From Candidatus Nitrososphaera evergladensis SR1 (GTDB lineage Archaea > Thermoproteota > Nitrososphaeria > Nitrososphaerales > Nitrososphaeraceae), in contig NZ_CP007174.1 of assembly GCF_000730285.1 (NCBI RefSeq), forward strand, positions 2,108,001 through 2,172,000: a stretch of 64,000 nt of DNA, in the 5' to 3' direction. This document shows positions 1-64,000 of the stretch, piece by piece. The position numbers were made by a program, and so were the translations under genes. Numbering within the stretch: the first letter of the stretch is position 1; each line of letters opens with the position of its first letter. Below the pieces are notes generated by a model, which was given only the letters and a program-made list of their open reading frames with translations, was not told where the DNA came from and did no database searches.

Positions 1-1291
1 CTTCTTGGTATATACCGAATCTTCAGAGGCAAATCCAACCGAGTTTGCGCATAATCCTTGTCATGCCGTAGGTAATGTTCATTCAATATATCAAAGGCTT
101 TAATTAAAAATGAACCGGATCCACACGCAGGATCTAGAACTCTAATCTTTTCAATGTTGATTTTCTTGTCTTCAAGCAACTTTCCAAGTGTATTCCTAAC
201 AATGTAATCAACTATGAATATTGGGGTGTAAAAGATACCCTGCTCCTTTCTATGGGCCTGACTTTCAGTGAGTTTCGCTGTCTTGGATGTTTTCTTTAGG
301 ATATGGCCTAGATATTGTTCGTAGATATTCCCAAGTACATCAGCTTCGATAGCAGAGAAGTCGTAGGAAATCGATCTATCACTTGTAAAATGCAGCCCTT
401 CAATTATCTCATAAAGAACATCATTGTCTATCTCTAGTTCATCGCAAAGATGCTTGGCAAAGATTTTGCTGTTGTAGTATTTATCAAAGTAAGAATACAC
501 CTCTCTGATACTTCTAACAAGCTGGCCTTTCCCTCTGCTAGCCCATTCTCTTACATTGGAGATGAGTCTCTTTTCTTCTAGACCTCTGTCTTCACAATAA
601 CGAATAAACATTAACCTGTCTAGGATCCTCTGGGTAGATTCGTTGAGATCTTCTTGACTCAAGCTTTTGTTTTGGTTCAATCTCGTAATGCTCTTGGATA
701 GAATCTCTCGAAACCTAGTGAAGTCTGATAAAAGTTGTTTATCTACCGGCGTCTTCTTTGTCTTTTTGCCCCATTTTTCAGCTTCCTTATCTAGTAGTCC
801 CTGTTCGAAGCTCTCTTTTGATAGAAGCCAGAGCTCTTCAAACCTACTAATAAACTGGCTACAGTGAATGTCCTTTATCCTGCTTTGCGAATACTGTGAT
901 TCACGCCATTCTGCATTGAAGACTTTTACTTCTTCAAAGTCTGTCAGAACGGCCCAAGTACACCCTTTATGCCATGAATAGTTGATGGCCTGTTCTACAT
1001 ATTTTGGATTCTCCAGATTTTCCCTGAGTGCCTTAGCTTCTAAAAAGAACTTTGGTATCCCATTGATTCTAAAACTATAATCTACTCTATCCTTTGAGAT
1101 ATTTTCCTCTCTAGTAACTTCGTCAGGATGATAGGTATTCCGAACATCCCACCCAAGAGCTTCAAAAAGAGGTTCGATAAACTCTGCTTTGGTATTTTCT
1201 TCATTGTACTTTGAAAGTTTGTTTTCCTGTCTTATCCATTATACTTGTCTACAAGGGCCTTGATAATTTGCTTGGCTATTTCCTTTGTCAA
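1..1291 (-). CDS. Type IIG-like restriction-methylation enzyme, partial, N-terminal frameshift
   Basis: The reverse strand stays open from about 1236 to the window edge. It encodes an N-terminal nuclease-like region (VDYSF...FLEAK, a D...ExK pattern), a helical linker and, near base 130, the N6-adenine methyltransferase motif I DPACGSGSFL. This layout fits single-chain type IIG or Eco57I-like enzymes that both cut and methylate DNA. The C-terminus, with the expected NPPY motif, lies outside the window. The N-terminus is odd: a TTG at 1289-1291 opens LTKEIAKQIIKALVDKYNG and stops, and the sequence resumes at once in another frame as IRQENKLSKYNEEN. One missing base near 1235-1238 would explain this. 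The gene may therefore be a pseudogene, start internally, or carry a sequencing error. The family is clear; the function of this copy is not. Confidence 0.75.
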
Positions 1292-1298
1292 TAGGTGA

Positions 1299-1315
1299 AC
1301 TGTACCAGATACAGT
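1299..1315. promoter_or_regulatory. Palindromic candidate operator between R-M gene and regulator
   Basis: ACTGTA-CCAGA-TACAGT is a perfect palindrome with 6-base arms and a 5-base centre. It lies 7 bases upstream of the restriction gene's first start codon and about 57 bases upstream of the divergent HxlR-like gene. A dimeric winged-helix protein could bind it. The role is inferred from position and symmetry. Confidence 0.4.
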
Positions 1316-1340
1316 CAACTATGTCAGAGTATCGGAAACT

Positions 1341-1357
1341 GATTTTATTATAAGACC
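1341..1357 (+). promoter_or_regulatory. TATA-type promoter of the HxlR-like gene
   Basis: The T/A-rich stretch GATTTTATTATAAGACC lies about 25 bases before the TTG start at 1372. That is the spacing expected for an archaeal TATA box driving a leaderless message, and it supports the TTG start. Confidence 0.45.
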
Positions 1358-1371
1358 ATTGCTTCTCCCTG

Positions 1372-1662
1372 TTGCCCTCACAGTCTAATGCAAGATGGTC
1401 TCTAATCCGAACTTTAGCTCAGACCTATGCATTAGACATACTTGAAGCTCTGAGCAAGAAGCCCTCAAGATTTAGTGATTTGTCTCTTGTCAGCCCTAAT
1501 GAAAGAACAAGAGCACAAAGACTGAAGGAATTGGAAAGTATTGGTTTTATATCGACAGTAAGTCTCAAGGTAGAGAAGAGATATTTCGTTCACTACAAGT
1601 TGACAGATAAGGGAAAGGAAGCACTCCAAAAAATGCAAGAGATCGATAAATTAGGAGGATAA
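1372..1662 (+). CDS. Winged-helix (HxlR-like) transcriptional regulator
   Basis: This 96-residue protein has the HxlR/PadR pattern: helices around SLIRTLAQTYALDILEALS, a recognition-helix region RTRAQRLKELESIGFI, and a C-terminal wing ending YKLTDKGKEAL. Such proteins bind DNA as dimers. It starts at TTG, supported by a TATA-like box about 25 bases upstream. It is divergent from the restriction-methylation gene with a palindrome in between, so control of that gene, like a restriction controller protein, is a reasonable inference. The small size fits a bare DNA-binding domain with no ligand domain. Confidence 0.7.
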   Translation: MPSQSNARWSLIRTLAQTYALDILEALSKKPSRFSDLSLVSPNERTRAQRLKELESIGFISTVSLKVEKRYFVHYKLTDKGKEALQKMQEIDKLGG

Positions 1663-1711
1663 GTCATTCGCTAAATTGATGGTTGTTCTTAAATGGTTGG
1701 AAGCAGCGAAT

Positions 1712-2086
1712 CTACTGCCGCTTTTCTGCCAATACGTAGCCAAGTCCCGCATGGCAAGTGCCTGACGTGCTTGGACCTTGAGCCCATATTAAAATAGTCA
1801 GCTCTTGCTGGTTCAAGGCCTTCTCCTTGCGTCCTTGACATTCTACACAAAGTTGAAGGTTGGATAGCGCCATATGATTGCCGCCTTGGCTGATAGGGAC
1901 TATGTGGTCAACTGTCATAGTCTTGTCATGTTTGCCAGCGAATTGTTTGCCGCAGGCTCTGCAGTAGAGTCCGCTATCGCGTATCCTAAGCTGCTCTACA
2001 AAGGAGCGGCGATCAAGATGGAATTTACGCCGTTGTCTTATGGTGTGAAGTGCCTTGTCGGGCATCATTACCCTTTTACGAGACAT
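1712..2086 (-). CDS. HNH endonuclease
   Basis: This 124-residue protein carries a clear HNH nuclease core: CRACGKQF, then DHIVPISQGG, NLQLCVECQGRK. The DH pair, the central N and the two CxxC pairs (a zinc-stabilised beta-beta-alpha metal finger) are all present. Such enzymes cut DNA in restriction systems, phages and mobile elements. The N-terminus is basic (MSRKRVMMPDK) and may hold DNA. The gene lies between the HxlR-like regulator (convergent) and a GNAT gene in the same direction. The defence-island setting suggests a restriction or mobile-element role, but no methyltransferase partner is adjacent. Confidence 0.8.
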   Translation of the reverse strand: MSRKRVMMPDKALHTIRQRRKFHLDRRSFVEQLRIRDSGLYCRACGKQFAGKHDKTMTVDHIVPISQGGNHMALSNLQLCVECQGRKEKALNQQELTILIWAQGPSTSGTCHAGLGYVLAEKRQ

Positions 2087-2130
2087 CCGTATCCTGCATG
2101 GGATAGCATCCTAGAATTTTAAGAGATAGC

Positions 2131-2652
2131 TCAAGCGACACGGCGATACATCCAAACCTTGCCTCTGTGAGGAGGGTTCTCTTGTTTAATGAATTCCCAG
2201 TATTTTCTATAATAATTTGACAAGTGTTCATTGGTCTGAAGTATGACATAGCGGCAGGCTACACGTTCACCAATATCAACAGCGATGCCAAGGCAAAAAT
2301 CACGAATTTCTATACCTATCCCTTGGTTTCTAAAAGGAAGATTAACGCCCATCTGTGCCAACAACATTGCTGGATAGGACCTTGGCGTGTAACCATTAAC
2401 CTTTTCATCTGCAGCTAGTCTGGGGCTTTCAATCGCAGACATGCATAGCGCAAAGAATCCAACAGGCTTTTGTTCGTAGGTTGTGACGAATAATGAGCAT
2501 AACCTACTTTTATGATACTGGACTGCCTTCTTTTCAAGAAACTCTTGGACACCAAGTGGGTCAGAGCCATCTGGCTCCTTGCAATTCAAATGTGATAAAT
2601 CATCCGACTCCTGCCACAGACGGACATTGAACTTGATGGGATCTAGTTTCAT
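2131..2652 (-). CDS. GNAT-family N-acetyltransferase
   Basis: This 173-residue protein fits the GNAT fold. The acetyl-CoA pyrophosphate-binding region is visible as MGVNLPFRNQGIGIEI (the RxxGxG/A motif as RNQGIG), and a C-terminal segment ILQTNEHLSNYYRKYWEF resembles the beta5-alpha4 region. It acetylates an unknown substrate. The hydrophobic strand before motif A and the compact size recall GNAT toxins that acetylate aminoacyl-tRNA, but the usual ribbon-helix-helix antitoxin is absent. Instead a 48-residue ORF lies 17 bases upstream in the same direction, probably in one transcript. A resistance-type or metabolic acetyltransferase is equally possible. Confidence 0.75.
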   Translation of the reverse strand: MKLDPIKFNVRLWQESDDLSHLNCKEPDGSDPLGVQEFLEKKAVQYHKSRLCSLFVTTYEQKPVGFFALCMSAIESPRLAADEKVNGYTPRSYPAMLLAQMGVNLPFRNQGIGIEIRDFCLGIAVDIGERVACRYVILQTNEHLSNYYRKYWEFIKQENPPHRGKVWMYRRVA

Positions 2653-2669
2653 TAAAGGAAGACTTGTGA

Positions 2670-2816
2670 TTAGGTCTTGCAGTATTTCTTATAAACTTGG
2701 TGAGCTTTCCTGAGCGCTTCTTTTTCCTTTTCACTTAGTGCTCTAGAGTCATACTTCTGAAATATCTCGGCATCCTTGCCAGTTAACTTTGCGACTCTAT
2801 CCTCAATGGTAGTCAT
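2670..2816 (-). CDS. Small hypothetical protein upstream of GNAT gene
   Basis: A 48-codon ORF starts at ATG (2816-2814) and ends at TAA, 17 bases before the GNAT start. It encodes a charged helical protein: MTTIEDRVAKLTGKDAEIFQ, then a lysine/glutamate-rich run, ending QVYKKYCKT. No known domain is recognised. Its composition, size and position, first in a two-gene unit with a GNAT enzyme, would suit an antitoxin-like partner, but it lacks a visible DNA-binding motif. A strong T/A box at 2909-2918 could drive it leftward. Confidence 0.5.
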   Translation of the reverse strand: MTTIEDRVAKLTGKDAEIFQKYDSRALSEKEKEALRKAHQVYKKYCKT

Positions 2817-2970
2817 GTCTTAGTCTCCAAATAACCTATCGATTCTGTTAGTATTAAGTCTTATTGAGACATTGTCTAACAGTAGAGGAGCACCTTTCTT
2901 ACCTTCCATATTTAAATAAACATTCTCGCGACGCTTGGTGGAAGAAGAGAGCCACAATTGAATCCAGTTC
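2817..2970. other. CRISPR trailer-side flank with TATA-like box
   Basis: This stretch separates the 48-codon ORF from the first repeat. It holds TATTTAAATA at 2909-2918, which is nearly symmetrical and could act in either direction: leftward toward the small ORF or rightward into the array. The repeat orientation argues that this is the distal (trailer) end of the array. No degenerate repeat copies are seen here. Confidence 0.5.
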
Positions 2971-5900
2971 GTTTCAATCCTTGTTGTGGTGGATTCGTCT
3001 TTCAGACACATGGAACGCAACGGTAACAGCACAAACGCCAGGTTTCAATCCTTGTTGTGGTGGATTCGTCTTTCAGACATTCTTTGCAACATACTGTGAG
3101 AGCCAAAGACACTTGGGTTTCAATCCTTGTTGTGGTGGATTCGTCTTTCAGACAGACAAGAATCTCCCAAAAAGCTCGTCATGGTTCAGGTTTCAATCCT
3201 TGTTGTGGTGGATTCGTCTTTCAGACGGAAGCGGCAAGGATCAGGGTCGCCATCGAAGACGCGTTTCAATCCTTGTTGTGGTGGATTCGTCTTTCAGACG
3301 CTTGGCAGATTCAATTTCCATATTTCCGCAACTCAGTTTCAATCCTTGTTGTGGTGGATTCGTCTTTCAGACTGCTGTCAACATTCTAGTGCGGGAGCGC
3401 CTAGAAGTTTCAATCCTTGTTGTGGTGGATTCGTCTTTCAGACAGGAATCAATGTCGGCAAGCCTGTAGCTCAAACAAGTTTCAATCCTTGTTGTGGTGG
3501 ATTCGTCTTTCAGACACAAAGAGATCAAGATGCCTCCGACACCCGAACTAGAGTTTCAATCCTTGTTGTGGTGGATTCGTCTTTCAGACTTCAACGACTA
3601 CACTGCATCAACAGGTAGACCAGAGTTTCAATCCTTGTTGTGGTGGATTCGTCTTTCAGACAAGCGTCTCTCCCTTGACAGAGCCGTTCATCTTGGTTTC
3701 AATCCTTGTTGTGGTGGATTCGTCTTTCAGACACGCGTACCCCGTCATGGCGCCTATCTGCCCCTTGTGTTTCAATCCTTGTTGTGGTGGATTCGTCTTT
3801 CAGACTCTTTCTTGTTGACTTCGGTGAAAGAGAGTGCTGAGTTTCAATCCTTGTTGTGGTGGATTCGTCTTTCAGACATCTCCTTGTTGACCGGAAAGTC
3901 GCCATAGAACGCGGGTTTCAATCCTTGTTGTGGTGGATTCGTCTTTCAGACTTGGGGCCAGTTCTGCCAGAACGTTGAGGCATTCGGTTTCAATCCTTGT
4001 TGTGGTGGATTCGTCTTTCAGACCTATCTTCTGCCATCTCAATAGCTCAGCTCCAGGAGTTTCAATCCTTGTTGTGGTGGATTCGTCTTTCAGACCTGCT
4101 ATCGTCAAAGTTCAAAGCAACCGTGTAGAGTTTCAATCCTTGTTGTGGTGGATTCGTCTTTCAGACGGCCAGAATCCCGCTAGAGCTGGTCGAAGTCAAG
4201 CAGTTTCAATCCTTGTTGTGGTGGATTCGTCTTTCAGACCGCGAGAATCAGGGGAAATTCTGACGAGGCCAAGACGTTTCAATCCTTGTTGTGGTGGATT
4301 CGTCTTTCAGACTTGCCCCTATTCCCTTCTCACGAGCAAGTTTGTAGTTTCAATCCTTGTTGTGGTGGATTCGTCTTTCAGACTGCGGCTCTTGCGGCGC
4401 TCTGATAGAGTGCGACAAGTTTCAATCCTTGTTGTGGTGGATTCGTCTTTCAGACACAAAGTCAGGAGTTTCCCATTCGTCCATGGGGATGTTTCAATCC
4501 TTGTTGTGGTGGATTCGTCTTTCAGACGTGTCGGTGTTGCTATACTGGCCATTGCGATCCTTGGTTTCAATCCTTGTTGTGGTGGATTCGTCTTTCAGAC
4601 GGCAAGTTTGAGCGCGAAGAAAAGCCGGTCGATTACAGTTTCAATCCTTGTTGTGGTGGATTCGTCTTTCAGACTGGTTAAAGAACCTCCCCCCCCTAAA
4701 ACCGAGTTTCAATCCTTGTTGTGGTGGATTCGTCTTTCAGACGGCAGGAAAAGGAGGGAAATAGAAAGGAGTAAAGGTTTCAATCCTTGTTGTGGTGGAT
4801 TCGTCTTTCAGACATTATCACTATCAACACGGACAACACCGTAGACGAGTTTCAATCCTTGTTGTGGTGGATTCGTCTTTCAGACGGCACAAAGACGGAC
4901 CTATCGGAAAAGCTTGGGATCGTTTCAATCCTTGTTGTGGTGGATTCGTCTTTCAGACTTCGTTGCGTCGGCGCGCCGTCAATAATGGCATAGAGTTTCA
5001 ATCCTTGTTGTGGTGGATTCGTCTTTCAGACACCACCAATCGAGAATGAGGTATCCCTTGTTATAGGTTTCAATCCTTGTTGTGGTGGATTCGTCTTTCA
5101 GACGATTCAGAAGAGGCTCACGACATCGCCGTTGAGCAGTTTCAATCCTTGTTGTGGTGGATTCGTCTTTCAGACACACCACGAGAGACAAGAACAACGA
5201 CGGGAAAAGCAGTTTCAATCCTTGTTGTGGTGGATTCGTCTTTCAGACTCCGAAATTGCGGGTATGGAGGTAGAGGCGGAGAGTTTCAATCCTTGTTGTG
5301 GTGGATTCGTCTTTCAGACCCAAAGGCGGAGGCAGATATTACAATAGAAAACAGTTTCAATCCTTGTTGTGGTGGATTCGTCTTTCAGACCGTAAAGGAG
5401 GTGTCCGAGTCGATAAACGTCTTGAGTTTCAATCCTTGTTGTGGTGGATTCGTCTTTCAGACACAATGTTTGCCCGCCGCAAGTCATTTATCAGGCTGAG
5501 TTTCAATCCTTGTTGTGGTGGATTCGTCTTTCAGACGACCCGCACAAACTACCAAAGGCTCCAAGGCTATGGTTTCAATCCTTGTTGTGGTGGATTCGTC
5601 TTTCAGACTTCTCGGTTGGCGGGTTTCCTGCTCCGCTGGCAACGGTTTCAATCCTTGTTGTGGTGGATTCGTCTTTCAGACTTTTCGGAACGGGTCAAGT
5701 CGCGCCCGATGATGACAGTTTCAATCCTTGTTGTGGTGGATTCGTCTTTCAGACGCACTATTTCCGTCGCTTCCGGTAGCTGTAATAAGTTTCAATCCTT
5801 GTTGTGGTGGATTCGTCTTTCAGACCTTCATTTACCAATGTGATAGCTCCTGCAGGAGAGGTTTCAATCCTTGTTGTGGTGGATTCGTCTTTCAGACTTG

Positions 5901-6547
5901 TAAACCTCCATTGTTTTACCGTAGGCGGTTTGTTTCAATCCTTGTTGTGGTGGATTCGTCTTTCAGACTCGATATGATATAGTCGGGGTTGCGTGAGACT
6001 GTGTTTCAATCCTTGTTGTGGTGGATTCGTCTTTCAGACAAAGGACGGCTGCTGCCTTGCGCCTCACTGATTCAGTTTCAATCCTTGTTGTGGTGGATTC
6101 GTCTTTCAGACTATTTTTGCGCTCAATTTGCCCGCAACCGTATGTGGTTTCAATCCTTGTTGTGGTGGATTCGTCTTTCAGACAATCTGCTCCCTCAGGA
6201 TATTCATCTCCTTCTGCAATGGTTTCAATCCTTGTTGTGGTGGATTCGTCTTTCAGACATCTATTGAAGGCACGAATCTTCTTCTATGACATTGTTTCAA
6301 TCCTTGTTGTGGTGGATTCGTCTTTCAGACTTGAATGCTTCGCTTCCGAAGGCGCCGACGTTCAACGTTTCAATCCTTGTTGTGGTGGATTCGTCTTTCA
6401 GACCGTATATCATTGTACTATTCGGTTTCGGGCACTGAGTTTCAATCCTTGTTGTGGTGGATTCGTCTTTCAGACATACAGGATAGTTCCACATTGCGGA
6501 CATGCCATGAGTTTCAATCCTTGTTGTGGTGGATTCGTCTTTCAGAC

Positions 6548-6728
6548 AGCCGGTGGAGAAAAACAACGAGTGGAGGACGAAGGGTTTCAATCCTTGTTGT
6601 GGTGGATTCGTCTTTCAGACACGAGGATTTCAATCCTGAGGAGTTCGTAAGAGAGTTTCAATCCTTGTTGTGGTGGATTCGTCTTTCAGACAAGCAAGCG
6701 GTAGACATGGCCAACGAGTTGAAAAATA
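6548..6728. repeat. Duplicated three-spacer block, copy 1
   Basis: Three consecutive spacers with their internal repeats, starting AGCCGGTGGAG, ACGAGGATTTC and AAGCAAGCGG, are identical to those at 9321-9501, exactly 2,773 bases away. The neighbouring spacers on both sides differ between the copies. Confidence 0.97.
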
Positions 6729-9320
6729 GTTTCAATCCTTGTTGTGGTGGATTCGTCTTTCAGACAATTGACGCCTTTTGCTCGGGCTCGGGCTTTAGGT
6801 GTTTCAATCCTTGTTGTGGTGGATTCGTCTTTCAGACGTAACGGGTCTTGCTACCAATTACGGAGAGGAGTTTGGGTTTCAATCCTTGTTGTGGTGGATT
6901 CGTCTTTCAGACAGTTGCAGTTCGAGGGCGTTCTCTTGTTCGTGAGTATAGTTTCAATCCTTGTTGTGGTGGATTCGTCTTTCAGACAGGATATCCACTA
7001 CTGGTACAGGTATGCCGCAAAGTTTCAATCCTTGTTGTGGTGGATTCGTCTTTCAGACTCGATTTTGGCCTTTCTGCTGCAGTGGACGTCCAGAGTTTCA
7101 ATCCTTGTTGTGGTGGATTCGTCTTTCAGACTCTAAAATCCGCGGTATAAGGACCATCGAGAAAAGTTTCAATCCTTGTTGTGGTGGATTCGTCTTTCAG
7201 ACAGGCAGTTGATCTTACGATTGGCGTGCACTACAATACAGTTTCAATCCTTGTTGTGGTGGATTCGTCTTTCAGACCTTTAGCGCCTCTCGTATCACTT
7301 CTTTGTTAAAGGTTTCAATCCTTGTTGTGGTGGATTCGTCTTTCAGACACTCTGCCCTGTGAAGCGAGATGATGCTGTCGACAAGTTTCAATCCTTGTTG
7401 TGGTGGATTCGTCTTTCAGACGATGGTGTCGTCGCCCTGCTTGTCCATGTTGGCATGTTTCAATCCTTGTTGTGGTGGATTCGTCTTTCAGACGACCAAC
7501 GACAGGGAATACTTTGACGACGAGGTTATGTTTCAATCCTTGTTGTGGTGGATTCGTCTTTCAGACACACAGATGGCACTCATGGCGCAGTCGGTGAATA
7601 TCGTTTCAATCCTTGTTGTGGTGGATTCGTCTTTCAGACATGTCAAGCCAGCGTTCCTTTATCATGCCCTGCAGCCCGTTTCAATCCTTGTTGTGGTGGA
7701 TTCGTCTTTCAGACTATGTTACGCAGTCAGATTTGGACGCAGGCACGAGTTTCAATCCTTGTTGTGGTGGATTCGTCTTTCAGACCGTAGTGTAGTTGGG
7801 CTGCTTGCCGTACTGGAAAGTTTCAATCCTTGTTGTGGTGGATTCGTCTTTCAGACTGTTTGTCTGTGCTTGATGTGCCTGTGGTGAGTGGTTTCAATCC
7901 TTGTTGTGGTGGATTCGTCTTTCAGACCATAAAAAAGAGGAGGAAATGGTGGAAAAATGAGGTTTCAATCCTTGTTGTGGTGGATTCGTCTTTCAGACAA
8001 TTCTTCTACCTGAAGAGGCCAGCCGAGCCGGGGCGTTTCAATCCTTGTTGTGGTGGATTCGTCTTTCAGACGCTCTTCCAGGAATGGATGACAAAGTACG
8101 TGGAGAGTTTCAATCCTTGTTGTGGTGGATTCGTCTTTCAGACTCAGGGAACAGCAATACCGCCAATGCCGCTGATGAGTTTCAATCCTTGTTGTGGTGG
8201 ATTCGTCTTTCAGACTATTGCTCGTGGCGGAAATCTGACTATTTACCTTTAGTTTCAATCCTTGTTGTGGTGGATTCGTCTTTCAGACAGAATGAGGACG
8301 AGCTGGCGCTTGCCTGCGCAGTTGGTTTCAATCCTTGTTGTGGTGGATTCGTCTTTCAGACCTTTTTCGATGTTGCCATGCCTAACTACTTGTAGTGTTT
8401 CAATCCTTGTTGTGGTGGATTCGTCTTTCAGACGGGTGAGCAAGTCGACATCACCCCTGCAGCGCGTGGTTTCAATCCTTGTTGTGGTGGATTCGTCTTT
8501 CAGACTCTACAGTGTCTTTTGTGTTGCTTCCAGTCGCGTATGGATTCTTAAGATAATGTTTCAATCCTTGTTGTGGTGGATTCGTCTTTCAGACGTTAAA
8601 AGCGACACAGAGAAGTCACCTTCTATCTAGTTTCAATCCTTGTTGTGGTGGATTCGTCTTTCAGACGAGTCCCAGTCCGTGCGGGGTGTTCGGGCCTTGA
8701 TGTTTCAATCCTTGTTGTGGTGGATTCGTCTTTCAGACCGTCCTTTTGTGGCGGGTCTTCAACCACTAGTTTTGGGTTTCAATCCTTGTTGTGGTGGATT
8801 CGTCTTTCAGACAGCACATTCACTTTGCGCTTGCGCTTCCGGAAGTTGGTTTCAATCCTTGTTGTGGTGGATTCGTCTTTCAGACAAGTTCCAAGTCACC
8901 AACGAACAGGGCTGGGTAACAAAGTTTCAATCCTTGTTGTGGTGGATTCGTCTTTCAGACGCAGCAAATCAATCTGTACCGATGCGATTTGTTGGTTTCA
9001 ATCCTTGTTGTGGTGGATTCGTCTTTCAGACTTCGGGAACCTTTTTGCTTGCGCCGTATTTGGTGGGTTTCAATCCTTGTTGTGGTGGATTCGTCTTTCA
9101 GACGCTATCTGTTATAACGCTACTTTCTAGTCATAAAAGTTTCAATCCTTGTTGTGGTGGATTCGTCTTTCAGACTACAGCAGGGACGAATCTTAGTGGA
9201 AAAATAGATTCGTTTCAATCCTTGTTGTGGTGGATTCGTCTTTCAGACTGTAACAAGCTGAAAAATCGTCTTTGTTATCTTTAGTTTCAATCCTTGTTGT
9301 GGTGGATTCGTCTTTCAGAC

Positions 9321-9501
9321 AGCCGGTGGAGAAAAACAACGAGTGGAGGACGAAGGGTTTCAATCCTTGTTGTGGTGGATTCGTCTTTCAGACACGAGGA
9401 TTTCAATCCTGAGGAGTTCGTAAGAGAGTTTCAATCCTTGTTGTGGTGGATTCGTCTTTCAGACAAGCAAGCGGTAGACATGGCCAACGAGTTGAAAAAT
9501 A
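9321..9501. repeat. Duplicated three-spacer block, copy 2
   Basis: Second copy of the block at 6548-6728, nearer the inferred leader. It is preceded and followed by spacers unrelated to those flanking the first copy. Confidence 0.97.
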
Positions 9502-10191
9502 GTTTCAATCCTTGTTGTGGTGGATTCGTCTTTCAGACAGCTTATGAGCAAGGACCCTAGACTTGAGCGCAGGGGTTTCAATCCTTGTTGTGGTGGATTC
9601 GTCTTTCAGACCAGGCATTCGTCTACGAATGCAGCTATCGGGTCCTGTTTCAATCCTTGTTGTGGTGGATTCGTCTTTCAGACGGATGGTGCAAACAACA
9701 AGACGATAAGAACGTCCTAGTTTCAATCCTTGTTGTGGTGGATTCGTCTTTCAGACGGCCATAGAACAAAGGTCCTTTATGTTTGGCTTCAGTTTCAATC
9801 CTTGTTGTGGTGGATTCGTCTTTCAGACTTTGCAGGCAACGGAAACGACAGCGTAGGCTCTAAGTTTCAATCCTTGTTGTGGTGGATTCGTCTTTCAGAC
9901 ATCTTTTGTCGTAGCTCTTCTTTGTTATAATGCGGTTTCAATCCTTGTTGTGGTGGATTCGTCTTTCAGACCCAGCAAGGGGCAAGACACAACTTTTGGA
10001 ATGGACCGGTTTCAATCCTTGTTGTGGTGGATTCGTCTTTCAGACAGTTTTAGGTTTAAGGTCTACGATGTTGTCTACAGAGTTTCAATCCTTGTTGTGG
10101 TGGATTCGTCTTTCAGACATGCTATCTAGCTTCATATCCTTGTATTTTTTCTTGGTTTCAATCCTTGTTGTGGTGGATTCGTCTTTCAGAC

Positions 10192-10297
10192 AGCGCCATA
10201 AATGCCCAGTTTTGTGCTCAAAACCGCAATTCTTGGATATGGAAAATCTGTTTTCATCACCGTTCTTCATTTTTATTGATTCATATATAAAGATCCG
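10192..10297 (-). promoter_or_regulatory. CRISPR leader and promoter, partly inside cas4
   Basis: Reading leftward, CTTTATATATG at 10292-10282 is a good archaeal TATA box. It lies within the last codons of cas4, about 90 bases before the first leader-proximal repeat. Transcription would begin near 10255-10260, leaving an AT-rich leader of roughly 65-80 bases. The short leader and overlap with cas4 are unusual but follow from the repeat orientation. The assignment is an inference. Confidence 0.6.
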
Positions 10298-10866
10298 GTA
10301 GGACATACCTTTCTGTATGTGCAGTCGAGACATTTACTGCCGTACTGTGCATTTGGGCTGATTCCACTTGTTATTATCTGCTTAACAGATTCTAACTTTT
10401 GCAAAGCAAAGTTTTTCAATTCTGATGTTAATCTAATTTCTCTTACTACTCGCTTTGATTTTTGAAAGATCACAAAAACACGAGTAACAGGCTTATTGCG
10501 ATTCTCCTCAAGCAAAATGGAGAGCAAGCCGATCTGAGCCTTCAAGCTGTCGGTTATCACAGTGAAATCAGTGTATTTTCTTTCAACCAGAATGATTTCT
10601 CTACTACTCTCGTAGGCTTCATCAATTTTTCCCGACAGACCTAACCGCGTCGAGTAAAGCTGCATTGCAACCAGCTTCTTTCCTCGTGCCAACTTTGGAA
10701 CATAGGTGGGATTGAGCTTTTCTGATCGAGTGTGTAGAGTGCGTCCGGCCATAACAGTACCTCTCTTTTCCTCATATTGACGTAACCCTAGAACCAAAGA
10801 ATAGTAGGTGAATTTAGGACAAAATGCATTCTCGACCACATCAGTTACTGTTATTAGATCTTTCAT
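10273..10866 (-). CDS. cas4: CRISPR-associated exonuclease Cas4
   Basis: This 197-residue protein is a RecB-like Fe-S nuclease. Cys16 (AFCPKF) and the C-terminal cysteines 179, 182 and 188 (KCLDC, VCPTG) supply the iron-sulfur cluster ligands. GKIDE and LVERKYT are the D and E-x-K nuclease motifs. Cas4 trims prespacers and selects their PAM and orientation for Cas1-Cas2. It is the last gene of the operon, overlaps cas2 by 4 bases, and its final codons carry the probable array promoter. Confidence 0.95.
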   Translation of the reverse strand: MKDLITVTDVVENAFCPKFTYYSLVLGLRQYEEKRGTVMAGRTLHTRSEKLNPTYVPKLARGKKLVAMQLYSTRLGLSGKIDEAYESSREIILVERKYTDFTVITDSLKAQIGLLSILLEENRNKPVTRVFVIFQKSKRVVREIRLTSELKNFALQKLESVKQIITSGISPNAQYGSKCLDCTYRKVCPTGSLYMNQ

Positions 10867-11162
10867 AGAACCTCAGCAGATCTTTTACCCGCGGCATATT
10901 GTCTATCAAATCCCTTCCCCACTATACTGATCCTGCCAAAACACTGCTCACACGTAAGAATAAGATAGAAAGAGTCCCGCTCATCAGCAATGACCTTCTT
11001 TATATCTTCGAGCAGGTCCTTCTTTTTCTGGTTTACAAGGGTGCCGCAGAAGGCACTTTTTTGTATTCTTATAAACCCTGCATTTTTTAGAATCCGTATG
11101 ACGTTTTTTCGAACTAAATCATCTGAAATGTCGTAGACTGCATAGTATGAGTTTCCTTTCAT
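10863..11162 (-). CDS. cas2: CRISPR adaptation protein Cas2
   Basis: This 99-residue protein matches the Cas2 ferredoxin-like fold: an N-terminal strand YYAVYDISDD with the conserved aspartate, the segment RIQKSAFCGTLVNQ, and DSFYLILTCEQC as a later core strand. It forms the dimeric centre of the Cas1-Cas2 integrase that inserts new spacers at the leader end. It overlaps cas1 upstream and cas4 downstream by 4 bases each (ATGA-type overlaps), so the three adaptation proteins are probably made together. Confidence 0.95.
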   Translation of the reverse strand: MKGNSYYAVYDISDDLVRKNVIRILKNAGFIRIQKSAFCGTLVNQKKKDLLEDIKKVIADERDSFYLILTCEQCFGRISIVGKGFDRQYAAGKRSAEVL

Positions 11163-12115
11163 GCTTCTTTATCTCCGCTGGTAAGCCTTTCTATTATTTC
11201 TCTGCAAAACCTCCAAGTTATCTTTTCCAGCTCTTTTCTGTTCTTCTCGCTGTAAGAGGTCAAAAGCGTCAGTCTGGCATCCTTTTTCAGAAATATACTT
11301 GAATCATCATTCTTTTCAAACCAGCGTTCTGAAACCATTTTCTTGTTAAACAGGCTCACGACCGTCCTGTCTATAAGTGGTCTTACCAACTCCATGAGGT
11401 CAAAGGAAAGTGTGGGTTTACCATAAGAGTCAGCATGGTAAAAGCCTGAATTTGGATCAAGACCTGACAGAATTATTATCTTTTCAACATCAGAATAGGC
11501 TATTCCGTAGGCATAATTTAGTAACGCATTAAAACCGTCTAGCGCAGGATACTGGCTTCTGTGTTCAAACGACCATTTGCTAGGTAGGCTTGAAGATATA
11601 GCGCGGAAGTATGCTGAAGCAGATGTACCTTCGAGTCCAAGAAGACTTTGTTTCACTCTGTTATCAGGTTGAAGCTTGCGGATCTGCAAGAGTGCATCTG
11701 ATATGATGTCAATTGCACGAGTGATTTCTGGAACATCAACTTTCCTGTTGTTCTTCAAGTCTTGCAAAAACTCCTTTTGCCTTTTGAGCTTTGTTCTGAC
11801 CAGCTCAATTGAGATCTGGACTCCCAATACCGTATCTTGGTTGGCATACTGTCTCCTACGCAATTCTGTACTCTTGCCGGCCGTACTCACCCACAGCCTT
11901 GCAACCGGTCTTCCTGCCCAGTCAGTCACAACGAGTTGAATATTCTTTTCAATGCATAATTTGATTGCCTGTGAGCTGATGAGTATATTGGCGCTTGTGA
12001 TTATAGCATCGACCTTTTCTGCAGGAACCTCAGATTTGCCATCTTCATTTTTTACTATGAACAGATCATTTTGACGTTTCAGGACTGATCCGTGACTTGA
12101 TATTTCGAGGATCAT
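11159..12115 (-). CDS. cas1: CRISPR integrase Cas1
   Basis: This 318-residue protein is a full-length Cas1. The N-terminal beta domain (MILEISSHGSVLKRQND) is followed by the alpha-helical catalytic domain with Glu162 (LLGLEGTSASAYF), His227 (GFYHADSYGKP) and the acidic pair around 239-242 (FDLMELVRP). Together these bind the metal used to join spacer ends to the repeat. The subtype resembles those of I-B/I-A loci. It overlaps cas6 by 4 bases upstream and cas2 by 4 downstream. Confidence 0.96.
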   Translation of the reverse strand: MILEISSHGSVLKRQNDLFIVKNEDGKSEVPAEKVDAIITSANILISSQAIKLCIEKNIQLVVTDWAGRPVARLWVSTAGKSTELRRRQYANQDTVLGVQISIELVRTKLKRQKEFLQDLKNNRKVDVPEITRAIDIISDALLQIRKLQPDNRVKQSLLGLEGTSASAYFRAISSSLPSKWSFEHRSQYPALDGFNALLNYAYGIAYSDVEKIIILSGLDPNSGFYHADSYGKPTLSFDLMELVRPLIDRTVVSLFNKKMVSERWFEKNDDSSIFLKKDARLTLLTSYSEKNRKELEKITWRFCREIIERLTSGDKEA

Positions 12116-12753
12116 ACAGCTTCAATCACCCCGAAACCCTTTGAAACGCTCTTGCCAAGACCAAAGAATCTAGGAAGATTTGTATTGACACTAAAGGAGG
12201 CTCTGAAGGCTTGAAAATAGTTCTCATGTACCTTGGCCGATTGTGGTCGGAAAGTTTCAAGGTTGGCAGTAACTTTGAAATTGACGAACACTGACAACCC
12301 CTTCAAGGCACTCAAGATGTTGCCCACAAGTATCTTTTCAAGGAATAACTTTCGTTTTCCGCCCTCAAGATCCTTAAATTTCCGGTAGTTTTCCTCGTTG
12401 AGAGCTATCCAAGGTGTAACAAATCTGAACCTTGATTTTGTTTCCTCGATAGAGAATGAGTCATTCACTATGTCCACGCTCTGTATGCTTATCTTGTCAG
12501 TTGGTGTAGTTATATGGTCAAGTGTGGATATCTTACGACATACAACTTCGGCATAGTCATTTAGACCCATTACCAAAAGCCGACCATGAACTTTCTTGTA
12601 CTGGACTAGCGGGTAATGATAGGAGCTTTCAGAGTGGTGATGAAATTCTGTGTCCTCCACAAACAGGTGCCCAAGAAAACCGCGCAGAGCTACTGATGAT
12701 ATGGTATTGTTCGGAACTTCAACATAAGCATAGCAGATCTTTATTTTATCCAT
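12112..12753 (-). CDS. cas6: CRISPR RNA endoribonuclease Cas6
   Basis: The ORF opens further upstream, but the ATG at 12753 (MDKIKICYAYVEV) is preferred: it starts at a beta strand and overlaps the cas3 stop by 13 bases. The resulting 213-residue protein ends in FFGLGKSVSKGFGVIEAV, the glycine-rich loop that marks Cas6 proteins. Cas6 cuts the array transcript within each repeat, here probably leaving an AUUGAAAC handle. Several histidines near residues 37-45 could be catalytic. Its place between cas3 and cas1 is less common than a position at the operon head. Confidence 0.85.
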   Translation of the reverse strand: MDKIKICYAYVEVPNNTISSVALRGFLGHLFVEDTEFHHHSESSYHYPLVQYKKVHGRLLVMGLNDYAEVVCRKISTLDHITTPTDKISIQSVDIVNDSFSIEETKSRFRFVTPWIALNEENYRKFKDLEGGKRKLFLEKILVGNILSALKGLSVFVNFKVTANLETFRPQSAKVHENYFQAFRASFSVNTNLPRFFGLGKSVSKGFGVIEAV

Positions 12754-14936
12754 TTGTCTAAGCCTACCTCCACGTCGTAAACGTCCTGCAGACAACCCTT
12801 TTTGGGAATAAGGATGCCCCTTTCTAGGAGTTCTTGGTCGAGATAATCTCTTACAAGCTTCACTGAAGAGGCCGAAATATTCGCGGTTAGAGCAGAGTAA
12901 GACTTGAACGATCTTCTGTCGATTCTTTGTGTTGATTTTAGCGCTTCAGATATCTTTTGCAAGTCTTGCTCAGCTTCAGGCACTATCATGGAGTGTCCTT
13001 CGTCTGCAAATACGTGATTGTTCACAAATCTCGAAACATCCTCAAAATCCATGTCACGAATTAAGCGGTCAAGCTCTTCTATTCTGTCTGCATTCTGCAT
13101 GTTCTTCACAGATACTCGCTCATAGTAACTGTCAAGTTTGTCATACAATTCCTTGGAATTCTTCACTTTTTTCAGTATTTTCAGCGATTCCTGATACTCC
13201 AGCTCGCTGTACGGTAGGTAATCCGAATCCTTCTGGAAAATGAAAAGCATGGGATTCGTTGCTTCACCTTCACGATTGAGACGCCCCATAACTTGCACAA
13301 CGTTATCTAGGGGAGCGACTTCGCGGTATACTTCAGCAAAGCTCACGTCAACTCCTGCTTCCAGCACCTGAGTAGAAACTACAATCACATTTTTTCCTTT
13401 TTCTTTGATCTTCTGAATGATGTCGCTGCGAGTCTTCTTTCTTATGCCCGAGGTTACATACAGCGACTGGTGACCATTCTGCGACATTTCATAAAAAACC
13501 TCCTTTGCTTTTTTTCGTGTATTTAACATGACAAGGATTTTTCTATCAATCCTCACAGGAGGCTGAAAACGGGTCATGAACCTAATGTTTTTCAGAGTCA
13601 ATCTATGATACGTTTCTGACAGTGTTTGAGGGACTCGTGTAATTGGAACATTGTTGGACAGTTCATAAGGAATAGTTGCACTAACCAAGAGTGTCTTTGA
13701 GTTCATTTCTTGGCATATTTTTTGCAGCATCTTGATAAAATTTGGTAGAAGAAACTTTGGTACGACCTGTATTTCATCAACTATCAGTAACGCATTGCGT
13801 AGAGAAGCAAGTTTCATCTTATCGGATACGGAGTTAAAATAGAGTATCATCAAAAGTCTCTGGGTTGTTGATATGACAAACTTGCTGTGAAATGACTCAT
13901 TTTCAAAGTTATAGCCAAGGCTTTCCAATGTACGGCTCTCACTCAACTTGCTTGCAAGACTGCCTGCAAAGAGATGGTTGTAGACGAGGATCTCATCAAG
14001 TGCTTGTTGATCTAATACATCTTTTATTTTGCTCTCAAAATCTTCAGTTAATGCAAGCAATGGAGAAAAATACATAACACGTTCTATTCCATGTATATTC
14101 GAATATTCGTTTATAAGGTCCAGAAAGACCTTTGTTTTTCCCATTCCAGTGGGTGCATTAAGCACCGACACTGGCGCAGCAAAGTCATGGGTGCTAGCAA
14201 ACCACTGCTGAAACTCTGTGCGGAGTTTTGAAAGTCCTGATGTTGTGTTAACTAGTCTGTTGGTGCTCATGCGCAAATCGTATTTGATATCCTGCCGTTC
14301 GGAAAAGCTTCCCCTGTCCGCTTGAAGCAAGGCCGAGAATATCATACAAGCTTCAATAAAGTCGCGTACAGCGTCTCCGGAGAGTGATTGTAGCTTGTTC
14401 TCAAAGGACATTGGTCTTGCAAATTTTGAAAGACATTGATCCCAGTCAAGCGTAGAAAAGTGTTGTGTGTTAGCCATTGCTCCTTTAAATTTTGCAAGGT
14501 TTTCAAGTAGACCTTGCTTAGTCCTTTTCATGCGATCTGTTTGATCTTCATTTTGTATTTCGTTTGAGAGATGTGAATGATGGGCCGCTATGACACAGAG
14601 CACGAGTTGTAATTGATTTGAATCTAGTTCATCGGCTAGTAGCTTTTCTGCAGCCCACGCAGAAAACAAAGCATGTTGTCTTTCGTATTTGGACTCTAGA
14701 TCGTCTTCAATTAACCTTCTTTTTTCATCTCCTGCCTGAAAAAGCTCTTGATAAAATGGATTAAGTTTGCCTATATCATGCAGGAGGCCCGCGTAATATG
14801 CTAGTTTGCAGCTTTCAAACCGCGTTTTGCGTACAATACCTTCTGCAGAAGTTGCCACTCGTATCAAGTGCTCATCAAGTGGTTTTCCGGGATGCGATAG
14901 AAAAGTGTCAGTAGAAACAGACAACTTTTCCACCAT
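12741..14936 (-). CDS. cas3: CRISPR nuclease-helicase Cas3
   Basis: This 731-residue protein fuses an HD nuclease and an SF2 helicase. The HD motif is His53-Asp54 in LLHDIGKLNP, with further histidines at 88 and 119-120. Walker A lies at about 261-268 (APTGMGKT), the DExH box is DEIQ at 387-390, then VSATIPYEL (motif III), STQVLEAGVDVS (motif V) and QVMGRLNREGE (motif VI). It degrades DNA marked by Cascade. It overlaps cas5 by 29 bases upstream and cas6 downstream. All key residues appear intact. Confidence 0.97.
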   Translation of the reverse strand: MVEKLSVSTDTFLSHPGKPLDEHLIRVATSAEGIVRKTRFESCKLAYYAGLLHDIGKLNPFYQELFQAGDEKRRLIEDDLESKYERQHALFSAWAAEKLLADELDSNQLQLVLCVIAAHHSHLSNEIQNEDQTDRMKRTKQGLLENLAKFKGAMANTQHFSTLDWDQCLSKFARPMSFENKLQSLSGDAVRDFIEACMIFSALLQADRGSFSERQDIKYDLRMSTNRLVNTTSGLSKLRTEFQQWFASTHDFAAPVSVLNAPTGMGKTKVFLDLINEYSNIHGIERVMYFSPLLALTEDFESKIKDVLDQQALDEILVYNHLFAGSLASKLSESRTLESLGYNFENESFHSKFVISTTQRLLMILYFNSVSDKMKLASLRNALLIVDEIQVVPKFLLPNFIKMLQKICQEMNSKTLLVSATIPYELSNNVPITRVPQTLSETYHRLTLKNIRFMTRFQPPVRIDRKILVMLNTRKKAKEVFYEMSQNGHQSLYVTSGIRKKTRSDIIQKIKEKGKNVIVVSTQVLEAGVDVSFAEVYREVAPLDNVVQVMGRLNREGEATNPMLFIFQKDSDYLPYSELEYQESLKILKKVKNSKELYDKLDSYYERVSVKNMQNADRIEELDRLIRDMDFEDVSRFVNNHVFADEGHSMIVPEAEQDLQKISEALKSTQRIDRRSFKSYSALTANISASSVKLVRDYLDQELLERGILIPKKGCLQDVYDVEVGLDKWIK

Positions 14937-15657
14937 CCTGCAAAGAATAATAGGACGATAGCTTGGGCTTTTCTGAAATTCTTACCTCATAAGCTGAACC
15001 TCTTGCCGGTATCCAGTGTCTGAGAACACGCCTTTCCAGCTTTTCGTTTTCAAAGAAATGGTGAAGATGTCTTTCTATTATTATGCGAGAATTATCGTTC
15101 ACTGGTTCGGCAGTTACAGAGAATCGCGTATTGTACGTTTCAGATTCGTCGAGGATTACTGATGAAGTTTCAAATTTGCGGCCGTCAAATACAGCTATTT
15201 CTTGCATCTTTGCGTCAGAAATTCTTGCAGGACAGTATGCATGCCCAAGGTATGGTGGATATTTGAAATCATTCTCCTTCAGAGCTGCATAAAGCGTGTC
15301 CATGATGGAATCATCAGTCTTGACATAGATTCTGTATGATGGTGAGACCAAAACTTCTGTTTTGAATGGTTTGGTCTTTGGTTCCTTAAGAGACCTATGA
15401 TTGGTAAAGAAGGAAATTTTTCTCGGATCGGACTCTAGCTCCATTCCGATCTTTGTCTTCTTAAACAGTTTGATATAATCACCACCGTAAATCTCCCCAA
15501 GTGAGTGATCTCTTTCCACTCCCAGAATCGCTCCAAGTAGACCTATCACTGCGCTCTTGGAAGGTATGTAATATACGGTCTGGTTTGACGTTACAGAAGG
15601 ATCTCTAAATGCAGCAAACTCGCCAGAGATGCAAAATGATACGATGCTGTTTAGCAT
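14908..15657 (-). CDS. cas5: Cascade subunit Cas5 (type I-B)
   Basis: This 249-residue RAMP-type protein starts with the Cas5 signature: ISGEFAAFRDPSVTSNQTVYY, then PSKSAVIGLLGAILGVER. It caps the 5' handle of the crRNA in the surveillance complex. YPPYLGHAYCPARI and the C-terminal beta segments fit Cas5b/Cas5h proteins. It overlaps cas7 by 7 bases and cas3 by 29, implying coupled translation. Confidence 0.92.
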   Translation of the reverse strand: MLNSIVSFCISGEFAAFRDPSVTSNQTVYYIPSKSAVIGLLGAILGVERDHSLGEIYGGDYIKLFKKTKIGMELESDPRKISFFTNHRSLKEPKTKPFKTEVLVSPSYRIYVKTDDSIMDTLYAALKENDFKYPPYLGHAYCPARISDAKMQEIAVFDGRKFETSSVILDESETYNTRFSVTAEPVNDNSRIIIERHLHHFFENEKLERRVLRHWIPARGSAYEVRISEKPKLSSYYSLQDGGKVVCFY

Positions 15658-16601
15658 TCGACTTCATGTACGGGTATTTGTTTGGATCGCAGACGCGATA
15701 GGAGTAATTTGACATCTTCGCGTATGTCATCGCATGAAGCTATCTTCACATTCTTCACACGTGACTTTCTTTCCACTAGTGTACCTATCAGGCGTTCAAA
15801 GTCAAATGGAGACTTTGAAAGTCCAGTCGCAAACTGTTTCATATCTTGAGACTCGTTAACTAGCACAGGCAGATCATTATATGATGTCGAGTCATACGAA
15901 ACTTCGATGTAAAGTATGCTACGCTGAGGGAATTTGGAGCGTGTGACAAGGTTGTTGGTGCCCTTCCAAAGACATTCAAATAGTTTTTCTTCAACCTTTT
16001 CAAAACGGTTTCTCGCTTCGTTATCGCTGTAGTACTTGCCAAGGTTCATCGGATTGATTGCCCCGTGTACCTTCAACAGAGCATATTCAACAGAATAGAA
16101 CTTGCCAAATGTCGAATATTGCTTCTCTTGACCTTCGTTCTTCTTGCCGACAAATCTTCCTGATATTGTTGGATTTATTATTCTGACCTTGTTCACGCTT
16201 CTGCCTAGTCCAAACTGCACGGGACCTGTGAGTTTATGAGAATCCCCGCCTCCATCCTCTCCTTTATCAGACCTGACAGTTACAAGTGCCCCAAAAAGAG
16301 GCGCGTCGAATGTCAATTGTATCAACTCTGCGATAACATCTTTGCCCTTTATGTTACCTATTATCTCCTTAGCTCGCTGGTCGGCCGTAACGGCATTGCC
16401 ATCTTTATCGTAATCGACAAACAATGTCTCACCAAGAACATCTCTAGCATAATCGCGTATAGTCCGCTTTATTCGGACATCGGTTATTAGGATCGTGTCA
16501 TCAGGCATAAGACGAGGCTGGTTTTCAAATCCAGGATCGCCATTTGGATTCTGCCTTGATTCATAGTAGAACAATATCTCTTTGTTGATGTTCTTTGTCA
16601 A
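15651..16601 (-). CDS. cas7: Cascade backbone subunit Cas7 (Csh2 family)
   Basis: This 316-residue protein carries the Csh2/Cst2-type signature ESRQNPNGDPGFENQPR near residues 15-31, followed by TDVRIKRTIRDYARD and LTGPVQFGLGRSVNKV. Cas7 polymerises along the crRNA spacer and forms the spine of Cascade. The NPNGDP motif is typical of subtype I-B. It overlaps cas8b by 4 bases and cas5 by 7. Confidence 0.94.
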   Translation of the reverse strand: MTKNINKEILFYYESRQNPNGDPGFENQPRLMPDDTILITDVRIKRTIRDYARDVLGETLFVDYDKDGNAVTADQRAKEIIGNIKGKDVIAELIQLTFDAPLFGALVTVRSDKGEDGGGDSHKLTGPVQFGLGRSVNKVRIINPTISGRFVGKKNEGQEKQYSTFGKFYSVEYALLKVHGAINPMNLGKYYSDNEARNRFEKVEEKLFECLWKGTNNLVTRSKFPQRSILYIEVSYDSTSYNDLPVLVNESQDMKQFATGLSKSPFDFERLIGTLVERKSRVKNVKIASCDDIREDVKLLLSRLRSKQIPVHEVEC

Positions 16602-18313
16602 GTTTGAGCCTCCTTTTTCATACCTACATCTTTGCTAAAGTAGCCCTTGTAGAAAAAGTACGAATAATCATTGTACGCAGAATCGTCACTTATTTCTGCA
16701 GAGGGTTGATTGCTTCGGATGAATGATTCCATTTTCTTTATTTTATCTTCAGGAGCTTTTGATAGGCTCAGACCAAGACCTATTCGCTGCATCACAAAGC
16801 GAAGCTTCTCCCTATCATACCTAGAATACGCAAGGATATCACGAAGTGAGTTGCTAGATTCTTCCACATTCTCTTTGAATTTGATATACTCTGCAGCAAT
16901 GACCCCGACTTTGTGAGCGTATTCTTCATTATCATCCATGAGATAACCCTTGCCTTCATTTCGTTGAACATCCTTGCATAAAACTTTTATGCAAAAGTCG
17001 CTCTTACTGAAGAACTGCATGGGTTCTTCTCGGACTTTTTTGTCAAGCCAATTAAACATGTTTTCACGCAATTGCAAAACAAAGCGTGAAAGCAGATAGT
17101 GCTTGTCTATTTTCTTTTTTGCCAGCAGACTTCTGACCGCCGACAGGTAATGTGTCCAGATAGTAGTTTTCCCTCTTGTTTCGATGAGAACTTCTAGAGC
17201 ATGGAATGGAATGTGGCTTCCATCTTCGATTCTAGCAAATATCTCTTTCATATCCTCCATCGTCAGGTTTTCATCAAGCATCACCTCCATCTTTGCTTGG
17301 GAAGTCAAATAGCAAAGTACCTTGAGATTGGATCTGCCTTCCTGTCTATGGCTTTCTTTGTCCAGATCTTTGTAATTTCTCCATAGCTGGTAGTATATTC
17401 CATTCTTAGTATTATTGAAATGATAGCTGGGTTTGGCCGTGTTGGTAAACATCCACTGGAGGCCGGCTATGCGGAATACATCTATTGTATTGATGTTGAC
17501 CAGACGATGCGATTCCGTACCTATAGACAAATTGCGGTAAAACCTCTCACCATCAGAGCAATTGATAGCAAATGCAGGATCGTCATATGAAAGGAATTTA
17601 GCGGTGATTGTAGTTTCTTTTGCAAAGCTTTTTGTCTTGTTACCAAATGAGTCGGTGAAACTCTGCCCTGCATCGCTTTCTTCATCAGTAGAACGGTATT
17701 CCACCTCACCATCCTTTGGGAGAACTAACAGTGAGAAATTGACCACCTTATTTTGTATTCTATCTTCTTGCCAGCGTGACCTGACATGTTTGAAGAATAC
17801 TTGGCAGATTCTCTTGAAGAGAGTGGAGCTGAATTTAGAGTCTTTTGTGATTACTCTGGATCGTACATATTCATCATAGAGATTCTTGCCTGAAATAAAA
17901 TACCTCTCCTTGTCTATGTTCAGGAAGATGCTATTCTTGGCCACGATCCGCTCCTTTTTGGTTTTCAAATTCAGTTCCGCAATAAATGATGCAGCGCCCT
18001 TGCCCATCTCAAGTGAGATTATTGGACCTGCTTTAATATGCTGAAACTGTCCGTAAAGTTCAACATATGGCCTCGGAGAATTTGGACTGGTAGTTCTGAA
18101 CCGGAGTCCCAAGCGGGGGGCAGTATTAGAAGGCATAGAGAAGAGCACTTGAAATGACTTGTATTCTTCAAGTGGTTCACCATATTCCTGCAAGGTCTTT
18201 TTATCCAGTGTAGGACTCATTCCACGCATTATCACTTTCTTGACCGGTTTCGGGCTCTTTACAAACTCCCCCTTGAAGCTTCTGTTTCTCAAATAGAGTT
18301 CATGAGCAAGCAA
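16598..18313 (-). CDS. cas8b: Cascade large subunit Cas8b (Csh1-like)
   Basis: This 571-residue protein is assigned mainly by context: it is the first gene of the operon, directly before Csh2-type cas7, with the size of Csh1/Cas8b large subunits. The family is poorly conserved and no catalytic motif is expected; its role is PAM reading and Cas3 recruitment. The start is TTG at 18313-18311; an in-frame TGA sits just before it, so no upstream start is possible. A T/A box about 30 bases upstream fits a leaderless message for the whole operon. Confidence 0.82.
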   Translation of the reverse strand: MLAHELYLRNRSFKGEFVKSPKPVKKVIMRGMSPTLDKKTLQEYGEPLEEYKSFQVLFSMPSNTAPRLGLRFRTTSPNSPRPYVELYGQFQHIKAGPIISLEMGKGAASFIAELNLKTKKERIVAKNSIFLNIDKERYFISGKNLYDEYVRSRVITKDSKFSSTLFKRICQVFFKHVRSRWQEDRIQNKVVNFSLLVLPKDGEVEYRSTDEESDAGQSFTDSFGNKTKSFAKETTITAKFLSYDDPAFAINCSDGERFYRNLSIGTESHRLVNINTIDVFRIAGLQWMFTNTAKPSYHFNNTKNGIYYQLWRNYKDLDKESHRQEGRSNLKVLCYLTSQAKMEVMLDENLTMEDMKEIFARIEDGSHIPFHALEVLIETRGKTTIWTHYLSAVRSLLAKKKIDKHYLLSRFVLQLRENMFNWLDKKVREEPMQFFSKSDFCIKVLCKDVQRNEGKGYLMDDNEEYAHKVGVIAAEYIKFKENVEESSNSLRDILAYSRYDREKLRFVMQRIGLGLSLSKAPEDKIKKMESFIRSNQPSAEISDDSAYNDYSYFFYKGYFSKDVGMKKEAQT

Positions 18314-18335
18314 TCATTTGGACTGCATATGCCAT

Positions 18336-18345
18336 GAAATTAAAC
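18336..18345 (-). promoter_or_regulatory. Candidate promoter of the cas operon
   Basis: Read leftward, GTTTAATTTC lies about 25-32 bases before the cas8b TTG start. Together with the 156-base gap after the integrase gene, it suggests the eight cas genes are transcribed from here. Confidence 0.45.
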
Positions 18346-18469
18346 ATTTTCATTGACATTCTGTTATTGTTGATCCGGATGGGTTAGACGTAATAATCGA
18401 TGCTCGCATAGGTAAAAGCAAACCGCAGGAGTTTACAATACCTTATTCAGTGTAACATTGCATTGTAGT

Positions 18470-19816
18470 CTAGATTATGATTCTTGCTGTGCCAAGATCC
18501 AAACTATCAAACTTGACATGTACAGACTTTGCCACTTGAGCCTTGATATGCTCTGGAATGCCGCCATAGCATTTGTTCAATACTTCAGTATTCTCCCATC
18601 CACCTAGACTTGCCACATATGCAAGTGACCAGTTTGTTGCTGCCAAATAGTACTGAGCCATAGTATGCCTAAAGAGATGCAATGGATGTCCTGTAAAGTA
18701 TAATCCATCACCCAGTGCGTATATTCTAGTCTTTTCGTTGAGCCAGCTTGCTTTGTCAAGTTCTCCAAATATCTTTTTGAATTTGACGGCCATCTTGTGC
18801 ATGAAATAACTGGCTTGCAAGCAGTTTGCTTTATCACTCTTAGCATCTTCAAAAAACAAGAACTTCCTGCATTTTGGCAAACTATCATAGGCTATTTCAA
18901 CAACAGCTCTGCATTCTTCAGTTGGATACTTGACCCACCACTTGCCTTCTTTGTCAAGATACCAATCTCCTCTCTTTGTTTTAGACTCAAACTGTTCTAC
19001 TCTGAACAAAGGTGAGAACGCGATCCTATCGCGGCTCATAGATGCCATTGCAAATGCTCTAGCTCCTGTGTGTAGATCAATGTTCATAAAACTCCAAGAA
19101 TCCCAATCATTTTCATTCTCTAGCTTTTTGTTGATTCTGTATATTTGCTCCGGTGTTAGCAGGATGTCTTTGTACTCTCCAAGTCTTTCTGATGTTGTAG
19201 ATAGCCCGTACCTCTTGCCTTCACCATGAGCAAAGTTAATGTTATGAGCTGCAAGGAAACTGCGATAAGCATTAATGGTGTTTGTCTTTTGCATTTGAGG
19301 ATATGCGGTATTGAACCACGCCAAGAAATTCTGCCAATATTCTATTGCTATTTCTTTGCGCTTTGTCGCGTCGATTGGTACGCCATAGCTAACGAGTGTT
19401 TCAGGCATCACCTTTAGCTGATTCGATATTCCATGAATTACATTTGCAAGGTGATTGATTCTGTTAGCAGGTATTGCGCCTGATTTCAAAAATGTTACCC
19501 ATTTCTGAATTGATGGCAGCTGGTTGAACGGTTCGTTTTCTAATTTCTGGTATCGTCGAGCTATCTGCTTTTGCAGAGATATGACGATGTTCCCATTAGC
19601 ATCTCGCTTTATTCCCCACTTGCCATCTTTTTCCATCTCTGTTAGATAACGTGAAACAGTACTGTGATCCTTGCCTACGTCTACACCAATGTCTCTGGTG
19701 GTATAGTTGCCATTTTGGATGCTGATTGTAATAGCTTCCTTGATCTTTTCCTTGTCTTTGACTTTCAGACCCTTAACCCGTAAACGGCTCTTTCTTTGTA
19801 CAAATGTCTGAGCCAC
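18470..19816 (-). CDS. Tyrosine recombinase / archaeal integrase
   Basis: This 448-residue protein ends in a tyrosine-recombinase catalytic domain: Arg253 (LHTGARAFAM), His380-x-x-Arg383 (HLFRH), Trp407 (LGGWEN) and the probable nucleophile Tyr417 (NKCYGG). The N-terminus has a helix-turn-helix-like segment near residues 40-60 (TRDIGVDVGKDHSTVSRYLTE) that may hold arm-type sites. The start is GTG at 19816. Such enzymes integrate and excise genetic elements. It lies directly upstream of, and parallel to, the cas operon and next to the switch to GC-rich core genes, so it probably marks the island edge. No matching direct repeats were found in the window. Confidence 0.88.
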   Translation of the reverse strand: MAQTFVQRKSRLRVKGLKVKDKEKIKEAITISIQNGNYTTRDIGVDVGKDHSTVSRYLTEMEKDGKWGIKRDANGNIVISLQKQIARRYQKLENEPFNQLPSIQKWVTFLKSGAIPANRINHLANVIHGISNQLKVMPETLVSYGVPIDATKRKEIAIEYWQNFLAWFNTAYPQMQKTNTINAYRSFLAAHNINFAHGEGKRYGLSTTSERLGEYKDILLTPEQIYRINKKLENENDWDSWSFMNIDLHTGARAFAMASMSRDRIAFSPLFRVEQFESKTKRGDWYLDKEGKWWVKYPTEECRAVVEIAYDSLPKCRKFLFFEDAKSDKANCLQASYFMHKMAVKFKKIFGELDKASWLNEKTRIYALGDGLYFTGHPLHLFRHTMAQYYLAATNWSLAYVASLGGWENTEVLNKCYGGIPEHIKAQVAKSVHVKFDSLDLGTARIII

Positions 19817-20069
19817 TAGGTGTCCATCCTCTTGATTGTAAAGTCACCTAGAACTAATGCCAGTGACGTGGTAGGGGGATAGATATACCATATTACAAAT
19901 AATAAAGTCGGAAAAATTGTTAGTGTTACTTGATAATTGCTGAAGAAAATGTTTAGCAATTGTATATTTTTGAGGCTAGTTTGAAGCTCCGCGCCTATGC
20001 AACAAGTTATGCAACGCTTTTGGTGCATTAGACGCTAGTAGGAAGCGATATTCTCAAATAATTAATCAA
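19817..20069. other. Island boundary, intergenic
   Basis: This AT-rich gap separates the integrase gene from the GC-rich lipid reductase gene. Read leftward it holds an AAAATATACAA box near 19960 that could serve the integrase. A 70-codon ORF here overlaps the integrase start by one base and has no family features. An attachment site is expected here but no tRNA or tRNA fragment is visible. Confidence 0.4.
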
Positions 20070-21269
20070 TCAACTTTTCAGGACCATGTTGAACAGCTGG
20101 CGCGCGGCAAGTCTTGGATGGTGCAGCGCAAGCTTTATCATCTTGCCGGCGGTGAACTCGGCCTTGACAAAGTCGATAAACTCGTCTGCGGACATGTCCC
20201 TCAGGATCTCGATCTCACGGTCCCACTCTTCGTCTGACAGCCCTATCCAGCGCGACTGCACCTTGAGCGCCGAGGCGATTTTTGACGCCGCCTTGGCCTT
20301 CCACGCCCTTTCATAGTCTAAAAGCGACTCGCGGCTGGCGCCTCCCTCAAGCGACCGCGCGCCCACCTCGCCGGCAAGCCTGCCAAACTCGATTGCATAG
20401 CGTATGCCCTCAAGCACCAGCGGGTTTGCCTGGCCTGCCGAGTCCCCCACCATGAGCAGGCCGTCTGCAACCGTGCTTGCACGCGTGCCCTCGTTAGGGA
20501 TGAATCCATAGTGCAGTTCAACTGGCTGTATCTTGCCCAGCCTGTCAAGAGGCTTTAACCTCTTTTCCAGAATCGCGTTCAATTTGTCGAGCGGGTCGGC
20601 CTGCGACTCGGGCCTTCCGATGCCGACTCCGATTCTCACCCTGTTTTTAGAGAGCGGAAACACCCACGCATAGCCGGCCTCGGAATATTGCTGTCCGACC
20701 ATCAGCGTCCACAGCGCGCTGTCTGCGTGGTCGCAGTAGCACTCGTATTCTGCGCCCACCCCGTAGCGCTTCCATTCCCCTGCCATGCCGGCCCTGCGCG
20801 CAGCAGAGGTGCCAAAGCCGCTCGCGTCTATTACAAGGGGGCAAGCAACCTCGAGGTCGCCCGCCGGCGTGCTTGCCTTGACGCCTGCTATCCTGTCGCC
20901 TTCTTTTACAACGTTGATGACGTTGCTTTTGATCATTATCCGGGCGCCAGCCTCTGCCGCCATGAATGTAAGGTGCTGGTACGTCGCCCTCACGTCAAGG
21001 ACGCAAGACCGGGGGTTGCTGCCTGCAATCGTCACCTCGTTTGAAGGCGATACAAACTGGTAGCTGGAGATCGGGTTGTACAGGCGACTAGGAATGCCAA
21101 GCGCGTCCATCGAGTCTATCCAGCTGACGCCGGACGTCCTCACGCTGTGCGCGATTGCCTCATCCTTTTCAAACAGAATGACACTTGCACCTGCCTTTGC
21201 AGCCGCCCACGCTGCGGAAAGCCCCGCAGGGCCTCCTCCCACCACGGCAATGTCGTATTTTCCTGCCAT
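20070..21269 (-). CDS. Geranylgeranyl reductase family FAD protein
   Basis: This 399-residue flavoprotein begins with a Rossmann motif (VVGGGPAGLSAAWAA, residues 10-24) and has the second FAD segment DGLLMVGDSAGQANPLVLEG typical of geranylgeranyl reductases. In archaea these enzymes saturate the isoprenoid chains of membrane lipids, or of quinones. It is the first GC-rich core gene to the right of the integrase. A mevalonate kinase for the same isoprenoid route lies 15 kb away. Quinone or chlorophyll-type substrates are possible for this broad family, but membrane lipid is the likeliest. Confidence 0.85.
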   Translation of the reverse strand: MAGKYDIAVVGGGPAGLSAAWAAAKAGASVILFEKDEAIAHSVRTSGVSWIDSMDALGIPSRLYNPISSYQFVSPSNEVTIAGSNPRSCVLDVRATYQHLTFMAAEAGARIMIKSNVINVVKEGDRIAGVKASTPAGDLEVACPLVIDASGFGTSAARRAGMAGEWKRYGVGAEYECYCDHADSALWTLMVGQQYSEAGYAWVFPLSKNRVRIGVGIGRPESQADPLDKLNAILEKRLKPLDRLGKIQPVELHYGFIPNEGTRASTVADGLLMVGDSAGQANPLVLEGIRYAIEFGRLAGEVGARSLEGGASRESLLDYERAWKAKAASKIASALKVQSRWIGLSDEEWDREIEILRDMSADEFIDFVKAEFTAGKMIKLALHHPRLAARQLFNMVLKS

Positions 21270-21284
21270 TTTTTCTATCTCCCA

Positions 21285-22616
21285 TCATCCTGCCGTGAAA
21301 GAGACCCTTCCAAAGCGCATGTACGGGAGTATCGAGGCGCCTATAACCTTGCGCTCCTTTGACAGCCCCGTTAAATTCTTTAGGCAGTCAAAGACGTTTC
21401 CGGCAACCATCACTTCCTTGACTGGGTGCACAAGCTCGCCGTTTCTTACGAGCCATCCTCCCTTTACCACGCCGGAAAAGTCGCCGTTTACGGGATTGAC
21501 GTTGCCGGAAAACCTGCTTATCATGACGCCCTGCTTTATCTCTGAGATCAGGCCGTCAAGGGATGATTTGCCGGGCTTGACTGCAAAGTTAGTGGTTGCA
21601 ACCGACGGGGGCGAACTCGTCGAGCCGGAGGCGTTTCCCGTGCTCCTGGTGCCTGCTTTTTTTGCAGTGTAGGTATTGTAAAGGAATTTTTTGAGCACAC
21701 CGTTTTCGATGACGACGTTTTTCCTGTGGGGCACGCCTTCTCGGTCAAAGCTTGCGGCTGCAAGGCCGTCTGCGTTTGTGGCGTCGTCTTCTACGGCCAG
21801 CATGGCAGACGCCACGCGCTTGCCAAGCTTGCCTGCAAACATGCTTGATTTTTTCTGGACCGCGTCAGAGTTTATAGAGTGGGCCACGACTTCTTCCACC
21901 ATCTCCATCGCTGCCGCAGGCGTGAGGAGCATCTCGCCTTTGAAGCTGTCCGTCATCTTTTTTGCGCCAAGCGAGCCGGCTACGGTGCGCGCAAACTCGC
22001 TTGCGGCCGTGTGCACTTCAATGTCCTTTACATGGTGCGTGCCCCCGGACTGGACGTCAAAGCTTGACACGTCGTCGCCGTCGATCGCCATTCCCATTAT
22101 CGACCACGAAAACACGCTCAGTTTTTCCGATAGCAAGACGCCGTTTGTGTTGGCAAGCCAGTGCGTCATCCCAGTCGCCGAAAAGTTGCCGCTGTCGACG
22201 CTTACCTTCTTGTCGTGTGACTTGGCCGTTTTCAGCATCTCGGCTGCAAGTTTTGCAGCTTCCCTGGCCTCAAACGACTCGGCGTTTCTGTCGTAAATCC
22301 CCCTCACGCGGCCTACCTTTGACTTGGCGGGAAGAAAGTTGAGCTTGTCCCGCGGGCTGACGCGCGCTATTTTGACAGCAGAATACACGGCATTTCTTAT
22401 CTTGTCCGGGTCAAGGCTGTTGACAGAGTAGAACCCCAGCGCGCCGTTGAGAAAGACGCGTATTCCCACCGCGCTTGCCTTTTGCGTCTTGGCCTGCTTC
22501 AGGTCGTTGTTCTCGATAAAGACTTCTGACTCTTTGGTAACTGCGGCATAGACCTCGGCGTCGCTTGCCCCGTGTGCTTCTGCCTCTTTGAGGGCGAGGC
22601 GCAGCAGGCTCTCCAT
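21285..22616 (-). CDS. TldE/PmbA-family protein
   Basis: This 443-residue protein is the PmbA/TldE half of a TldD-TldE pair. It shows family segments such as KASAVGIRVFLNGALGFYSVN and GEMLLTPAAAMEMVEEVVAHS, but lacks the HExxxH zinc motif of its partner, as TldE does. The pair forms a barrel protease that degrades unfolded or modified peptides. It ends 15 bases before the reductase gene and lies 4 bases downstream of tldD, so the two are probably co-transcribed. Confidence 0.9.
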   Translation of the reverse strand: MESLLRLALKEAEAHGASDAEVYAAVTKESEVFIENNDLKQAKTQKASAVGIRVFLNGALGFYSVNSLDPDKIRNAVYSAVKIARVSPRDKLNFLPAKSKVGRVRGIYDRNAESFEAREAAKLAAEMLKTAKSHDKKVSVDSGNFSATGMTHWLANTNGVLLSEKLSVFSWSIMGMAIDGDDVSSFDVQSGGTHHVKDIEVHTAASEFARTVAGSLGAKKMTDSFKGEMLLTPAAAMEMVEEVVAHSINSDAVQKKSSMFAGKLGKRVASAMLAVEDDATNADGLAAASFDREGVPHRKNVVIENGVLKKFLYNTYTAKKAGTRSTGNASGSTSSPPSVATTNFAVKPGKSSLDGLISEIKQGVMISRFSGNVNPVNGDFSGVVKGGWLVRNGELVHPVKEVMVAGNVFDCLKNLTGLSKERKVIGASILPYMRFGRVSFTAG

Positions 22617-22620
22617 CCTT

Positions 22621-24048
22621 TTACTGCATACCCCCTATTATCGCGGTGCACCGTACGTGCGGGCCACCGCCGTCGACCTTGGCCGGCTGGTACTTGCCGC
22701 AGTAGCCGGTGCCAATGTCGTACTCGAACTTGCTTCCAACCATGTCTATTGACCGCAGCACGTCAAACGCGTTGCCCGAGATGCTTGCCCCCCTCATCAG
22801 CTCCTTTACCTCGCCGTTTTCTATCAGATATGCTTCTTGCGCGCCAAACATGAATTCGCCGTTTGCGTCGGCCTGGCCGTTTCTGGCGCCCTTGACAAGA
22901 TAGCCGTGCTTTGTCTCTTTGACGATTTCATCGAGCGTGTCGGCGCGGGGCTCGATGTACGTGTTTCTCATCCGTATCAGGGGCTCGTCGGTGTAGGTAA
23001 ACGCGCGTGCGTTGCCGGTCGATGCGGTCCCAAATGCAAACGCAGACTCGCGGTTGTGCAAAAACGACTTTAGAATGCCTTTTTCGATTATCGCGGTCCT
23101 GCCGGCCTCGACGCCCTCGTCGTCGACTCCGATCGTGCCGGCGGCGTTTTCTGCGATATCAGACCTGCCGCTGTCCACGAGCGTGACAAGGTCGCTTGCC
23201 ACCTTTTGGCCGATCTTGTCTTTTACCACAGAGCCGGAAAGGACAAAATCCGCCTCGACCGTGTGGCCTATTGCCTCGTGGCACAAGAGCCCTACCATCC
23301 CCGGGTCCAGAATTATCGTCGTCTTTTCTCCCGTAGCGTATTTTGCCTGGAGCAGTTTGGCTGCCTTTTCTGCGGCCACCTGCGCGTATTCAAGGTGGCC
23401 TTTTTTGAACAGGTCGTCCCAGCCTCCAGTTATGCCAATGCCCTCGCTTGCAGTCACGCTCTTGGCGCCTTCCCTTGCCACCGCAGTGACGTTGAACTCG
23501 GGTTTTGAATCAAATATCTCGACTTCTGCGCCGTCGCTGTTTGCAATAACCTTGTGATCAAGCATGTCGCGGTAGGTGGCCGACGCAGTCTTGATCCCTT
23601 TTGCGTGCTTGCGCGCAGCCGCCTCAGCCTCCCTTGCGACTCTGACCTTTTGCTCGATGTCAATCCCTGCAAGGTCGCCCTTTGCCTTTGCCACAAACGT
23701 CCCCCTTGCCATTTTTGACTCTGCAAGGCCCTTGACCTTGTTCTTTTTCGACCTGCCAAGGACGCGGGCCATCGAGACTGCCTGTACAAGCGACTCTTTC
23801 AGGTCTTCCTTTGACATACTGGCCGAGCTTGAAAAGCCCCAGCAGCCGTCTACAAGGACCCTTATGCCGCAGCCGGCGTTTTCGACCATGCGCACCCTCT
23901 CCAGCCGGCCGTTTGCGAAATTGACTTCCGAAAATGACCGGGCCTGGTAGCGCGCCTCGACATAGCTTGTACCCCTTGATGATGACGACGAAGATACAAG
24001 GGACCGCAGCATGTCAAGCACTGCCTGTGGTTGTTGTTGCAACAACAT
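22621..24048 (-). CDS. tldD: TldD-family metalloprotease
   Basis: This 475-residue protein has the TldD zinc site HEAIGH (HExxxH, residues 257-262) in GLLCHEAIGHTVEADFVLSG, and the downstream conserved segments GTIGVDDEGVEAG and RMRNTYIEPR. It is the catalytic half of the TldD-TldE complex. The start ATG is followed by a glutamine-rich run (LLQQQPQ). It is divergent from the sugar dehydrogenase gene across a 95-base gap. Confidence 0.92.
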   Translation of the reverse strand: MLLQQQPQAVLDMLRSLVSSSSSSRGTSYVEARYQARSFSEVNFANGRLERVRMVENAGCGIRVLVDGCWGFSSSASMSKEDLKESLVQAVSMARVLGRSKKNKVKGLAESKMARGTFVAKAKGDLAGIDIEQKVRVAREAEAAARKHAKGIKTASATYRDMLDHKVIANSDGAEVEIFDSKPEFNVTAVAREGAKSVTASEGIGITGGWDDLFKKGHLEYAQVAAEKAAKLLQAKYATGEKTTIILDPGMVGLLCHEAIGHTVEADFVLSGSVVKDKIGQKVASDLVTLVDSGRSDIAENAAGTIGVDDEGVEAGRTAIIEKGILKSFLHNRESAFAFGTASTGNARAFTYTDEPLIRMRNTYIEPRADTLDEIVKETKHGYLVKGARNGQADANGEFMFGAQEAYLIENGEVKELMRGASISGNAFDVLRSIDMVGSKFEYDIGTGYCGKYQPAKVDGGGPHVRCTAIIGGMQ

Positions 24049-24143
24049 ACAAGCGTGATGTGTTTCTGTAAATTATGTCTTGTGACTGCCGCGTGTAGTT
24101 TTGCTCCATATCTCATTTATTTGATAATTGCAGATAACCTGCG

Positions 24144-25472
24144 GTGAAAAAAAGGGCTTTTGTGGGGCTGTCAATAGCGGGAGCTATAGCTGTTGCTATT
24201 GCAGGCATCATTATAGTTGTGCCCGATGTGGCCCTTCCCTTCAAGACAAGCGGCAGCACCACCGAGGTTGAAAACAGCGGGCCGGAGCTGCGCGACGGCA
24301 CGCTTGCCTTGGAGCAGGTTGTTGCAGGTGGATTGCAGTTTCCCACGAGCATGGCGTTTTTAGACGCAGACAACATACTCGTGCTGCAGAAAAACGACGG
24401 ACAGGTCCGGCTCGTTTCAGGCGGCGTGCTTGCCGAAAAGCCGGTCCTTCAGGTCAACGTAGAAAACGATGTGGAAAGGGGGCTCCTTGGCATAGCCGTG
24501 TGGAACGGCAGCAGCGTCAGCAGCAACGAAGTGTTCCTCTACCTTACGGAAAACGTGACTGACGGAGGAAACACCACGACTGCAATGAACAGGATCTACA
24601 GGTACAACTACGACTGGAGCCAAAAGGCCCTTGTCAACGGCACGCTCCTTCTTGATCTGGCAGGCGGGCCGGGTCCCTACCACAATGGGGGCAAAATCGC
24701 AATCGGCCCCGACGGCTACCTGTACGCAGTCATCGGGGACACAAACTTTAGCACTGGGATTTCAGACAACCACGCCAGCAGAGAGCCACCAGACTACAGG
24801 TCAGTCATAATACGCGTCGACAGGGAAACCGGAAAGGCGCCAAGCGACAACCCGTTCTACGGGATAAAGGGACTTGAAAGAGTCTACGCCTATGGCATAA
24901 GGAACAGCTTTGGCATGGACTTTGACCCCATCACAAACAGCCTGTGGATGACTGAAAACGGCCCGACCACGTACGACGAGATAAACGTGGTCCATCCGGG
25001 GTTCAACAGCGGGTGGGACAAGTTTACAGGCCCCATCGCCAAGAGCAACGCGACTATGGACGACCTTGCAATGGTGGAAGGCGCAAAATACAGCGATCCG
25101 GCCTTTAGTTGGTACATCCCTGTCGGCGTGACGGACATTGAGTTTTTCGACTCGGACAAGCTGGGCGAAAAATACAAGGACAACATCTTTGTAGGAGACG
25201 TCAACAACGGCAACCTCTATTTCTTTGAGGCAGACCAGAACAGGACCGGGCTTTATTTCGGCTATGAGCAGTCCAGTCTTGCCGACCTCATCGCAGACCC
25301 CGTCCCGGACAAGGACACGGGCAGGCTCGACGGCGAGCTGCCCTCTATAACCCTAGGCAAGGGGTTTGCCGCAATAACCGACATCGAGACGGGGCCGGAC
25401 GGCTACCTGTACGTGCTGACGCACATTGACGGCAAGATATACAGGATAACTCCAACCGGCACGGGACAATAA
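24144..25472 (+). CDS. Membrane-anchored glucose/sorbosone dehydrogenase-like protein
   Basis: This 442-residue protein begins with a basic stretch and a single membrane segment (residues 6-28), then a six-bladed propeller of the PQQ-dependent sugar dehydrogenase family. Typical motifs are FPTSMAFLDADNILVLQKNDG, HNGGKIAIGPDGYLY, YAYGIRNSFGMDFDP and TENGPTTYDEIN. It probably oxidises sugars outside the cell. The start is GTG at 24144, about 28 bases after CATTTATTTG, a TATA-like box. Many archaeal family members have no proven substrate, so the reaction is inferred. Confidence 0.85.
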   Translation: MKKRAFVGLSIAGAIAVAIAGIIIVVPDVALPFKTSGSTTEVENSGPELRDGTLALEQVVAGGLQFPTSMAFLDADNILVLQKNDGQVRLVSGGVLAEKPVLQVNVENDVERGLLGIAVWNGSSVSSNEVFLYLTENVTDGGNTTTAMNRIYRYNYDWSQKALVNGTLLLDLAGGPGPYHNGGKIAIGPDGYLYAVIGDTNFSTGISDNHASREPPDYRSVIIRVDRETGKAPSDNPFYGIKGLERVYAYGIRNSFGMDFDPITNSLWMTENGPTTYDEINVVHPGFNSGWDKFTGPIAKSNATMDDLAMVEGAKYSDPAFSWYIPVGVTDIEFFDSDKLGEKYKDNIFVGDVNNGNLYFFEADQNRTGLYFGYEQSSLADLIADPVPDKDTGRLDGELPSITLGKGFAAITDIETGPDGYLYVLTHIDGKIYRITPTGTGQ

Positions 25473-25481
25473 TAATAGATA

Positions 25482-25892
25482 TTATTCAAGCCAGGTTGTC
25501 TTGCCCGGCTTTTTGACCTGTATGTGCGCAAAATCCTCGCCCTTTTGCGCGCCGTGCCAGTGCCATACGTACGCCGGCACGCACACAAAGTCGCCCTCCT
25601 CAAGCGTGTGCACGTCGTCCATCCGCACCCGGGCAACGCTGTCGCTTTCCATCTTCACTTCTGTCTGCAGCGCCACGATGCCCTTGCCCTTTGTTGCGAT
25701 CAGGATCTGGTCGGTCTCGTGATAGTGCAGTTTCGTACGGGCGCCGCGTAAAAACGTCACCAGGTACGCCTCGGCCTCCTTGCTTGCGGCGTCGGTGACC
25801 ATCTTTTTAATCTCGACCTGCCCTTCAAAGTATTTCAACATCGCCTGGTCGGGCGCAATGTCGCGGATGTTTCCCTTCAGCATCACATACAT
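25482..25892 (-). CDS. Cupin-domain protein
   Basis: This 136-residue protein has a single cupin beta-barrel. The two metal-binding motifs are visible as KLHYHETDQILIATKGKG (motif 1, HxH...E) and VPAYVWHWHGAQ (motif 2). It may bind a metal and act as a small oxygenase, isomerase or sensor; no substrate can be read from sequence. It converges with the sugar dehydrogenase gene with 9 bases between stops and lies 16 bases downstream of the SDR gene in the same direction. Confidence 0.85.
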   Translation of the reverse strand: MYVMLKGNIRDIAPDQAMLKYFEGQVEIKKMVTDAASKEAEAYLVTFLRGARTKLHYHETDQILIATKGKGIVALQTEVKMESDSVARVRMDDVHTLEEGDFVCVPAYVWHWHGAQKGEDFAHIQVKKPGKTTWLE

Positions 25893-25908
25893 GAAAAAGG
25901 GCGAGCAG

Positions 25909-26598
25909 TTAAATGTCTACTGACTGCCCGTTTCTGTAGCTTCTTTTATCAAAGATCATCTCTGCTATCTTTTCTGCGACCTGTTCTGGCTTGAGCATCC
26001 TTGACCTGTTTTGCCGGTAATACACAGGGTCTGATTCTTGCATACGGGTGTCGACCTCGCCGGGGCAGATGGCCATGACGCGGACGCCGTTTTGCACTTC
26101 CCACGACAGGCTTTCTGTCAGGCCCATCATGCCAAACTTGCTTGCGCAGTATGCAGAGAGGTTTTCAAAGCCTGTCTTGCCGGCGCCAGAGCTGACGTTG
26201 ATTATCGTGCCCGTCTTTGTCAAATGCGGCAGGACTGCCTTTGAGCATAGAAACGCGCTTTTCAGGTTGGAGTTCATCGTATCATCCCATTCTTTTTCAG
26301 AGGTGTCGACAAGTTTTTTGATGTAAAAGATGCCGGCGTTGTTTACCAAAATGTCTATCTGGCCAAAGCGCGCGACTGCCTTTTTTGCAAGCGAATCTAC
26401 CAGCGACGCGACTCCGACGTCGCAAACGACGCCCAAGACGCCCTCGTGAAATTTTCTTGTTTCATCGACGGTGTCATCGACCTCGCTTTTTGTGCGCGAG
26501 CACACTACGACATTGACGCCCTTTTTTGCAAGCAGCAGCGCAGTCGCCCTGCCAATGCCGCGCCCGCTTCCAGTCACTATGGCCGTTACCATAATCAT
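25909..26598 (-). CDS. Short-chain dehydrogenase/reductase (SDR)
   Basis: The classical SDR motifs are present: TGSGRGIGRA for cofactor binding, NNAG, the catalytic Ser in INVSSGAGK, and YCASK (Tyr-x-x-x-Lys). The ORF could begin at 26658, but that would overlap the cysteine-rich gene upstream. The ATG at 26598 (MIMVTAIVTG), just before the first strand, is the natural start and gives 229 residues. It is an NAD(P)-dependent oxidoreductase with unknown substrate. It probably shares a transcript with the small gene upstream and perhaps the cupin gene downstream. Confidence 0.9.
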   Translation of the reverse strand: MIMVTAIVTGSGRGIGRATALLLAKKGVNVVVCSRTKSEVDDTVDETRKFHEGVLGVVCDVGVASLVDSLAKKAVARFGQIDILVNNAGIFYIKKLVDTSEKEWDDTMNSNLKSAFLCSKAVLPHLTKTGTIINVSSGAGKTGFENLSAYCASKFGMMGLTESLSWEVQNGVRVMAICPGEVDTRMQESDPVYYRQNRSRMLKPEQVAEKIAEMIFDKRSYRNGQSVDI

Positions 26599-26618
26599 GT
26601 GCAGCAGGCCGCAGCATC

Positions 26619-26744
26619 CTAAAATGTGTTTGAATGGACGGCATGCCAGCAGCAACACCTGTCAAGCGTACAATCTGGACAGTCGGTATCCGACTTAGCT
26701 TGGGCGCACTCTTTGGGATCGCATCTGCAGTTGGCGCATCTCAT
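26619..26744 (-). CDS. Cysteine-rich mini-protein (41 residues)
   Basis: A 41-codon ORF from ATG (26744-26742) to TAG encodes MRCANCRCDPKEC, a polar middle with CPDC, and a CCCWHAVH ending. It has nine cysteines and two late histidines, spaced CxxCxC...C...CxxC...CCC. This density of metal ligands points to a zinc or iron-binding protein, metallothionein-like or a zinc knuckle. CTTTTATCC lies about 32 bases upstream, fitting a leaderless start. It ends 20 bases before the SDR start. It is too short for usual gene calls. The function is unknown. Confidence 0.6.
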   Translation of the reverse strand: MRCANCRCDPKECAQAKSDTDCPDCTLDRCCCWHAVHSNTF

Positions 26745-26823
26745 AGTGTATTCTCATTCACATAGACGCGGATAAAAGGATCTACAGTTATATCCCCTGC
26801 ACATAAAAAAACACCAACTGCAT

Positions 26824-27828
26824 ATGCAACTGATACCGGCCACTCCCGCCCCCGAGTTCAAGGAAATCTCCGGCTGGGCTAATTCAAGCCCGCTTTCGAT
26901 AAAGTCATTGAAAGGCAAGGTGGTCATACTTGACTGCTGGACCTACACTTGCATATTCTGCCTGCGCACCATACCCACATTAAAGCGGCTGCAGGAAAAG
27001 TACGGCAAGTACGGCCTTCAGGTGGTGCAAGCGCATTCTGCAGAATACCACTTTGCAACCGACCACGCCAACATTTCAAGAGCCCTTGCCCGCTACAACG
27101 TCAGCAACCTGCCTGTGGCCTTTGACACCAAGAACAAGACGTGGGAGGCGTACGGCAACATGTACTGGCCAAAGCACGTCATAATCGACCATGCAGGGTT
27201 TGTGCGCTATGAGCACGCCGGCTATGGCGACATTACCGAGTTTGAGCCAGTGATTGCAGAACTGCTGGAAGAGGCAGGAAACAAACCATCATCAATCGAC
27301 TATGACGACAAGAATCCTGACGACGAGATCTTTGACACCTACGGTATGCATTTTGCAGGCATGGCGCCAGAGATATGCGTCGGCTATTCCCGCATGCGGC
27401 GCTTTGGCAACAACCAGACATTCAAGCCGGACGAGCCAAGCGTTGCCGTGGATCAGGGCTCGCACCTTGACAACACAGTTTACCTCCGCGGCAAGTGGAT
27501 CTGGCAGCGCGAAGGCGTGCAGTTTGCGCCGGGAGGCAAGGAAACAAAGCCGGCCATAATCATGAAATACAATTCTGCCAAGAGGGTGCACGGCATCATG
27601 GGCACGTCCGACGGCAGGCAGGGCAGGGCAGAGGTAAGGCTTGACGGAAACCCTCTGTCAAAGGAGCAGCTGGGAAGAGACGCAAGGCTGGAAAATGGTG
27701 CAAGCATTGTCAACATAGAGTGGCCTTTTATGCACAATTTGGTCAGGACAGGGAAACCCGAAGTGCACGAGATAGAGATCATACCGCGCTCTGACAATTT
27801 CGTGTTCTACACGTTTGTCTTTGGATAA
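26824..27828 (+). CDS. Thioredoxin-fold protein with C-terminal DipZ-like domain
   Basis: This 334-residue protein has an N-terminal redoxin domain with the redox pair in WTYTCIFC (Cys-x-x-Cys, near residues 43-46) and MYWPKHVIIDHAGFVRYEHAG, a TlpA/DipZ-like strand region. The C-terminal half, with YLRGKWIWQREGVQF, resembles the extra carbohydrate-binding-like domain found in bacterial DipZ and related thiol-disulfide proteins. It has no signal peptide, so it probably works in the cytosol. A disulfide reductase or peroxidase-support role is likely; the peroxiredoxin gene follows 46 bases downstream. Confidence 0.8.
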   Translation: MQLIPATPAPEFKEISGWANSSPLSIKSLKGKVVILDCWTYTCIFCLRTIPTLKRLQEKYGKYGLQVVQAHSAEYHFATDHANISRALARYNVSNLPVAFDTKNKTWEAYGNMYWPKHVIIDHAGFVRYEHAGYGDITEFEPVIAELLEEAGNKPSSIDYDDKNPDDEIFDTYGMHFAGMAPEICVGYSRMRRFGNNQTFKPDEPSVAVDQGSHLDNTVYLRGKWIWQREGVQFAPGGKETKPAIIMKYNSAKRVHGIMGTSDGRQGRAEVRLDGNPLSKEQLGRDARLENGASIVNIEWPFMHNLVRTGKPEVHEIEIIPRSDNFVFYTFVFG

Positions 27829-27874
27829 GCAAGTAAGTTTTTTATCGCCGGCAGGCGCTTGTTTTTGTACATAT

Positions 27875-28354
27875 ATGTCAGAGCTAGCTGAAGGGAGCGT
27901 TGCGCCCAACTTTGCAATGCGCGATTCAAGCAACAAAATCTTCAAGCTGTCAGACTTGAAAGGCAAAAAGAACGCAGTGGTCTACTTTTACCCGAAGGAC
28001 TTTACCCCCGGCTGCACCACAGAGGCGGCCGAGTTTACCCGCGACTACCAGAAATTCAAGGATGCCGGCATCGAGATAATAGGCATCAGCCCCGACACGG
28101 AAGATTCGCACGACAAGTTCCGCGAAAAGATGGGCATACCCTACCCGCTGGTCTCAGACCCTGAAAAGGAGGTGGCAAAAAGCTACGGCGTCTATGGGAA
28201 AAAGACCTTCATGGGCCGGGAGTTCATGGGCGTAATCCGGTCGACGTTCCTTGTGGACAAGTCAGGCAAGGTGCTCAAGGTGTTTGGCAAGGTCAAGCCG
28301 GCAGGCCACAGCAAGGAAGTGCTAGAGTCATTTAGTAGTACCGGCAGCGGCTGA
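27875..28354 (+). CDS. bcp: Peroxiredoxin, Bcp/PrxQ type, single cysteine
   Basis: The best start is the ATG at 27875 (MSELAEGSVAPNF), about 30 bases after a T-rich TATA-like box. The 159-residue protein has the peroxidatic site FTPGCTTEA and the family pattern VVYFYPKDFTPGC. The resolving cysteine five residues on, common in PrxQ proteins, is replaced by alanine, and I see no other cysteine. It would thus act as a 1-Cys peroxidase needing an outside thiol. The thioredoxin-like neighbour could supply it. Its 3' end overlaps the convergent ferritin-like gene by 27 bases. Confidence 0.92.
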   Translation: MSELAEGSVAPNFAMRDSSNKIFKLSDLKGKKNAVVYFYPKDFTPGCTTEAAEFTRDYQKFKDAGIEIIGISPDTEDSHDKFREKMGIPYPLVSDPEKEVAKSYGVYGKKTFMGREFMGVIRSTFLVDKSGKVLKVFGKVKPAGHSKEVLESFSSTGSG

Positions 28355-28759
28355 CTCGACAAGTTCTGACAAGTGCTCAAGTATCCTCATGTGGTGCTCC
28401 TCGTCGACGCTTATGCTCTTTAGGAGCGCCGCCGTTTCCGGGTCGTCTGCCATTTCCGCGCATTTCAAGAGCGCGTCGTGCGACTCGCGCTCATCTGCAA
28501 TGGATTCTTCGATCCCCTTCTTTGTCAAAGACGCGCTTCCGGTGGCCCCTTCAATGTCGGCCATGATGCGCGAGATGTATTCAATGTGGCGCAGGCCGTC
28601 TGACAGGAGCGTGTGCAGGTAGCTGCGCACAAGGTTGTTTTCCACCGTCGTCAGAACGGACATGTAGTGCATGAGCTCCTTGACTTCTGCCTCATGCTGC
28701 GCTTTTAGAAGAGAGTACAGCTTTTGCTTTTTTTCAAGCTGCTTGAGCCTTGGGTCCAT
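28328..28759 (-). CDS. Ferritin-like diiron protein
   Basis: This 143-residue helical protein has paired metal motifs of the ferritin/rubrerythrin type: AEVKELMHYMS, RHIEYISRIM, DERESHDALL and DEEHHMRILEHL (ExxH pattern). No rubredoxin-like CxxC domain is present. It may store iron or remove peroxide, and sits tail-to-tail with a peroxiredoxin gene in a small oxidative-stress group. It is divergent from the cysteine-rich gene at 28839. Confidence 0.75.
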   Translation of the reverse strand: MDPRLKQLEKKQKLYSLLKAQHEAEVKELMHYMSVLTTVENNLVRSYLHTLLSDGLRHIEYISRIMADIEGATGSASLTKKGIEESIADERESHDALLKCAEMADDPETAALLKSISVDEEHHMRILEHLSELVESAAAGTTK

Positions 28760-28838
28760 TGGCAGGGTTTTAACATGCAGAACTGCAATAAAAGATTGTG
28801 TTTAGGTTTAAATAACTTGGGTGGTATCGCAGTGATGG

Positions 28839-28982
28839 TTGTCGTCATCCGAGTCCCCTGCCGGCTCTGCAACTTGTACATGCCCCTGCCACAAAAAGTA
28901 CGGCGACAGGTCGTACTGCAACAAGTGCATAGACCACCACAAGACGTCGCCCCACTACCAAGTTCTCAAGAAATTCGAATAG
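28839..28982 (+). CDS. Cysteine/histidine-rich small protein
   Basis: A 47-codon ORF starts at TTG and encodes a serine-rich head followed by CTCPCHKKYGD, YCNKCIDHHK and a C-terminal VLKKFE. Five cysteines and several histidines suggest a small zinc-binding protein. GTTTAAATAA near 28806-28815 lies about 28 bases before the TTG, which supports a leaderless start. An in-frame TGA just upstream rules out a longer protein. The function is unknown. Confidence 0.6.
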   Translation: MSSSESPAGSATCTCPCHKKYGDRSYCNKCIDHHKTSPHYQVLKKFE

Positions 28983-29056
28983 CAATGGATGTTGTGCACG
29001 TGCATATTTTCCTAGATCTCTGAAAATACGGATGATCAAGACAATTGTAATAATGG

Positions 29057-29141
29057 TGCGGGAGATGGGATTTGAACCCACGAACCCCTTCGGGATAAGA
29101 GCCTCAGTCTTACGCCTTTGGCCAAGCTGGGCGACTCCCGC
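29057..29141 (-). tRNA. tRNA-Leu (GAG)
   Basis: The 85-base minus-strand sequence folds as a tRNA with GCGGGAG/CTCCCGC acceptor arms and discriminator A. Its anticodon stem is TAAGA/TCTTA with loop CTGAGGC, giving anticodon GAG. There is a long variable arm (class II, as in leucine tRNAs), and the T arm has GGTTCAAATCC. No intron and no encoded CCA are seen. Confidence 0.96.
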
Positions 29142-29214
29142 TCCAACTTACACGCTTTCACTCGCTAATTTGAATATTTTCATTTGTCAGTGACGACTCA
29201 TTATGTGCACAAGA

Positions 29215-29802
29215 TCAGCATTTTTCCGTCGAGATCGGAGGGAGGTTGCTTATGTTGCGTATCTTTAGCGTTTCCAGATCAACGTCTACAGAGCCGTACC
29301 AGCCGCATCCTTGGCTTGGCGGCGATTGCTTTAGTCCTGCCAAGAACAGTTGCACATTTGCGTTCCACTTGTCTCCGTCATAAGGTTGTACGATAAAGTA
29401 GTCAAGCTTCCAGCCAGCGTTTTGCCGGGTTTCCGGCAGATTCATCGCAATGTCTATCACCTGCCGCTTCTGATCCTCCGACAGAAGGTTGCCCGGGACA
29501 ATTTCCTGATAGCCATATCTGTGCGAGCAGCCATAGTGGCCAGCGCAGAGCACTTTTTTGTACGTCGGCGCAGGCAGATTGAATGCCACAGGGCTGTCAG
29601 GCGTGTAATTTGGTGGATGGGGACACGTGTAATATGTGTCGCCATCCTTTTCCGAAATGACGACGTTCTGACACGGTATGGCGGCATCGCCAGATTGCAG
29701 TGTGTAAGGCGGCTGGACTTCAGGAGCTGCGGTTGACATGAAATAAAACAGCAATGCAAAGACAAATCCTGTCGCGGCTATAACCGGCGCGATGAGCGCC
29801 AT
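29215..29802 (-). CDS. Signal-anchored cysteine-containing hypothetical protein
   Basis: The ORF extends to a TTG at 29829, but ATG at 29802 (MALIAPVIAATGFVF) lies about 35 bases from GATTATAG and is preferred. The protein of about 195 residues has one N-terminal membrane segment and a soluble domain with cysteines in AIPCQN, YYTCPH, LCAGHYGCSHRYG, GCGWYG and a C-terminal EKC. The pattern suggests a disulfide-stabilised extracellular domain. I do not recognise the family. It lies downstream of no operon partner. Confidence 0.6.
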   Translation of the reverse strand: MALIAPVIAATGFVFALLFYFMSTAAPEVQPPYTLQSGDAAIPCQNVVISEKDGDTYYTCPHPPNYTPDSPVAFNLPAPTYKKVLCAGHYGCSHRYGYQEIVPGNLLSEDQKRQVIDIAMNLPETRQNAGWKLDYFIVQPYDGDKWNANVQLFLAGLKQSPPSQGCGWYGSVDVDLETLKIRNISNLPPISTEKC

Positions 29803-29939
29803 CCTGCTGGCCACAGAGGGTATTGACAACTATAATCTTTGAATTTTATGTATCTATGTTTCAACACGGTGGCTATTGCCGTTAACGGCGGGCCTGCAGC
29901 AATGGTTTTTATAAGACTCGATCCAAACAACAAAGGCAC

Positions 29940-30176
29940 ATGCTTGTTCCGGTGCGCTGCTTTACCTGCGGCGGTCTCATTGCTGACAAGTACGGCGAGT
30001 ATTCCAACAGGGTCAAAGCTGGAGAAGACCCGGCAAAGGTGATGGACTCCCTTGGAGTCAAGCGCTATTGCTGCAGGCGCATGTTCATCTCTACCGTCGA
30101 GACGATATACCAGATTATCCCCTACTACGAGGCACTCAGGCGCAGGATGTCTGAAGTCCAGACGGAAATAGAATAA
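29940..30176 (+). CDS. rpoN: RNA polymerase subunit N (Rpb10 homologue)
   Basis: This 78-residue protein has the Rpb10/RpoN zinc-binding pattern: [13 protein letters not shown] at the N-terminus and the CC pair in KRYCCRRMF, followed by the helix [18 protein letters not shown]. It is a small structural subunit of archaeal RNA polymerase. TTTTTATAAG at about 29909-29918 lies roughly 26 bases before the ATG. Enolase follows 27 bases after the stop, an arrangement common in archaea. Confidence 0.97.
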
Positions 30177-30203
30177 ATAACGAACAACGGCAGTTTTTCC
30201 TCG

Positions 30204-31451
30204 ATGCCTTCCTCTCCTTCTATTACCGCACTTGACGCTAGAATAGTCTTTAACAGCCGCGGAAGCAAGACCATCGAAGTCGACGTCGTGACAGACAAGG
30301 AATTTTCAGGCCGCGCCTGCGCGCCGTCCGGCGCAAGCGTCGGCAAGCTGGAGGCCCAGAGCTTTCCAGACAACAAGCCGGAAAAAGCACTTGCCGCGTT
30401 TAACGCGAACAAGAAAAAGTTCATCGGCCTTGATGCCTCTGACACCAAGGCGGTTTTTGACGCGCTGCGGTCGATAGACAACACTGACAACTACTCCAAG
30501 ATAGGAGGCTCTGTCGCGTACGCGCTTTCGATTGCAGCGGTTGACTCTGCCGCAAAGGCAAAGGGCGTCCCGCTTTTTCAGCTGCTGAACCCACAAAAGC
30601 CGTACAGGTTCCCGTTCCCGCTTGGAAACGTGCTTGGAGGAGGCGCGCACGCCGGCCCGGGCACGCCAGACATACAGGAGATACTCGCATGTCCTGTTGG
30701 CGCCAAGGGCATCATGGAGGCTTTGGAGATGAACTTTCGCTTCCACTCTGAAATGCGCAAGGTCATCGAGTCGATGGACAGCAGGTTCACGTACGGAAGG
30801 GGTGACGAGGGCGCGTGGGCTCCAAACGTCAACAACGACCAGGCGCTTGAAATCGCGGAAAAAACCATCGAAAGATGCGGCTACAGCCTTGGAAAGGACA
30901 TGGCCCTTGGCATCGACTTTGCAAGTTCATCGTTCTGGGACGAGGAAAACAGCGTCTATGACTATGCAAGGCAGGGGATAAAGCGCGACACTGGCGAGCA
31001 GATCGAGTTTGCAGGCAGGCTCATCAAGGACTTCAAGCTTGCGTACGCAGAAGACGCCGTGCACGAAGCAGACTTTCAGAGCATGGCGGTCCTGACCAAA
31101 AAGTACCCAAGGACGCTTGTTACAGGCGACGACATGCTGGTGACAAACGCAAGCATGGTAAAAAAGGCAGTCGAGTTTGGAGCGTGCTCTGGCGCAATAC
31201 TGAAGGTGAACCAGGCTGGCAGCCTTTACGACGCGCTCCAGTTTGCCAGAGAATGCACCAAAAACGGCATCGGCATAATCACTTCCCACAGGTCCGGCGA
31301 ATCGGTCGACTCGCACATTGCGCACATTGCCGTGGCGACAGGCTCGAAGATGATAAAGACGGGCGTGCTTGGAGGCGAGCGCATCGCCAAACTTAACGAG
31401 CTTGTGCGCCTGTCAGAGTATGATTTAATTGCAGACATGCAAGATTTGTGA
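30204..31451 (+). CDS. eno: Enolase
   Basis: This 415-residue protein is a full-length enolase. It shows ARIVFNSRGSKTIEVDV at the N-terminus, the GGGAHAG-type loop (LGGGAHAGPGTPDIQE), catalytic-barrel segments YAEDAVHEAD and GDDMLVTN, and the signature ILKVNQAGSLYDAL with the catalytic lysine, then SHRSGES. It interconverts 2-phosphoglycerate and phosphoenolpyruvate. An AATAAATAAC box overlapping the rpoN stop may supply its own promoter. Confidence 0.97.
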   Translation: MPSSPSITALDARIVFNSRGSKTIEVDVVTDKEFSGRACAPSGASVGKLEAQSFPDNKPEKALAAFNANKKKFIGLDASDTKAVFDALRSIDNTDNYSKIGGSVAYALSIAAVDSAAKAKGVPLFQLLNPQKPYRFPFPLGNVLGGGAHAGPGTPDIQEILACPVGAKGIMEALEMNFRFHSEMRKVIESMDSRFTYGRGDEGAWAPNVNNDQALEIAEKTIERCGYSLGKDMALGIDFASSSFWDEENSVYDYARQGIKRDTGEQIEFAGRLIKDFKLAYAEDAVHEADFQSMAVLTKKYPRTLVTGDDMLVTNASMVKKAVEFGACSGAILKVNQAGSLYDALQFARECTKNGIGIITSHRSGESVDSHIAHIAVATGSKMIKTGVLGGERIAKLNELVRLSEYDLIADMQDL

Positions 31452-31672
31452 TATACTGCAAGCGCAAGGATTCAACTGGCTAGCAAATGGTAAAGACTCA
31501 TGTTGGATTAAGATATGATATTGATAGAATTATTGCAATGTGCCAACTATTCTGAATATGCCTTTGGTAACTAAAAAGGCGCGATAATCACTAGACCATA
31601 TTTTAGGCATGACCGAATTATGTCTACGAGGTCTTAACAATCATAAGGGCAACAGCTCCTTAGAATAAGATC

Positions 31673-32428
31673 ATGCAATCATCCAAGATGCGCAATTGGA
31701 GCCCACTGCTCCGAATCGGTGCCATACTTGCTTTTGCGGGAGTGGTTACATACGGGGTTTCATGGCCGATACATCCTGGAGTTCCAGATGCTAGCGATTG
31801 GGCCCGCAGCGCTCAAGCATATGCTGAAAGCGACAACTGGGTTACGATACACCTTGCCCAGTTGTCCGGGTTGCTCTTTTTGTTCCTAGGTTTAGCCATT
31901 TTAGCCGAGGCTCTGAGAAGAGAATACAGAGGAACTATCGTGGAAGCCCTAGCATTTCTTGCTCTCGTTACGACGATTTTAACTGCTTCCGTATTTGCAA
32001 CTTTGCAAGCTGTTGATGGAATATCATTAAAGGCAATGGTTGACAGGTGGGCAAACGCTCCAGCAAATGAGAAGGCCGTAGCCTTTCGGGTATCCGAGTC
32101 AGTCCGTTATATTGAAATTGGACTTAACAGTCCTTTCCGGTTTCTCCAAGCCATATCCGCATTTCTGATTGGAGCTGCAATTGCACTCACATTCAATAAG
32201 GAAAATCCATACCCTAAAGCAAGAATCCTTGGCGGGGTGGCAATCGCCATTGGCATTGGAATGGCACTGAGAGGATATGCCATATCTTATACGGGATTTT
32301 CAGAACAAAACCCGCTCTATTCTCAAACCCATTTGTTTATTCTCATCTTGCTTTTGTGGATGGTCGCTATTGGAATCGCAATGTGGAAGAGAAGGTCTCC
32401 AGCACTGCTCGCACCTGTTGAAAGATAG
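31673..32428 (+). CDS. Multi-pass membrane protein, unknown
   Basis: This 251-residue protein has about six hydrophobic segments: around residues 13-31, 58-80, 90-112, 155-172, 184-202 and 220-238. The termini and some loops are basic (MRNWS, MWKRRSP). No catalytic motif is seen. It interrupts the usual archaeal eno-rpsB neighbourhood, and its base composition looks more AT-rich than its flanks, so it may be an insertion. The 221 bases upstream hold no recognised gene. Confidence 0.6.
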   Translation: MQSSKMRNWSPLLRIGAILAFAGVVTYGVSWPIHPGVPDASDWARSAQAYAESDNWVTIHLAQLSGLLFLFLGLAILAEALRREYRGTIVEALAFLALVTTILTASVFATLQAVDGISLKAMVDRWANAPANEKAVAFRVSESVRYIEIGLNSPFRFLQAISAFLIGAAIALTFNKENPYPKARILGGVAIAIGIGMALRGYAISYTGFSEQNPLYSQTHLFILILLLWMVAIGIAMWKRRSPALLAPVER

Positions 32429-32649
32429 TAAAAGGTGTTGCTAGCTTCTTTATCTGAATGCCGCCCTAGTATCGACAGCAACGCCAGCAATCCGACATGG
32501 CTGCAAAACCCACTTTGCCGCCCTATCTCGACAGAACTCATTTTCAATATGCATAGATGAAGCTACTTACCTCCTTACACCATCCGCTTTTTTTAAAATA
32601 GACGGCAAGCGAATGATTTTTTGATAGTCTGGCTGGTTGCCTCCGTGGA

Positions 32650-32664
32650 ATGATTTAATAAAAG
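32650..32664 (+). promoter_or_regulatory. TATA box of rpsB
   Basis: TGATTTAATAAAAGG lies about 27-30 bases before the rpsB ATG, fitting a strong archaeal promoter and a leaderless ribosomal protein message. Confidence 0.55.
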
Positions 32665-32689
32665 GTATGGCCGAACTGACCTCTACGAC

Positions 32690-33427
32690 ATGAGCAACAA
32701 TCCCGAAGATGACTCCTCTCCAAAAGACGAGATAAGGGCAGAGGATGAGACTACTACTGGTACTGATGATAATAGTAGTACTACTACTCCTGTAGAAAGC
32801 CCCGAAGGCCAGGATTCCATTGACACTGACAATTTAGAAAAGATGATACTTTCAACAGGCATAAGGGTAGGAACGCCGGTCAAGACGAAATACATGTCGC
32901 CTTTTATCGTGCGCGCAAACCCGGAGGGCCTGTACATACTGGACATCAGCAAGACTCTGGCAAGGATTGACGTCGCAGCGAAGTTCATCGGCAGGTCGGA
33001 CATTTCAAAGGTGGCAGTCACCTCTGCACGCGAGTACGGCAAGACGCCGGTGGAGAAGTTCTGCGAGCTGACAGGCGCAACCCCGATACTGGGCCGGTTC
33101 ATGCCGGGCACGTTTACCAACCCGTCGCTTCCTGACTATATGGAGCCGGAAATCGTTGTCGTGACAGACCCGCAGGCCGACCAGCAGGCAGTCATCGAGG
33201 CGACAAGGGCAGGCAAGCCGGTTATCGCCGTGTCAAACAGCGACAACGTCACGTCCAAGGTCGACCTGGTCATCCCCGCAAACAACAGGGGCAGAAAGGC
33301 GCTTGCAACCGTGTACTGGCTCCTTGCAAGAGAAGTCATGAAGAAGCAGGGCAAGATCAAGTCAGACAGCGAGATGAAGGTATCAATCGACGACTTTGAG
33401 ACAAAGCTGGTCGAGGAAATATCATGA
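32690..33427 (+). CDS. rpsB: Ribosomal protein uS2
   Basis: This 245-residue protein is archaeal S2. After an acidic, threonine-rich N-terminal tail of about 45 residues come GIRVGTPVKTKYMSPFI, KTLARIDVAAKFIGR, GRFMPGTFTNPSLPDYMEPEIVVVTDP and PVIAVSNSDNVTSKVDLVIPANNRG, all hallmark segments. The tail (DDSSPKDEIRAEDETTT) is an extension beyond the usual core. It belongs to the rpoN-eno-rpsB-MEMO-MVK neighbourhood. Confidence 0.97.
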   Translation: MSNNPEDDSSPKDEIRAEDETTTGTDDNSSTTTPVESPEGQDSIDTDNLEKMILSTGIRVGTPVKTKYMSPFIVRANPEGLYILDISKTLARIDVAAKFIGRSDISKVAVTSAREYGKTPVEKFCELTGATPILGRFMPGTFTNPSLPDYMEPEIVVVTDPQADQQAVIEATRAGKPVIAVSNSDNVTSKVDLVIPANNRGRKALATVYWLLAREVMKKQGKIKSDSEMKVSIDDFETKLVEEIS

Positions 33428-33506
33428 TTCTAAGCTAAAAGCCGTGTAGGGTTTTTTCCTACATATATCCTTGTTTTGCGTATTTTAATCAAAATTCCAA
33501 GATTCG

Positions 33507-34373
33507 CTACAAATAGCGAACGCCGTGGTTATGGTTCTGCTCAAGCCTCGATTCAGGAATGCAGGGGTCCCACATGTACGGGCAGACAAGGGAGACAGGC
33601 AAGCCGACCGTCGAAACAAGGTCTTCCCACGCGTCTTCAAGCGCCATACAGTTCAAGTAATTTTCATGGGCAAGCAGGTGGCTGGGACAGAGGCCAAGCA
33701 CGTTCAGCCCGGACTTTTTTTCTCTGGCAGCCGCTTTGCATACAGAACGCAGTGTCGACTCCATCGAAGTTCTCATCTGGGTTTTGCCCACATCCAGCTT
33801 GGTGCAATCAAGCATGACCAGGTTTTGTTGTGATTGTTGTTGCTGCTGTTGTTGTTGCGACAGTGATGATGATGCTTCCGCCAGGCTGGCATTTGCCATC
33901 AGGGCCTTGGCGTGCTCTTGTAGTTCTTCCGGGCACACAAGGACGTTTAGCCGGTTTTTCTTGGCCCCTGCTGCGCAAAACGAGGAAAGAATCTTGGAAA
34001 AGTCATTTTCCGATCTGTACACCAGTGCCACGTGCTGGTGATTTTCAAGGCCGGACAGCACGTTTGCACCGTCGTAACGCCTTCGCACCTCATTGACCAC
34101 GTGAAGGAAATTTGAGAGCTGGTCTGCGTCTCTGATTCTTGGAAAATCGTGCATCAGCCTTGCCGAAACTTTGTCCAGGATAAAAGGCGCCGCCGGCGGC
34201 AGCATCTCGTTCAGGGCCTGCGCGAATTTTACGGCGGTGGAACGTTCTAAGATATTGTCAAGCCTTACGCCGCACGAACAATCCAGCTTGTTACGGAGAA
34301 CTCTCCAGACCTCCGCCCCGAGAAAATCAGTCAACGAATCTTCGATGGCATCCGCAGCCTTTCTAGTCAGCAA
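33507..34373 (-). CDS. MEDS-domain (DcmR-like sensory) protein with glutamine run
   Basis: This 288-residue protein has a helical N-terminal region with CSCG, then a MEDS-like domain starting HQHVALVYRSENDFSKILSSF, seen in DcmR-type sensors and RecA-like ATPase relatives. A run of eight glutamines follows SSSLSQ near residue 176, probably a flexible linker. The start is TTG at 34373. MEDS proteins sense small molecules and regulate gene expression or motility; no DNA-binding domain is obvious here. It is antisense within the rpsB-MEMO interval. Confidence 0.6.
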   Translation of the reverse strand: MLTRKAADAIEDSLTDFLGAEVWRVLRNKLDCSCGVRLDNILERSTAVKFAQALNEMLPPAAPFILDKVSARLMHDFPRIRDADQLSNFLHVVNEVRRRYDGANVLSGLENHQHVALVYRSENDFSKILSSFCAAGAKKNRLNVLVCPEELQEHAKALMANASLAEASSSLSQQQQQQQQSQQNLVMLDCTKLDVGKTQMRTSMESTLRSVCKAAAREKKSGLNVLGLCPSHLLAHENYLNCMALEDAWEDLVSTVGLPVSLVCPYMWDPCIPESRLEQNHNHGVRYL

Positions 34374-34417
34374 TGGCTAACCGACTCCAAGTCATTATTA
34401 TGATATAGAGGATATAC

Positions 34418-34579
34418 TTAACCATTCGTCGAACAACCAGTCTGCCGCAGGAGTTCTTGCATCAACCATCTGGCGTTTTCACTCCACAACGTGCAGGGAA
34501 TCTGAATCAGACCACCATCCAGCTGGCATTTCAACGCAGGCAGTCCAAAACACACGTGCGCGCATGTAGCGGAGCGCAT
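34418..34579 (-). CDS. Small hypothetical protein (53 residues)
   Basis: A 53-codon ORF runs from ATG (34579-34577) to TAA, 45 bases upstream of the MEDS-domain gene and in the same direction. It begins MRSATCAHVCFGLPALKC and includes a C-terminal helix RWLMQELLRQTG. Five cysteines could bind zinc. No family is recognised and the promoter is not convincing, so this is a tentative call. Confidence 0.35.
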   Translation of the reverse strand: MRSATCAHVCFGLPALKCQLDGGLIQIPCTLWSENARWLMQELLRQTGCSTNG

Positions 34580-34760
34580 TTTAACGTCTAAATACGGGAA
34601 GTCGTTTTCTATTCTCGGTCATAGAGGGGTAGCAACAACAGCATGAGAAGGTATTCGAATTATCATTATTGTCATTACAGAGCGCCATTTTCGATAACAG
34701 CTTTTTCGTTGCCACATAATAATATGGATAATAAAAATAGCAGAGAGGAAAAATGACATC

Positions 34761-35618
34761 TTGACCAAGCCGACAAACAGACCGCCTGCCGTTGCCGGCA
34801 TGTTTTACCCTTCAAGCGAGCACGAGCTCAGGCTGACCATCGACCAGTCTTTTCGCAACACCAAGTTCGGGCCGGGAATGCCTCCGCCTGCACTGACAGA
34901 AGAGCGCAGGATATACGGCATCGTGTCCCCGCACGCCGGCTATGCGTACTCGGGCGCAGTGGCGGCAAACGGCTTTTACGCGATTTCTGCAAGCGACTTT
35001 GACAACGTCGTGATGGTCGGCCCAAACCACTATGGCATTGGCTCCGGCGTGGCGACGATGAGGAGCGGGACGTGGGAGACCCCCCTCGGCCAGGTGCAGG
35101 TAAACAGCGAATGGGCGCAAGAGATCGCAAAAAAGTCCGGGATCGTCGACTTTGACGACTTTGCGCACAGCCGCGACCACTGCCTTGAGGTGCAGCTGCC
35201 TTTTCTGCAATCGATAAAGAGCAAGTTCACTATTGTGCCGGTGATCCTGATAATGCAGGACATCGACACCGCGTTTGACGTCGGAAAGGCAATAGCCGAC
35301 ACGGTTGCCGAGAACCCAAAGACAAAGACGATGCTGGTTGCGTCGTCCGACCTGACGCACTATGAGCCAAACATAATGGCGCACGAAAAAGACAACGAAC
35401 TGATAAAGGCGATGCTCACGCTTGACGTCACGAAATTCTACGCGGTGCTAGAGAGGATGGACGTTTCTGCGTGCGGGTATGGCGCCATCGCATCGATAAT
35501 GGTTGCCGCAAAGAACCTGGGCGCCACCCGGGGCGAGCTGTTGAAATATGCGACCAGCGGAGACGTGACGGGGGACACGGACGCGGTGGTCGGCTATTCA
35601 TCGGTGATATTTGTATGA
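34761..35618 (+). CDS. MEMO-family protein
   Basis: This 285-residue protein belongs to the MEMO/AMMECR-associated family: RPPAVAGMFYPSSEHELR at the start, SPHAGYAYSGAVAANGF with a metal-type histidine, VMVGPNHYGIGSG, and SRDHCLEVQLPFLQ. The fold resembles dioxygenases, but the archaeal function is unclear. The start is TTG at 34761, since an upstream ATG is out of frame. Its stop overlaps the mevalonate kinase start (ATGA), and MEMO-MVK pairing is conserved in archaea, suggesting a link to isoprenoid synthesis. Confidence 0.9.
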   Translation: MTKPTNRPPAVAGMFYPSSEHELRLTIDQSFRNTKFGPGMPPPALTEERRIYGIVSPHAGYAYSGAVAANGFYAISASDFDNVVMVGPNHYGIGSGVATMRSGTWETPLGQVQVNSEWAQEIAKKSGIVDFDDFAHSRDHCLEVQLPFLQSIKSKFTIVPVILIMQDIDTAFDVGKAIADTVAENPKTKTMLVASSDLTHYEPNIMAHEKDNELIKAMLTLDVTKFYAVLERMDVSACGYGAIASIMVAAKNLGATRGELLKYATSGDVTGDTDAVVGYSSVIFV

Positions 35619-36616
35619 CTGCAACAACTGTCACGGTAGCAAAGGCAAGAGCGGCGGCTCCGGCAAAGATAATCCTGTTTGGCGAGCATTTCGTCGTGTA
35701 CGGCAACCCGGCGATACTTGCATCCATCAACCGCAGGATAACCGTCACTGCGAAGAAATCCAAGGACGGCAAGGTCAAGATAAAATCGGACATCGCATCA
35801 GGCGAGTTTGACGGCTCGACGTTCCGGCTCATAGAGGGCGCAAACGCACGCGCAACGCTTGAGCCGCTGTATTACGCGGCAAAGCAGGCCCTTGACGACA
35901 GGAAGCAGCAAAACAACAACAAGTCGGGCCTTGAGATAGAGATCAAGTCGGACATTCCCTACGGCGTGGGCCTTGGCTCTTCCGCCGCGGCGCTTGTAGC
36001 CACAATTGCTGCAGTCGAGTCGCTTGCTGGCAAGGCCGACAAAAAGAAGGTCTGCGAAAGCGCTATCGAGGCCGAAAAGATAATCCACAAAAACTCGTCA
36101 GGGGCAGACTGCTTTGTCAGCACCTTTGGTGGCATGATGCACTACAGCAAGGGCGGAGGTTTCAAAAAAATCGAGGCCAAGACCAAGATCTTTTTGGTCA
36201 TCGGGGACACGGGGATAAAGCACAACACGGGCGACCTTGTTTCCAGCGTGCGCAAGCTTAAAGAGGCAAACCAGATGGCGTTTTCCGGCCTTATGTCGCA
36301 GGCAAGAGACATCTGCAACCAGGCCCTTGCCGCACTCAACAACGGCAACATAGAGTACCTCGGTATGCTGATGAACGAAAACCAGCTTTTGCTGGAGCGC
36401 CTCGGGGTCTCCCACGAAAAGGCAGACGACCTGATAGACGTGGCTAGGCGCGCAGGCGCACTTGGAGCCAAGATAACGGGCGCAGGGGGCGGAGGCGCAA
36501 TAATAGCGCTGGCCGCTTCAAAGGAAGACAGCGAGAGGATCGCATCGGCGATAAAGGAAGCCGGCCAGAGCGCCTTTGAGGTCGAGATAGACACCAAGGG
36601 CCTGGTTCTAGGCTAG
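35615..36616 (+). CDS. mvk: Mevalonate kinase
   Basis: The true start is the ATG at 35615, overlapping the MEMO stop; this gives 333 residues. GHMP-kinase motifs are in order: APAKIILFGEHFVVYG, PYGVGLGSSAAALVA (the ATP-binding loop), and KITGAGGGGAIIAL near the C-terminus. It phosphorylates mevalonate for archaeal membrane lipids and quinones. No isopentenyl phosphate kinase gene follows, although that is common in other archaea. Confidence 0.93.
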   Translation: MTATTVTVAKARAAAPAKIILFGEHFVVYGNPAILASINRRITVTAKKSKDGKVKIKSDIASGEFDGSTFRLIEGANARATLEPLYYAAKQALDDRKQQNNNKSGLEIEIKSDIPYGVGLGSSAAALVATIAAVESLAGKADKKKVCESAIEAEKIIHKNSSGADCFVSTFGGMMHYSKGGGFKKIEAKTKIFLVIGDTGIKHNTGDLVSSVRKLKEANQMAFSGLMSQARDICNQALAALNNGNIEYLGMLMNENQLLLERLGVSHEKADDLIDVARRAGALGAKITGAGGGGAIIALAASKEDSERIASAIKEAGQSAFEVEIDTKGLVLG

Positions 36617-36623
36617 CTGACTG

Positions 36624-37637
36624 CTAGGCGTTTTTCAGGGGCGCTATCAGGTGCATCGGTTTTACAAGGTCCGCAATGTCTACCCAGCAGCGGGCTATTC
36701 TGTCCATCGAGTAGGTCAAGTTTAGTACAGCGACTGTCGACTCGGAACCCTTGCTGTCCGCATTGGCCGACGCCTCTTCTTTGATCGAGTTTATTATCTC
36801 GTTGAACCTGCCATAAGTGCTGACCACTTCAACAGACTCGGCGCGGTTCTTGCCGGCAAACGCCGCCACTGCCTTTTCCTGCATCTTTTCTACAAGCTCG
36901 CCGGCCTGCACAAACCTGTCCACGAGGTCCAACTTTGTAAAATCCTGCATCGACGCGAGGTCGACTATAAAGTCGCCGGCGCTTTCAAGCAGGTTTGCCG
37001 CTATCCTGTAGTCGAGGATGTCTATGTTGCTCAGGTTGAGTTTGCCGGCAAGCTGCTGGTCCATCATGGCGCTCCTTATGAGGCGCACCAGTAGAAAATA
37101 CTGCCGGTCGACCTCGTCGTCGCGCCCGCCTATCGAGCGCTTGGCGATGTTCTCCCTTTCTTTTATCGCTTCAAGCATCTCGCGGAACATGCCGGCGACA
37201 AGCGAGTTCATCCGGCGCAGGATCTTTTCAGCGTCAAGCGTGTTTGGGTCGAGCAAGAACTGCGACGAAATTGTCTGCCGGTCCTCCTCCACTATCTCAA
37301 GGCCCACCAGCTTTCTCATCGCCCGCTTGAACCGCTCGGCATCATCGTACGTTATCGAGCCTGCTGCCTTTACCCGTATCATGTCATAGCCAAGAAGGTA
37401 TGCGCCATACACCTGGTTGACAAGCGAGTCCATCGAAGCCGGCGAGTACTGGATTGTCACCTCTTTGGTGCTCTCGGCTTCCTCGCTGGACGGAAATATG
37501 GAAATCGTGTTGTCCCTGTTGACCTCGACCGGGACGATGCTGCCTTTTTTCAGGTTGTTGTCCTTGACCCACTGGCTTGGAAGAGAAATCAGGATGCTGC
37601 TTCCTATCTGCTGGAGGCGCCTTGCGTATCTCACCAT
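36624..37637 (-). CDS. AbrB-like/PhoU-domain regulator
   Basis: This 337-residue protein joins an N-terminal SpoVT/AbrB-like swapped-hairpin DNA-binding motif (RRLQQIGSSILISLPSQWVKDNNLKKGS) to two helical PhoU-like repeats. Archaeal proteins of this shape are thought to regulate phosphate uptake or metal-linked signalling. The gene is convergent with mevalonate kinase (7 bases between stops) and divergent from pantoate kinase across 69 bases. The phosphate link is by family only; no transporter genes are adjacent. Confidence 0.85.
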   Translation of the reverse strand: MVRYARRLQQIGSSILISLPSQWVKDNNLKKGSIVPVEVNRDNTISIFPSSEEAESTKEVTIQYSPASMDSLVNQVYGAYLLGYDMIRVKAAGSITYDDAERFKRAMRKLVGLEIVEEDRQTISSQFLLDPNTLDAEKILRRMNSLVAGMFREMLEAIKERENIAKRSIGGRDDEVDRQYFLLVRLIRSAMMDQQLAGKLNLSNIDILDYRIAANLLESAGDFIVDLASMQDFTKLDLVDRFVQAGELVEKMQEKAVAAFAGKNRAESVEVVSTYGRFNEIINSIKEEASANADSKGSESTVAVLNLTYSMDRIARCWVDIADLVKPMHLIAPLKNA

Positions 37638-37669
37638 AAATAGTATAAACCCATTTAAACTAATTAAAC

Positions 37670-37700
37670 ATTATTTTTATATCCACTGACTTTTATAAAC
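37670..37700 (+). promoter_or_regulatory. Promoter of the CoA operon
   Basis: The AT-rich stretch ATTATTTTTATATCC lies about 27-35 bases before the pantoate kinase ATG, and a second T/A block (TTTTATAAACG) follows 10 bases before it. The first has the right spacing for a leaderless transcript of the four downstream genes. Confidence 0.5.
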
Positions 37701-37706
37701 GAGTGT

Positions 37707-38633
37707 ATGGCATCTACAGTGGTTACAGCGCCGGTAGCTGTAGCCAAGGCGTTCTCCCCGGGCCACGTCACAGGTTTTTTCGAGATACCCAAGCTGCCGA
37801 GTTCGGGCCCTCAGTACAGAGGATCGAGGGGCGCAGGATTTTCCATCGACAGGGGCATTTCCACGACCGTCTACGTCTTTGATGGCAAGACGGGATCAAA
37901 GGTTTTGATAAACGGCAGGACCGCCAAGCCAAAGGATGCAGAGGTGTCACAGTGGGTCATCGACAGGTATGCCAAGAGTGCGGAAAAGCCCTTCTTTGTA
38001 AGGGTAGAGCACGAGATAGACATTCCCGTAGGCTTTGGGCTTGGGTCAAGCGGCGCGGCGGCGCTGAGCCTCAGCTACGCGCTCAATGCGGCTCTTGGCT
38101 CAAAACAGAGCATGCAGCAAGCGGCGCAGCTGGCTCATGAGGCAGAAATTGCGTGCAAGACAGGCCTTGGAACCGTGATTGCCGAGTACGCGGGAGGCTT
38201 TGAGATGCGCACGGGCGCAGGCGCGCCAGGCATAGGTACGGTTGAGAAAATCTCACTTGAAGATAACTACAAGGCAGTGATACTCTGCATATCGCCGATC
38301 TCGACCAAGGCGTTTCTTGCAAACCGCATGGACATGATAAACGGCCTTGGGGGCAGGATGCTTGACAAACTGGCAGAGACAAAAAGCATAGACGACTTTA
38401 TGAAGATGTCATACCAGTTTGCAGACACGCTGGGGCTTACGGAAGGCAAGTGCAGGGCGCCGGTGCGCGCACTAAGAGCGGCGGGAATTGAGTGCAGCGT
38501 CGCTTTATTTGGCGAGACCGTGTTTACCATCGTGCCAGAGGCTTGCACAAATGAAGCAGCAGACGTTTTGCAAAAATTTGAGGGCACGCTGCTTGTCTGC
38601 GACATTGACGGCAGGGGCGCAAGGGTCCTCTGA
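37707..38633 (+). CDS. Pantoate kinase
   Basis: This 308-residue GHMP kinase has the archaeal pantoate kinase layout: AFSPGHVTGFFEI at the start, then the ATP loop PVGFGLGSSGAAALSLSYAL. It phosphorylates pantoate to 4-phosphopantoate, replacing part of the bacterial pantothenate route. It heads a four-gene cluster with phosphopantothenate synthetase 5 bases downstream, which makes the assignment firm. Confidence 0.92.
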   Translation: MASTVVTAPVAVAKAFSPGHVTGFFEIPKLPSSGPQYRGSRGAGFSIDRGISTTVYVFDGKTGSKVLINGRTAKPKDAEVSQWVIDRYAKSAEKPFFVRVEHEIDIPVGFGLGSSGAAALSLSYALNAALGSKQSMQQAAQLAHEAEIACKTGLGTVIAEYAGGFEMRTGAGAPGIGTVEKISLEDNYKAVILCISPISTKAFLANRMDMINGLGGRMLDKLAETKSIDDFMKMSYQFADTLGLTEGKCRAPVRALRAAGIECSVALFGETVFTIVPEACTNEAADVLQKFEGTLLVCDIDGRGARVL

Positions 38634-38638
38634 GAGAC

Positions 38639-39394
38639 ATGACAATAACAACGATACCAGCGGACCACCCGCGCGCCAAGTCGCTGCATACGAGGGAGAT
38701 GCTGGTTGACGGGTTCAAGCGCAACCTGGTAGTAGCAGAGGGCCTCATTGCGCATGGCAGGGGCGAGGCCTTTGACTATTTGATTGGCGAGCGCACAAGC
38801 GCGGCTGCAAAAAAGGCAATACGCGCGGCGGCTGCAGCGCTCCTTCTCTCAAACAAAAAGGCGGTGCTTTCAGTCAACGGCAATGCTGCCGCCCTGTGCC
38901 CAAAAGAAATAGTGGAACTTTCCAAAATCACGGGCGCCGCAATCGAGGTCAACCTGTTCTACCGCACGGAAGAAAGGGAATACGCCATCAAGGCCGAGCT
39001 AGAGAAGCACGGCGCAAGAAACGTGCTTGGAGTAGGCCCGCGCGCATCTGCCAAGATACCCGAGCTTTCAAGTGAGCGCAGGCGCGTCGACCCGGACGGG
39101 ATATTTTCGGCAGACACGGTTTTCGTGCCGCTTGAAGACGGCGACAGGACGGAGGCGCTTGCCAGGATGGGCAAGACCGTGATTACGGTTGATTTGAATC
39201 CGCTTTCAAGGACGGCCAAGGCCGCGCACGTGACCATGGTGGACAACCTGGTAAGGGCGATGCCGGCGCTCGTGCAAGAGGCGCAGGCGCTGAAAGGCAA
39301 GGACGCAAAGTCGCTTGAAAGAATGGTCCGCGCCTTTGACAACAAAAAGAACCTCGCCCAGTCGCTCAAAAAGATAAGGGGAGGAGCCTTGTGA
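38639..39394 (+). CDS. 4-phosphopantoate-beta-alanine ligase (phosphopantothenate synthetase)
   Basis: This 251-residue protein matches the archaeal-specific phosphopantothenate synthetase family: HPRAKSLHTREMLVDGFKRN, LSVNGNAAALCPKEIVEL, and EVNLFYRTEEREYAI. It condenses 4-phosphopantoate with beta-alanine using ATP. It sits between pantoate kinase and panB, with its stop overlapping the panB GTG start by 4 bases. Confidence 0.93.
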   Translation: MTITTIPADHPRAKSLHTREMLVDGFKRNLVVAEGLIAHGRGEAFDYLIGERTSAAAKKAIRAAAAALLLSNKKAVLSVNGNAAALCPKEIVELSKITGAAIEVNLFYRTEEREYAIKAELEKHGARNVLGVGPRASAKIPELSSERRRVDPDGIFSADTVFVPLEDGDRTEALARMGKTVITVDLNPLSRTAKAAHVTMVDNLVRAMPALVQEAQALKGKDAKSLERMVRAFDNKKNLAQSLKKIRGGAL

Positions 39395-40278
39395 CGCAGG
39401 AGGCAGCGACCTCTTCAGCGCCAAAAAAGAACAAGAAGGTAAGCGTCAGCGACCTCGCCCTTTTGAAAAGTGAAGGAAAGGAAAAGATCTCTGTCCTCAC
39501 TGCGTACGACTATTCCACCGCGCTCATATGCGACAGGGCCGGCGTCGACGTTTTGCTGGTAGGCGACAGCGCAGGGATGGTGGTCCTTGGGCACCCAAGC
39601 ACGGTGCCTGTTAACATGCAAGAGATGCTGATGTTCTGCGGCGCAGTGTCAAGGGGCGCCAAGAGGGCAATGATAATAGGAGACATGCCTTTTGGCTCGT
39701 ACCAGCCAAGCACCAGCATGGCCATTGAAAACGCCGTCCAGTTCATCAAGGGAGGCTGCGACGCAGTGAAACTGGAAGGCGGCGCGGAGATCGCTGACAA
39801 GGTAAAGGCCATCGTGGACGCCGGCGTGCCTGTGATGGGCCACATTGGGCTCAAGCCGCAGACATCGTCGCTGTGGGAGGGTTACCGCCTGCAGGGCAGG
39901 ACTGCCGAGTCAGCGCAGCGGCTGGTGCAGGATGCGCAGGCGCTTGAAAAAGCAGGCGTTTTCTCGATAGTTCTGGAGATGGTTGCAAGCGAGGTTGCAG
40001 AGGTCATCACCAGAAAAGTGTCGGTGCCTACAATCGGCATAGGCTCCGGCCCGGAGTGCGACGGCCAGGTACTTGTGTTGCACGACCTGCTTGGGATATA
40101 CGAAGACATCAAGCCAAAATTTGTCAAGAGGTACGCCGAGCTTGCCAAGCCGATCCTTGATGCAGTTTCAAGTTATACCCGGGACGTCAAGGCAGGCAAG
40201 TTCCCGGACGAGCAAAACACGTTTCACATGAACCCGGAAGAGCTTGAAAAGTTTCAGGGGAAGGGCAAAAAGAAATGA
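39391..40278 (+). CDS. panB: Ketopantoate hydroxymethyltransferase
   Basis: This 295-residue protein is PanB. It has VLTAYDYSTALICDRAGVD, LVGDSAGMVVLGHPSTVPV (metal-binding Asp), GDMPFGSY, VKLEGG and VPVMGHIGLKPQ. It transfers a one-carbon unit from methylene-tetrahydro(methano)pterin to 2-oxoisovalerate, the first step to pantoate. The start is GTG, overlapping the upstream stop. It overlaps coaBC by 4 bases downstream. Confidence 0.96.
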   Translation: MTQEAATSSAPKKNKKVSVSDLALLKSEGKEKISVLTAYDYSTALICDRAGVDVLLVGDSAGMVVLGHPSTVPVNMQEMLMFCGAVSRGAKRAMIIGDMPFGSYQPSTSMAIENAVQFIKGGCDAVKLEGGAEIADKVKAIVDAGVPVMGHIGLKPQTSSLWEGYRLQGRTAESAQRLVQDAQALEKAGVFSIVLEMVASEVAEVITRKVSVPTIGIGSGPECDGQVLVLHDLLGIYEDIKPKFVKRYAELAKPILDAVSSYTRDVKAGKFPDEQNTFHMNPEELEKFQGKGKKK

Positions 40279-41570
40279 AACAGCGGCAACGGCGTGGCGT
40301 ACACCCGTCAAAGGACATCACGGGCTCTGACGGAAACGAGCTAGCAGGCAAGAAAATAGTCCTGTGCGTAACGGGAAGCGTGGCCGCGTACCGCGCAATC
40401 GACCTTGCGCGCCTTTTGATGCGCCACGGAGCTGACGTGCACGCAGTCATGAGCGAGGCCACTGCGTCGACGCTTTTGCACCCCGAGATGATGAAGTGGG
40501 CCACGGGAAACGAGGTCGTTTCAAAACTCACGGGAAACCTGGAGCACATTGCGCTTGCAGACTATGGCATGTCAGACCTTGTGATAGTGTACCCGTGCAC
40601 TGCAAACACGATCGGCAAGATGGTAGCAGGAATCGACGACACGCCGGTGACATCCGTCCTGAGCGTCGCGCTGGGCTCCAAGATCCCAATAATTGTGGCG
40701 CCGGCTATGCACGAGGCCATGTACGAAAACAGGTTCATCCAGCAGAACGTGGAAAAGCTGCATGAACACGAGGGCACACGGTTTATCGGCCCGAAAATAG
40801 AAGAGGGCAAGGCCAAGGCTGCAGAGCCGGAGCAGGTTCTTGCGTCTGCGATAGACGCGCTTGCCGGCAATGGGCCGCTTGCGGGCAGGCGCGTGCTTGT
40901 CACGGCTGGAAGCACCATCGAGTACATCGACCCCATCCGCGTCATCACCAATACCAGTTCTGGCAAGATGGGCATTGCAATAGCCAAAGAAGCAGAGAGG
41001 ATGGGTGCGGAGGTGACGCTTGTCTATGGCCGTGGCACGGAAAAAGAGCCTGAGGGCAATAATCATTATCATGTTGTAAGGGTAGACACAAGCGCGCAGA
41101 TGCATGATGCAGTCATTGGAGAATTAAAGAAAGAAGAAAAGTGCGACATTGCGATAATGGCAGCCGCAGTGGCTGACTATGCTCCCGCCTCTGCATCTGC
41201 AAAAAAAATAGACACAAGAAACGGCAGGCTGGACCTTTCGCTTGTAGCCACAAAGAAAATAGTCGACGATGTCAAGAAGGCAAGCAAGGGCACTTTTCTT
41301 GTCGCGTTCAAGGCAGACTATGGCGTTTCAGACGCGCTGCTTGTAGACAAGGCATACAAAAAGCTGCAAAAGTGCGGGGCGGACCTTGTCGTTGCAAACG
41401 ACATTGGCCGCGACGGCTCAAAAGCAGGCTCTGACAGGAACGAAGTGTTTATCGTAGACGCAAGGAAAAAGGTCGTGCACGTGCCCCTTGGCGGCAAGTC
41501 AGAGGTGGCAAGAAAACTGCTAGAGCTTGTCTCTGAATCTATGAGCAAGGATAGCAAGACCCGCAAGTGA
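40275..41570 (+). CDS. coaBC: Bifunctional phosphopantothenoylcysteine decarboxylase/synthase
   Basis: This 431-residue protein has an N-terminal flavin decarboxylase domain (KKIVLCVTGSVAAYRAIDLARLL, YPCTANTIGKM, APAMHEAMYENR) and a C-terminal synthase domain (GRRVLVTAGSTIEYIDPIRVITNTSSGKMG). It couples cysteine to 4'-phosphopantothenate, then decarboxylates it. It closes the CoA operon. Its last 51 bases overlap the convergent secreted-protein gene at 41520. The ketopantoate reductase and adenylyltransferase steps must be encoded elsewhere. Confidence 0.95.
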   Translation: MKQRQRRGVHPSKDITGSDGNELAGKKIVLCVTGSVAAYRAIDLARLLMRHGADVHAVMSEATASTLLHPEMMKWATGNEVVSKLTGNLEHIALADYGMSDLVIVYPCTANTIGKMVAGIDDTPVTSVLSVALGSKIPIIVAPAMHEAMYENRFIQQNVEKLHEHEGTRFIGPKIEEGKAKAAEPEQVLASAIDALAGNGPLAGRRVLVTAGSTIEYIDPIRVITNTSSGKMGIAIAKEAERMGAEVTLVYGRGTEKEPEGNNHYHVVRVDTSAQMHDAVIGELKKEEKCDIAIMAAAVADYAPASASAKKIDTRNGRLDLSLVATKKIVDDVKKASKGTFLVAFKADYGVSDALLVDKAYKKLQKCGADLVVANDIGRDGSKAGSDRNEVFIVDARKKVVHVPLGGKSEVARKLLELVSESMSKDSKTRK

Positions 41571-42593
41571 GCCTGCAAGGGCCAGGGTCGCAGCAGGAAA
41601 TTCAGGCACTACCTGCACCGCGCCTGTGGCAAACTCGACTGATTCGGAGTTGCAGCTGGCTGTGAAATTGTTTCCCACGTCATGGTTTGACTGTATCGTA
41701 AAGCCGGCGCTCTTTCCCGGCGCAATCGTGCCCGGCTTTGAATAATCAAACACGGAATCCACAGCAGACCCTTGCGCGTCATATACTACGCAGGCTATTT
41801 TGACCTGCGTGGCGTTTCGCTCGATGCTGTTGTTGTAGACGGTTCCTGATATCACGCCATTGCCCGGCTCTGGCTCTACTACCAGCTGCAGCGCGTGCTG
41901 TTTTGCAGGCGCATTATCGTACGCGGTCACCCTGACGGAATACTCTTTGTTGCGCAGGTCGCCGTTACCGCCAAGCAGGAGGCTAAAGCCAGAGGTCATG
42001 TTGGGCATCAGCGTCCCCATCGTGGTGTAGACGCGCTCCTCTTGAAAGAGAGAGTCGCCCTGAAAAAAGTTGATGTCGACTGCCACGCGTTCAAGCGGCG
42101 CGCTGCCGGTATTCTGCACTTCGCCTATCAGGTTGGCATCGCCCTGATAGTCCACGTACGTGCCTGCAGACAGTACTGCCACGTCTCTTTCGGTGACGTA
42201 CAGCCTTGTCGTGGCTTTTTCCTCGCCGTTGACGTAGAGGCGTGCGGTGTAGGCCCCTGCTTTTAGCGTGCCAATGTCTTGCTCAAGCAGATGGCTCTTT
42301 AGCACCTGCGCGCAGACTGTATCCTGCGCAGGCGGCGTGACCTTGACGTTTATCGATATCACATTTCCTGATTTTTCAAAATCCTGCATCTCTACTTTGT
42401 AGCAAGGAGTGGGCGTTGTCAGTGACACCTTTGCAGTCACGGGGCTTTTCTCCGTTGGCACCTGCGGATAAAAATATAGCCGATCTTCAAGCGACTGCGC
42501 GCTGGCAGATAGCAGCAGCGGTGGCGGTGAAACGGCAATCATTATCATCGCACCTGCGACAAGCGCCGCTACAAAAGCAGCCTTTATGGCCAA
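41520..42593 (-). CDS. Secreted protein with PEF-type C-terminal anchor
   Basis: This 357-residue protein has a signal peptide (residues 3-33, MAIKAAFVAALVAGAMIM), several Ig-like beta-rich repeats, and a C-terminal tripartite tail: VPEF, a hydrophobic span ATLALAGSLAGLAILA and the basic end HRFRDKL. That tail is typical of PEF-CTERM sorting in archaea, so the protein is probably surface-attached. The function is unknown; the Ig-like repeats suggest adhesion or envelope structure. Its C-terminal coding region overlaps coaBC antisense by 51 bases. Confidence 0.8.
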   Translation of the reverse strand: MAIKAAFVAALVAGAMIMIAVSPPPLLLSASAQSLEDRLYFYPQVPTEKSPVTAKVSLTTPTPCYKVEMQDFEKSGNVISINVKVTPPAQDTVCAQVLKSHLLEQDIGTLKAGAYTARLYVNGEEKATTRLYVTERDVAVLSAGTYVDYQGDANLIGEVQNTGSAPLERVAVDINFFQGDSLFQEERVYTTMGTLMPNMTSGFSLLLGGNGDLRNKEYSVRVTAYDNAPAKQHALQLVVEPEPGNGVISGTVYNNSIERNATQVKIACVVYDAQGSAVDSVFDYSKPGTIAPGKSAGFTIQSNHDVGNNFTASCNSESVEFATGAVQVVPEFPAATLALAGSLAGLAILAHRFRDKL

Positions 42594-42645
42594 TAGCGAC
42601 TATAATCTGGCGCGCACGCCTTCTTTACCGTTGCGATGCCAGTCT

Positions 42646-43716
42646 CTACAGCACCACGAGGTCTTTTGTGAACTTGTTCAATACCTTGGGCTTTCCGTCG
42701 GTGACAAGTACGCTGTCCTCTATCCTGACTCCGAACTTGCCCTCAAGGTAGATTCCCGGCTCGACTGTCACTGCCATGTTCTTTTGCAGCACCTCCTCGT
42801 TTTTCGTGCGCACCCAGGGAGGCTCGTGCACGTCAAGGCCGATGCCGTGGCCCGTGGAGTGGATGAACTGCCTTTCATAGCCCCGCTCTTTTATCAAATC
42901 CCGGCACGCCGCATCTACCTGGCCGCACGTGGCGCCTGCTACTGCGGCATCAAGGCCGGCCTTTTGCGACTCTTGCACTATTTCGTAAACATGGACCATC
43001 TCTGCCGTCGGCTTGCCAAGAGCAAACGTACGCGTGGCGTCGGCAATGTAGCCCTGGTGGCGGAGCGTCAGGTCGACTACAATCATGTCCTTGTTCTTGA
43101 ATTTTCGGTCAGTCACCTCGGCGTGCGGAAGCGCGCCGTTTGGCCCACCTGCGATTATCAGGGGATTCAGCGTGGACTTGTACGAGGGCGGGTTTGCACC
43201 CATCTTTAGCCCTTCGTAGACAAGTTTTGCTTGGAGGTCGCGCTCTGTCATGCCCGCCTTTATCTCGTCTGCGCAGATTTCGTACAGCCTGTCAAGTATG
43301 CGCGATGCTTTTGCTATCACCTTCATCTCGGCTTCGTCTTTTAACCTGCGCGTAAGAAAGAACGGCTCGGTATCAACGGTGATGTCGCCCTGCAGCTTTC
43401 TGATGTGCTCGACTGTCCCATAGTCGCTGCAGTCGGTGCACGTTTTCTTGTTTTTTATCTGCGACACGAACGTCGACAAAAGCTCGCTTCCCCTTTCCGT
43501 AGGAATCACTTCGCACTCTACCGATGCTTGCTGGGCGCGCGAGTATTCCAGCTTGGGCGCCACAAGTTTTGTGCCATCCTCGGTGCACACCGCGATTGCC
43601 TCTCCCCAGAATCCAGTAAGGTAGAACACGTTTTCAGGCTCAAATGCCGCCACTGCGCTGCAGCCAGCAGTTGCAGCGTGCTGCAAAAGGCGCGACCTGC
43701 GCTCCTTCATTGTCAT
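42646..43716 (-). CDS. M24-family Xaa-Pro aminopeptidase
   Basis: ATG at 43716 is preferred; GTG at 43728 and ATG at 43710 are alternatives. TTTTATAAAAC lies about 35 bases upstream. The protein of about 356 residues has a creatinase-like N-domain and the M24 metal site: VVDLTLRHQGYIADATRTF (two Asp), HSTGHGIGLDVHEPP (His) and the glutamates in AVTVEPGIYLE and VRIEDSVLVT. It removes N-terminal residues before proline. Confidence 0.92.
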   Translation of the reverse strand: MTMKERRSRLLQHAATAGCSAVAAFEPENVFYLTGFWGEAIAVCTEDGTKLVAPKLEYSRAQQASVECEVIPTERGSELLSTFVSQIKNKKTCTDCSDYGTVEHIRKLQGDITVDTEPFFLTRRLKDEAEMKVIAKASRILDRLYEICADEIKAGMTERDLQAKLVYEGLKMGANPPSYKSTLNPLIIAGGPNGALPHAEVTDRKFKNKDMIVVDLTLRHQGYIADATRTFALGKPTAEMVHVYEIVQESQKAGLDAAVAGATCGQVDAACRDLIKERGYERQFIHSTGHGIGLDVHEPPWVRTKNEEVLQKNMAVTVEPGIYLEGKFGVRIEDSVLVTDGKPKVLNKFTKDLVVL

Positions 43717-43794
43717 ATATGTATACACGCAGGATTAAGTGTCCAGTTTTATAAAACGTTGCCAAAAGAAAAAAAGGTACAAGGCCACTAGGAT

Positions 43795-46038
43795 TTATCC
43801 AGCATAGGCTGCTCCGGTGACCCTTGAGGGCATCCCGAATTTCTCTGCAATGTTCTTGTACATGTCCAGCTCCTGAGACGACAGGGGCCTCACCTTTGTC
43901 ATTGCCTCCTTGAAATGCCGCATTTTTACTTTCAGGTCCTTGGCGTGGCTTTCTGCTTCTTTTGCATCGCTGTATTTTGCTACGTGCTCCCGCAGGGCCA
44001 GCATCACGGCGGCAGACGCAACCGACGCAATGTCGGCGCCGGTGTAGCCGTTCATGTCGCCTGCCAGCTGCTCGATGTTGACGTCCTTGTCAAGCGGCTT
44101 TTTCTTTGTGTGAATTTTGAGTATCTGCAGCCTCGATTCCTTGTCAGGAGGCGGGACGTACAGCAGCCTGTCAAACCTGCCGGGCCTGAGAAGCGCAGGG
44201 TCTACGATGTCGGGCCGGTTTGTGGCGGCTATCACCACGACGTTTGTCAGTATCTCCAGCCCGTCAAGCTCTGTCAGCATCTGGCTTATCACCCTCTCAG
44301 TCACGTGCGAGTCGCCAAAATCCCCTCCCCGGGTGGGCGCTATGGCGTCTATTTCGTCAAAGAATATTATGCAGGGCGCCGCCTGCCTTGCCTTTCGGAA
44401 TATCTCCCTGACGCCTTTTTCGGACTCGCCGACCCACTTGCTCAAGAGCTCCGGCCCCTTTATGCTGATAAAGTTGGCCTCGCTTTCGTTTGCCGCCGCC
44501 TTGGCAAGCAGCGTCTTGCCGGTGCCCGGAGGCCCGTACAGGAGGATGCCCTTTGGAGGAGTCGCGTCAGAGTAGGCAAACAGCCCCTGGTACTTTAGCG
44601 GCCACTCCACGGCTTCGCGAAGCTCCTGCTTTACGTCCTGCAGGCCGCCCACGTCGGCCCACTGGACGTCCGGGATTTCCACAAACACCTCCCTCATTGC
44701 AGAAGGCTCCATCTCCTTTACAACGTCCATAAAGTCCTGCATTTTTACAATAATCTTGTTCAGTATCTCGCCGGGGATGCTTTCTGCAGACACGTCGATT
44801 TCCGGAAGCACGCGCCGGAGCGCCCGCATTGCGGCTTCCTTTGCCAGCGCCTGCAGGTCGGCTCCGACAAAGCCATGCGAAATGTCGGCGAGCTTTTCTA
44901 GGTTCACGTCCTTGTCAAGGGGCATTCCTCTCGTATGGATCTGGAGAACCTCCAGCCTGCCATTCCGGTCAGGCACGCCTATCTCTATCTCCCTGTCGAA
45001 CCTGCCGGGGCGCCTGAGCGCGGGGTCGATTGCGTTTATCCTGTTGGTGGCGCCGATTACGACCACCTTGCCCCTTGCAGTCAGCCCGTCCATCAGCGAC
45101 AGCAGCTGCGCTACCACCCTGCGCTCAACCTCGCCGCTGACTTCTTCCCTCTTTGGCGCGATAGAGTCCAGCTCGTCTATGAATATTATTGAAGGCGCGT
45201 TCTTTTGCGCCTCCTCAAAGATGTTGCGCAGCCTCTCCTCGCTTTCGCCGTAGTACTTGCTCATTATCTCCGGTCCGCCAATCGAGTAAAAGTTGGCCTG
45301 CGTCTCGTTGGCCACCGCCTTTGCAAGCAGCGTTTTTCCCGTGCCGGGCGGGCCGTGCAGTATGACGCCCTTTGGCGCCTCGACCCCAAGCCTCCTGAAA
45401 AGCTCCGGGTGGCGCAGGGGAAGCTCTATCATCTCCCGTACTTTGGTCACTTCGCCTCGCAGGCCGCCAATGTCCTCGTACGTGATGGCCGGGATGCCAG
45501 CTTCCTTGGCTGCCGCAGCCGCCTTGGCGCTTTCCTCAGATATTGACACCTCTGTTGAAGGCTCGATTATGACGGGCCCTGAAGGATTTGTAGAGATGAC
45601 CACCAGGTCGACCCGCTGGCCCATGATGCCAAGCGGTATAGTGTCCCCCTTTGTGACAAGCTGTCCCTGCAAAAACCCTGCAAGATAGTCTTCGGCGCCT
45701 AGGATGCGGAGGGGTTCCGTGGGAGCCAGAGCGACGCTCTGGGCGGGTTTTGCCTCCACTTTTCTAACGTCCACGGTATCGCCGATGCCTATACCAAGCT
45801 TGTTTCTTGCATAGCCGTCAATCCTTATCAGCTCTTTGCCGTTATCCTTCTGGTACGCAGGCCAGTTGAGGACCGTAGTCTTTCTCTTGCTGGCAGGCGA
45901 TATGACTTCTACCGCGTCCCCGGTCGTTATGCCGAGCCTTGCAGCGACTTTTGGGTCTATCCTTGCTATCCTCCTTCCGACGTCCCGTGCGTCTGCTTCT
46001 GCAACCCTCAGGCTTGCTTTGTTATCAGAAGATGACAC
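43795..46038 (-). CDS. CDC48/VAT AAA+ ATPase
   Basis: This 747-residue protein has the N-terminal double-psi barrel and CDC48_2 domains (about 1-180) and two AAA modules. Each has a Walker [14 protein letters not shown] and a Walker B ([24 protein letters not shown]) plus arginine-finger segments ([21 protein letters not shown]). It unfolds proteins, feeding the proteasome or remodelling complexes. The start is GTG. The C-terminus ends AAYAG, without an obvious HbYX motif. Confidence 0.96.
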
Positions 46039-46226
46039 AGACTAGCTGCCACCAGCTCTCAGAACAACAATTTCACGTTTCCAGCCACGTTCTTTGTTGT
46101 TGATCACAAAGATATCATTGGCGTTTCTTTATCTAATGAGTTACGGTTTTAGGCGTCGTTTCCCCTTCTGCTTCTGTACGTCAAGCTGCTGTAATTATTA
46201 TTAGATTGTTCTGTTCGCAAGGAAAC

Positions 46227-46739
46227 ATGCGAAAAGTAAAGCTGTTCATCGCTTCAAGCCTTGACTGCTACATTGCAAGAAATGATGGGAGCGTCGACTG
46301 GCTGTTCACAGACGGCGACTATGGCTATGCCAAGTTCTACGATTCAATTGACACTGTCATAATGGGAAGAAAGACATACGAGACTGCGCTGAAATTCGAG
46401 GAGCACCCGTACAAGGACAAGAAATGTTATGTGTTTACGAGAAATCCAAGCGAGAAATATCGCAACGTGGAATTTGTCTCTGATGTAGTCGGCGTTACAA
46501 AAAGCCTTGTCCGTTCTACAGAGGGCAGAGACATCTGGCTTGTTGGAGGCGCGGAGATAAACTCCGTCCTGCTTGACGCCGGCCTGATACACGAGATAAT
46601 TGTGGCAGTCCACCCGACGATACTTGGCAGGGGCATACCGATGTTCAACAATGTAAAGCAAGCCAACATGAAGCTCGTCGATCTCATCAGGTACGACAAC
46701 GGGCTTGTGCAGATGCACTACCAACTAATGCCTTGTTGA
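46227..46739 (+). CDS. Dihydrofolate reductase-like (RibD C-terminal family) protein
   Basis: ATG at 46227 (MRKVKLFIASSLDCYIA) is preferred over TTG at 46206: an ATTATTATTAG box lies about 27 bases upstream. The 170-residue protein has the DHFR/RibD reductase fold: GSVDWLFTDGD, DTVIMGRKTYETAL, WLVGGAEINSVLLDAGLIHE. It reduces a pteridine or similar substrate with NADPH. A second family member lies at 52936. Confidence 0.88.
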   Translation: MRKVKLFIASSLDCYIARNDGSVDWLFTDGDYGYAKFYDSIDTVIMGRKTYETALKFEEHPYKDKKCYVFTRNPSEKYRNVEFVSDVVGVTKSLVRSTEGRDIWLVGGAEINSVLLDAGLIHEIIVAVHPTILGRGIPMFNNVKQANMKLVDLIRYDNGLVQMHYQLMPC

Positions 46740-46773
46740 TTTAAATATCGGCCAGCGCGCCATTCCACCGCTC

Positions 46774-47919
46774 ATGGAATACCTCGTAATGCTTCCCGGT
46801 CCTACAAACGTGCCCAACAGGGTGATGAACGCCATGCTTGCTCCTGTGATAAACCACAGGAGTGACGATTTTCGCGTGCTGTACAAGGAGATATTTGAAA
46901 AGACCCAGAAGGTCTTCCAGACCACCGGCGACATCGTGCTCCTCACGACTTCGGGCACCGGCGCGGTCGAGACCTCGGTCGTCAACCTCATAAAAAAGGG
47001 CGACAAGGCAGTCATCCCGGTCAACGGCGAGTTTTCCACGCGCCTTGCAGACCTCATCGACAGCTGGGGCGGCCAGGCAATCAGGATAAAGGCGCCGTTT
47101 GGCGAGAACCCGCCGTACGAAGAGTTTGAAAAAGTCTTTGACCAGCACAAGGACATCAAGGCGCTGTACGCCGTGTACAACGAGACCTCGACTGGTACCA
47201 CCATCCGCTACATGGACAAACTGGGCCAGCTCGCGTCACGCAAGGGCGCGTTCTTTGTCGCCGACTCGGTTTCAATCCTCGGAGGCGACGAGCTCCCGGT
47301 GGACAGGTGGAACATCGACGTCTGCGTGACTGCGTCGCAAAAGGCACTTGCAGCCCCTCCGGGCGTCTCGCCAGTGTCGGTGAGTGCAAGGGCGAAAAAA
47401 TACATGCAGGAAAACCCGCCTCCCACGGCCTACCTGAACCTGAAGCGCTACTTCAAGTACCAGGAAGAGCACTTTGAGACGCCGTTCACCCCTGCGCTTC
47501 CGCTGTACTATGCGTTCCGCGAGGCGCTCAACATGATACTTGAAGAAGGCATGGACAACAGGATAAGGCGCCACAAGATTTGCGCCGACGCCTTTTACGC
47601 CGGCCTCAACGCTATGGGCTTGACGCCGTTTGCCAAGCCGGACGCAAGGAGCAACGTCGTGATTGCAGTCAACTACTTGCAGGGAATGGACGACAAGAAG
47701 TTCCGCGGCCTGCTCGGCGAGCAGTTCAAGGTACTGGTTGCAGGCGGCTTTGGCGACCTGAAAGGCAAGGTGTTCAGGGTAGGCTGTATGGGCGAAGTGC
47801 ACAAGTACCACGTCATGAGGACGCTGTCGTCAATCGCGTCTGCGATGAACATGATAGGCGTCAAGGCAAACCCGGAGGCAACGTCGGTCGCGCTTGACAG
47901 GCTCAAGGCTCTTAACTAG
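46774..47919 (+). CDS. Class V PLP aminotransferase (serine/alanine-glyoxylate type)
   Basis: This 381-residue protein has the class V signature MLPGPTNVPNRVMNAM, VINHRSDDFRVLY, the TSGTGAVETSV phosphate loop, DSVSILGGDELPVD and the PLP lysine in VTASQKALAAPPG. It probably moves amino groups between alanine or serine and glyoxylate or a related 2-oxo acid. GATTTAAATATCGG lies about 28 bases before the ATG, fitting a leaderless message. Confidence 0.92.
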   Translation: MEYLVMLPGPTNVPNRVMNAMLAPVINHRSDDFRVLYKEIFEKTQKVFQTTGDIVLLTTSGTGAVETSVVNLIKKGDKAVIPVNGEFSTRLADLIDSWGGQAIRIKAPFGENPPYEEFEKVFDQHKDIKALYAVYNETSTGTTIRYMDKLGQLASRKGAFFVADSVSILGGDELPVDRWNIDVCVTASQKALAAPPGVSPVSVSARAKKYMQENPPPTAYLNLKRYFKYQEEHFETPFTPALPLYYAFREALNMILEEGMDNRIRRHKICADAFYAGLNAMGLTPFAKPDARSNVVIAVNYLQGMDDKKFRGLLGEQFKVLVAGGFGDLKGKVFRVGCMGEVHKYHVMRTLSSIASAMNMIGVKANPEATSVALDRLKALN

Positions 47920-48262
47920 CGCCCTTTCTTTTTACAAAGGGCCATTTCTTTGTGTGTGCGTGCGCGTTTCCAACTCCCCACAACTACAATGGTAGTTGTA
48001 GGTCCCGGTTAGTTCTTTTAGATAAGTCAAGTGCGCGTGCGTAGTGTACTGGCACAAGCTGCGCTACTTCAGGCATGGCTTGACCATAGCTATAGAAGCG
48101 GGCCTAGAGGGACTAGAGTTTAGAAAAATAAGGGTTCGGGCTCCAATGAGTTCGTAGACATGGAGTAAAAAGGGAACGCCCCGTTTTCGTGCTCGGCATT
48201 GTGCCGCTTTTTGAAGGCAAGTCTGAAAGGTGAAATAGAGGAATCTCCTATTCTTTAGTATA
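47920..48262. other. Intergenic stretch with hairpin, no supported gene
   Basis: A perfect 8-base inverted repeat, ACAACTAC-AATG-GTAGTTGT (47980-47999), lies 61 bases after the aminotransferase stop and may be a terminator stem or an operator. Related GTGCGTGCGCG/GTGCGCGTGCG runs flank it. A 37-codon GTG ORF at 48044 has no family features. From here rightward the sequence becomes more AT-rich. Confidence 0.4.
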
Positions 48263-48652
48263 TTGCCAGACAAAAGCCTTGCAATAGGCATTCTTGCAGT
48301 AACAATAGTAGGATTGCTATCTCTGGCTTTTTCTCTCACAAATAGCGTGCAAGTAAACGCACAGCTGATAGAACAGAATCCATCTCCGACAGCAACTCCA
48401 CAAATGCTTCAAGAATGCAAAGAGATGGGCATCTCGCTAGAAAAATGCTCTGAAAATGAGATATTGAAACACCGCTGCCTTGGAGCAGTGGGCTCACCAT
48501 TTGGATCATCAAGCGGTGCAGCATCACAACCAGAACTTGGCCCATTTGTTGTGGAGATATTGGCAGGCTCTGGGATAGCATTTGTAGCGTCTATTTTCGG
48601 AATAAGGAAGTTAAGGTCAGTAAAGAAGAAAAGGTTAGCAGAGGGCAAATAA
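48263..48652 (+). CDS. Small membrane/secreted hypothetical protein
   Basis: This 129-residue protein starts at TTG (an in-frame TAG lies just upstream). It has an N-terminal signal-like segment (GILAVTIVGLLSLAFSL), a middle with three cysteines (LQECKEM, EKCSEN, HRCLGAVG) and a second hydrophobic span (FVVEILAGSGIAFVASIFG) followed by a basic tail RKLRSVKKKR. This suggests an extracellular loop held between two membrane segments. No family is recognised. Confidence 0.5.
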   Translation: MPDKSLAIGILAVTIVGLLSLAFSLTNSVQVNAQLIEQNPSPTATPQMLQECKEMGISLEKCSENEILKHRCLGAVGSPFGSSSGAASQPELGPFVVEILAGSGIAFVASIFGIRKLRSVKKKRLAEGK

Positions 48653-48710
48653 TAGCAGGTACATACATGCAGAATGCTAAAGTAACACCGCAGATATCGG
48701 CTCAGCATCT

Positions 48711-49208
48711 ATGGCCCGGGACTCTATACCTGTCAAGGTGCTGTCAATAGGACTTGCAGGTTGTATACTCGGTATCTTTTGCACTGTCAGTAACATGAGT
48801 CCAGCCTACGCCTCGGACTTTGAAGTTATACGGCTGAACCACGATCCAATCGTGACTACCATTGAGAATGCGGATGAAAAAATAACAAAGTTGGAACGCG
48901 GCCAGCAGACTGTAATAGAAATAGCGGCTCATAACAACATGGCAGCATCGCAGCATTTTGTGATGGTAGTCGAGGTCAGAGATGGCAGAGGAGTTACCGA
49001 ATATCTAGCGTGGCAAGAAGGGGTCGCTGAACCTGACAGCGATTTTGAAATAAAGTTCTCTTGGTCTCCTGAGCAAACATGCGAGTTCTACGAAGACTGT
49101 GCAAAACGAGAGATCAGAAGTTTTGCAATGTCATCTCTAACCGAACCAAGATCAGTATCTTCAATAGCTACCACAGGTGGCATAACAATCTCAGGAATAT
49201 CGACGTAA
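48711..49208 (+). CDS. Secreted hypothetical protein, beta-rich
   Basis: This 165-residue protein has a signal peptide (VLSIGLAGCILGIFCTVSNMSPAYA) and a beta-rich domain with EIAAHNNMAASQHFVMVVEVRDGRGVTEY, the style of archaeal extracellular Ig-like domains. A cysteine pair in QTCEFYEDCAKRE could form a disulfide. It may share a transcript with the next gene, 9 bases away. The function is unknown. Confidence 0.65.
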   Translation: MARDSIPVKVLSIGLAGCILGIFCTVSNMSPAYASDFEVIRLNHDPIVTTIENADEKITKLERGQQTVIEIAAHNNMAASQHFVMVVEVRDGRGVTEYLAWQEGVAEPDSDFEIKFSWSPEQTCEFYEDCAKREIRSFAMSSLTEPRSVSSIATTGGITISGIST

Positions 49209-49217
49209 CTCCCTACT

Positions 49218-49568
49218 ATGGATCAAAATTATGACGTGCTGTTACACGATAGCACATACAGTGTACAATATTCATTTCACAAGGGAAGTGGAAGAATCGT
49301 CAACATAGAAATTAATCATGATGCCCGAACGCTCACTCTTTCGGTAGAAACGCTGCAAGATAGCCAACTCATAATGGCTATTCCACAGCCATTGTATTAC
49401 TATGCACTTATTGGCAATACGCCGGGAGCTGTTGAACTTTACGTCCATGCAGATGGAAACGACACTCCTTTCGAACAGCTGATGGACTTCAAAAAGAGCC
49501 TTGTTACGTATATTGTGAATATTGAAAAAGGAACCGAACAGGTTATGCTAGGCAGAAGATTGCCGTAG
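49218..49568 (+). CDS. Hypothetical protein, thaumarchaeal-style beta domain
   Basis: This 116-residue protein has no signal peptide. It contains alternating beta strands (YSVQYSFHKGSGRIVNIEIN, ARTLTLSVETLQ, LIMAIPQPL), like C-terminal domains found on thaumarchaeal secreted proteins. It begins 9 bases after the preceding secreted protein and may once have been part of it or act with it. Confidence 0.55.
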   Translation: MDQNYDVLLHDSTYSVQYSFHKGSGRIVNIEINHDARTLTLSVETLQDSQLIMAIPQPLYYYALIGNTPGAVELYVHADGNDTPFEQLMDFKKSLVTYIVNIEKGTEQVMLGRRLP

Positions 49569-49689
49569 AAGCAGAGCCGACCTAATCATTACCTTTGTTA
49601 TGATAGTTGCAGGTCAAAAGAACCATGATGATGTCAAACTACGGCATCTCTTCATATTGGTAGAACGTTGTTCATGCGTATTATTAGGA

Positions 49690-49887
49690 ACAAGGTACGG
49701 GCCCAAAGGGGCTCCGTGCCACATTGGATGCGAGCATCACAGCAAAAGTGGCAGGTTGTAATCCTTGATATCGACATACTCAAACTGGGCATCACTTCGC
49801 TTCGCAAAATCATAGATCCATTTTTGCTACTGCCTCGCCATTTCTTCCATGATGAGTGCTTCCTAGGATTACGGCCACTCTTGGCAT
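49690..49887 (-). pseudogene. Relic of NADPH-dependent FMN reductase
   Basis: On the minus strand, ATG at 49887 starts MPRVAVILGSTHHGRNGEAVAKMD and hits a stop. In another frame the homology continues as YDFAKRSDAQFEYVDIKDYNLPLLL and stops again. These two pieces are the N-terminal flavodoxin-like half of NAD(P)H-dependent FMN reductases (ILGSTRxGRxGEAVAKW...VDIKDYNLPLLDE). The rest of the gene is missing. The plus-strand ORF over the same bases is a shadow. Confidence 0.7.
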
Positions 49888-49948
49888 TTACTTTGCCTAC
49901 TATTGTATATCAGTTTGGAATCTAGAGTGATTTACCTAACAAGTCCGC

Positions 49949-50035
49949 TCACGCCACCACCAAGACTCTGTCAACCTTTTCAACGATGCCTGAAAAATCC
50001 ATTCCCCAAGACGACAGGAACTGAAGTGGAATCAT
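49949..50035 (-). pseudogene. Relic of a zinc-type (MDR) dehydrogenase
   Basis: A 28-codon stretch reads MIPLQFLSSWGMDFSGIVEK and ends VDRVLVVA-stop. It resembles the N-terminal GxDFSGVVEKVG region of medium-chain dehydrogenases and quinone oxidoreductases, but nothing else of that gene is present. Its ATG overlaps the stop of the alpha/beta hydrolase gene upstream. Confidence 0.45.
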
Positions 50036-50904
50036 CTGCTCGCTCCCTTCGTCGCATTCAGGATTAATTGCGCAACCTCGTTTGGATGTGATACAAGTGA
50101 TGCATGGCCTGATGGAAGGGATATGGTTGTAGCATTCATCTGTTGTGCGAAGGTACGTTGTAGATCCAGAGGAATAAGATGATCATTTTCAGACACTTGA
50201 AACCACGTCGGAAGTTGCTTCCAGGCTGGAGGCCCGGATTTTTCACCAAAAATTGATTGATTAACTGGCTTTTGCACAACCGCCATTACGTCAGTCTGAG
50301 CCTTGTCAAGATCCTGCGCAAACGTGTCGTGGAAGAACGCCGGGTTAATGTACGCAAATCCGCTGCTGTCAAGGACCAACAAGTCCTTGGGAAGCTTGGT
50401 CACGTCGACGTAATCTGTGATGGACTTGCCATTATCAGGGGCAAATGCGCTAACGTAGACAAGCCCTTTAACATTAGGATTATTGTAAGCAGCATTCGTG
50501 ATTACAAATCCAGCATACGAATGTCCTGCGAGAATTACCGGACCGCCGGCTAGCTCGACAGCGCGATTGACCGTGGCGACATCATCTTTCAGAGAATGTA
50601 GAGGAAGCTGCGGAGCGATAACATTGTAGCCAGCCTTCTTTAAAATAGGAATTACCTTGCTCCATGAGGACGCATCGGCCCACAACCCATGCACCAATAC
50701 AATACTCATAGTCTTGTTATTGTTGGTGGTAGCCATACTCTTTGATTGGTCAGCCTGGACTAAAGTAATCGCACCCTCTTTACTGGCAAAACTGGATTGA
50801 ATAGTTGGCTTGATGCCCATCAATATTATCGATAGTGTCATTGCGATGCCAATAGCGACTAATACATGACGAGCTCCATTTTTTCTTCCCGATAGAGTTG
50901 GCAT
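50032..50904 (-). CDS. Secreted or membrane-anchored alpha/beta hydrolase
   Basis: ATG at 50904 (MPTLSGRKNG) is preferred over 50943. After a membrane segment (HVLVAIGIAMTLSIILMGI) follows an alpha/beta-hydrolase domain: oxyanion region VLVHGLWADASSW, nucleophile elbow AGHSYAGFV, and a late His in LPSGHASLVSHP. It resembles salicylate esterase/hydroxynitrile lyase-like enzymes and probably hydrolyses a small ester outside the cell. The substrate is unknown. Relics of other genes lie directly downstream. Confidence 0.85.
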   Translation of the reverse strand: MPTLSGRKNGARHVLVAIGIAMTLSIILMGIKPTIQSSFASKEGAITLVQADQSKSMATTNNNKTMSIVLVHGLWADASSWSKVIPILKKAGYNVIAPQLPLHSLKDDVATVNRAVELAGGPVILAGHSYAGFVITNAAYNNPNVKGLVYVSAFAPDNGKSITDYVDVTKLPKDLLVLDSSGFAYINPAFFHDTFAQDLDKAQTDVMAVVQKPVNQSIFGEKSGPPAWKQLPTWFQVSENDHLIPLDLQRTFAQQMNATTISLPSGHASLVSHPNEVAQLILNATKGASR

Positions 50905-51072
50905 ACCGTTGTAGAGATAAAGTAATTTTAAAGTCTTGAGCAAAATTTACGAGTAATGTGATTATGTTGAAATACCAACTAACGAATATCAAATTATTTA
51001 GGAATTTATGATAAGAAGCATAGGTGGAAAGAGAAACTTGTGTTTTAACCCAAATAATCCACTCTTTACAAC

Positions 51073-51111
51073 ATGCTCACAGCGATAATACTGGCAGGGT
51101 TTAGCGCATAA
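51073..51111 (+). pseudogene. Possible relic of MobA-like start
   Basis: A 12-codon stretch MLTAIILAGFSA followed by a stop resembles the start of MobA/nucleotidyltransferase proteins (MLTAIILAGGFSARLG) with one glycine lost. Nothing downstream continues the family. It is too short to be certain. Confidence 0.25.
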
Positions 51112-51170
51112 TAAGGAAGGGGCGGGGTAATTAGATAATTTTCCCACCCGGCCCGCCTAAAGATTTAGGT

Positions 51171-52517
51171 TTACGAAGGTACGGATTCAGAAATTGAGGG
51201 TCTTTGTCCAGTACCTCTAGAACCTCCGGCAAGTTCATTCTGGATTAGTTGAGCGGCGCGCCTTGCACTTGCAAAGGACGCGTTAGATAATAATCCCTCC
51301 TGTCCGACCCAGTCTCCCACTACGTATAGACCTTCTTCGATTTTTGGATCGACCCGCCCTGATAACCCGCCGTTTGCGGCAGTAACCAAGGTATTTGAAA
51401 GCACCATACTTGGCAAAGGTCTCTTCTTAACGAGTACTTGTCTCCAACCGGGCTGCATCAGATCAAGCAGTTCTTCAAGTTCTTTTTCGTCTTCTTTCGG
51501 ATTTGGTTTGATCGAAGAACCGAGGTACTTTGCCACATGGATCAGTGCTCCGTTAGGAGGAGCAAGCTCTGCATATGGAGAGTGGACCGAAAAGTATAGG
51601 GGTGAATCGATTCCAAGGGCAAACAGCGCATCCTTTTGTGGAAGATTGCTAAGCGCAACGTCCAGGCATGCCAGGCGTACAGGCCTGGCCTCCTTTACTG
51701 CTTTTGACAATGCCTCAATCTTCTCGCCTTCATGAAATAGGGCTTGCGCCTCATTTGGACCTGCTGCTATTACAAGTATCTCTGCGGATATCTGGCTCTG
51801 GTCAGATAACGTAACTAGCCAACCCGAACTGTTTCTTTGTACTTTGGTTGCCTTCTTTCCCATAACAATTCTTGCTTTGGCATTTTTAGCAGCCGCGACA
51901 AGCCCATCAACTAGAGTCTGCCAGCCTCTATCGACATACATGACCCCTCCCAAGTTGTATAGGTGGACTTGGTGCAACGCAGAACCCGCGCTCTGGATGT
52001 CCGGATCATTACCGTAGGTAGTCAGGCTGATAAGAGCCTTCAATAAGGCGATCGCGTCCGCATCATGAAAATTCCTCTCAATCCATTCCGTCACGCTGAT
52101 ATTCTCTAATTCTGTGAAGTCAGTTTTGTTTAATAAATCGGAGAACTTGGCAAAGACATCTTCCGAGTTAAAGTCGCTCACTGGAGTCAGAGAGGGAGAA
52201 CTGCTATTGGTTAGCACGCGATACTTTTTGGCATCTCTTATCCCAAGGCCCGTAGCTGGAGGTTCTCCACCAGTATATGAGACCCCTAACTCTTGCAGGA
52301 CCTTTGCTCCTACATCTGCGAGGAAAAGCGCATGCGGTCCCTGATTGAAATAATATCCATTATCGATTGACGTTCTTGCACGGCCTCCTATTTCGCGCGA
52401 CGATTGTTCAAACAGTGTTACAGCTTTTCCGGCGCGAGCGAGCAACGCAGCCGTTGTTAGACCTGCAAGCCCTCCGCCGATGACAATGACATCCGGACTG
52501 TCATCTTTTTCCATCAT
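51171..52517 (-). CDS. FAD-dependent oxidoreductase (phytoene desaturase-like)
   Basis: This 448-residue flavoprotein opens with a dinucleotide-binding motif (VIGGGLAGLTTAALLARAG) and the amine-oxidase/phytoene-desaturase signature GGRARTSIDNGYYFNQGPHAL, and closes with EGLYVVGDWVGQEGLLSNASFASARRAAQ. It probably oxidises or saturates an isoprenoid or amine. No carotenoid genes are adjacent, so the substrate is unknown. It lies among decayed genes but shows no defect itself. Confidence 0.85.
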   Translation of the reverse strand: MMEKDDSPDVIVIGGGLAGLTTAALLARAGKAVTLFEQSSREIGGRARTSIDNGYYFNQGPHALFLADVGAKVLQELGVSYTGGEPPATGLGIRDAKKYRVLTNSSSPSLTPVSDFNSEDVFAKFSDLLNKTDFTELENISVTEWIERNFHDADAIALLKALISLTTYGNDPDIQSAGSALHQVHLYNLGGVMYVDRGWQTLVDGLVAAAKNAKARIVMGKKATKVQRNSSGWLVTLSDQSQISAEILVIAAGPNEAQALFHEGEKIEALSKAVKEARPVRLACLDVALSNLPQKDALFALGIDSPLYFSVHSPYAELAPPNGALIHVAKYLGSSIKPNPKEDEKELEELLDLMQPGWRQVLVKKRPLPSMVLSNTLVTAANGGLSGRVDPKIEEGLYVVGDWVGQEGLLSNASFASARRAAQLIQNELAGGSRGTGQRPSISESVPS

Positions 52518-52649
52518 TGTCGCTCATGTACTTTAGCATAAAAGATATGCCTTTCTCGCACTCTTTATCTTATACAATTGCATAACGTCGTTCATGAAAC
52601 AACATTCAGACAAAAGAACTGAAAATGATGCATTTGTAAGTTGATGGGC

Positions 52650-52874
52650 GATAGCTCTAAGTCTCCTAAATCGTATTCTATCAACTCGTGCTCTTGTCCC
52701 TTGCCAGGTGGTTTTGAACTTGCCGCCGACGCGCAGGTCGTTTTCAGCAGCCGGCGCTTCTCAGTCATCCGAAGCAAAAGCCCAGCCTGTAATGTGTTCC
52801 GGCTTGTTCCAGCACTCCCACACTTTTTCCATGGAAGCATTTACCACAGTTTGTACGGCAATAGTGTTTTTCAT
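52650..52874 (-). pseudogene. Broken SRPBCC/AHSA1-family gene
   Basis: ATG at 52874 begins MKNTIAVQTVVNASMEKVWE and continues CWNKPEHITGWAFASDD. Then a TGA replaces an expected Trp codon, followed in frame by EAPAAENDLRVGGKFKT. The middle of the domain is deleted, and a further piece, EHELIEYDLGD, survives in another frame. Intact homologues (Aha1/START-like ligand-binding proteins) continue through WEAPAAENDLRVGGKF. The DHFR-like gene upstream is a common neighbour of this family. Confidence 0.75.
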
Positions 52875-52889
52875 TATTACCTGCACTAA

Positions 52890-52927
52890 GGCAAATGACA
52901 TAAAAAAAAGAATTATGCCCCAAGGGG
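52890..52927 (-). repeat. Duplicated promoter element, copy 1
   Basis: Read leftward: CCCCTTGGGG (52927-52918), about 17 bases, then TTTTTTATGTCATTTGCC and, after a short leader, the SRPBCC relic's ATG. It closely matches 53724-53760. Confidence 0.65.
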
Positions 52928-52935
52928 GGAGCAGT

Positions 52936-53604
52936 TTATCCTTCTTCCTTGAGCCGCTTTCGGCGGGCAAGTTCTGCCTCGCTTGGAGTCTCAAGCCCAA
53001 ACGACCCTGTCTTGACCTCGCCTGCACGCCCATACGAGGCGATGATAACTCCACTTGGCGAAATCTCGCTTTCAACAAGTTTGAATCCAGCTGGAATCGT
53101 GCCATCTGCAAACAATCGCTTGCCAATGCCGAGAGTGACAGGGAATATCTTTAGCCGGAGTTCATCAACCAAGTCGTGCTTTAAAAGCGTCTGGATAAGA
53201 TTGCCGCTGCCATGAACCTGTATTTCTGGCCCCTCCTGCTCCTTTAGTTTCTTGATCTCCTTCCAGACATCGCCTTGAATAAGTTCGGAATTGTTCCAGT
53301 CGAGCTTTGTAATCGTCTTTGATGCTACGTATTTCTTGGCATTATTGATTCTGGCAGCAAATGGATCTTCACTACTGTTCACGTACGGCCAGTGCGCCGC
53401 AAATATCTCGTACGTTTTTCTGCCAAGCAACAATTCAAAGGGCTTGCTCATCTGCTTGACCATAACTTTGAGGAGATAGTCATCAATGTATCCGACAACC
53501 CAGCCTTCGTGCTTGAACCCGCCTGTAGGATCTTCCCCAGGGCCGCCAGGAGCCTGCATAACGCCGTCGAGGGATATAAAAGACAGGACAACCAGTTTTC
53601 TCAT
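52936..53604 (-). CDS. Dihydrofolate reductase-like (RibD C-terminal family) protein
   Basis: This 222-residue protein starts MRKLVVLSFISLDGVMQAPG and has ELLLGRKTYEIFAAHWP and EIQVHGSGNLIQTLLKHDLVDELRL, the hallmarks of the YyaP/RibD-like reductase family. A strong Shine-Dalgarno sequence AGGAGG lies 9 bases before the ATG, unlike the leaderless genes around it. The message therefore probably begins further upstream and covers the 34-codon ORF. Such genes often sit beside SRPBCC and YciI genes. Confidence 0.88.
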   Translation of the reverse strand: MRKLVVLSFISLDGVMQAPGGPGEDPTGGFKHEGWVVGYIDDYLLKVMVKQMSKPFELLLGRKTYEIFAAHWPYVNSSEDPFAARINNAKKYVASKTITKLDWNNSELIQGDVWKEIKKLKEQEGPEIQVHGSGNLIQTLLKHDLVDELRLKIFPVTLGIGKRLFADGTIPAGFKLVESEISPSGVIIASYGRAGEVKTGSFGLETPSEAELARRKRLKEEG

Positions 53605-53607
53605 TTT

Positions 53608-53712
53608 TTATTTCCTCCTGTAAGTTGAGCTTGGCAAAAAGTCTCTCGTCTTCAATTCTTTAACCGACAGGCTGTCGAACATTTGCGTCCCACTTTGTCC
53701 GTTTTTGTTCAT
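53608..53712 (-). CDS. Possible 34-residue leader ORF
   Basis: ATG at 53712 opens a 34-codon ORF (MNKNGQSGTQMFDSLSVKEL...TYRRK) that ends 3 bases before the DHFR-like start. Its final codons contain the AGGAGG ribosome-binding site of that gene. It follows the duplicated promoter element with leaderless-type spacing. It may be a leader peptide or the remains of a longer gene. Confidence 0.35.
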   Translation of the reverse strand: MNKNGQSGTQMFDSLSVKELKTRDFLPSSTYRRK

Positions 53713-53723
53713 GTCTGACCTAT

Positions 53724-53760
53724 GGCAAGTGACATAAAAAAGACATTACTCCCCAAGGGG
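53724..53760 (-). repeat. Duplicated promoter element, copy 2
   Basis: Read leftward: CCCCTTGGGG (53760-53751), then TTTTTTATGTCACTTGCC, about 12-30 bases before the ATG of the 34-codon ORF. It is nearly the same as 52890-52927; the palindrome may be an operator. Confidence 0.65.
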
Positions 53761-53769
53761 AGAAAATTC

Positions 53770-54480
53770 GTCAGACGTTGCCAAACAGAAATGCTCGTGC
53801 ATTTTCCCGGCCGTCACAACAAAAAAGGGAAAACACACGCATCTTGACGGCATGACCCACATTATTCACAAATAGAATGTAATAGAGCAAAATATACTGA
53901 ATTTTTATACTGGGCAAAATTACCTTTTCGGGTGCTTGAGAGGCAAGATGCTGCGCGAGCACCAGTCGCGCTGACTCTGGCAACTCTGTTTTTCTCGTAC
54001 CCGCGGCGCAAGGCCGGGCATTGCTTGGCATTGGCAGTGTGCACTCCCCCGTTTCTTGGGAGGCTCAGGTTGTTCCCTGCCAAGAATGCCTTTACGTTCG
54101 AGTGGGTAAATTTAGAAAGCTGATTCTCAGAAACTAGGCATTAATAATCCCAAATACTAGCAAATAATGGTTTTGCGCAGTTGCAATGTACACTGATTAG
54201 CAAGTAAGCAAATCTTAAACACGATGCTGTTTTTGTAACACGCTATCAGACATGAATTAGCAATCATGTCTGAGCCAACAGGTTTATGGCAACCTGTGAC
54301 TTCATGTGTGCGAGCCAGCATATGATGTCAAACAACCTTGTGACGACCGAAAGTCAGCCACAACTGTTTGTATGCTGGCCCGCGCAATATTAGACAAAAG
54401 CAATCGGTAATAATGTACTGCCCACAATTATTCAAGCCTGCGGCAAAATAAATTACCGTGCCTAGATGCAAAAAATAGGC
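53770..54480. other. Intergenic stretch with hairpins, no supported gene
   Basis: About 700 bases without a convincing gene; the ORFs here overlap one another on both strands and lack family features. One clear structure is a perfect 9-base inverted repeat, CAGACATGA...TCATGTCTG (54247-54272, 8-base loop), followed at once by a second stem, ACAGGT...ACCTGT. This pair could be a small structured RNA, a terminator or an operator. Confidence 0.35.
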
Positions 54481-54650
54481 GCCGATGCCTGTCAAAGCCA
54501 GAGGGTCTGGTCGAACCGCCGATTTTGCAGCAAGCCTTTTGTCCAACTTATTGAAGAGACCATTCTATCAAAACGTTCAAGATAAATTCCTCGTTGGACG
54601 TTATCATATTGATGATGATAACGTAATGGTGATAGTGGAGATAACATTGC

Positions 54651-54854
54651 ATGGATTCAAAGAATCTGGCAACGCTTACACCTTCAGATATTGATGCATT
54701 GTTAGAACTAGTAACTCAAGAGGAACGGTACGTCATGTTATTGATACTCAAAAACCCAAAAGAGAGTAAAAAAAGAGAATGGCGGGTGAAGCGTTTGAAG
54801 TATCTAGATGATCTTTCCCAGAAGTTAGAGTATCTGAAAAAGCAGGCTTTATGA
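54651..54854 (+). CDS. Small hypothetical protein, charged coiled-coil-like
   Basis: This 67-residue ORF starts at ATG and encodes a helical, charged protein: SDIDALLELVTQEERYVMLL, then LKNPKESKKREWRVKRL and YLDDLSQKLEYLKKQAL. The C-terminal half could form a coiled coil. No family is recognised. Another ORF in a different frame overlaps its start. The call rests on composition only. Confidence 0.4.
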   Translation: MDSKNLATLTPSDIDALLELVTQEERYVMLLILKNPKESKKREWRVKRLKYLDDLSQKLEYLKKQAL

Positions 54855-55441
54855 CGTCTTCAAGAATATCCCCAAGCCGCGATTCTTAGTTTAAGGCCGA
54901 TCTCCAACAAACATTGTGCGCATAAATGCCTATGAAGGTTAGCGTGAGCTTGATACCCCTGTGATCTCTCCCTGATTGCTCACATGGTAAAGATAGATGA
55001 TGGGACATGGTGAGAAAATTATTTGGCTCTTTGGGCTTCTGGTTTCTTTTGGCGGCCAGACCTTTCTGAAGCCTTTATCGATATGCTCCTTTCTCCTTTA
55101 CGAATCTTTTGGACTACACTCCAAGAGGAGGCTAGTTGGCCAGATGCCGTTAGAATTAGACAGGAATTGGAGTCTGTACATATATGTAGATGGGGTGTGT
55201 GTTATGGAGACGGTACTTCGCTATCAATTCTTGAACGCACTGCCCATCTTGTACGGCTTTACTCCAGAGACTTTATACGGCCGTTGCCACTTTTATTGCA
55301 AAGTCGTGCATATACCTTGCCGCAGAGAATCTGGGCTCACCTAATCACATTACTAATTACTACTTTTATGGCAAAAAATTGAAGGGATTAGGTGGGGATT
55401 CTTACCACCTATTTTCATATACATGTCAGGTATTGCGACTT
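54855..55441. other. Intergenic stretch, no supported gene
   Basis: Two overlapping ORFs (54997-55344 and 55023-55382) occupy this stretch in different frames. Neither shows a family motif, and both have compositions expected of chance ORFs. Nothing else is recognised. Confidence 0.35.
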
Positions 55442-55753
55442 TTACTCTCCACGTTCGTCGGTACAATCCCTATCGTGACCGGGGCAGAAGTCGCCGCCGT
55501 CACAACCGTTGTCGCGGCCTGGACAGAATGCGTCTCCGCCGCCATCGCCGCCGTCACATTCGTTGTCGCGGCCTGGACAGAATGCGTCTCCGCCGTCTCC
55601 ACCATCTCCACCGTGGCCGCCGTTGCCACCATGTGAGTGGCTGCTTCGTGCGAAGGCTAGGTCAGGGCTCACTACCGCCGCCGTTATCATTGCTGCAAGA
55701 GCCAAGAGCACGACTCCCGTCAGCACAATTTTCGTCGTCTGGTTGCTTGACAT
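55442..55753 (-). CDS. Secreted Gly/Asp-rich repeat protein
   Basis: ATG at 55753 begins a 103-residue protein. Residues 1-35 form a signal peptide (MSSNQTTKIVLTGVVLLALA, cleavage probably after DLAFA). The mature part is HSHGGNGGHGGDGGDGGD followed by three related units built around FCPGRDNEC, FCPGRDNGC and FCPGHDRDC (C-x6-C). The acidic glycine repeats could bind calcium, and the cysteines could form disulfides or bind metal. The signal-peptide DNA is identical to that of the gene at 56484, in inverted orientation. The function is unknown. Confidence 0.65.
   Translation of the reverse strand: MSSNQTTKIVLTGVVLLALAAMITAAVVSPDLAFARSSHSHGGNGGHGGDGGDGGDAFCPGRDNECDGGDGGGDAFCPGRDNGCDGGDFCPGHDRDCTDERGE
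55649..55753 (-). repeat. Inverted repeat arm 1 (signal-peptide coding DNA)
   Basis: These 105 bases encode the first 35 residues of the secreted protein and match 56484-56588 exactly on the other strand. Two more bases match before the ATG, but beyond that the sequences diverge. Confidence 0.93.
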
Positions 55754-56483
55754 CAGATATGAAAATAGCTTATTATTCACTTAAGTGCATTGCAAATTCA
55801 TTACATGTATTACTTCTAATAACACAAGCCTTTGCAAGATTTATCTATGATTTGAATATTATATACTAGTTATAACAAGACAATATGTCGGCCAGCTAAA
55901 AGAATTAACCCTTTTGACTTTATCAACGAACAGTCTACTACAATATTATGCTTTGAAGTATATCTCTGGTAAATGTGGCGCAGACTAGGCAACGCCAAGC
56001 TGCTTGGGTTTGTAATCTATCAACGCTCACAAGCAGTAGAACGACCAAATGTGTAGCGAGTATACCTAAAGGATTTACTTGATTGTTTGGTTTTTTACAG
56101 ATATCTGTCAAATCCTCAAGCTTGATTACTCTGTTACTAGCTTTTGCAATTCCACTATCTTTTTTGCTGTATGCTGGATATGCGGCGTGCAGGGTAAAAC
56201 TGTCTTATAGTCAAAATTAAGTGTGTACAGGCTTGCAAGATATGTCTAGAGAGACTTCCTTGAGAATATTAATGTGATGTAATATTGATAAAGTCATCGA
56301 GGATCTGATGGCTCACATCAGAATCGCTTGTGCATATTAGAGATGTGCATTTAGTAATCTTATTGTAATTATTATATGATAATTGAATTACAGGTAAGGA
56401 TATTCAAGATTTACCTTATCAGATATCATATACTTAATCGATTTGCAAACCACTTAAATAAATCTCGTGCTATCAGGTATGTG
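55754..56483. other. AT-rich spacer between divergent secreted-protein genes
   Basis: This 730-base, AT-rich stretch separates the two inverted paralogues. It must hold both promoters: ACTTAAATAAATC about 27 bases before the right-hand ATG, and GAATAATAAG before the left-hand one. A 45-codon ORF at 56083-56220 (TTG start, one hydrophobic segment ITLLLAFAIPLSFLLYAGY) could be a small membrane peptide but is weak. Confidence 0.4.
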
Positions 56484-56588
56484 ATGTCAAGCAACCAGAC
56501 GACGAAAATTGTGCTGACGGGAGTCGTGCTCTTGGCTCTTGCAGCAATGATAACGGCGGCGGTAGTGAGCCCTGACCTAGCCTTCGCA
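56484..56588 (+). repeat. Inverted repeat arm 2 (signal-peptide coding DNA)
   Basis: Exact reverse-complement match of 55649-55753 at the DNA level, including synonymous positions, which points to recent duplication or gene conversion. Confidence 0.93.
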
Positions 56589-56762
56589 AAGAAAAAACAC
56601 AAGCATCATCATGGCGGCGACGTGAACATTGGCGGAGACGGCGGCGATGGCGGAGATGGCGGAGACGGTGGAAACGCCTTCTGCCCTGGTAAAGACAACG
56701 AATGTACCGGTGGCGATGGCGGAGATGGCGGAGATGGCGGAGATGGCGGAGACGCTGGTTAA
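56484..56762 (+). CDS. Secreted Gly/Asp-rich protein, paralogue
   Basis: ATG at 56484 gives a 92-residue protein. The ORF extends upstream, but ACTTAAATAAATC about 27 bases before this ATG and the match to its paralogue fix the start. After the shared 35-residue signal peptide come a basic patch KKKHKHHH, GGD repeats, one FCPGKDNEC... unit (NAFCPGKDNECTGG) and more GGDGG repeats. It looks like a cell-surface or extracellular metal-binding protein. It shares its promoter motif with the collagen-like gene downstream. Confidence 0.7.
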   Translation: MSSNQTTKIVLTGVVLLALAAMITAAVVSPDLAFAKKKHKHHHGGDVNIGGDGGDGGDGGDGGNAFCPGKDNECTGGDGGDGGDGGDGGDAG

Positions 56763-56911
56763 TCAGTCGCGACAAAATACATAACAACAGGGTGGTAATT
56801 TACCACCTAATTTTTTCTATTTTCTAGTAAAGAAGTTGTAAATAGATCTCTTTTTACCTCAAAAAATAAATAATTTTAGAATAACTTAAATAAATCCTTC
56901 AATATAGATAC

Positions 56912-57151
56912 ATGTTGAAAAAACATTCAAAGGAAAAAATTCTGTGGCTCGGTCTGATGGCTATTATCACACTTGCCATTATGTACACTGGCTCCAGTGT
57001 AGCTAATGGAGCTGGCGGCAATGGCGGAAATTGTGAACCGGGGGAACCCGGACAACCAGGTGAACCCGGAGAACCAGGGGAAGGTGGCGGGGAACCCGGA
57101 CAACCAGGTGAACCCGGAGAACCAGGAGAGGCTGGAAATTGCGTTGAATAA
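56912..57151 (+). CDS. Small secreted collagen-like protein
   Basis: This 79-residue protein has a signal segment (ILWLGLMAIITLAIMYTGSS) and a mature part made mostly of Gly-X-Y triplets: GEPGQPGEPGEPGE, twice, separated by GGG, with a cysteine at each end (GNCEPG, GNCVE). Proline in X or Y positions is typical of collagen-like triple helices. The DNA for the triplets is itself a direct repeat. CTTAAATAAATCC lies about 26 bases before the ATG, matching the promoter of the gene upstream. A short trimer with disulfide caps is a plausible picture. Confidence 0.7.
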   Translation: MLKKHSKEKILWLGLMAIITLAIMYTGSSVANGAGGNGGNCEPGEPGQPGEPGEPGEGGGEPGQPGEPGEPGEAGNCVE

Positions 57152-57369
57152 AGCAACAATTAACGCCTTCATTTTATCTGCAGCTTGTGGCTAATACTGA
57201 ACCTTATTTTGGATGATTGACTAGATGGCGAAAAATTATTCTTGCAATAAGGAAAAACGAAACACCCAAAAATGAGAGGATATGAGACTCTTGAAATACC
57301 TGTCGTCTTTGCATCCTTCCTTATTCCTTCTATTCTTATCTCTCGGCTATAGGTGTGAAATGCTGTAAG

Positions 57370-57933
57370 ATGAACGAGGATGAAAAAGCAAAAATGTCTT
57401 CAGCCTTTCCAAGGAAGTACATTATTGCTCTCGTCATCTTTGCAGTAATTGCTTTTGCTGTCGTTGTCACTATCAGGTATACAACCAACACTTTCAATCC
57501 TTTTTTTGTAGTTGCAAGTGACAGCATGGTTCCAACACTTCAAGTCGGCGACCTGATTCTTATGAAACGTGTTAGCGATGGTGATGCAGATTCATCGTTC
57601 AATGATATCAAGGTGGGCGACATTATCCTTTTCAAAAATCCTCACGAAGTTGATGACGAAACAGGACAGCCAATAACTATAGTCCACAGAGTGGTAGAAA
57701 TAAACGACACTGCGGACAACAGAATCATAAAGACAAAAGGCGACAACAATCCTGAATCCATTGCAGATCTAGACTATCCAATCTACAAAAGTTACTACAT
57801 TGGAAAGGTTATGTACGTTATCCCTGCAATCGGAACATTAGAGATTTCTCCTTACAGGAATTATGTTTTTGTGGGCATAAGCGTCACTATGATAGCGACA
57901 TTAATTTTTATATTTAGACGGGGCAAGAGTTGA
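57370..57933 (+). CDS. Signal peptidase I, archaeal (Ser-His) type
   Basis: GTG at 57355 is possible; ATG at 57370 (MNEDEKAKM) is preferred, and ATG at 57394 is another option. The protein has an N-terminal membrane segment, the catalytic serine in VVASDSMVPTLQVGD, the histidine in ITIVHRVVEI (archaeal/ER-type Ser-His instead of Ser-Lys), the aspartate in TKGDNNPE, and a C-terminal membrane segment followed by FRRGKS. It cleaves signal peptides on the outer membrane face. It follows three secreted-protein genes and may serve them. Confidence 0.93.
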   Translation: MNEDEKAKMSSAFPRKYIIALVIFAVIAFAVVVTIRYTTNTFNPFFVVASDSMVPTLQVGDLILMKRVSDGDADSSFNDIKVGDIILFKNPHEVDDETGQPITIVHRVVEINDTADNRIIKTKGDNNPESIADLDYPIYKSYYIGKVMYVIPAIGTLEISPYRNYVFVGISVTMIATLIFIFRRGKS

Positions 57934-58370
57934 GTGTTGGAGCTATGGGCGACCCAGTTATTTTGGTTCATCGTTTCCCCTTTTTCCACTCAATGTTGCG
58001 CCGCTTTTCTGGGTATGCACAGTGTGCTTCGTTCGACTTGTAATCACAGAATGCAAAAGGCAGAAGCGTATGAAGTGAATCTCCCTCTTTACGCGTAAAC
58101 TTGTGTCGCTTTGGTATTTATTACTACAATAGTAATGCAGATGGTGACTCTTTTTACATCGTCAAGCCAATCAGCGAACCTATTTTGCTGTAGGAAGTTC
58201 TACGGTCCCTGGCCAAATCGGCGAGAATATTGAGATCAGTCTTGTCAAGCACCAGTCTCTCTCCATACGATCTCTTCCTTTATTACGTCAGGATTGTCAT
58301 CGAGTAAGCTGTCCGATTCTAGGAGTATCGCTACCACCGGAGATAAATCCAGTGTTGTCGGAGGAATGCC
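57934..58370. other. Intergenic stretch holding a regulator relic
   Basis: Between the signal peptidase and the SnoaL-like gene. The only recognisable element is the Lrp/AsnC helix-turn-helix fragment on the minus strand (58154-58252). Nothing else is supported. Confidence 0.4.
58154..58252 (-). pseudogene. Truncated Lrp/AsnC helix-turn-helix relic
   Basis: A 32-codon minus-strand stretch, starting GTG, reads LDKTDLNILADLARDRRTSY followed by SKIGSLIGLTM and a stop. This is the start of an Lrp/AsnC DNA-binding domain (LDxTDLKIL...GRxSYxEIGxxVGLT), cut within the recognition helix. The RAM ligand-binding part is missing, and upstream bases read into stops. Confidence 0.5.
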
Positions 58371-58745
58371 ATGCAAAAACAACATGAATCTTCTGCAAAA
58401 AACGCGAAGGAGATCGTAATGGAGTACTTGCAGGCATTAACAGAACGCCGGGACTTTGAATCTGCCAGAAGCTACCTGAAGGACAACGTATCGTACGTGT
58501 CGCCTCTTAATTCATTTGATAATGCTGAAGCATACCTAAAGTATAATGAAAGCTTGCACCTGCCGAAACCAGATATCAAAAAGATTTTCACCGATGGCGA
58601 CGATGTCTGCCTTCTCTATGAAATGACTCTTACCACGCAGCCTGCACCGCTCTTTGTATCTTTTTGGGCCCACGTCGATAGTGGGAAAATAAGTTCGATA
58701 AATGTTAATTTCGATCCGCGACCTTTCATTCGGCCGGGAAGATAG
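58371..58745 (+). CDS. SnoaL/NTF2-like protein
   Basis: This 124-residue protein fits the NTF2/SnoaL-like cone fold: KEIVMEYLQALTERRDFESARSYLKDNVSY at the start and late strands LFVSFWAHVDSGKISSINVNFDPRPF. Such proteins bind or isomerise small molecules. It ends in a basic tail FIRPGR. Next to it is a patch of tRNA-like DNA. No substrate can be inferred. Confidence 0.75.
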   Translation: MQKQHESSAKNAKEIVMEYLQALTERRDFESARSYLKDNVSYVSPLNSFDNAEAYLKYNESLHLPKPDIKKIFTDGDDVCLLYEMTLTTQPAPLFVSFWAHVDSGKISSINVNFDPRPFIRPGR

Positions 58746-58767
58746 TTTCCGAATTCCGGGTGAAGGA

Positions 58768-58880
58768 GGGCCCATCGGGATTTGAGCCGCCTTGTGTGTG
58801 CATTTTAGAATAAAATGGGCCCGCACCCACATATAGGGTCTGGGCCCTCCACGGGCCCAAAGGGACTTGAACCCTTCGGC
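58768..58880 (-). repeat. Two degenerate tRNA 3'-end-like direct repeats
   Basis: On the plus strand, GGGCCCATCGGGATTTGAGC (58769 on) and GGGCCCAAAGGGACTTGAAC (58853 on) are diverged direct copies. Read leftward the second contains a perfect T-arm (AAGGG-TTCAAGT-CCCTT) followed by an acceptor-like TGGGCCC, but there is no matching 5' half. Two further GGGCCC palindromes lie between. This looks like tRNA gene debris or old attachment sites, not a working tRNA. Confidence 0.5.
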
Positions 58881-59181
58881 CTGCAAAATTACTTCTTTAA
58901 ACTTCGCACTCGCAAAAGATTGCCGCAATTGCAAAACAAGAAACTGAAAACAGCAGAAGAAGAAGAACGATGCACGTATGCGTCTAACCTTGCTGCAAAA
59001 TTCATTTTTTCTATTTTATGCACAGCCACGCTCATTTTATGCAATTATGCACGTTCAAAATCCGGCCTTATGCACCCCGCGTTTTCATGGAATATATTCC
59101 GACCCACGTCAAAATATTCCAAAATTGGAACATTATTCCAGCTTGGACAAGGCAATTATTTCAGTACCAGTACCCCGTCAA

Positions 59182-59193
59182 GATTAATATAAG
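59182..59193 (+). promoter_or_regulatory. TATA box of the FKBP gene
   Basis: GATTAATATAAGG-type sequence at about 59182-59193 lies roughly 27 bases before the FKBP ATG, the expected leaderless spacing. Confidence 0.5.
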
Positions 59194-59214
59194 GTAAAAA
59201 CCGTCTCGCAAATC

Positions 59215-59982
59215 ATGCCTTTGGAAAAGGGTTCACTTGTATTGGTAGATTACACTGCTAAAGTTAAGGACACTAACGAGGTTTTCGAGACTACTCGCGA
59301 AGAAGAGGCCAAGAAAACAGACCTCTACGACCCGACCCGCAAGTACGAGCCAAGGCTCGTCTCTGTTGGCGAGGCGTGGGTGCTAAAGGGCCTTGACGAG
59401 GCGCTGGCAAAGGCAGGCGTCGGCGACAAGATGAACGTCGAAGTCACGCCGGACAAGGGCTTTGGCGAGCGCGACCCGAACAAGGTGAGGATGATCCCGC
59501 AGCGCAAGCTCGGCGACAAGGCAGACGAAGTCCGCGTCGGCGACGTGGTAGAACTGGACGACAGGACAGGAATCATCCGCTACATCGGCTCCGGCAGGCT
59601 GCAGGTGGATTTCAACCACCGCCTTGCAGGCAAGACGCTCGTGTACGACGTCAACGTCATCAAGAAACTTGACACTGACAACGACAAGATAACTGCTCTC
59701 ATAAAGCGCAGGATCCCAATAGAAGACGCCAAGATCAAGTTCAACCTGTCAGGCGCAAACCTGGACATGGAACTGCCGGAAGAGACGTACCTGGCAGAGG
59801 GCCTGCAGATAATCAAGAGGGCGGTCGCAAACGACATCTTCAAGTTCGTCCCGGCGGTCAAGAACATCAAGTTCATAGAGAGTTACGCAGCTCCACAGCC
59901 GGCGGCAACTGCTGAAAAGAAGGAAGAAGCAAAGCCGGCTGCAGCAGCGGCTACCGAAGCCAAGGCAGAAGCGGCCAAGTAA
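59215..59982 (+). CDS. FKBP-type peptidyl-prolyl isomerase (SlyD-like)
   Basis: This 255-residue protein has an FKBP domain with an inserted flap: KGSLVLVDYTAKVKDTNEVFETT, LVSVGEAWVLKGLDEAL, DKMNVEVTPDKGFGERDP and VDFNHRLAGKTLVYDVNV. A C-terminal extension ends in an alanine-rich, charged tail (EKKEEAKPAAAAATEAKAEA). It isomerises proline bonds and chaperones folding in the cytosol; no signal peptide is present. It marks the return to GC-rich core DNA. Confidence 0.94.
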   Translation: MPLEKGSLVLVDYTAKVKDTNEVFETTREEEAKKTDLYDPTRKYEPRLVSVGEAWVLKGLDEALAKAGVGDKMNVEVTPDKGFGERDPNKVRMIPQRKLGDKADEVRVGDVVELDDRTGIIRYIGSGRLQVDFNHRLAGKTLVYDVNVIKKLDTDNDKITALIKRRIPIEDAKIKFNLSGANLDMELPEETYLAEGLQIIKRAVANDIFKFVPAVKNIKFIESYAAPQPAATAEKKEEAKPAAAAATEAKAEAAK

Positions 59983-60054
59983 CGGCCTTCCCCTTTTTAC
60001 CCCTTTTACAGTAGCAAAAACTTATTATATTAAAAAATGCAAGCTTGCTGCAGC

Positions 60055-60405
60055 ATGGAAAGCGCTCAACACGTAGAAAGCATAACAGTAACCCCAAAGG
60101 CGGCAGAAAAGGTCGCCGAATTCATGAAGCAGGAAGGCAATACAGGCCTGTACCTGAGGGTTTATGTCACCGGCGGCGGATGCTCCGGCCTGTCATACGG
60201 CATGGGCTTTGAGGAAAAGCCAGACGAGGACGACAGCGTCATCGAGCAGAACGGCGTCAAGGTTCTTGTTGACAGCTACAGCCAGAGATACCTGAGAGGC
60301 GCAAACATCGACTATGTCGAGAGCCTGATGGGTTCTGGGTTCAAGATCAACAACCCAAACGTCACAAAGAGCTGCTCGTGCGGACATTCGTTCAGCACAG
60401 AATAA
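60055..60405 (+). CDS. IscA/SufA-type iron-sulfur carrier
   Basis: ATG at 60055 (MESAQHVESITVTPKAAEK) fits a TTATTATATTA box about 28 bases upstream; the ATG at 60037 is too close to that box. The 116-residue protein has the A-type carrier cysteines: YVTGGGCSGLSYGM and SCSCGHSF (the CGC-like end as CSCG), plus the FKINNPN segment. It carries Fe-S clusters to target enzymes. Confidence 0.94.
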   Translation: MESAQHVESITVTPKAAEKVAEFMKQEGNTGLYLRVYVTGGGCSGLSYGMGFEEKPDEDDSVIEQNGVKVLVDSYSQRYLRGANIDYVESLMGSGFKINNPNVTKSCSCGHSFSTE

Positions 60406-60492
60406 GCAAAAACTCCCTTTCTTTTCCTTCCCTTCTTTTCGTTTGGATAAAACCTTATTAGAATACCCTCAAAACGGATTTGCATCACCCAC

Positions 60493-60675
60493 TTGCTTGC
60501 TACACGACGCATAATCGACATTATTTTTGTGGCACTTGCGATAGTTGCGGCTTGCATCACGGCCATCGTCGCTGCAAAGGCTGTTACTGATGCGTTCAAG
60601 CCAACGCTTGACAGTGGCAACAGCATCCAGGAAAGTTCCAAACTTGTCATTACAGACCCGGACGCAAACCTGTAA
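60493..60675 (+). CDS. Short membrane segment ORF, 5' part of a split regulator
   Basis: This 60-residue ORF (TTG start) holds one membrane segment (IIDIIFVALAIVAACITAIVA) and a polar tail ending VITDPDANL, then TAA. The next gene begins 24 bases later in the same frame, and the bases between have no other stop. It may be the N-terminus of a two-pass membrane regulator broken by a nonsense codon. A CTTATTAGAA box near 60448-60457 could be its promoter. Confidence 0.5.
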   Translation: MLATRRIIDIIFVALAIVAACITAIVAAKAVTDAFKPTLDSGNSIQESSKLVITDPDANL

Positions 60676-60699
60676 GACAGGTCGGGGGATCCAGCAACG

Positions 60700-61254
60700 T
60701 TGCAAGACAAGTCAGAAAATCCAATGCTGGCTCAAAGCTATGCAAATTCAGGCAGATATACTGTAACCCTTGCAGATGCAGAGTCAACGGGGCCGCTTGA
60801 CCACCCTGCCGCAACAGCGTTGTACGAATATGCCCCTTTCACCCTTCCGATAACGTGGGGCGCAGTAGCCGGGACTGTCATCTGGCGGGGCAGGGTAAGG
60901 TCGCAGTGGAGCAAGCAGGGCTACGACTATGACACTTTCAAGCTCATTACAAAAATGCGCGGGAGCCCGACCCGCCAAAAGCTTCTCGAAGCAGTCAGAA
61001 ACGAGCAAAAGAACAAGCTCCAGCTTGCAAACGAGCTTGGGGTCGACTGGAAGACAATCGACAACCATGTCGCGATGCTGCTTGAGGCCCGGCTCGTAGA
61101 GGAAAAAAATGTAGTTGGCACTGCAAGGTATTATTCCATAACAGAAAACGGTGCAAAGGTTTTGGCCCTGCTTGCCAGTAGCGGCGGCGAGGCCAAGGAT
61201 GATGACGATGGCAGCAGCCGGAAAGAAGAAGTGGCTGGCGGCGATGAAAAGTAG
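60700..61254 (+). CDS. Membrane-linked winged-helix regulator
   Basis: This 184-residue ORF starts at TTG. A membrane segment (YAPFTLPITWGAVAGTVIW) precedes a winged-helix domain: TRQKLLEAVRNEQKNKLQLANELGVDWKTIDNHVAMLLEARLVEE and a wing RYYSITENGAKVLALL. The acidic tail is DDDDG. This is an ArsR-like one-component regulator held at the membrane. The upstream in-frame 60-codon ORF carries the missing first membrane segment. Its TAG stop abuts the next gene's ATG. Confidence 0.75.
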   Translation: MQDKSENPMLAQSYANSGRYTVTLADAESTGPLDHPAATALYEYAPFTLPITWGAVAGTVIWRGRVRSQWSKQGYDYDTFKLITKMRGSPTRQKLLEAVRNEQKNKLQLANELGVDWKTIDNHVAMLLEARLVEEKNVVGTARYYSITENGAKVLALLASSGGEAKDDDDGSSRKEEVAGGDEK

Positions 61255-61803
61255 ATGATCAGAGTTGTTGCCTGCATGGTTCTTCTGTGTATGCTCGGCT
61301 TGGCTGCGACGCTGTTCGAAGTGCCAAAGGCACATGCGTGCTCTTGTGTAGGGTCAATATCACCCGGCGAACAGTTTGAAAAAAGCACTGCAGTGTTTGC
61401 CGGCAAGGTTGCTGACATTGAGGCCGGCGACTATAGCAATACCGTACATTTTGACGTTGAGAGGGCGTGGAAAGGAGTGTCAACAACGACGCTTGCGCTC
61501 ACTACGTCAGGGTCAAGCGATTCGTGCGGCTATGATTTTGAAAAAGGCAAAGAATACGTCGTATACGCGTATAGCAGCGATGAATCTTCCCTGCGTACAA
61601 GTACATGCAGCCGGACGCAGCTGGTGGCATACGCGTACGACGATCTCGCGTACCTTGGCGCAGGTTACACTCCTGCGCCAGGCCAGCCGGCAACAGTTGC
61701 AAAGGAGCCGGGCGACCCGCTCTTGCCCTTCATAGGCATCGGAGCCGCCGTGACTGCAGCTATCGTGCTTTTCACGCGGAGAAAAAGCAAACGGCAAAAA
61801 TGA
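61255..61803 (+). CDS. Secreted NTR/TIMP-like protein with C-terminal anchor
   Basis: This 182-residue protein has a signal peptide ending at AHA, then CSCVGSISPGEQFEKSTAVF, the netrin/TIMP-like start with its two N-terminal cysteines, and later cysteines in DSCGYDFEKGKEYVVYA and STCSRT. A membrane span (FIGIGAAVTAAIVLFT) and a basic tail RRKSKRQK anchor it. It directly follows the winged-helix gene and may be its target or signal partner. The biochemical role is unknown. Confidence 0.8.
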   Translation: MIRVVACMVLLCMLGLAATLFEVPKAHACSCVGSISPGEQFEKSTAVFAGKVADIEAGDYSNTVHFDVERAWKGVSTTTLALTTSGSSDSCGYDFEKGKEYVVYAYSSDESSLRTSTCSRTQLVAYAYDDLAYLGAGYTPAPGQPATVAKEPGDPLLPFIGIGAAVTAAIVLFTRRKSKRQK

Positions 61804-61860
61804 AAAAAAACGTTTTCAAAATTCTTATTAGAGCTGATGCGGCTTTTGCACATACACACA

Positions 61861-62795
61861 TGAAAGCCGGAATATTATTGCCGCAAGTTACAGAGCACGC
61901 TACCAAAGAAAACCTTCTGTATATCGCAAAGGAAGCTGAAAAAGAAGGTCTGGATTCTGCCTGGGTATTTGAGCGCCTGCTGTGGCCGCTAAAGCCCCAG
62001 ACGCCGTATGTTGCAACGCCTGATGGTTCCCTTCCAACAGAATACCAAAACGTGCTTGACCCACTTGAAACCCTCACCTACATAGCGGGAAACACTACGA
62101 AAATTTCTCTGGGAACCTGCCTGATTGACATGCTGTTTCACAACCCCGTCGTGCTGGCAAGGAGGTTTGCCACGCTAGATGTCCTTTCGGGCGGGCGAGT
62201 TATTGCCGGCCTTGGCATTGGATGGTCAAAAGACGAGTACGAGGTGTCCGGCGTGCCGTACAAGCAGAGAGGAGCAAGGGCAGACGAATTCTTGCAGGCG
62301 CTAAAGCGGATATGGACCGATGACGTGGTCGAGTTCAAGGGCCAGTTCTACAACATACCAGCTTCAAAAATCGGCCCCAAGCCGGTGCAAAAGCCGCATC
62401 CCCCAGTGCTTCTTGGCGGGTTCAGCCCAAAGGTGTTCTCAAGGATAGTAAACTATGCAGACGGATGGCTGCCCATTGCAGGAGTTGGACCGCTGGAACA
62501 GCTTGAACAGGCGGTAAGCGGCTTGAGGGAAGGCGCAAGAAAGGCAGGCAAAGACCCTTCGAAGGTTCGCGTGTTCGTTCTGTCGTATCCAACCGTGATG
62601 GACTCTCCTTCTCCCAATCAGCAGCAGAGATGGCCCATGACCGGCACCATCGACCAAATTGGAAGCGACATAGAGCGAATAAAAGCGATAGACGGGGTGG
62701 ACCACATAATATTTGGTTACGCGTTTTCTTCGGTGGGCAGGGACGTGAAAAAGATGATCGAGATAACAAAACAGCTTGTCAGGTTTGCCAGATAA
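61861..62795 (+). CDS. F420-dependent LLM-class oxidoreductase
   Basis: The reading frame is open far upstream, but ATG at 61861 (MKAGILLPQVTEHATKENL) begins the family and has a TTATTAGAG box about 35 bases before it. The 311-residue luciferase-like protein shows GLDSAWVFERLLWPL, LGTCLIDMLFHNPVVLARRFATLDVLSGGRVIAGLGIGW and the C-terminal barrel. It probably uses coenzyme F420 to reduce or oxidise an unknown substrate. A PPOX-type F420 protein follows on the other strand. Confidence 0.92.
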
Positions 62796-62838
62796 GAGAA
62801 TACATTATCCTTGCTAGAAACACAAACGTGTACTAGAA

Positions 62839-63297
62839 TCAAGAATTGCGCCACGACGTTACCTTTTCCGGCCGGATGACGATGCATGTTTCACCCGGCC
62901 CGATTTTTTGATACTGGGGATATTTGGCAATCAATTTTTCGTAGACTTTGTTCAACTGTATGCCTCCCTGTGTTTTGCCTGCCATCATTATTGACGCCTT
63001 TCCTCGTATCATTACAAAGGCCAGCCTTGTCCAATCATCATCATAATACTCGTCGATGAGCAAGGCGACGTTTGGATTGTCCCGTATGTTCCTGAGCCGC
63101 CTTAGGTTCTCCGGTTTGACCGTCTTTCTTTTTTCATCTATCGGTACAAAGAAACAGTTGTCATCAAACACAAACACTATAGGCACCAAGTGAGGCTTGG
63201 ACTCTGAATCTACCGTTGCAAGCCTTGCAACTCTAGCTCTTTCTACAAGTTCTTTGACATCGTGGGCAATAATAGCAGTAGCATTATCATCATCCAT
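62839..63297 (-). CDS. PPOX-class F420-dependent protein
   Basis: This 152-residue protein has the split-barrel flavin/F420 fold: VERARVARLATVDSESKPHLVPIVFVFDDN, KRKTVKPENLRRLRNIRDNPNVALLIDEYYDDDW and RGKASIM. This matches the pyridoxamine-phosphate-oxidase-like subfamily linked to F420. The substrate is unknown. It converges with the LLM-class gene. Confidence 0.88.
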   Translation of the reverse strand: MDDDNATAIIAHDVKELVERARVARLATVDSESKPHLVPIVFVFDDNCFFVPIDEKRKTVKPENLRRLRNIRDNPNVALLIDEYYDDDWTRLAFVMIRGKASIMMAGKTQGGIQLNKVYEKLIAKYPQYQKIGPGETCIVIRPEKVTSWRNS

Positions 63298-63404
63298 TGT
63301 TCCATCTATTATTACAAGACAGCGCCTTGTTCATAAAAAGTGTGGGCGACGGTGTTGTTTCATTGTTAAGCAGATAATAATTTTTTGGCGCTGGTCAGGG
63401 ATGG

Positions 63405-63656
63405 CTAGCTGCGGCTGTGCAGTTCCACTACCATCATTGTCTGTGTCGCCTTGACTTTTTCAATCCGCCTTATGCGCCTGTTTATGATCTCCTTTAGCCG
63501 TTCTTCAGTCTCTGCCCAGACTTTGACAATTATGTCAAAAGTGGAACCGTAAATCTGGCTTGCTTCGACGACTCCTGGCAGCGTCTTGAGCTCGTCAATG
63601 ACTGCGTTTTCGCATCCAAGCTCGCAGTTGATCAGGATGTATGCAGATGAAGGCAT
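63405..63656 (-). CDS. Stand-alone Lrp/AsnC ligand-binding (RAM) domain
   Basis: This 83-residue protein is only the RAM domain of Lrp/AsnC regulators: SSAYILINCELGCENAVIDELKTLPGVVEASQIYGSTFDIIVKVWAETEE is the beta-alpha-beta core, with no helix-turn-helix. Such proteins sense amino acids and can partner with full-length Lrp proteins. It lies 70 bases downstream of glutamine synthetase, in the same direction, which suggests a nitrogen-sensing link. Confidence 0.88.
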   Translation of the reverse strand: MPSSAYILINCELGCENAVIDELKTLPGVVEASQIYGSTFDIIVKVWAETEERLKEIINRRIRRIEKVKATQTMMVVELHSRS

Positions 63657-63726
63657 GATGATGTATAATCACAACACATACAAGATTGTTATCATCATCT
63701 TCGACTCCAAAGCGTACCTATCATCA

Positions 63727-64000
63727 TTATACGTCATAGTACATCCTGAACTGTCGCTCCTTTGAGCAGTCTCCAGCCTCTTCCACCTCTTTTTCCTTGA
63801 GGGAAAGATAAGTCTCTAGCAGCTCGTCGCTAAAGCACGACTTTAGGTAGCCCAAATCGCTCTCCAATGCGGCAATCGAGTCTTGCAGGCTGCCCGGGAG
63901 GGGCTTTATCCCAAGGCTGCGCCTCTGGTCGTCAGTCATTTTGTAGATGTTTTCGTTTATCGGGTCTCCGGGGTCCGTCTTTTTCTTGATGCCGTCAAGC
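63727..64000 (-). CDS. glnA: Glutamine synthetase, C-terminal part
   Basis: The last 90 or so residues are in the window. They read LDGIKKKTDPGDPINENIYK, then MTDDQRRSLGIKPLPGSL, which is the characteristic C-terminal region of type I glutamine synthetases (GIKxKxDPGDPxxENIY...LPxSLxxA). The N-terminus and active-site loops lie beyond the window's right edge. It makes glutamine from glutamate and ammonia, and would be central in an ammonia oxidiser. Confidence 0.9.
   Translation of the reverse strand, partial: LDGIKKKTDPGDPINENIYKMTDDQRRSLGIKPLPGSLQDSIAALESDLGYLKSCFSDELLETYLSLKEKEVEEAGDCSKERQFRMYYDV

Follow-up and report, generated by a model that had tools for sequence, protein, structure and literature searches.

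The single CRISPR array of Candidatus Nitrososphaera evergladensis SR1, an ammonia-oxidising archaeon from soil, contains a block of three spacers that is present twice, letter for letter, at positions 38 units apart. Recombination at the repeats, whatever the route taken, most probably made the duplication (probability of about 0.9). The array lies within the window, by which we mean the whole stretch of 64,000 nucleotides that was analysed, and positions are counted from its first letter. The genome consists of one contig of 2,954,373 bp. The available text of the genome report describes a single CRISPR locus, 7,220 bp long and made up of 99 repeat/spacer units (PMC4084955). The features of the locus are as follows.

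2971–10191, minus strand: CRISPR array in which 100 copies of an invariant 37-nt repeat alternate with 99 spacers (96 different sequences); probably transcribed leftward
2971–6510, no strand assigned: older section of the array, with the 49 leader-distal spacers 1–49, the oldest by polarity
6510–6766, no strand assigned: leader-distal copy of the identical tract, holding spacers 50–52 (6548–6728) and equal to 9283–9539 over 257 bp
6766–9283, no strand assigned: interval between the copies, with 35 spacers (53–87), none of which recurs elsewhere
9283–9539, no strand assigned: leader-proximal copy of the identical tract, holding spacers 88–90 (9321–9501)
9539–10154, no strand assigned: the nine leader-proximal spacers 91–99, the newest by polarity, the leader side being taken from the N. 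viennensis alignment
10192–10272, minus strand: leader, which adjoins the last repeat, precedes cas4 and aligns with the flank of a solitary repeat of N. viennensis
10273–10866, minus strand: cas4, an acquisition gene (Pfam and NCBIfam matches)
10863–11162, minus strand: cas2, an acquisition gene (Pfam and NCBIfam matches)
11159–12115, minus strand: cas1, an acquisition gene (Pfam and NCBIfam matches)
12112–18313, minus strand: cas6b, cas3, cas5 and cas7 (Pfam/NCBIfam matches), and a 571-aa protein

Spacers 50, 51 and 52 (6548–6583, 6621–6654 and 6692–6728; 36, 34 and 37 nt) are identical to spacers 88, 89 and 90 (9321–9356, 9394–9427 and 9465–9501). The identical tract, which takes in the flanking repeats and, at either end, a single base that agrees by chance, spans 257 bp, and the starts of the two copies are 2,773 bp apart. 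The borders of the block coincide with whole repeat-spacer units, the junction repeats are intact, and identity stops one base beyond the flanking repeats. The neighbouring spacers are unrelated on both sides (49 versus 87, and 53 versus 91). The coordinates and the unrelated neighbours given in the first-pass annotation, which had described the block, are thus exact. In the whole genome the block occurs twice, with no further copies. The same annotation had proposed a check for further repeated spacers, and none, even approximate, emerged when each of the 96 distinct spacers was compared with every other, the sole similarities being short and at chance level (best E 0.013). This is as expected if just three units moved. 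Two spacers in the array are of unusual length, namely spacer 77 (8506–8557; 52 nt) and spacer 24 (4675–4705; 31 nt), the remaining ones measuring 34–38 nt; spacer 24 includes eight consecutive C, whose number may have been misread in sequencing.

Sequence comparison places the leader on the right side of the array, beside cas4-cas2-cas1, because the right flank aligns with a leader remnant in N. viennensis and the left flank does not. The local alignment of the right flank with the sequence beside the solitary repeat of genome G042, which we take to be N. viennensis, has a score of 49, as against at most 31 in 200 shuffles, whereas the left (trailer) flank scores 29 against the neighbourhood of the same repeat, which is not above chance. 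The minus-strand repeat terminates in ATTGAAAC, which crRNAs of such systems usually carry as their 5' handle. The leader remnant and this repeat end together point to leftward transcription. Read from the leader, the array thus comprises nine spacers (99–91), the block (90–88), 35 spacers (87–53), the block again (52–50), and 49 spacers (49–1).

The array is adjoined by a type I-B gene set, comprising cas1, cas2, cas4, cas3, Cas5 and Cas7 of the I-B kind and Cas6b; the best subfamily models of Cas5 and Cas7 are the I-B ones, with scores below the curated cut-offs. The 571-aa protein (16598–18313, minus strand) occupies the place of the large subunit (Cas8), has no Pfam or NCBIfam match, and is possibly a diverged large subunit. 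A study of integrated mobile elements assigns, in its available text, a type I-B array of the SR1 genome, together with cas genes, to the integrated element NitEve-E4 (PMC6563490). Since the genome has one array only, that system, with its adjacent I-B cas genes, is presumably the locus described here. The duplication is not mentioned in the available parts of PMC4084955 or PMC6563490.

Chance, or two independent acquisitions, cannot yield 107 identical spacer bases with the same order and lengths. The claim of the first-pass annotation that independent acquisition is very unlikely is borne out by the identical order, lengths and sequence of the three spacers. It is scarcely credible that the three spacers were acquired twice from one invader, which is untenable given their identical order, lengths and ends, or that a virus or plasmid brought them in as a mini-array. 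Small arrays can be carried by mobile elements of archaea, and a viral contig contains a coding-level relative of spacer 52. Against an import, the exact repeat was not found in viral contigs, and a search with the block and its repeats matched no phage record and gave one weak partial match among plasmids (72% identity over 38% of the query, E 0.005). No match to phage records was found for spacers 1–54.

The relative of spacer 52 was the one candidate protospacer recovered by a coding-level pattern search of viral contigs with the block spacers. It agrees in 27 of 37 bases, the first 20 being nearly identical, and lies in a 678-aa open reading frame of an IMG/VR contig (L032, 514–2550, minus strand), with which the translation of spacer 52 has KQAVDMANEL in common. 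The encoded protein has no Pfam match and appears tape-measure-like by eye. The putative viral relative is a lead only. Outside the block, spacer 61 (7349–7384) matches the host recombinase gene radA (G000:C1, about 1578373) in 32 of 36 bases, and radA of a related genome (G029) in 33 of 36; no match to it was found in viral contigs. As it encodes VDSIISLHRAE, which differs from the host IDSIISLHRAE, this spacer looks like a piece of radA from another archaeon or element rather than self DNA.

Mis-assembly is unlikely. The genome was assembled, according to the available text of its report, from PacBio reads with a mean length of 4,117 bp at about 179-fold depth (PMC4084955), and the mean read length thus exceeds the 2,773-bp spacing of the copies. 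Random off-register stretches of the array (14 units, about 1 kb) have a mean identity of 73% and a maximum of 74%, or 77% when aligned on the block, and are too dissimilar for a false overlap of corrected reads. There remains a small chance of an assembly error, or of a merging of two array variants of the culture: the SR1 genome was assembled from an enrichment, and the published assembly checks consisted of PCR of selected regions, among which this array is not named in the available text (PMC4084955). However, a shared block would not normally be written twice by a merge. A stretch of 10 repeat-like bases inside spacer 51, TTTCAATCCT, was considered as a cause of misalignment and rejected, as shuffled sets contained matches of at least 9 bases in 12 of 50 cases and of 10 bases in 1 of 50, and the stretch had been picked post hoc.

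In a survey of 60 regions centred on cas1, drawn from genomes of the phylum to which SR1 belongs, displaced multi-spacer blocks were found in two of the approximately 69 other arrays with at least 10 spacers (the parser listed one array twice). These involve five spacers displaced by 20 units (L048) and two spacers displaced by 30 units (L080). Both resemble the SR1 case in that a multi-spacer block is repeated at a distance with unrelated neighbours, and differ from it in size and shift. Tandem multi-spacer blocks occur in L046 (2 spacers), L048 (5) and L056 (12), and single-spacer copies, tandem or displaced, in several of the surveyed arrays. L048 (4177–7489) combines a five-spacer tandem with the five-spacer displaced copy, and the 12-spacer tandem of L056 lies at 10811–19999. 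In the literature, 3.3% of spacers are duplication candidates, 86% of which are simple duplications (PMC11472070). Repeated blocks are viewed as duplications that arise through recombination or replication misalignment between repeats (PMC8047081; PMC11472070). The SR1 block is like the duplicated blocks of these two studies in having the same spacers in the same order within one array, with unit precision, and in being read as a duplication rather than a re-acquisition. By contrast, it is displaced by 38 units instead of being in tandem, and no other duplication occurs in its array, which is long and has invariant repeats. Displaced block duplication is hence uncommon but not new, and is an ordinary sign of array recombination at identical repeats.

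The exact 257-bp identity, with junctions inside repeats and all 100 repeats identical, was counted in favour of copying by recombination. In the proposed mechanism, three repeat-spacer units of the type I-B array would have been copied elsewhere in the same array while DNA was being replicated or a break repaired, probably in one step, by template switching or recombination at the identical 37-nt repeats. Since every repeat could pair with every other, a strand might begin copying at one repeat and rejoin at another; alternatively, and also in one step, an excised three-unit circle could have re-inserted into a sister copy. The outcome would be the insertion of whole units with seamless repeat junctions. 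The first-pass annotation had suggested copying by recombination or array conversion, with flanking units lost or replaced afterwards. The copying is upheld by the identical spacers bounded by perfect repeats, but the later loss is an unneeded step that belongs to the tandem-then-loss route discussed below, since one non-tandem copy or one unequal crossover at identical repeats gives the observed order.

Among the routes, a one-step non-tandem copy is our tentative preference over the two rivals that follow, at somewhat under even odds. It requires two strand switches, and tandem duplications are commoner in the survey; both points were counted against it. The same order could have arisen, with a lower probability that makes it an unlikely though serious candidate, by fusion of two sister arrays through a single unequal crossover. 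Two lineages would have shared spacers 52 to 1, after which one gained spacers 91–99 and the other spacers 53–87. A crossover would then have joined the first array, at the repeat past its spacer 88, to the leader-proximal part of the second, so that the leader-side border of the block would mark the split of the lineages, and the other border the crossover. Such a fusion, a single event, would account for the unrelated neighbours on both sides without any subsequent loss, and agrees with a leader on the right. Moreover, the presumed location on NitEve-E4, as described in the available text of PMC6563490, might bring diverged arrays together. On the other hand, it requires two array genotypes in one cell, and no sister arrays of this kind were found in the searches described below. 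Because all the repeats are the same, the junctions bear no trace of the event and the route is unreadable from them; between a non-tandem copy and a sister-array crossover, each a single event, the sequence alone cannot decide. We lean to the non-tandem copy since arrays are reported to recombine with one another only rarely (PMC11472070).

A large tandem duplication of at least 38 units, followed by separate losses until three units stayed double, is improbable. Other arrays of the phylum do contain tandem duplications (of 2, 5 and 12 units), and deletions of blocks are often described in the literature (PMC11472070). Nevertheless, only 0.3–6.5% of such histories (the figure varied with deletion length and array size) gave one contiguous displaced three-spacer block in a simulation that halts once three or fewer spacers remain double and serves as a rough guide. 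Most of the simulated histories left scattered duplicated spacers or none, and scattered duplicates are absent from this array.

The search for sister arrays covered 70 genomes of the family, together with genome and viral contigs. The exact repeat was not found in the genome and viral contigs, a set from which records very near the SR1 genome may be left out. Allowing up to three mismatches, the repeat was detected among the 70 family genomes in two, N. viennensis (G042) and G034, as solitary repeats with no shared spacers. No spacers are shared with the 70 genomes, the exceptions being matches at chance level and that of spacer 61 to radA, and no relative holding the block just once was found in either set. 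The solitary repeat of N. viennensis (L011, 1501–1600; G042:C1, about 1816637; also L105) has two mismatches, a related leader and no array. Directly beyond it lies an interrupted transposase-like gene. From these sequence features, it looks like a collapsed array. The solitary repeat on G034:C51 (L010, 1450–1486) has one mismatch and no leader similarity. A tRNA-like sequence is located about 0.9 kb from it, the 3' end of which, CCACCGGGCCCGCT, recurs directly past the repeat, and the site is perhaps the remnant of an integrated element.

For the biology of SR1, the duplication means that the spacers of this array do not follow a simple chronological order, and that ages based on position need care. 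If the block were the result of a fusion, the one array would hold two separate infection histories. Beyond the caveat on order and a built-in deletion test, the block is a further instance of a process that is already known. As to that test, the 257-bp tract should now favour the loss of the 38 units between its copies, which would delete 2,773 bp and leave an array of 61 spacers.
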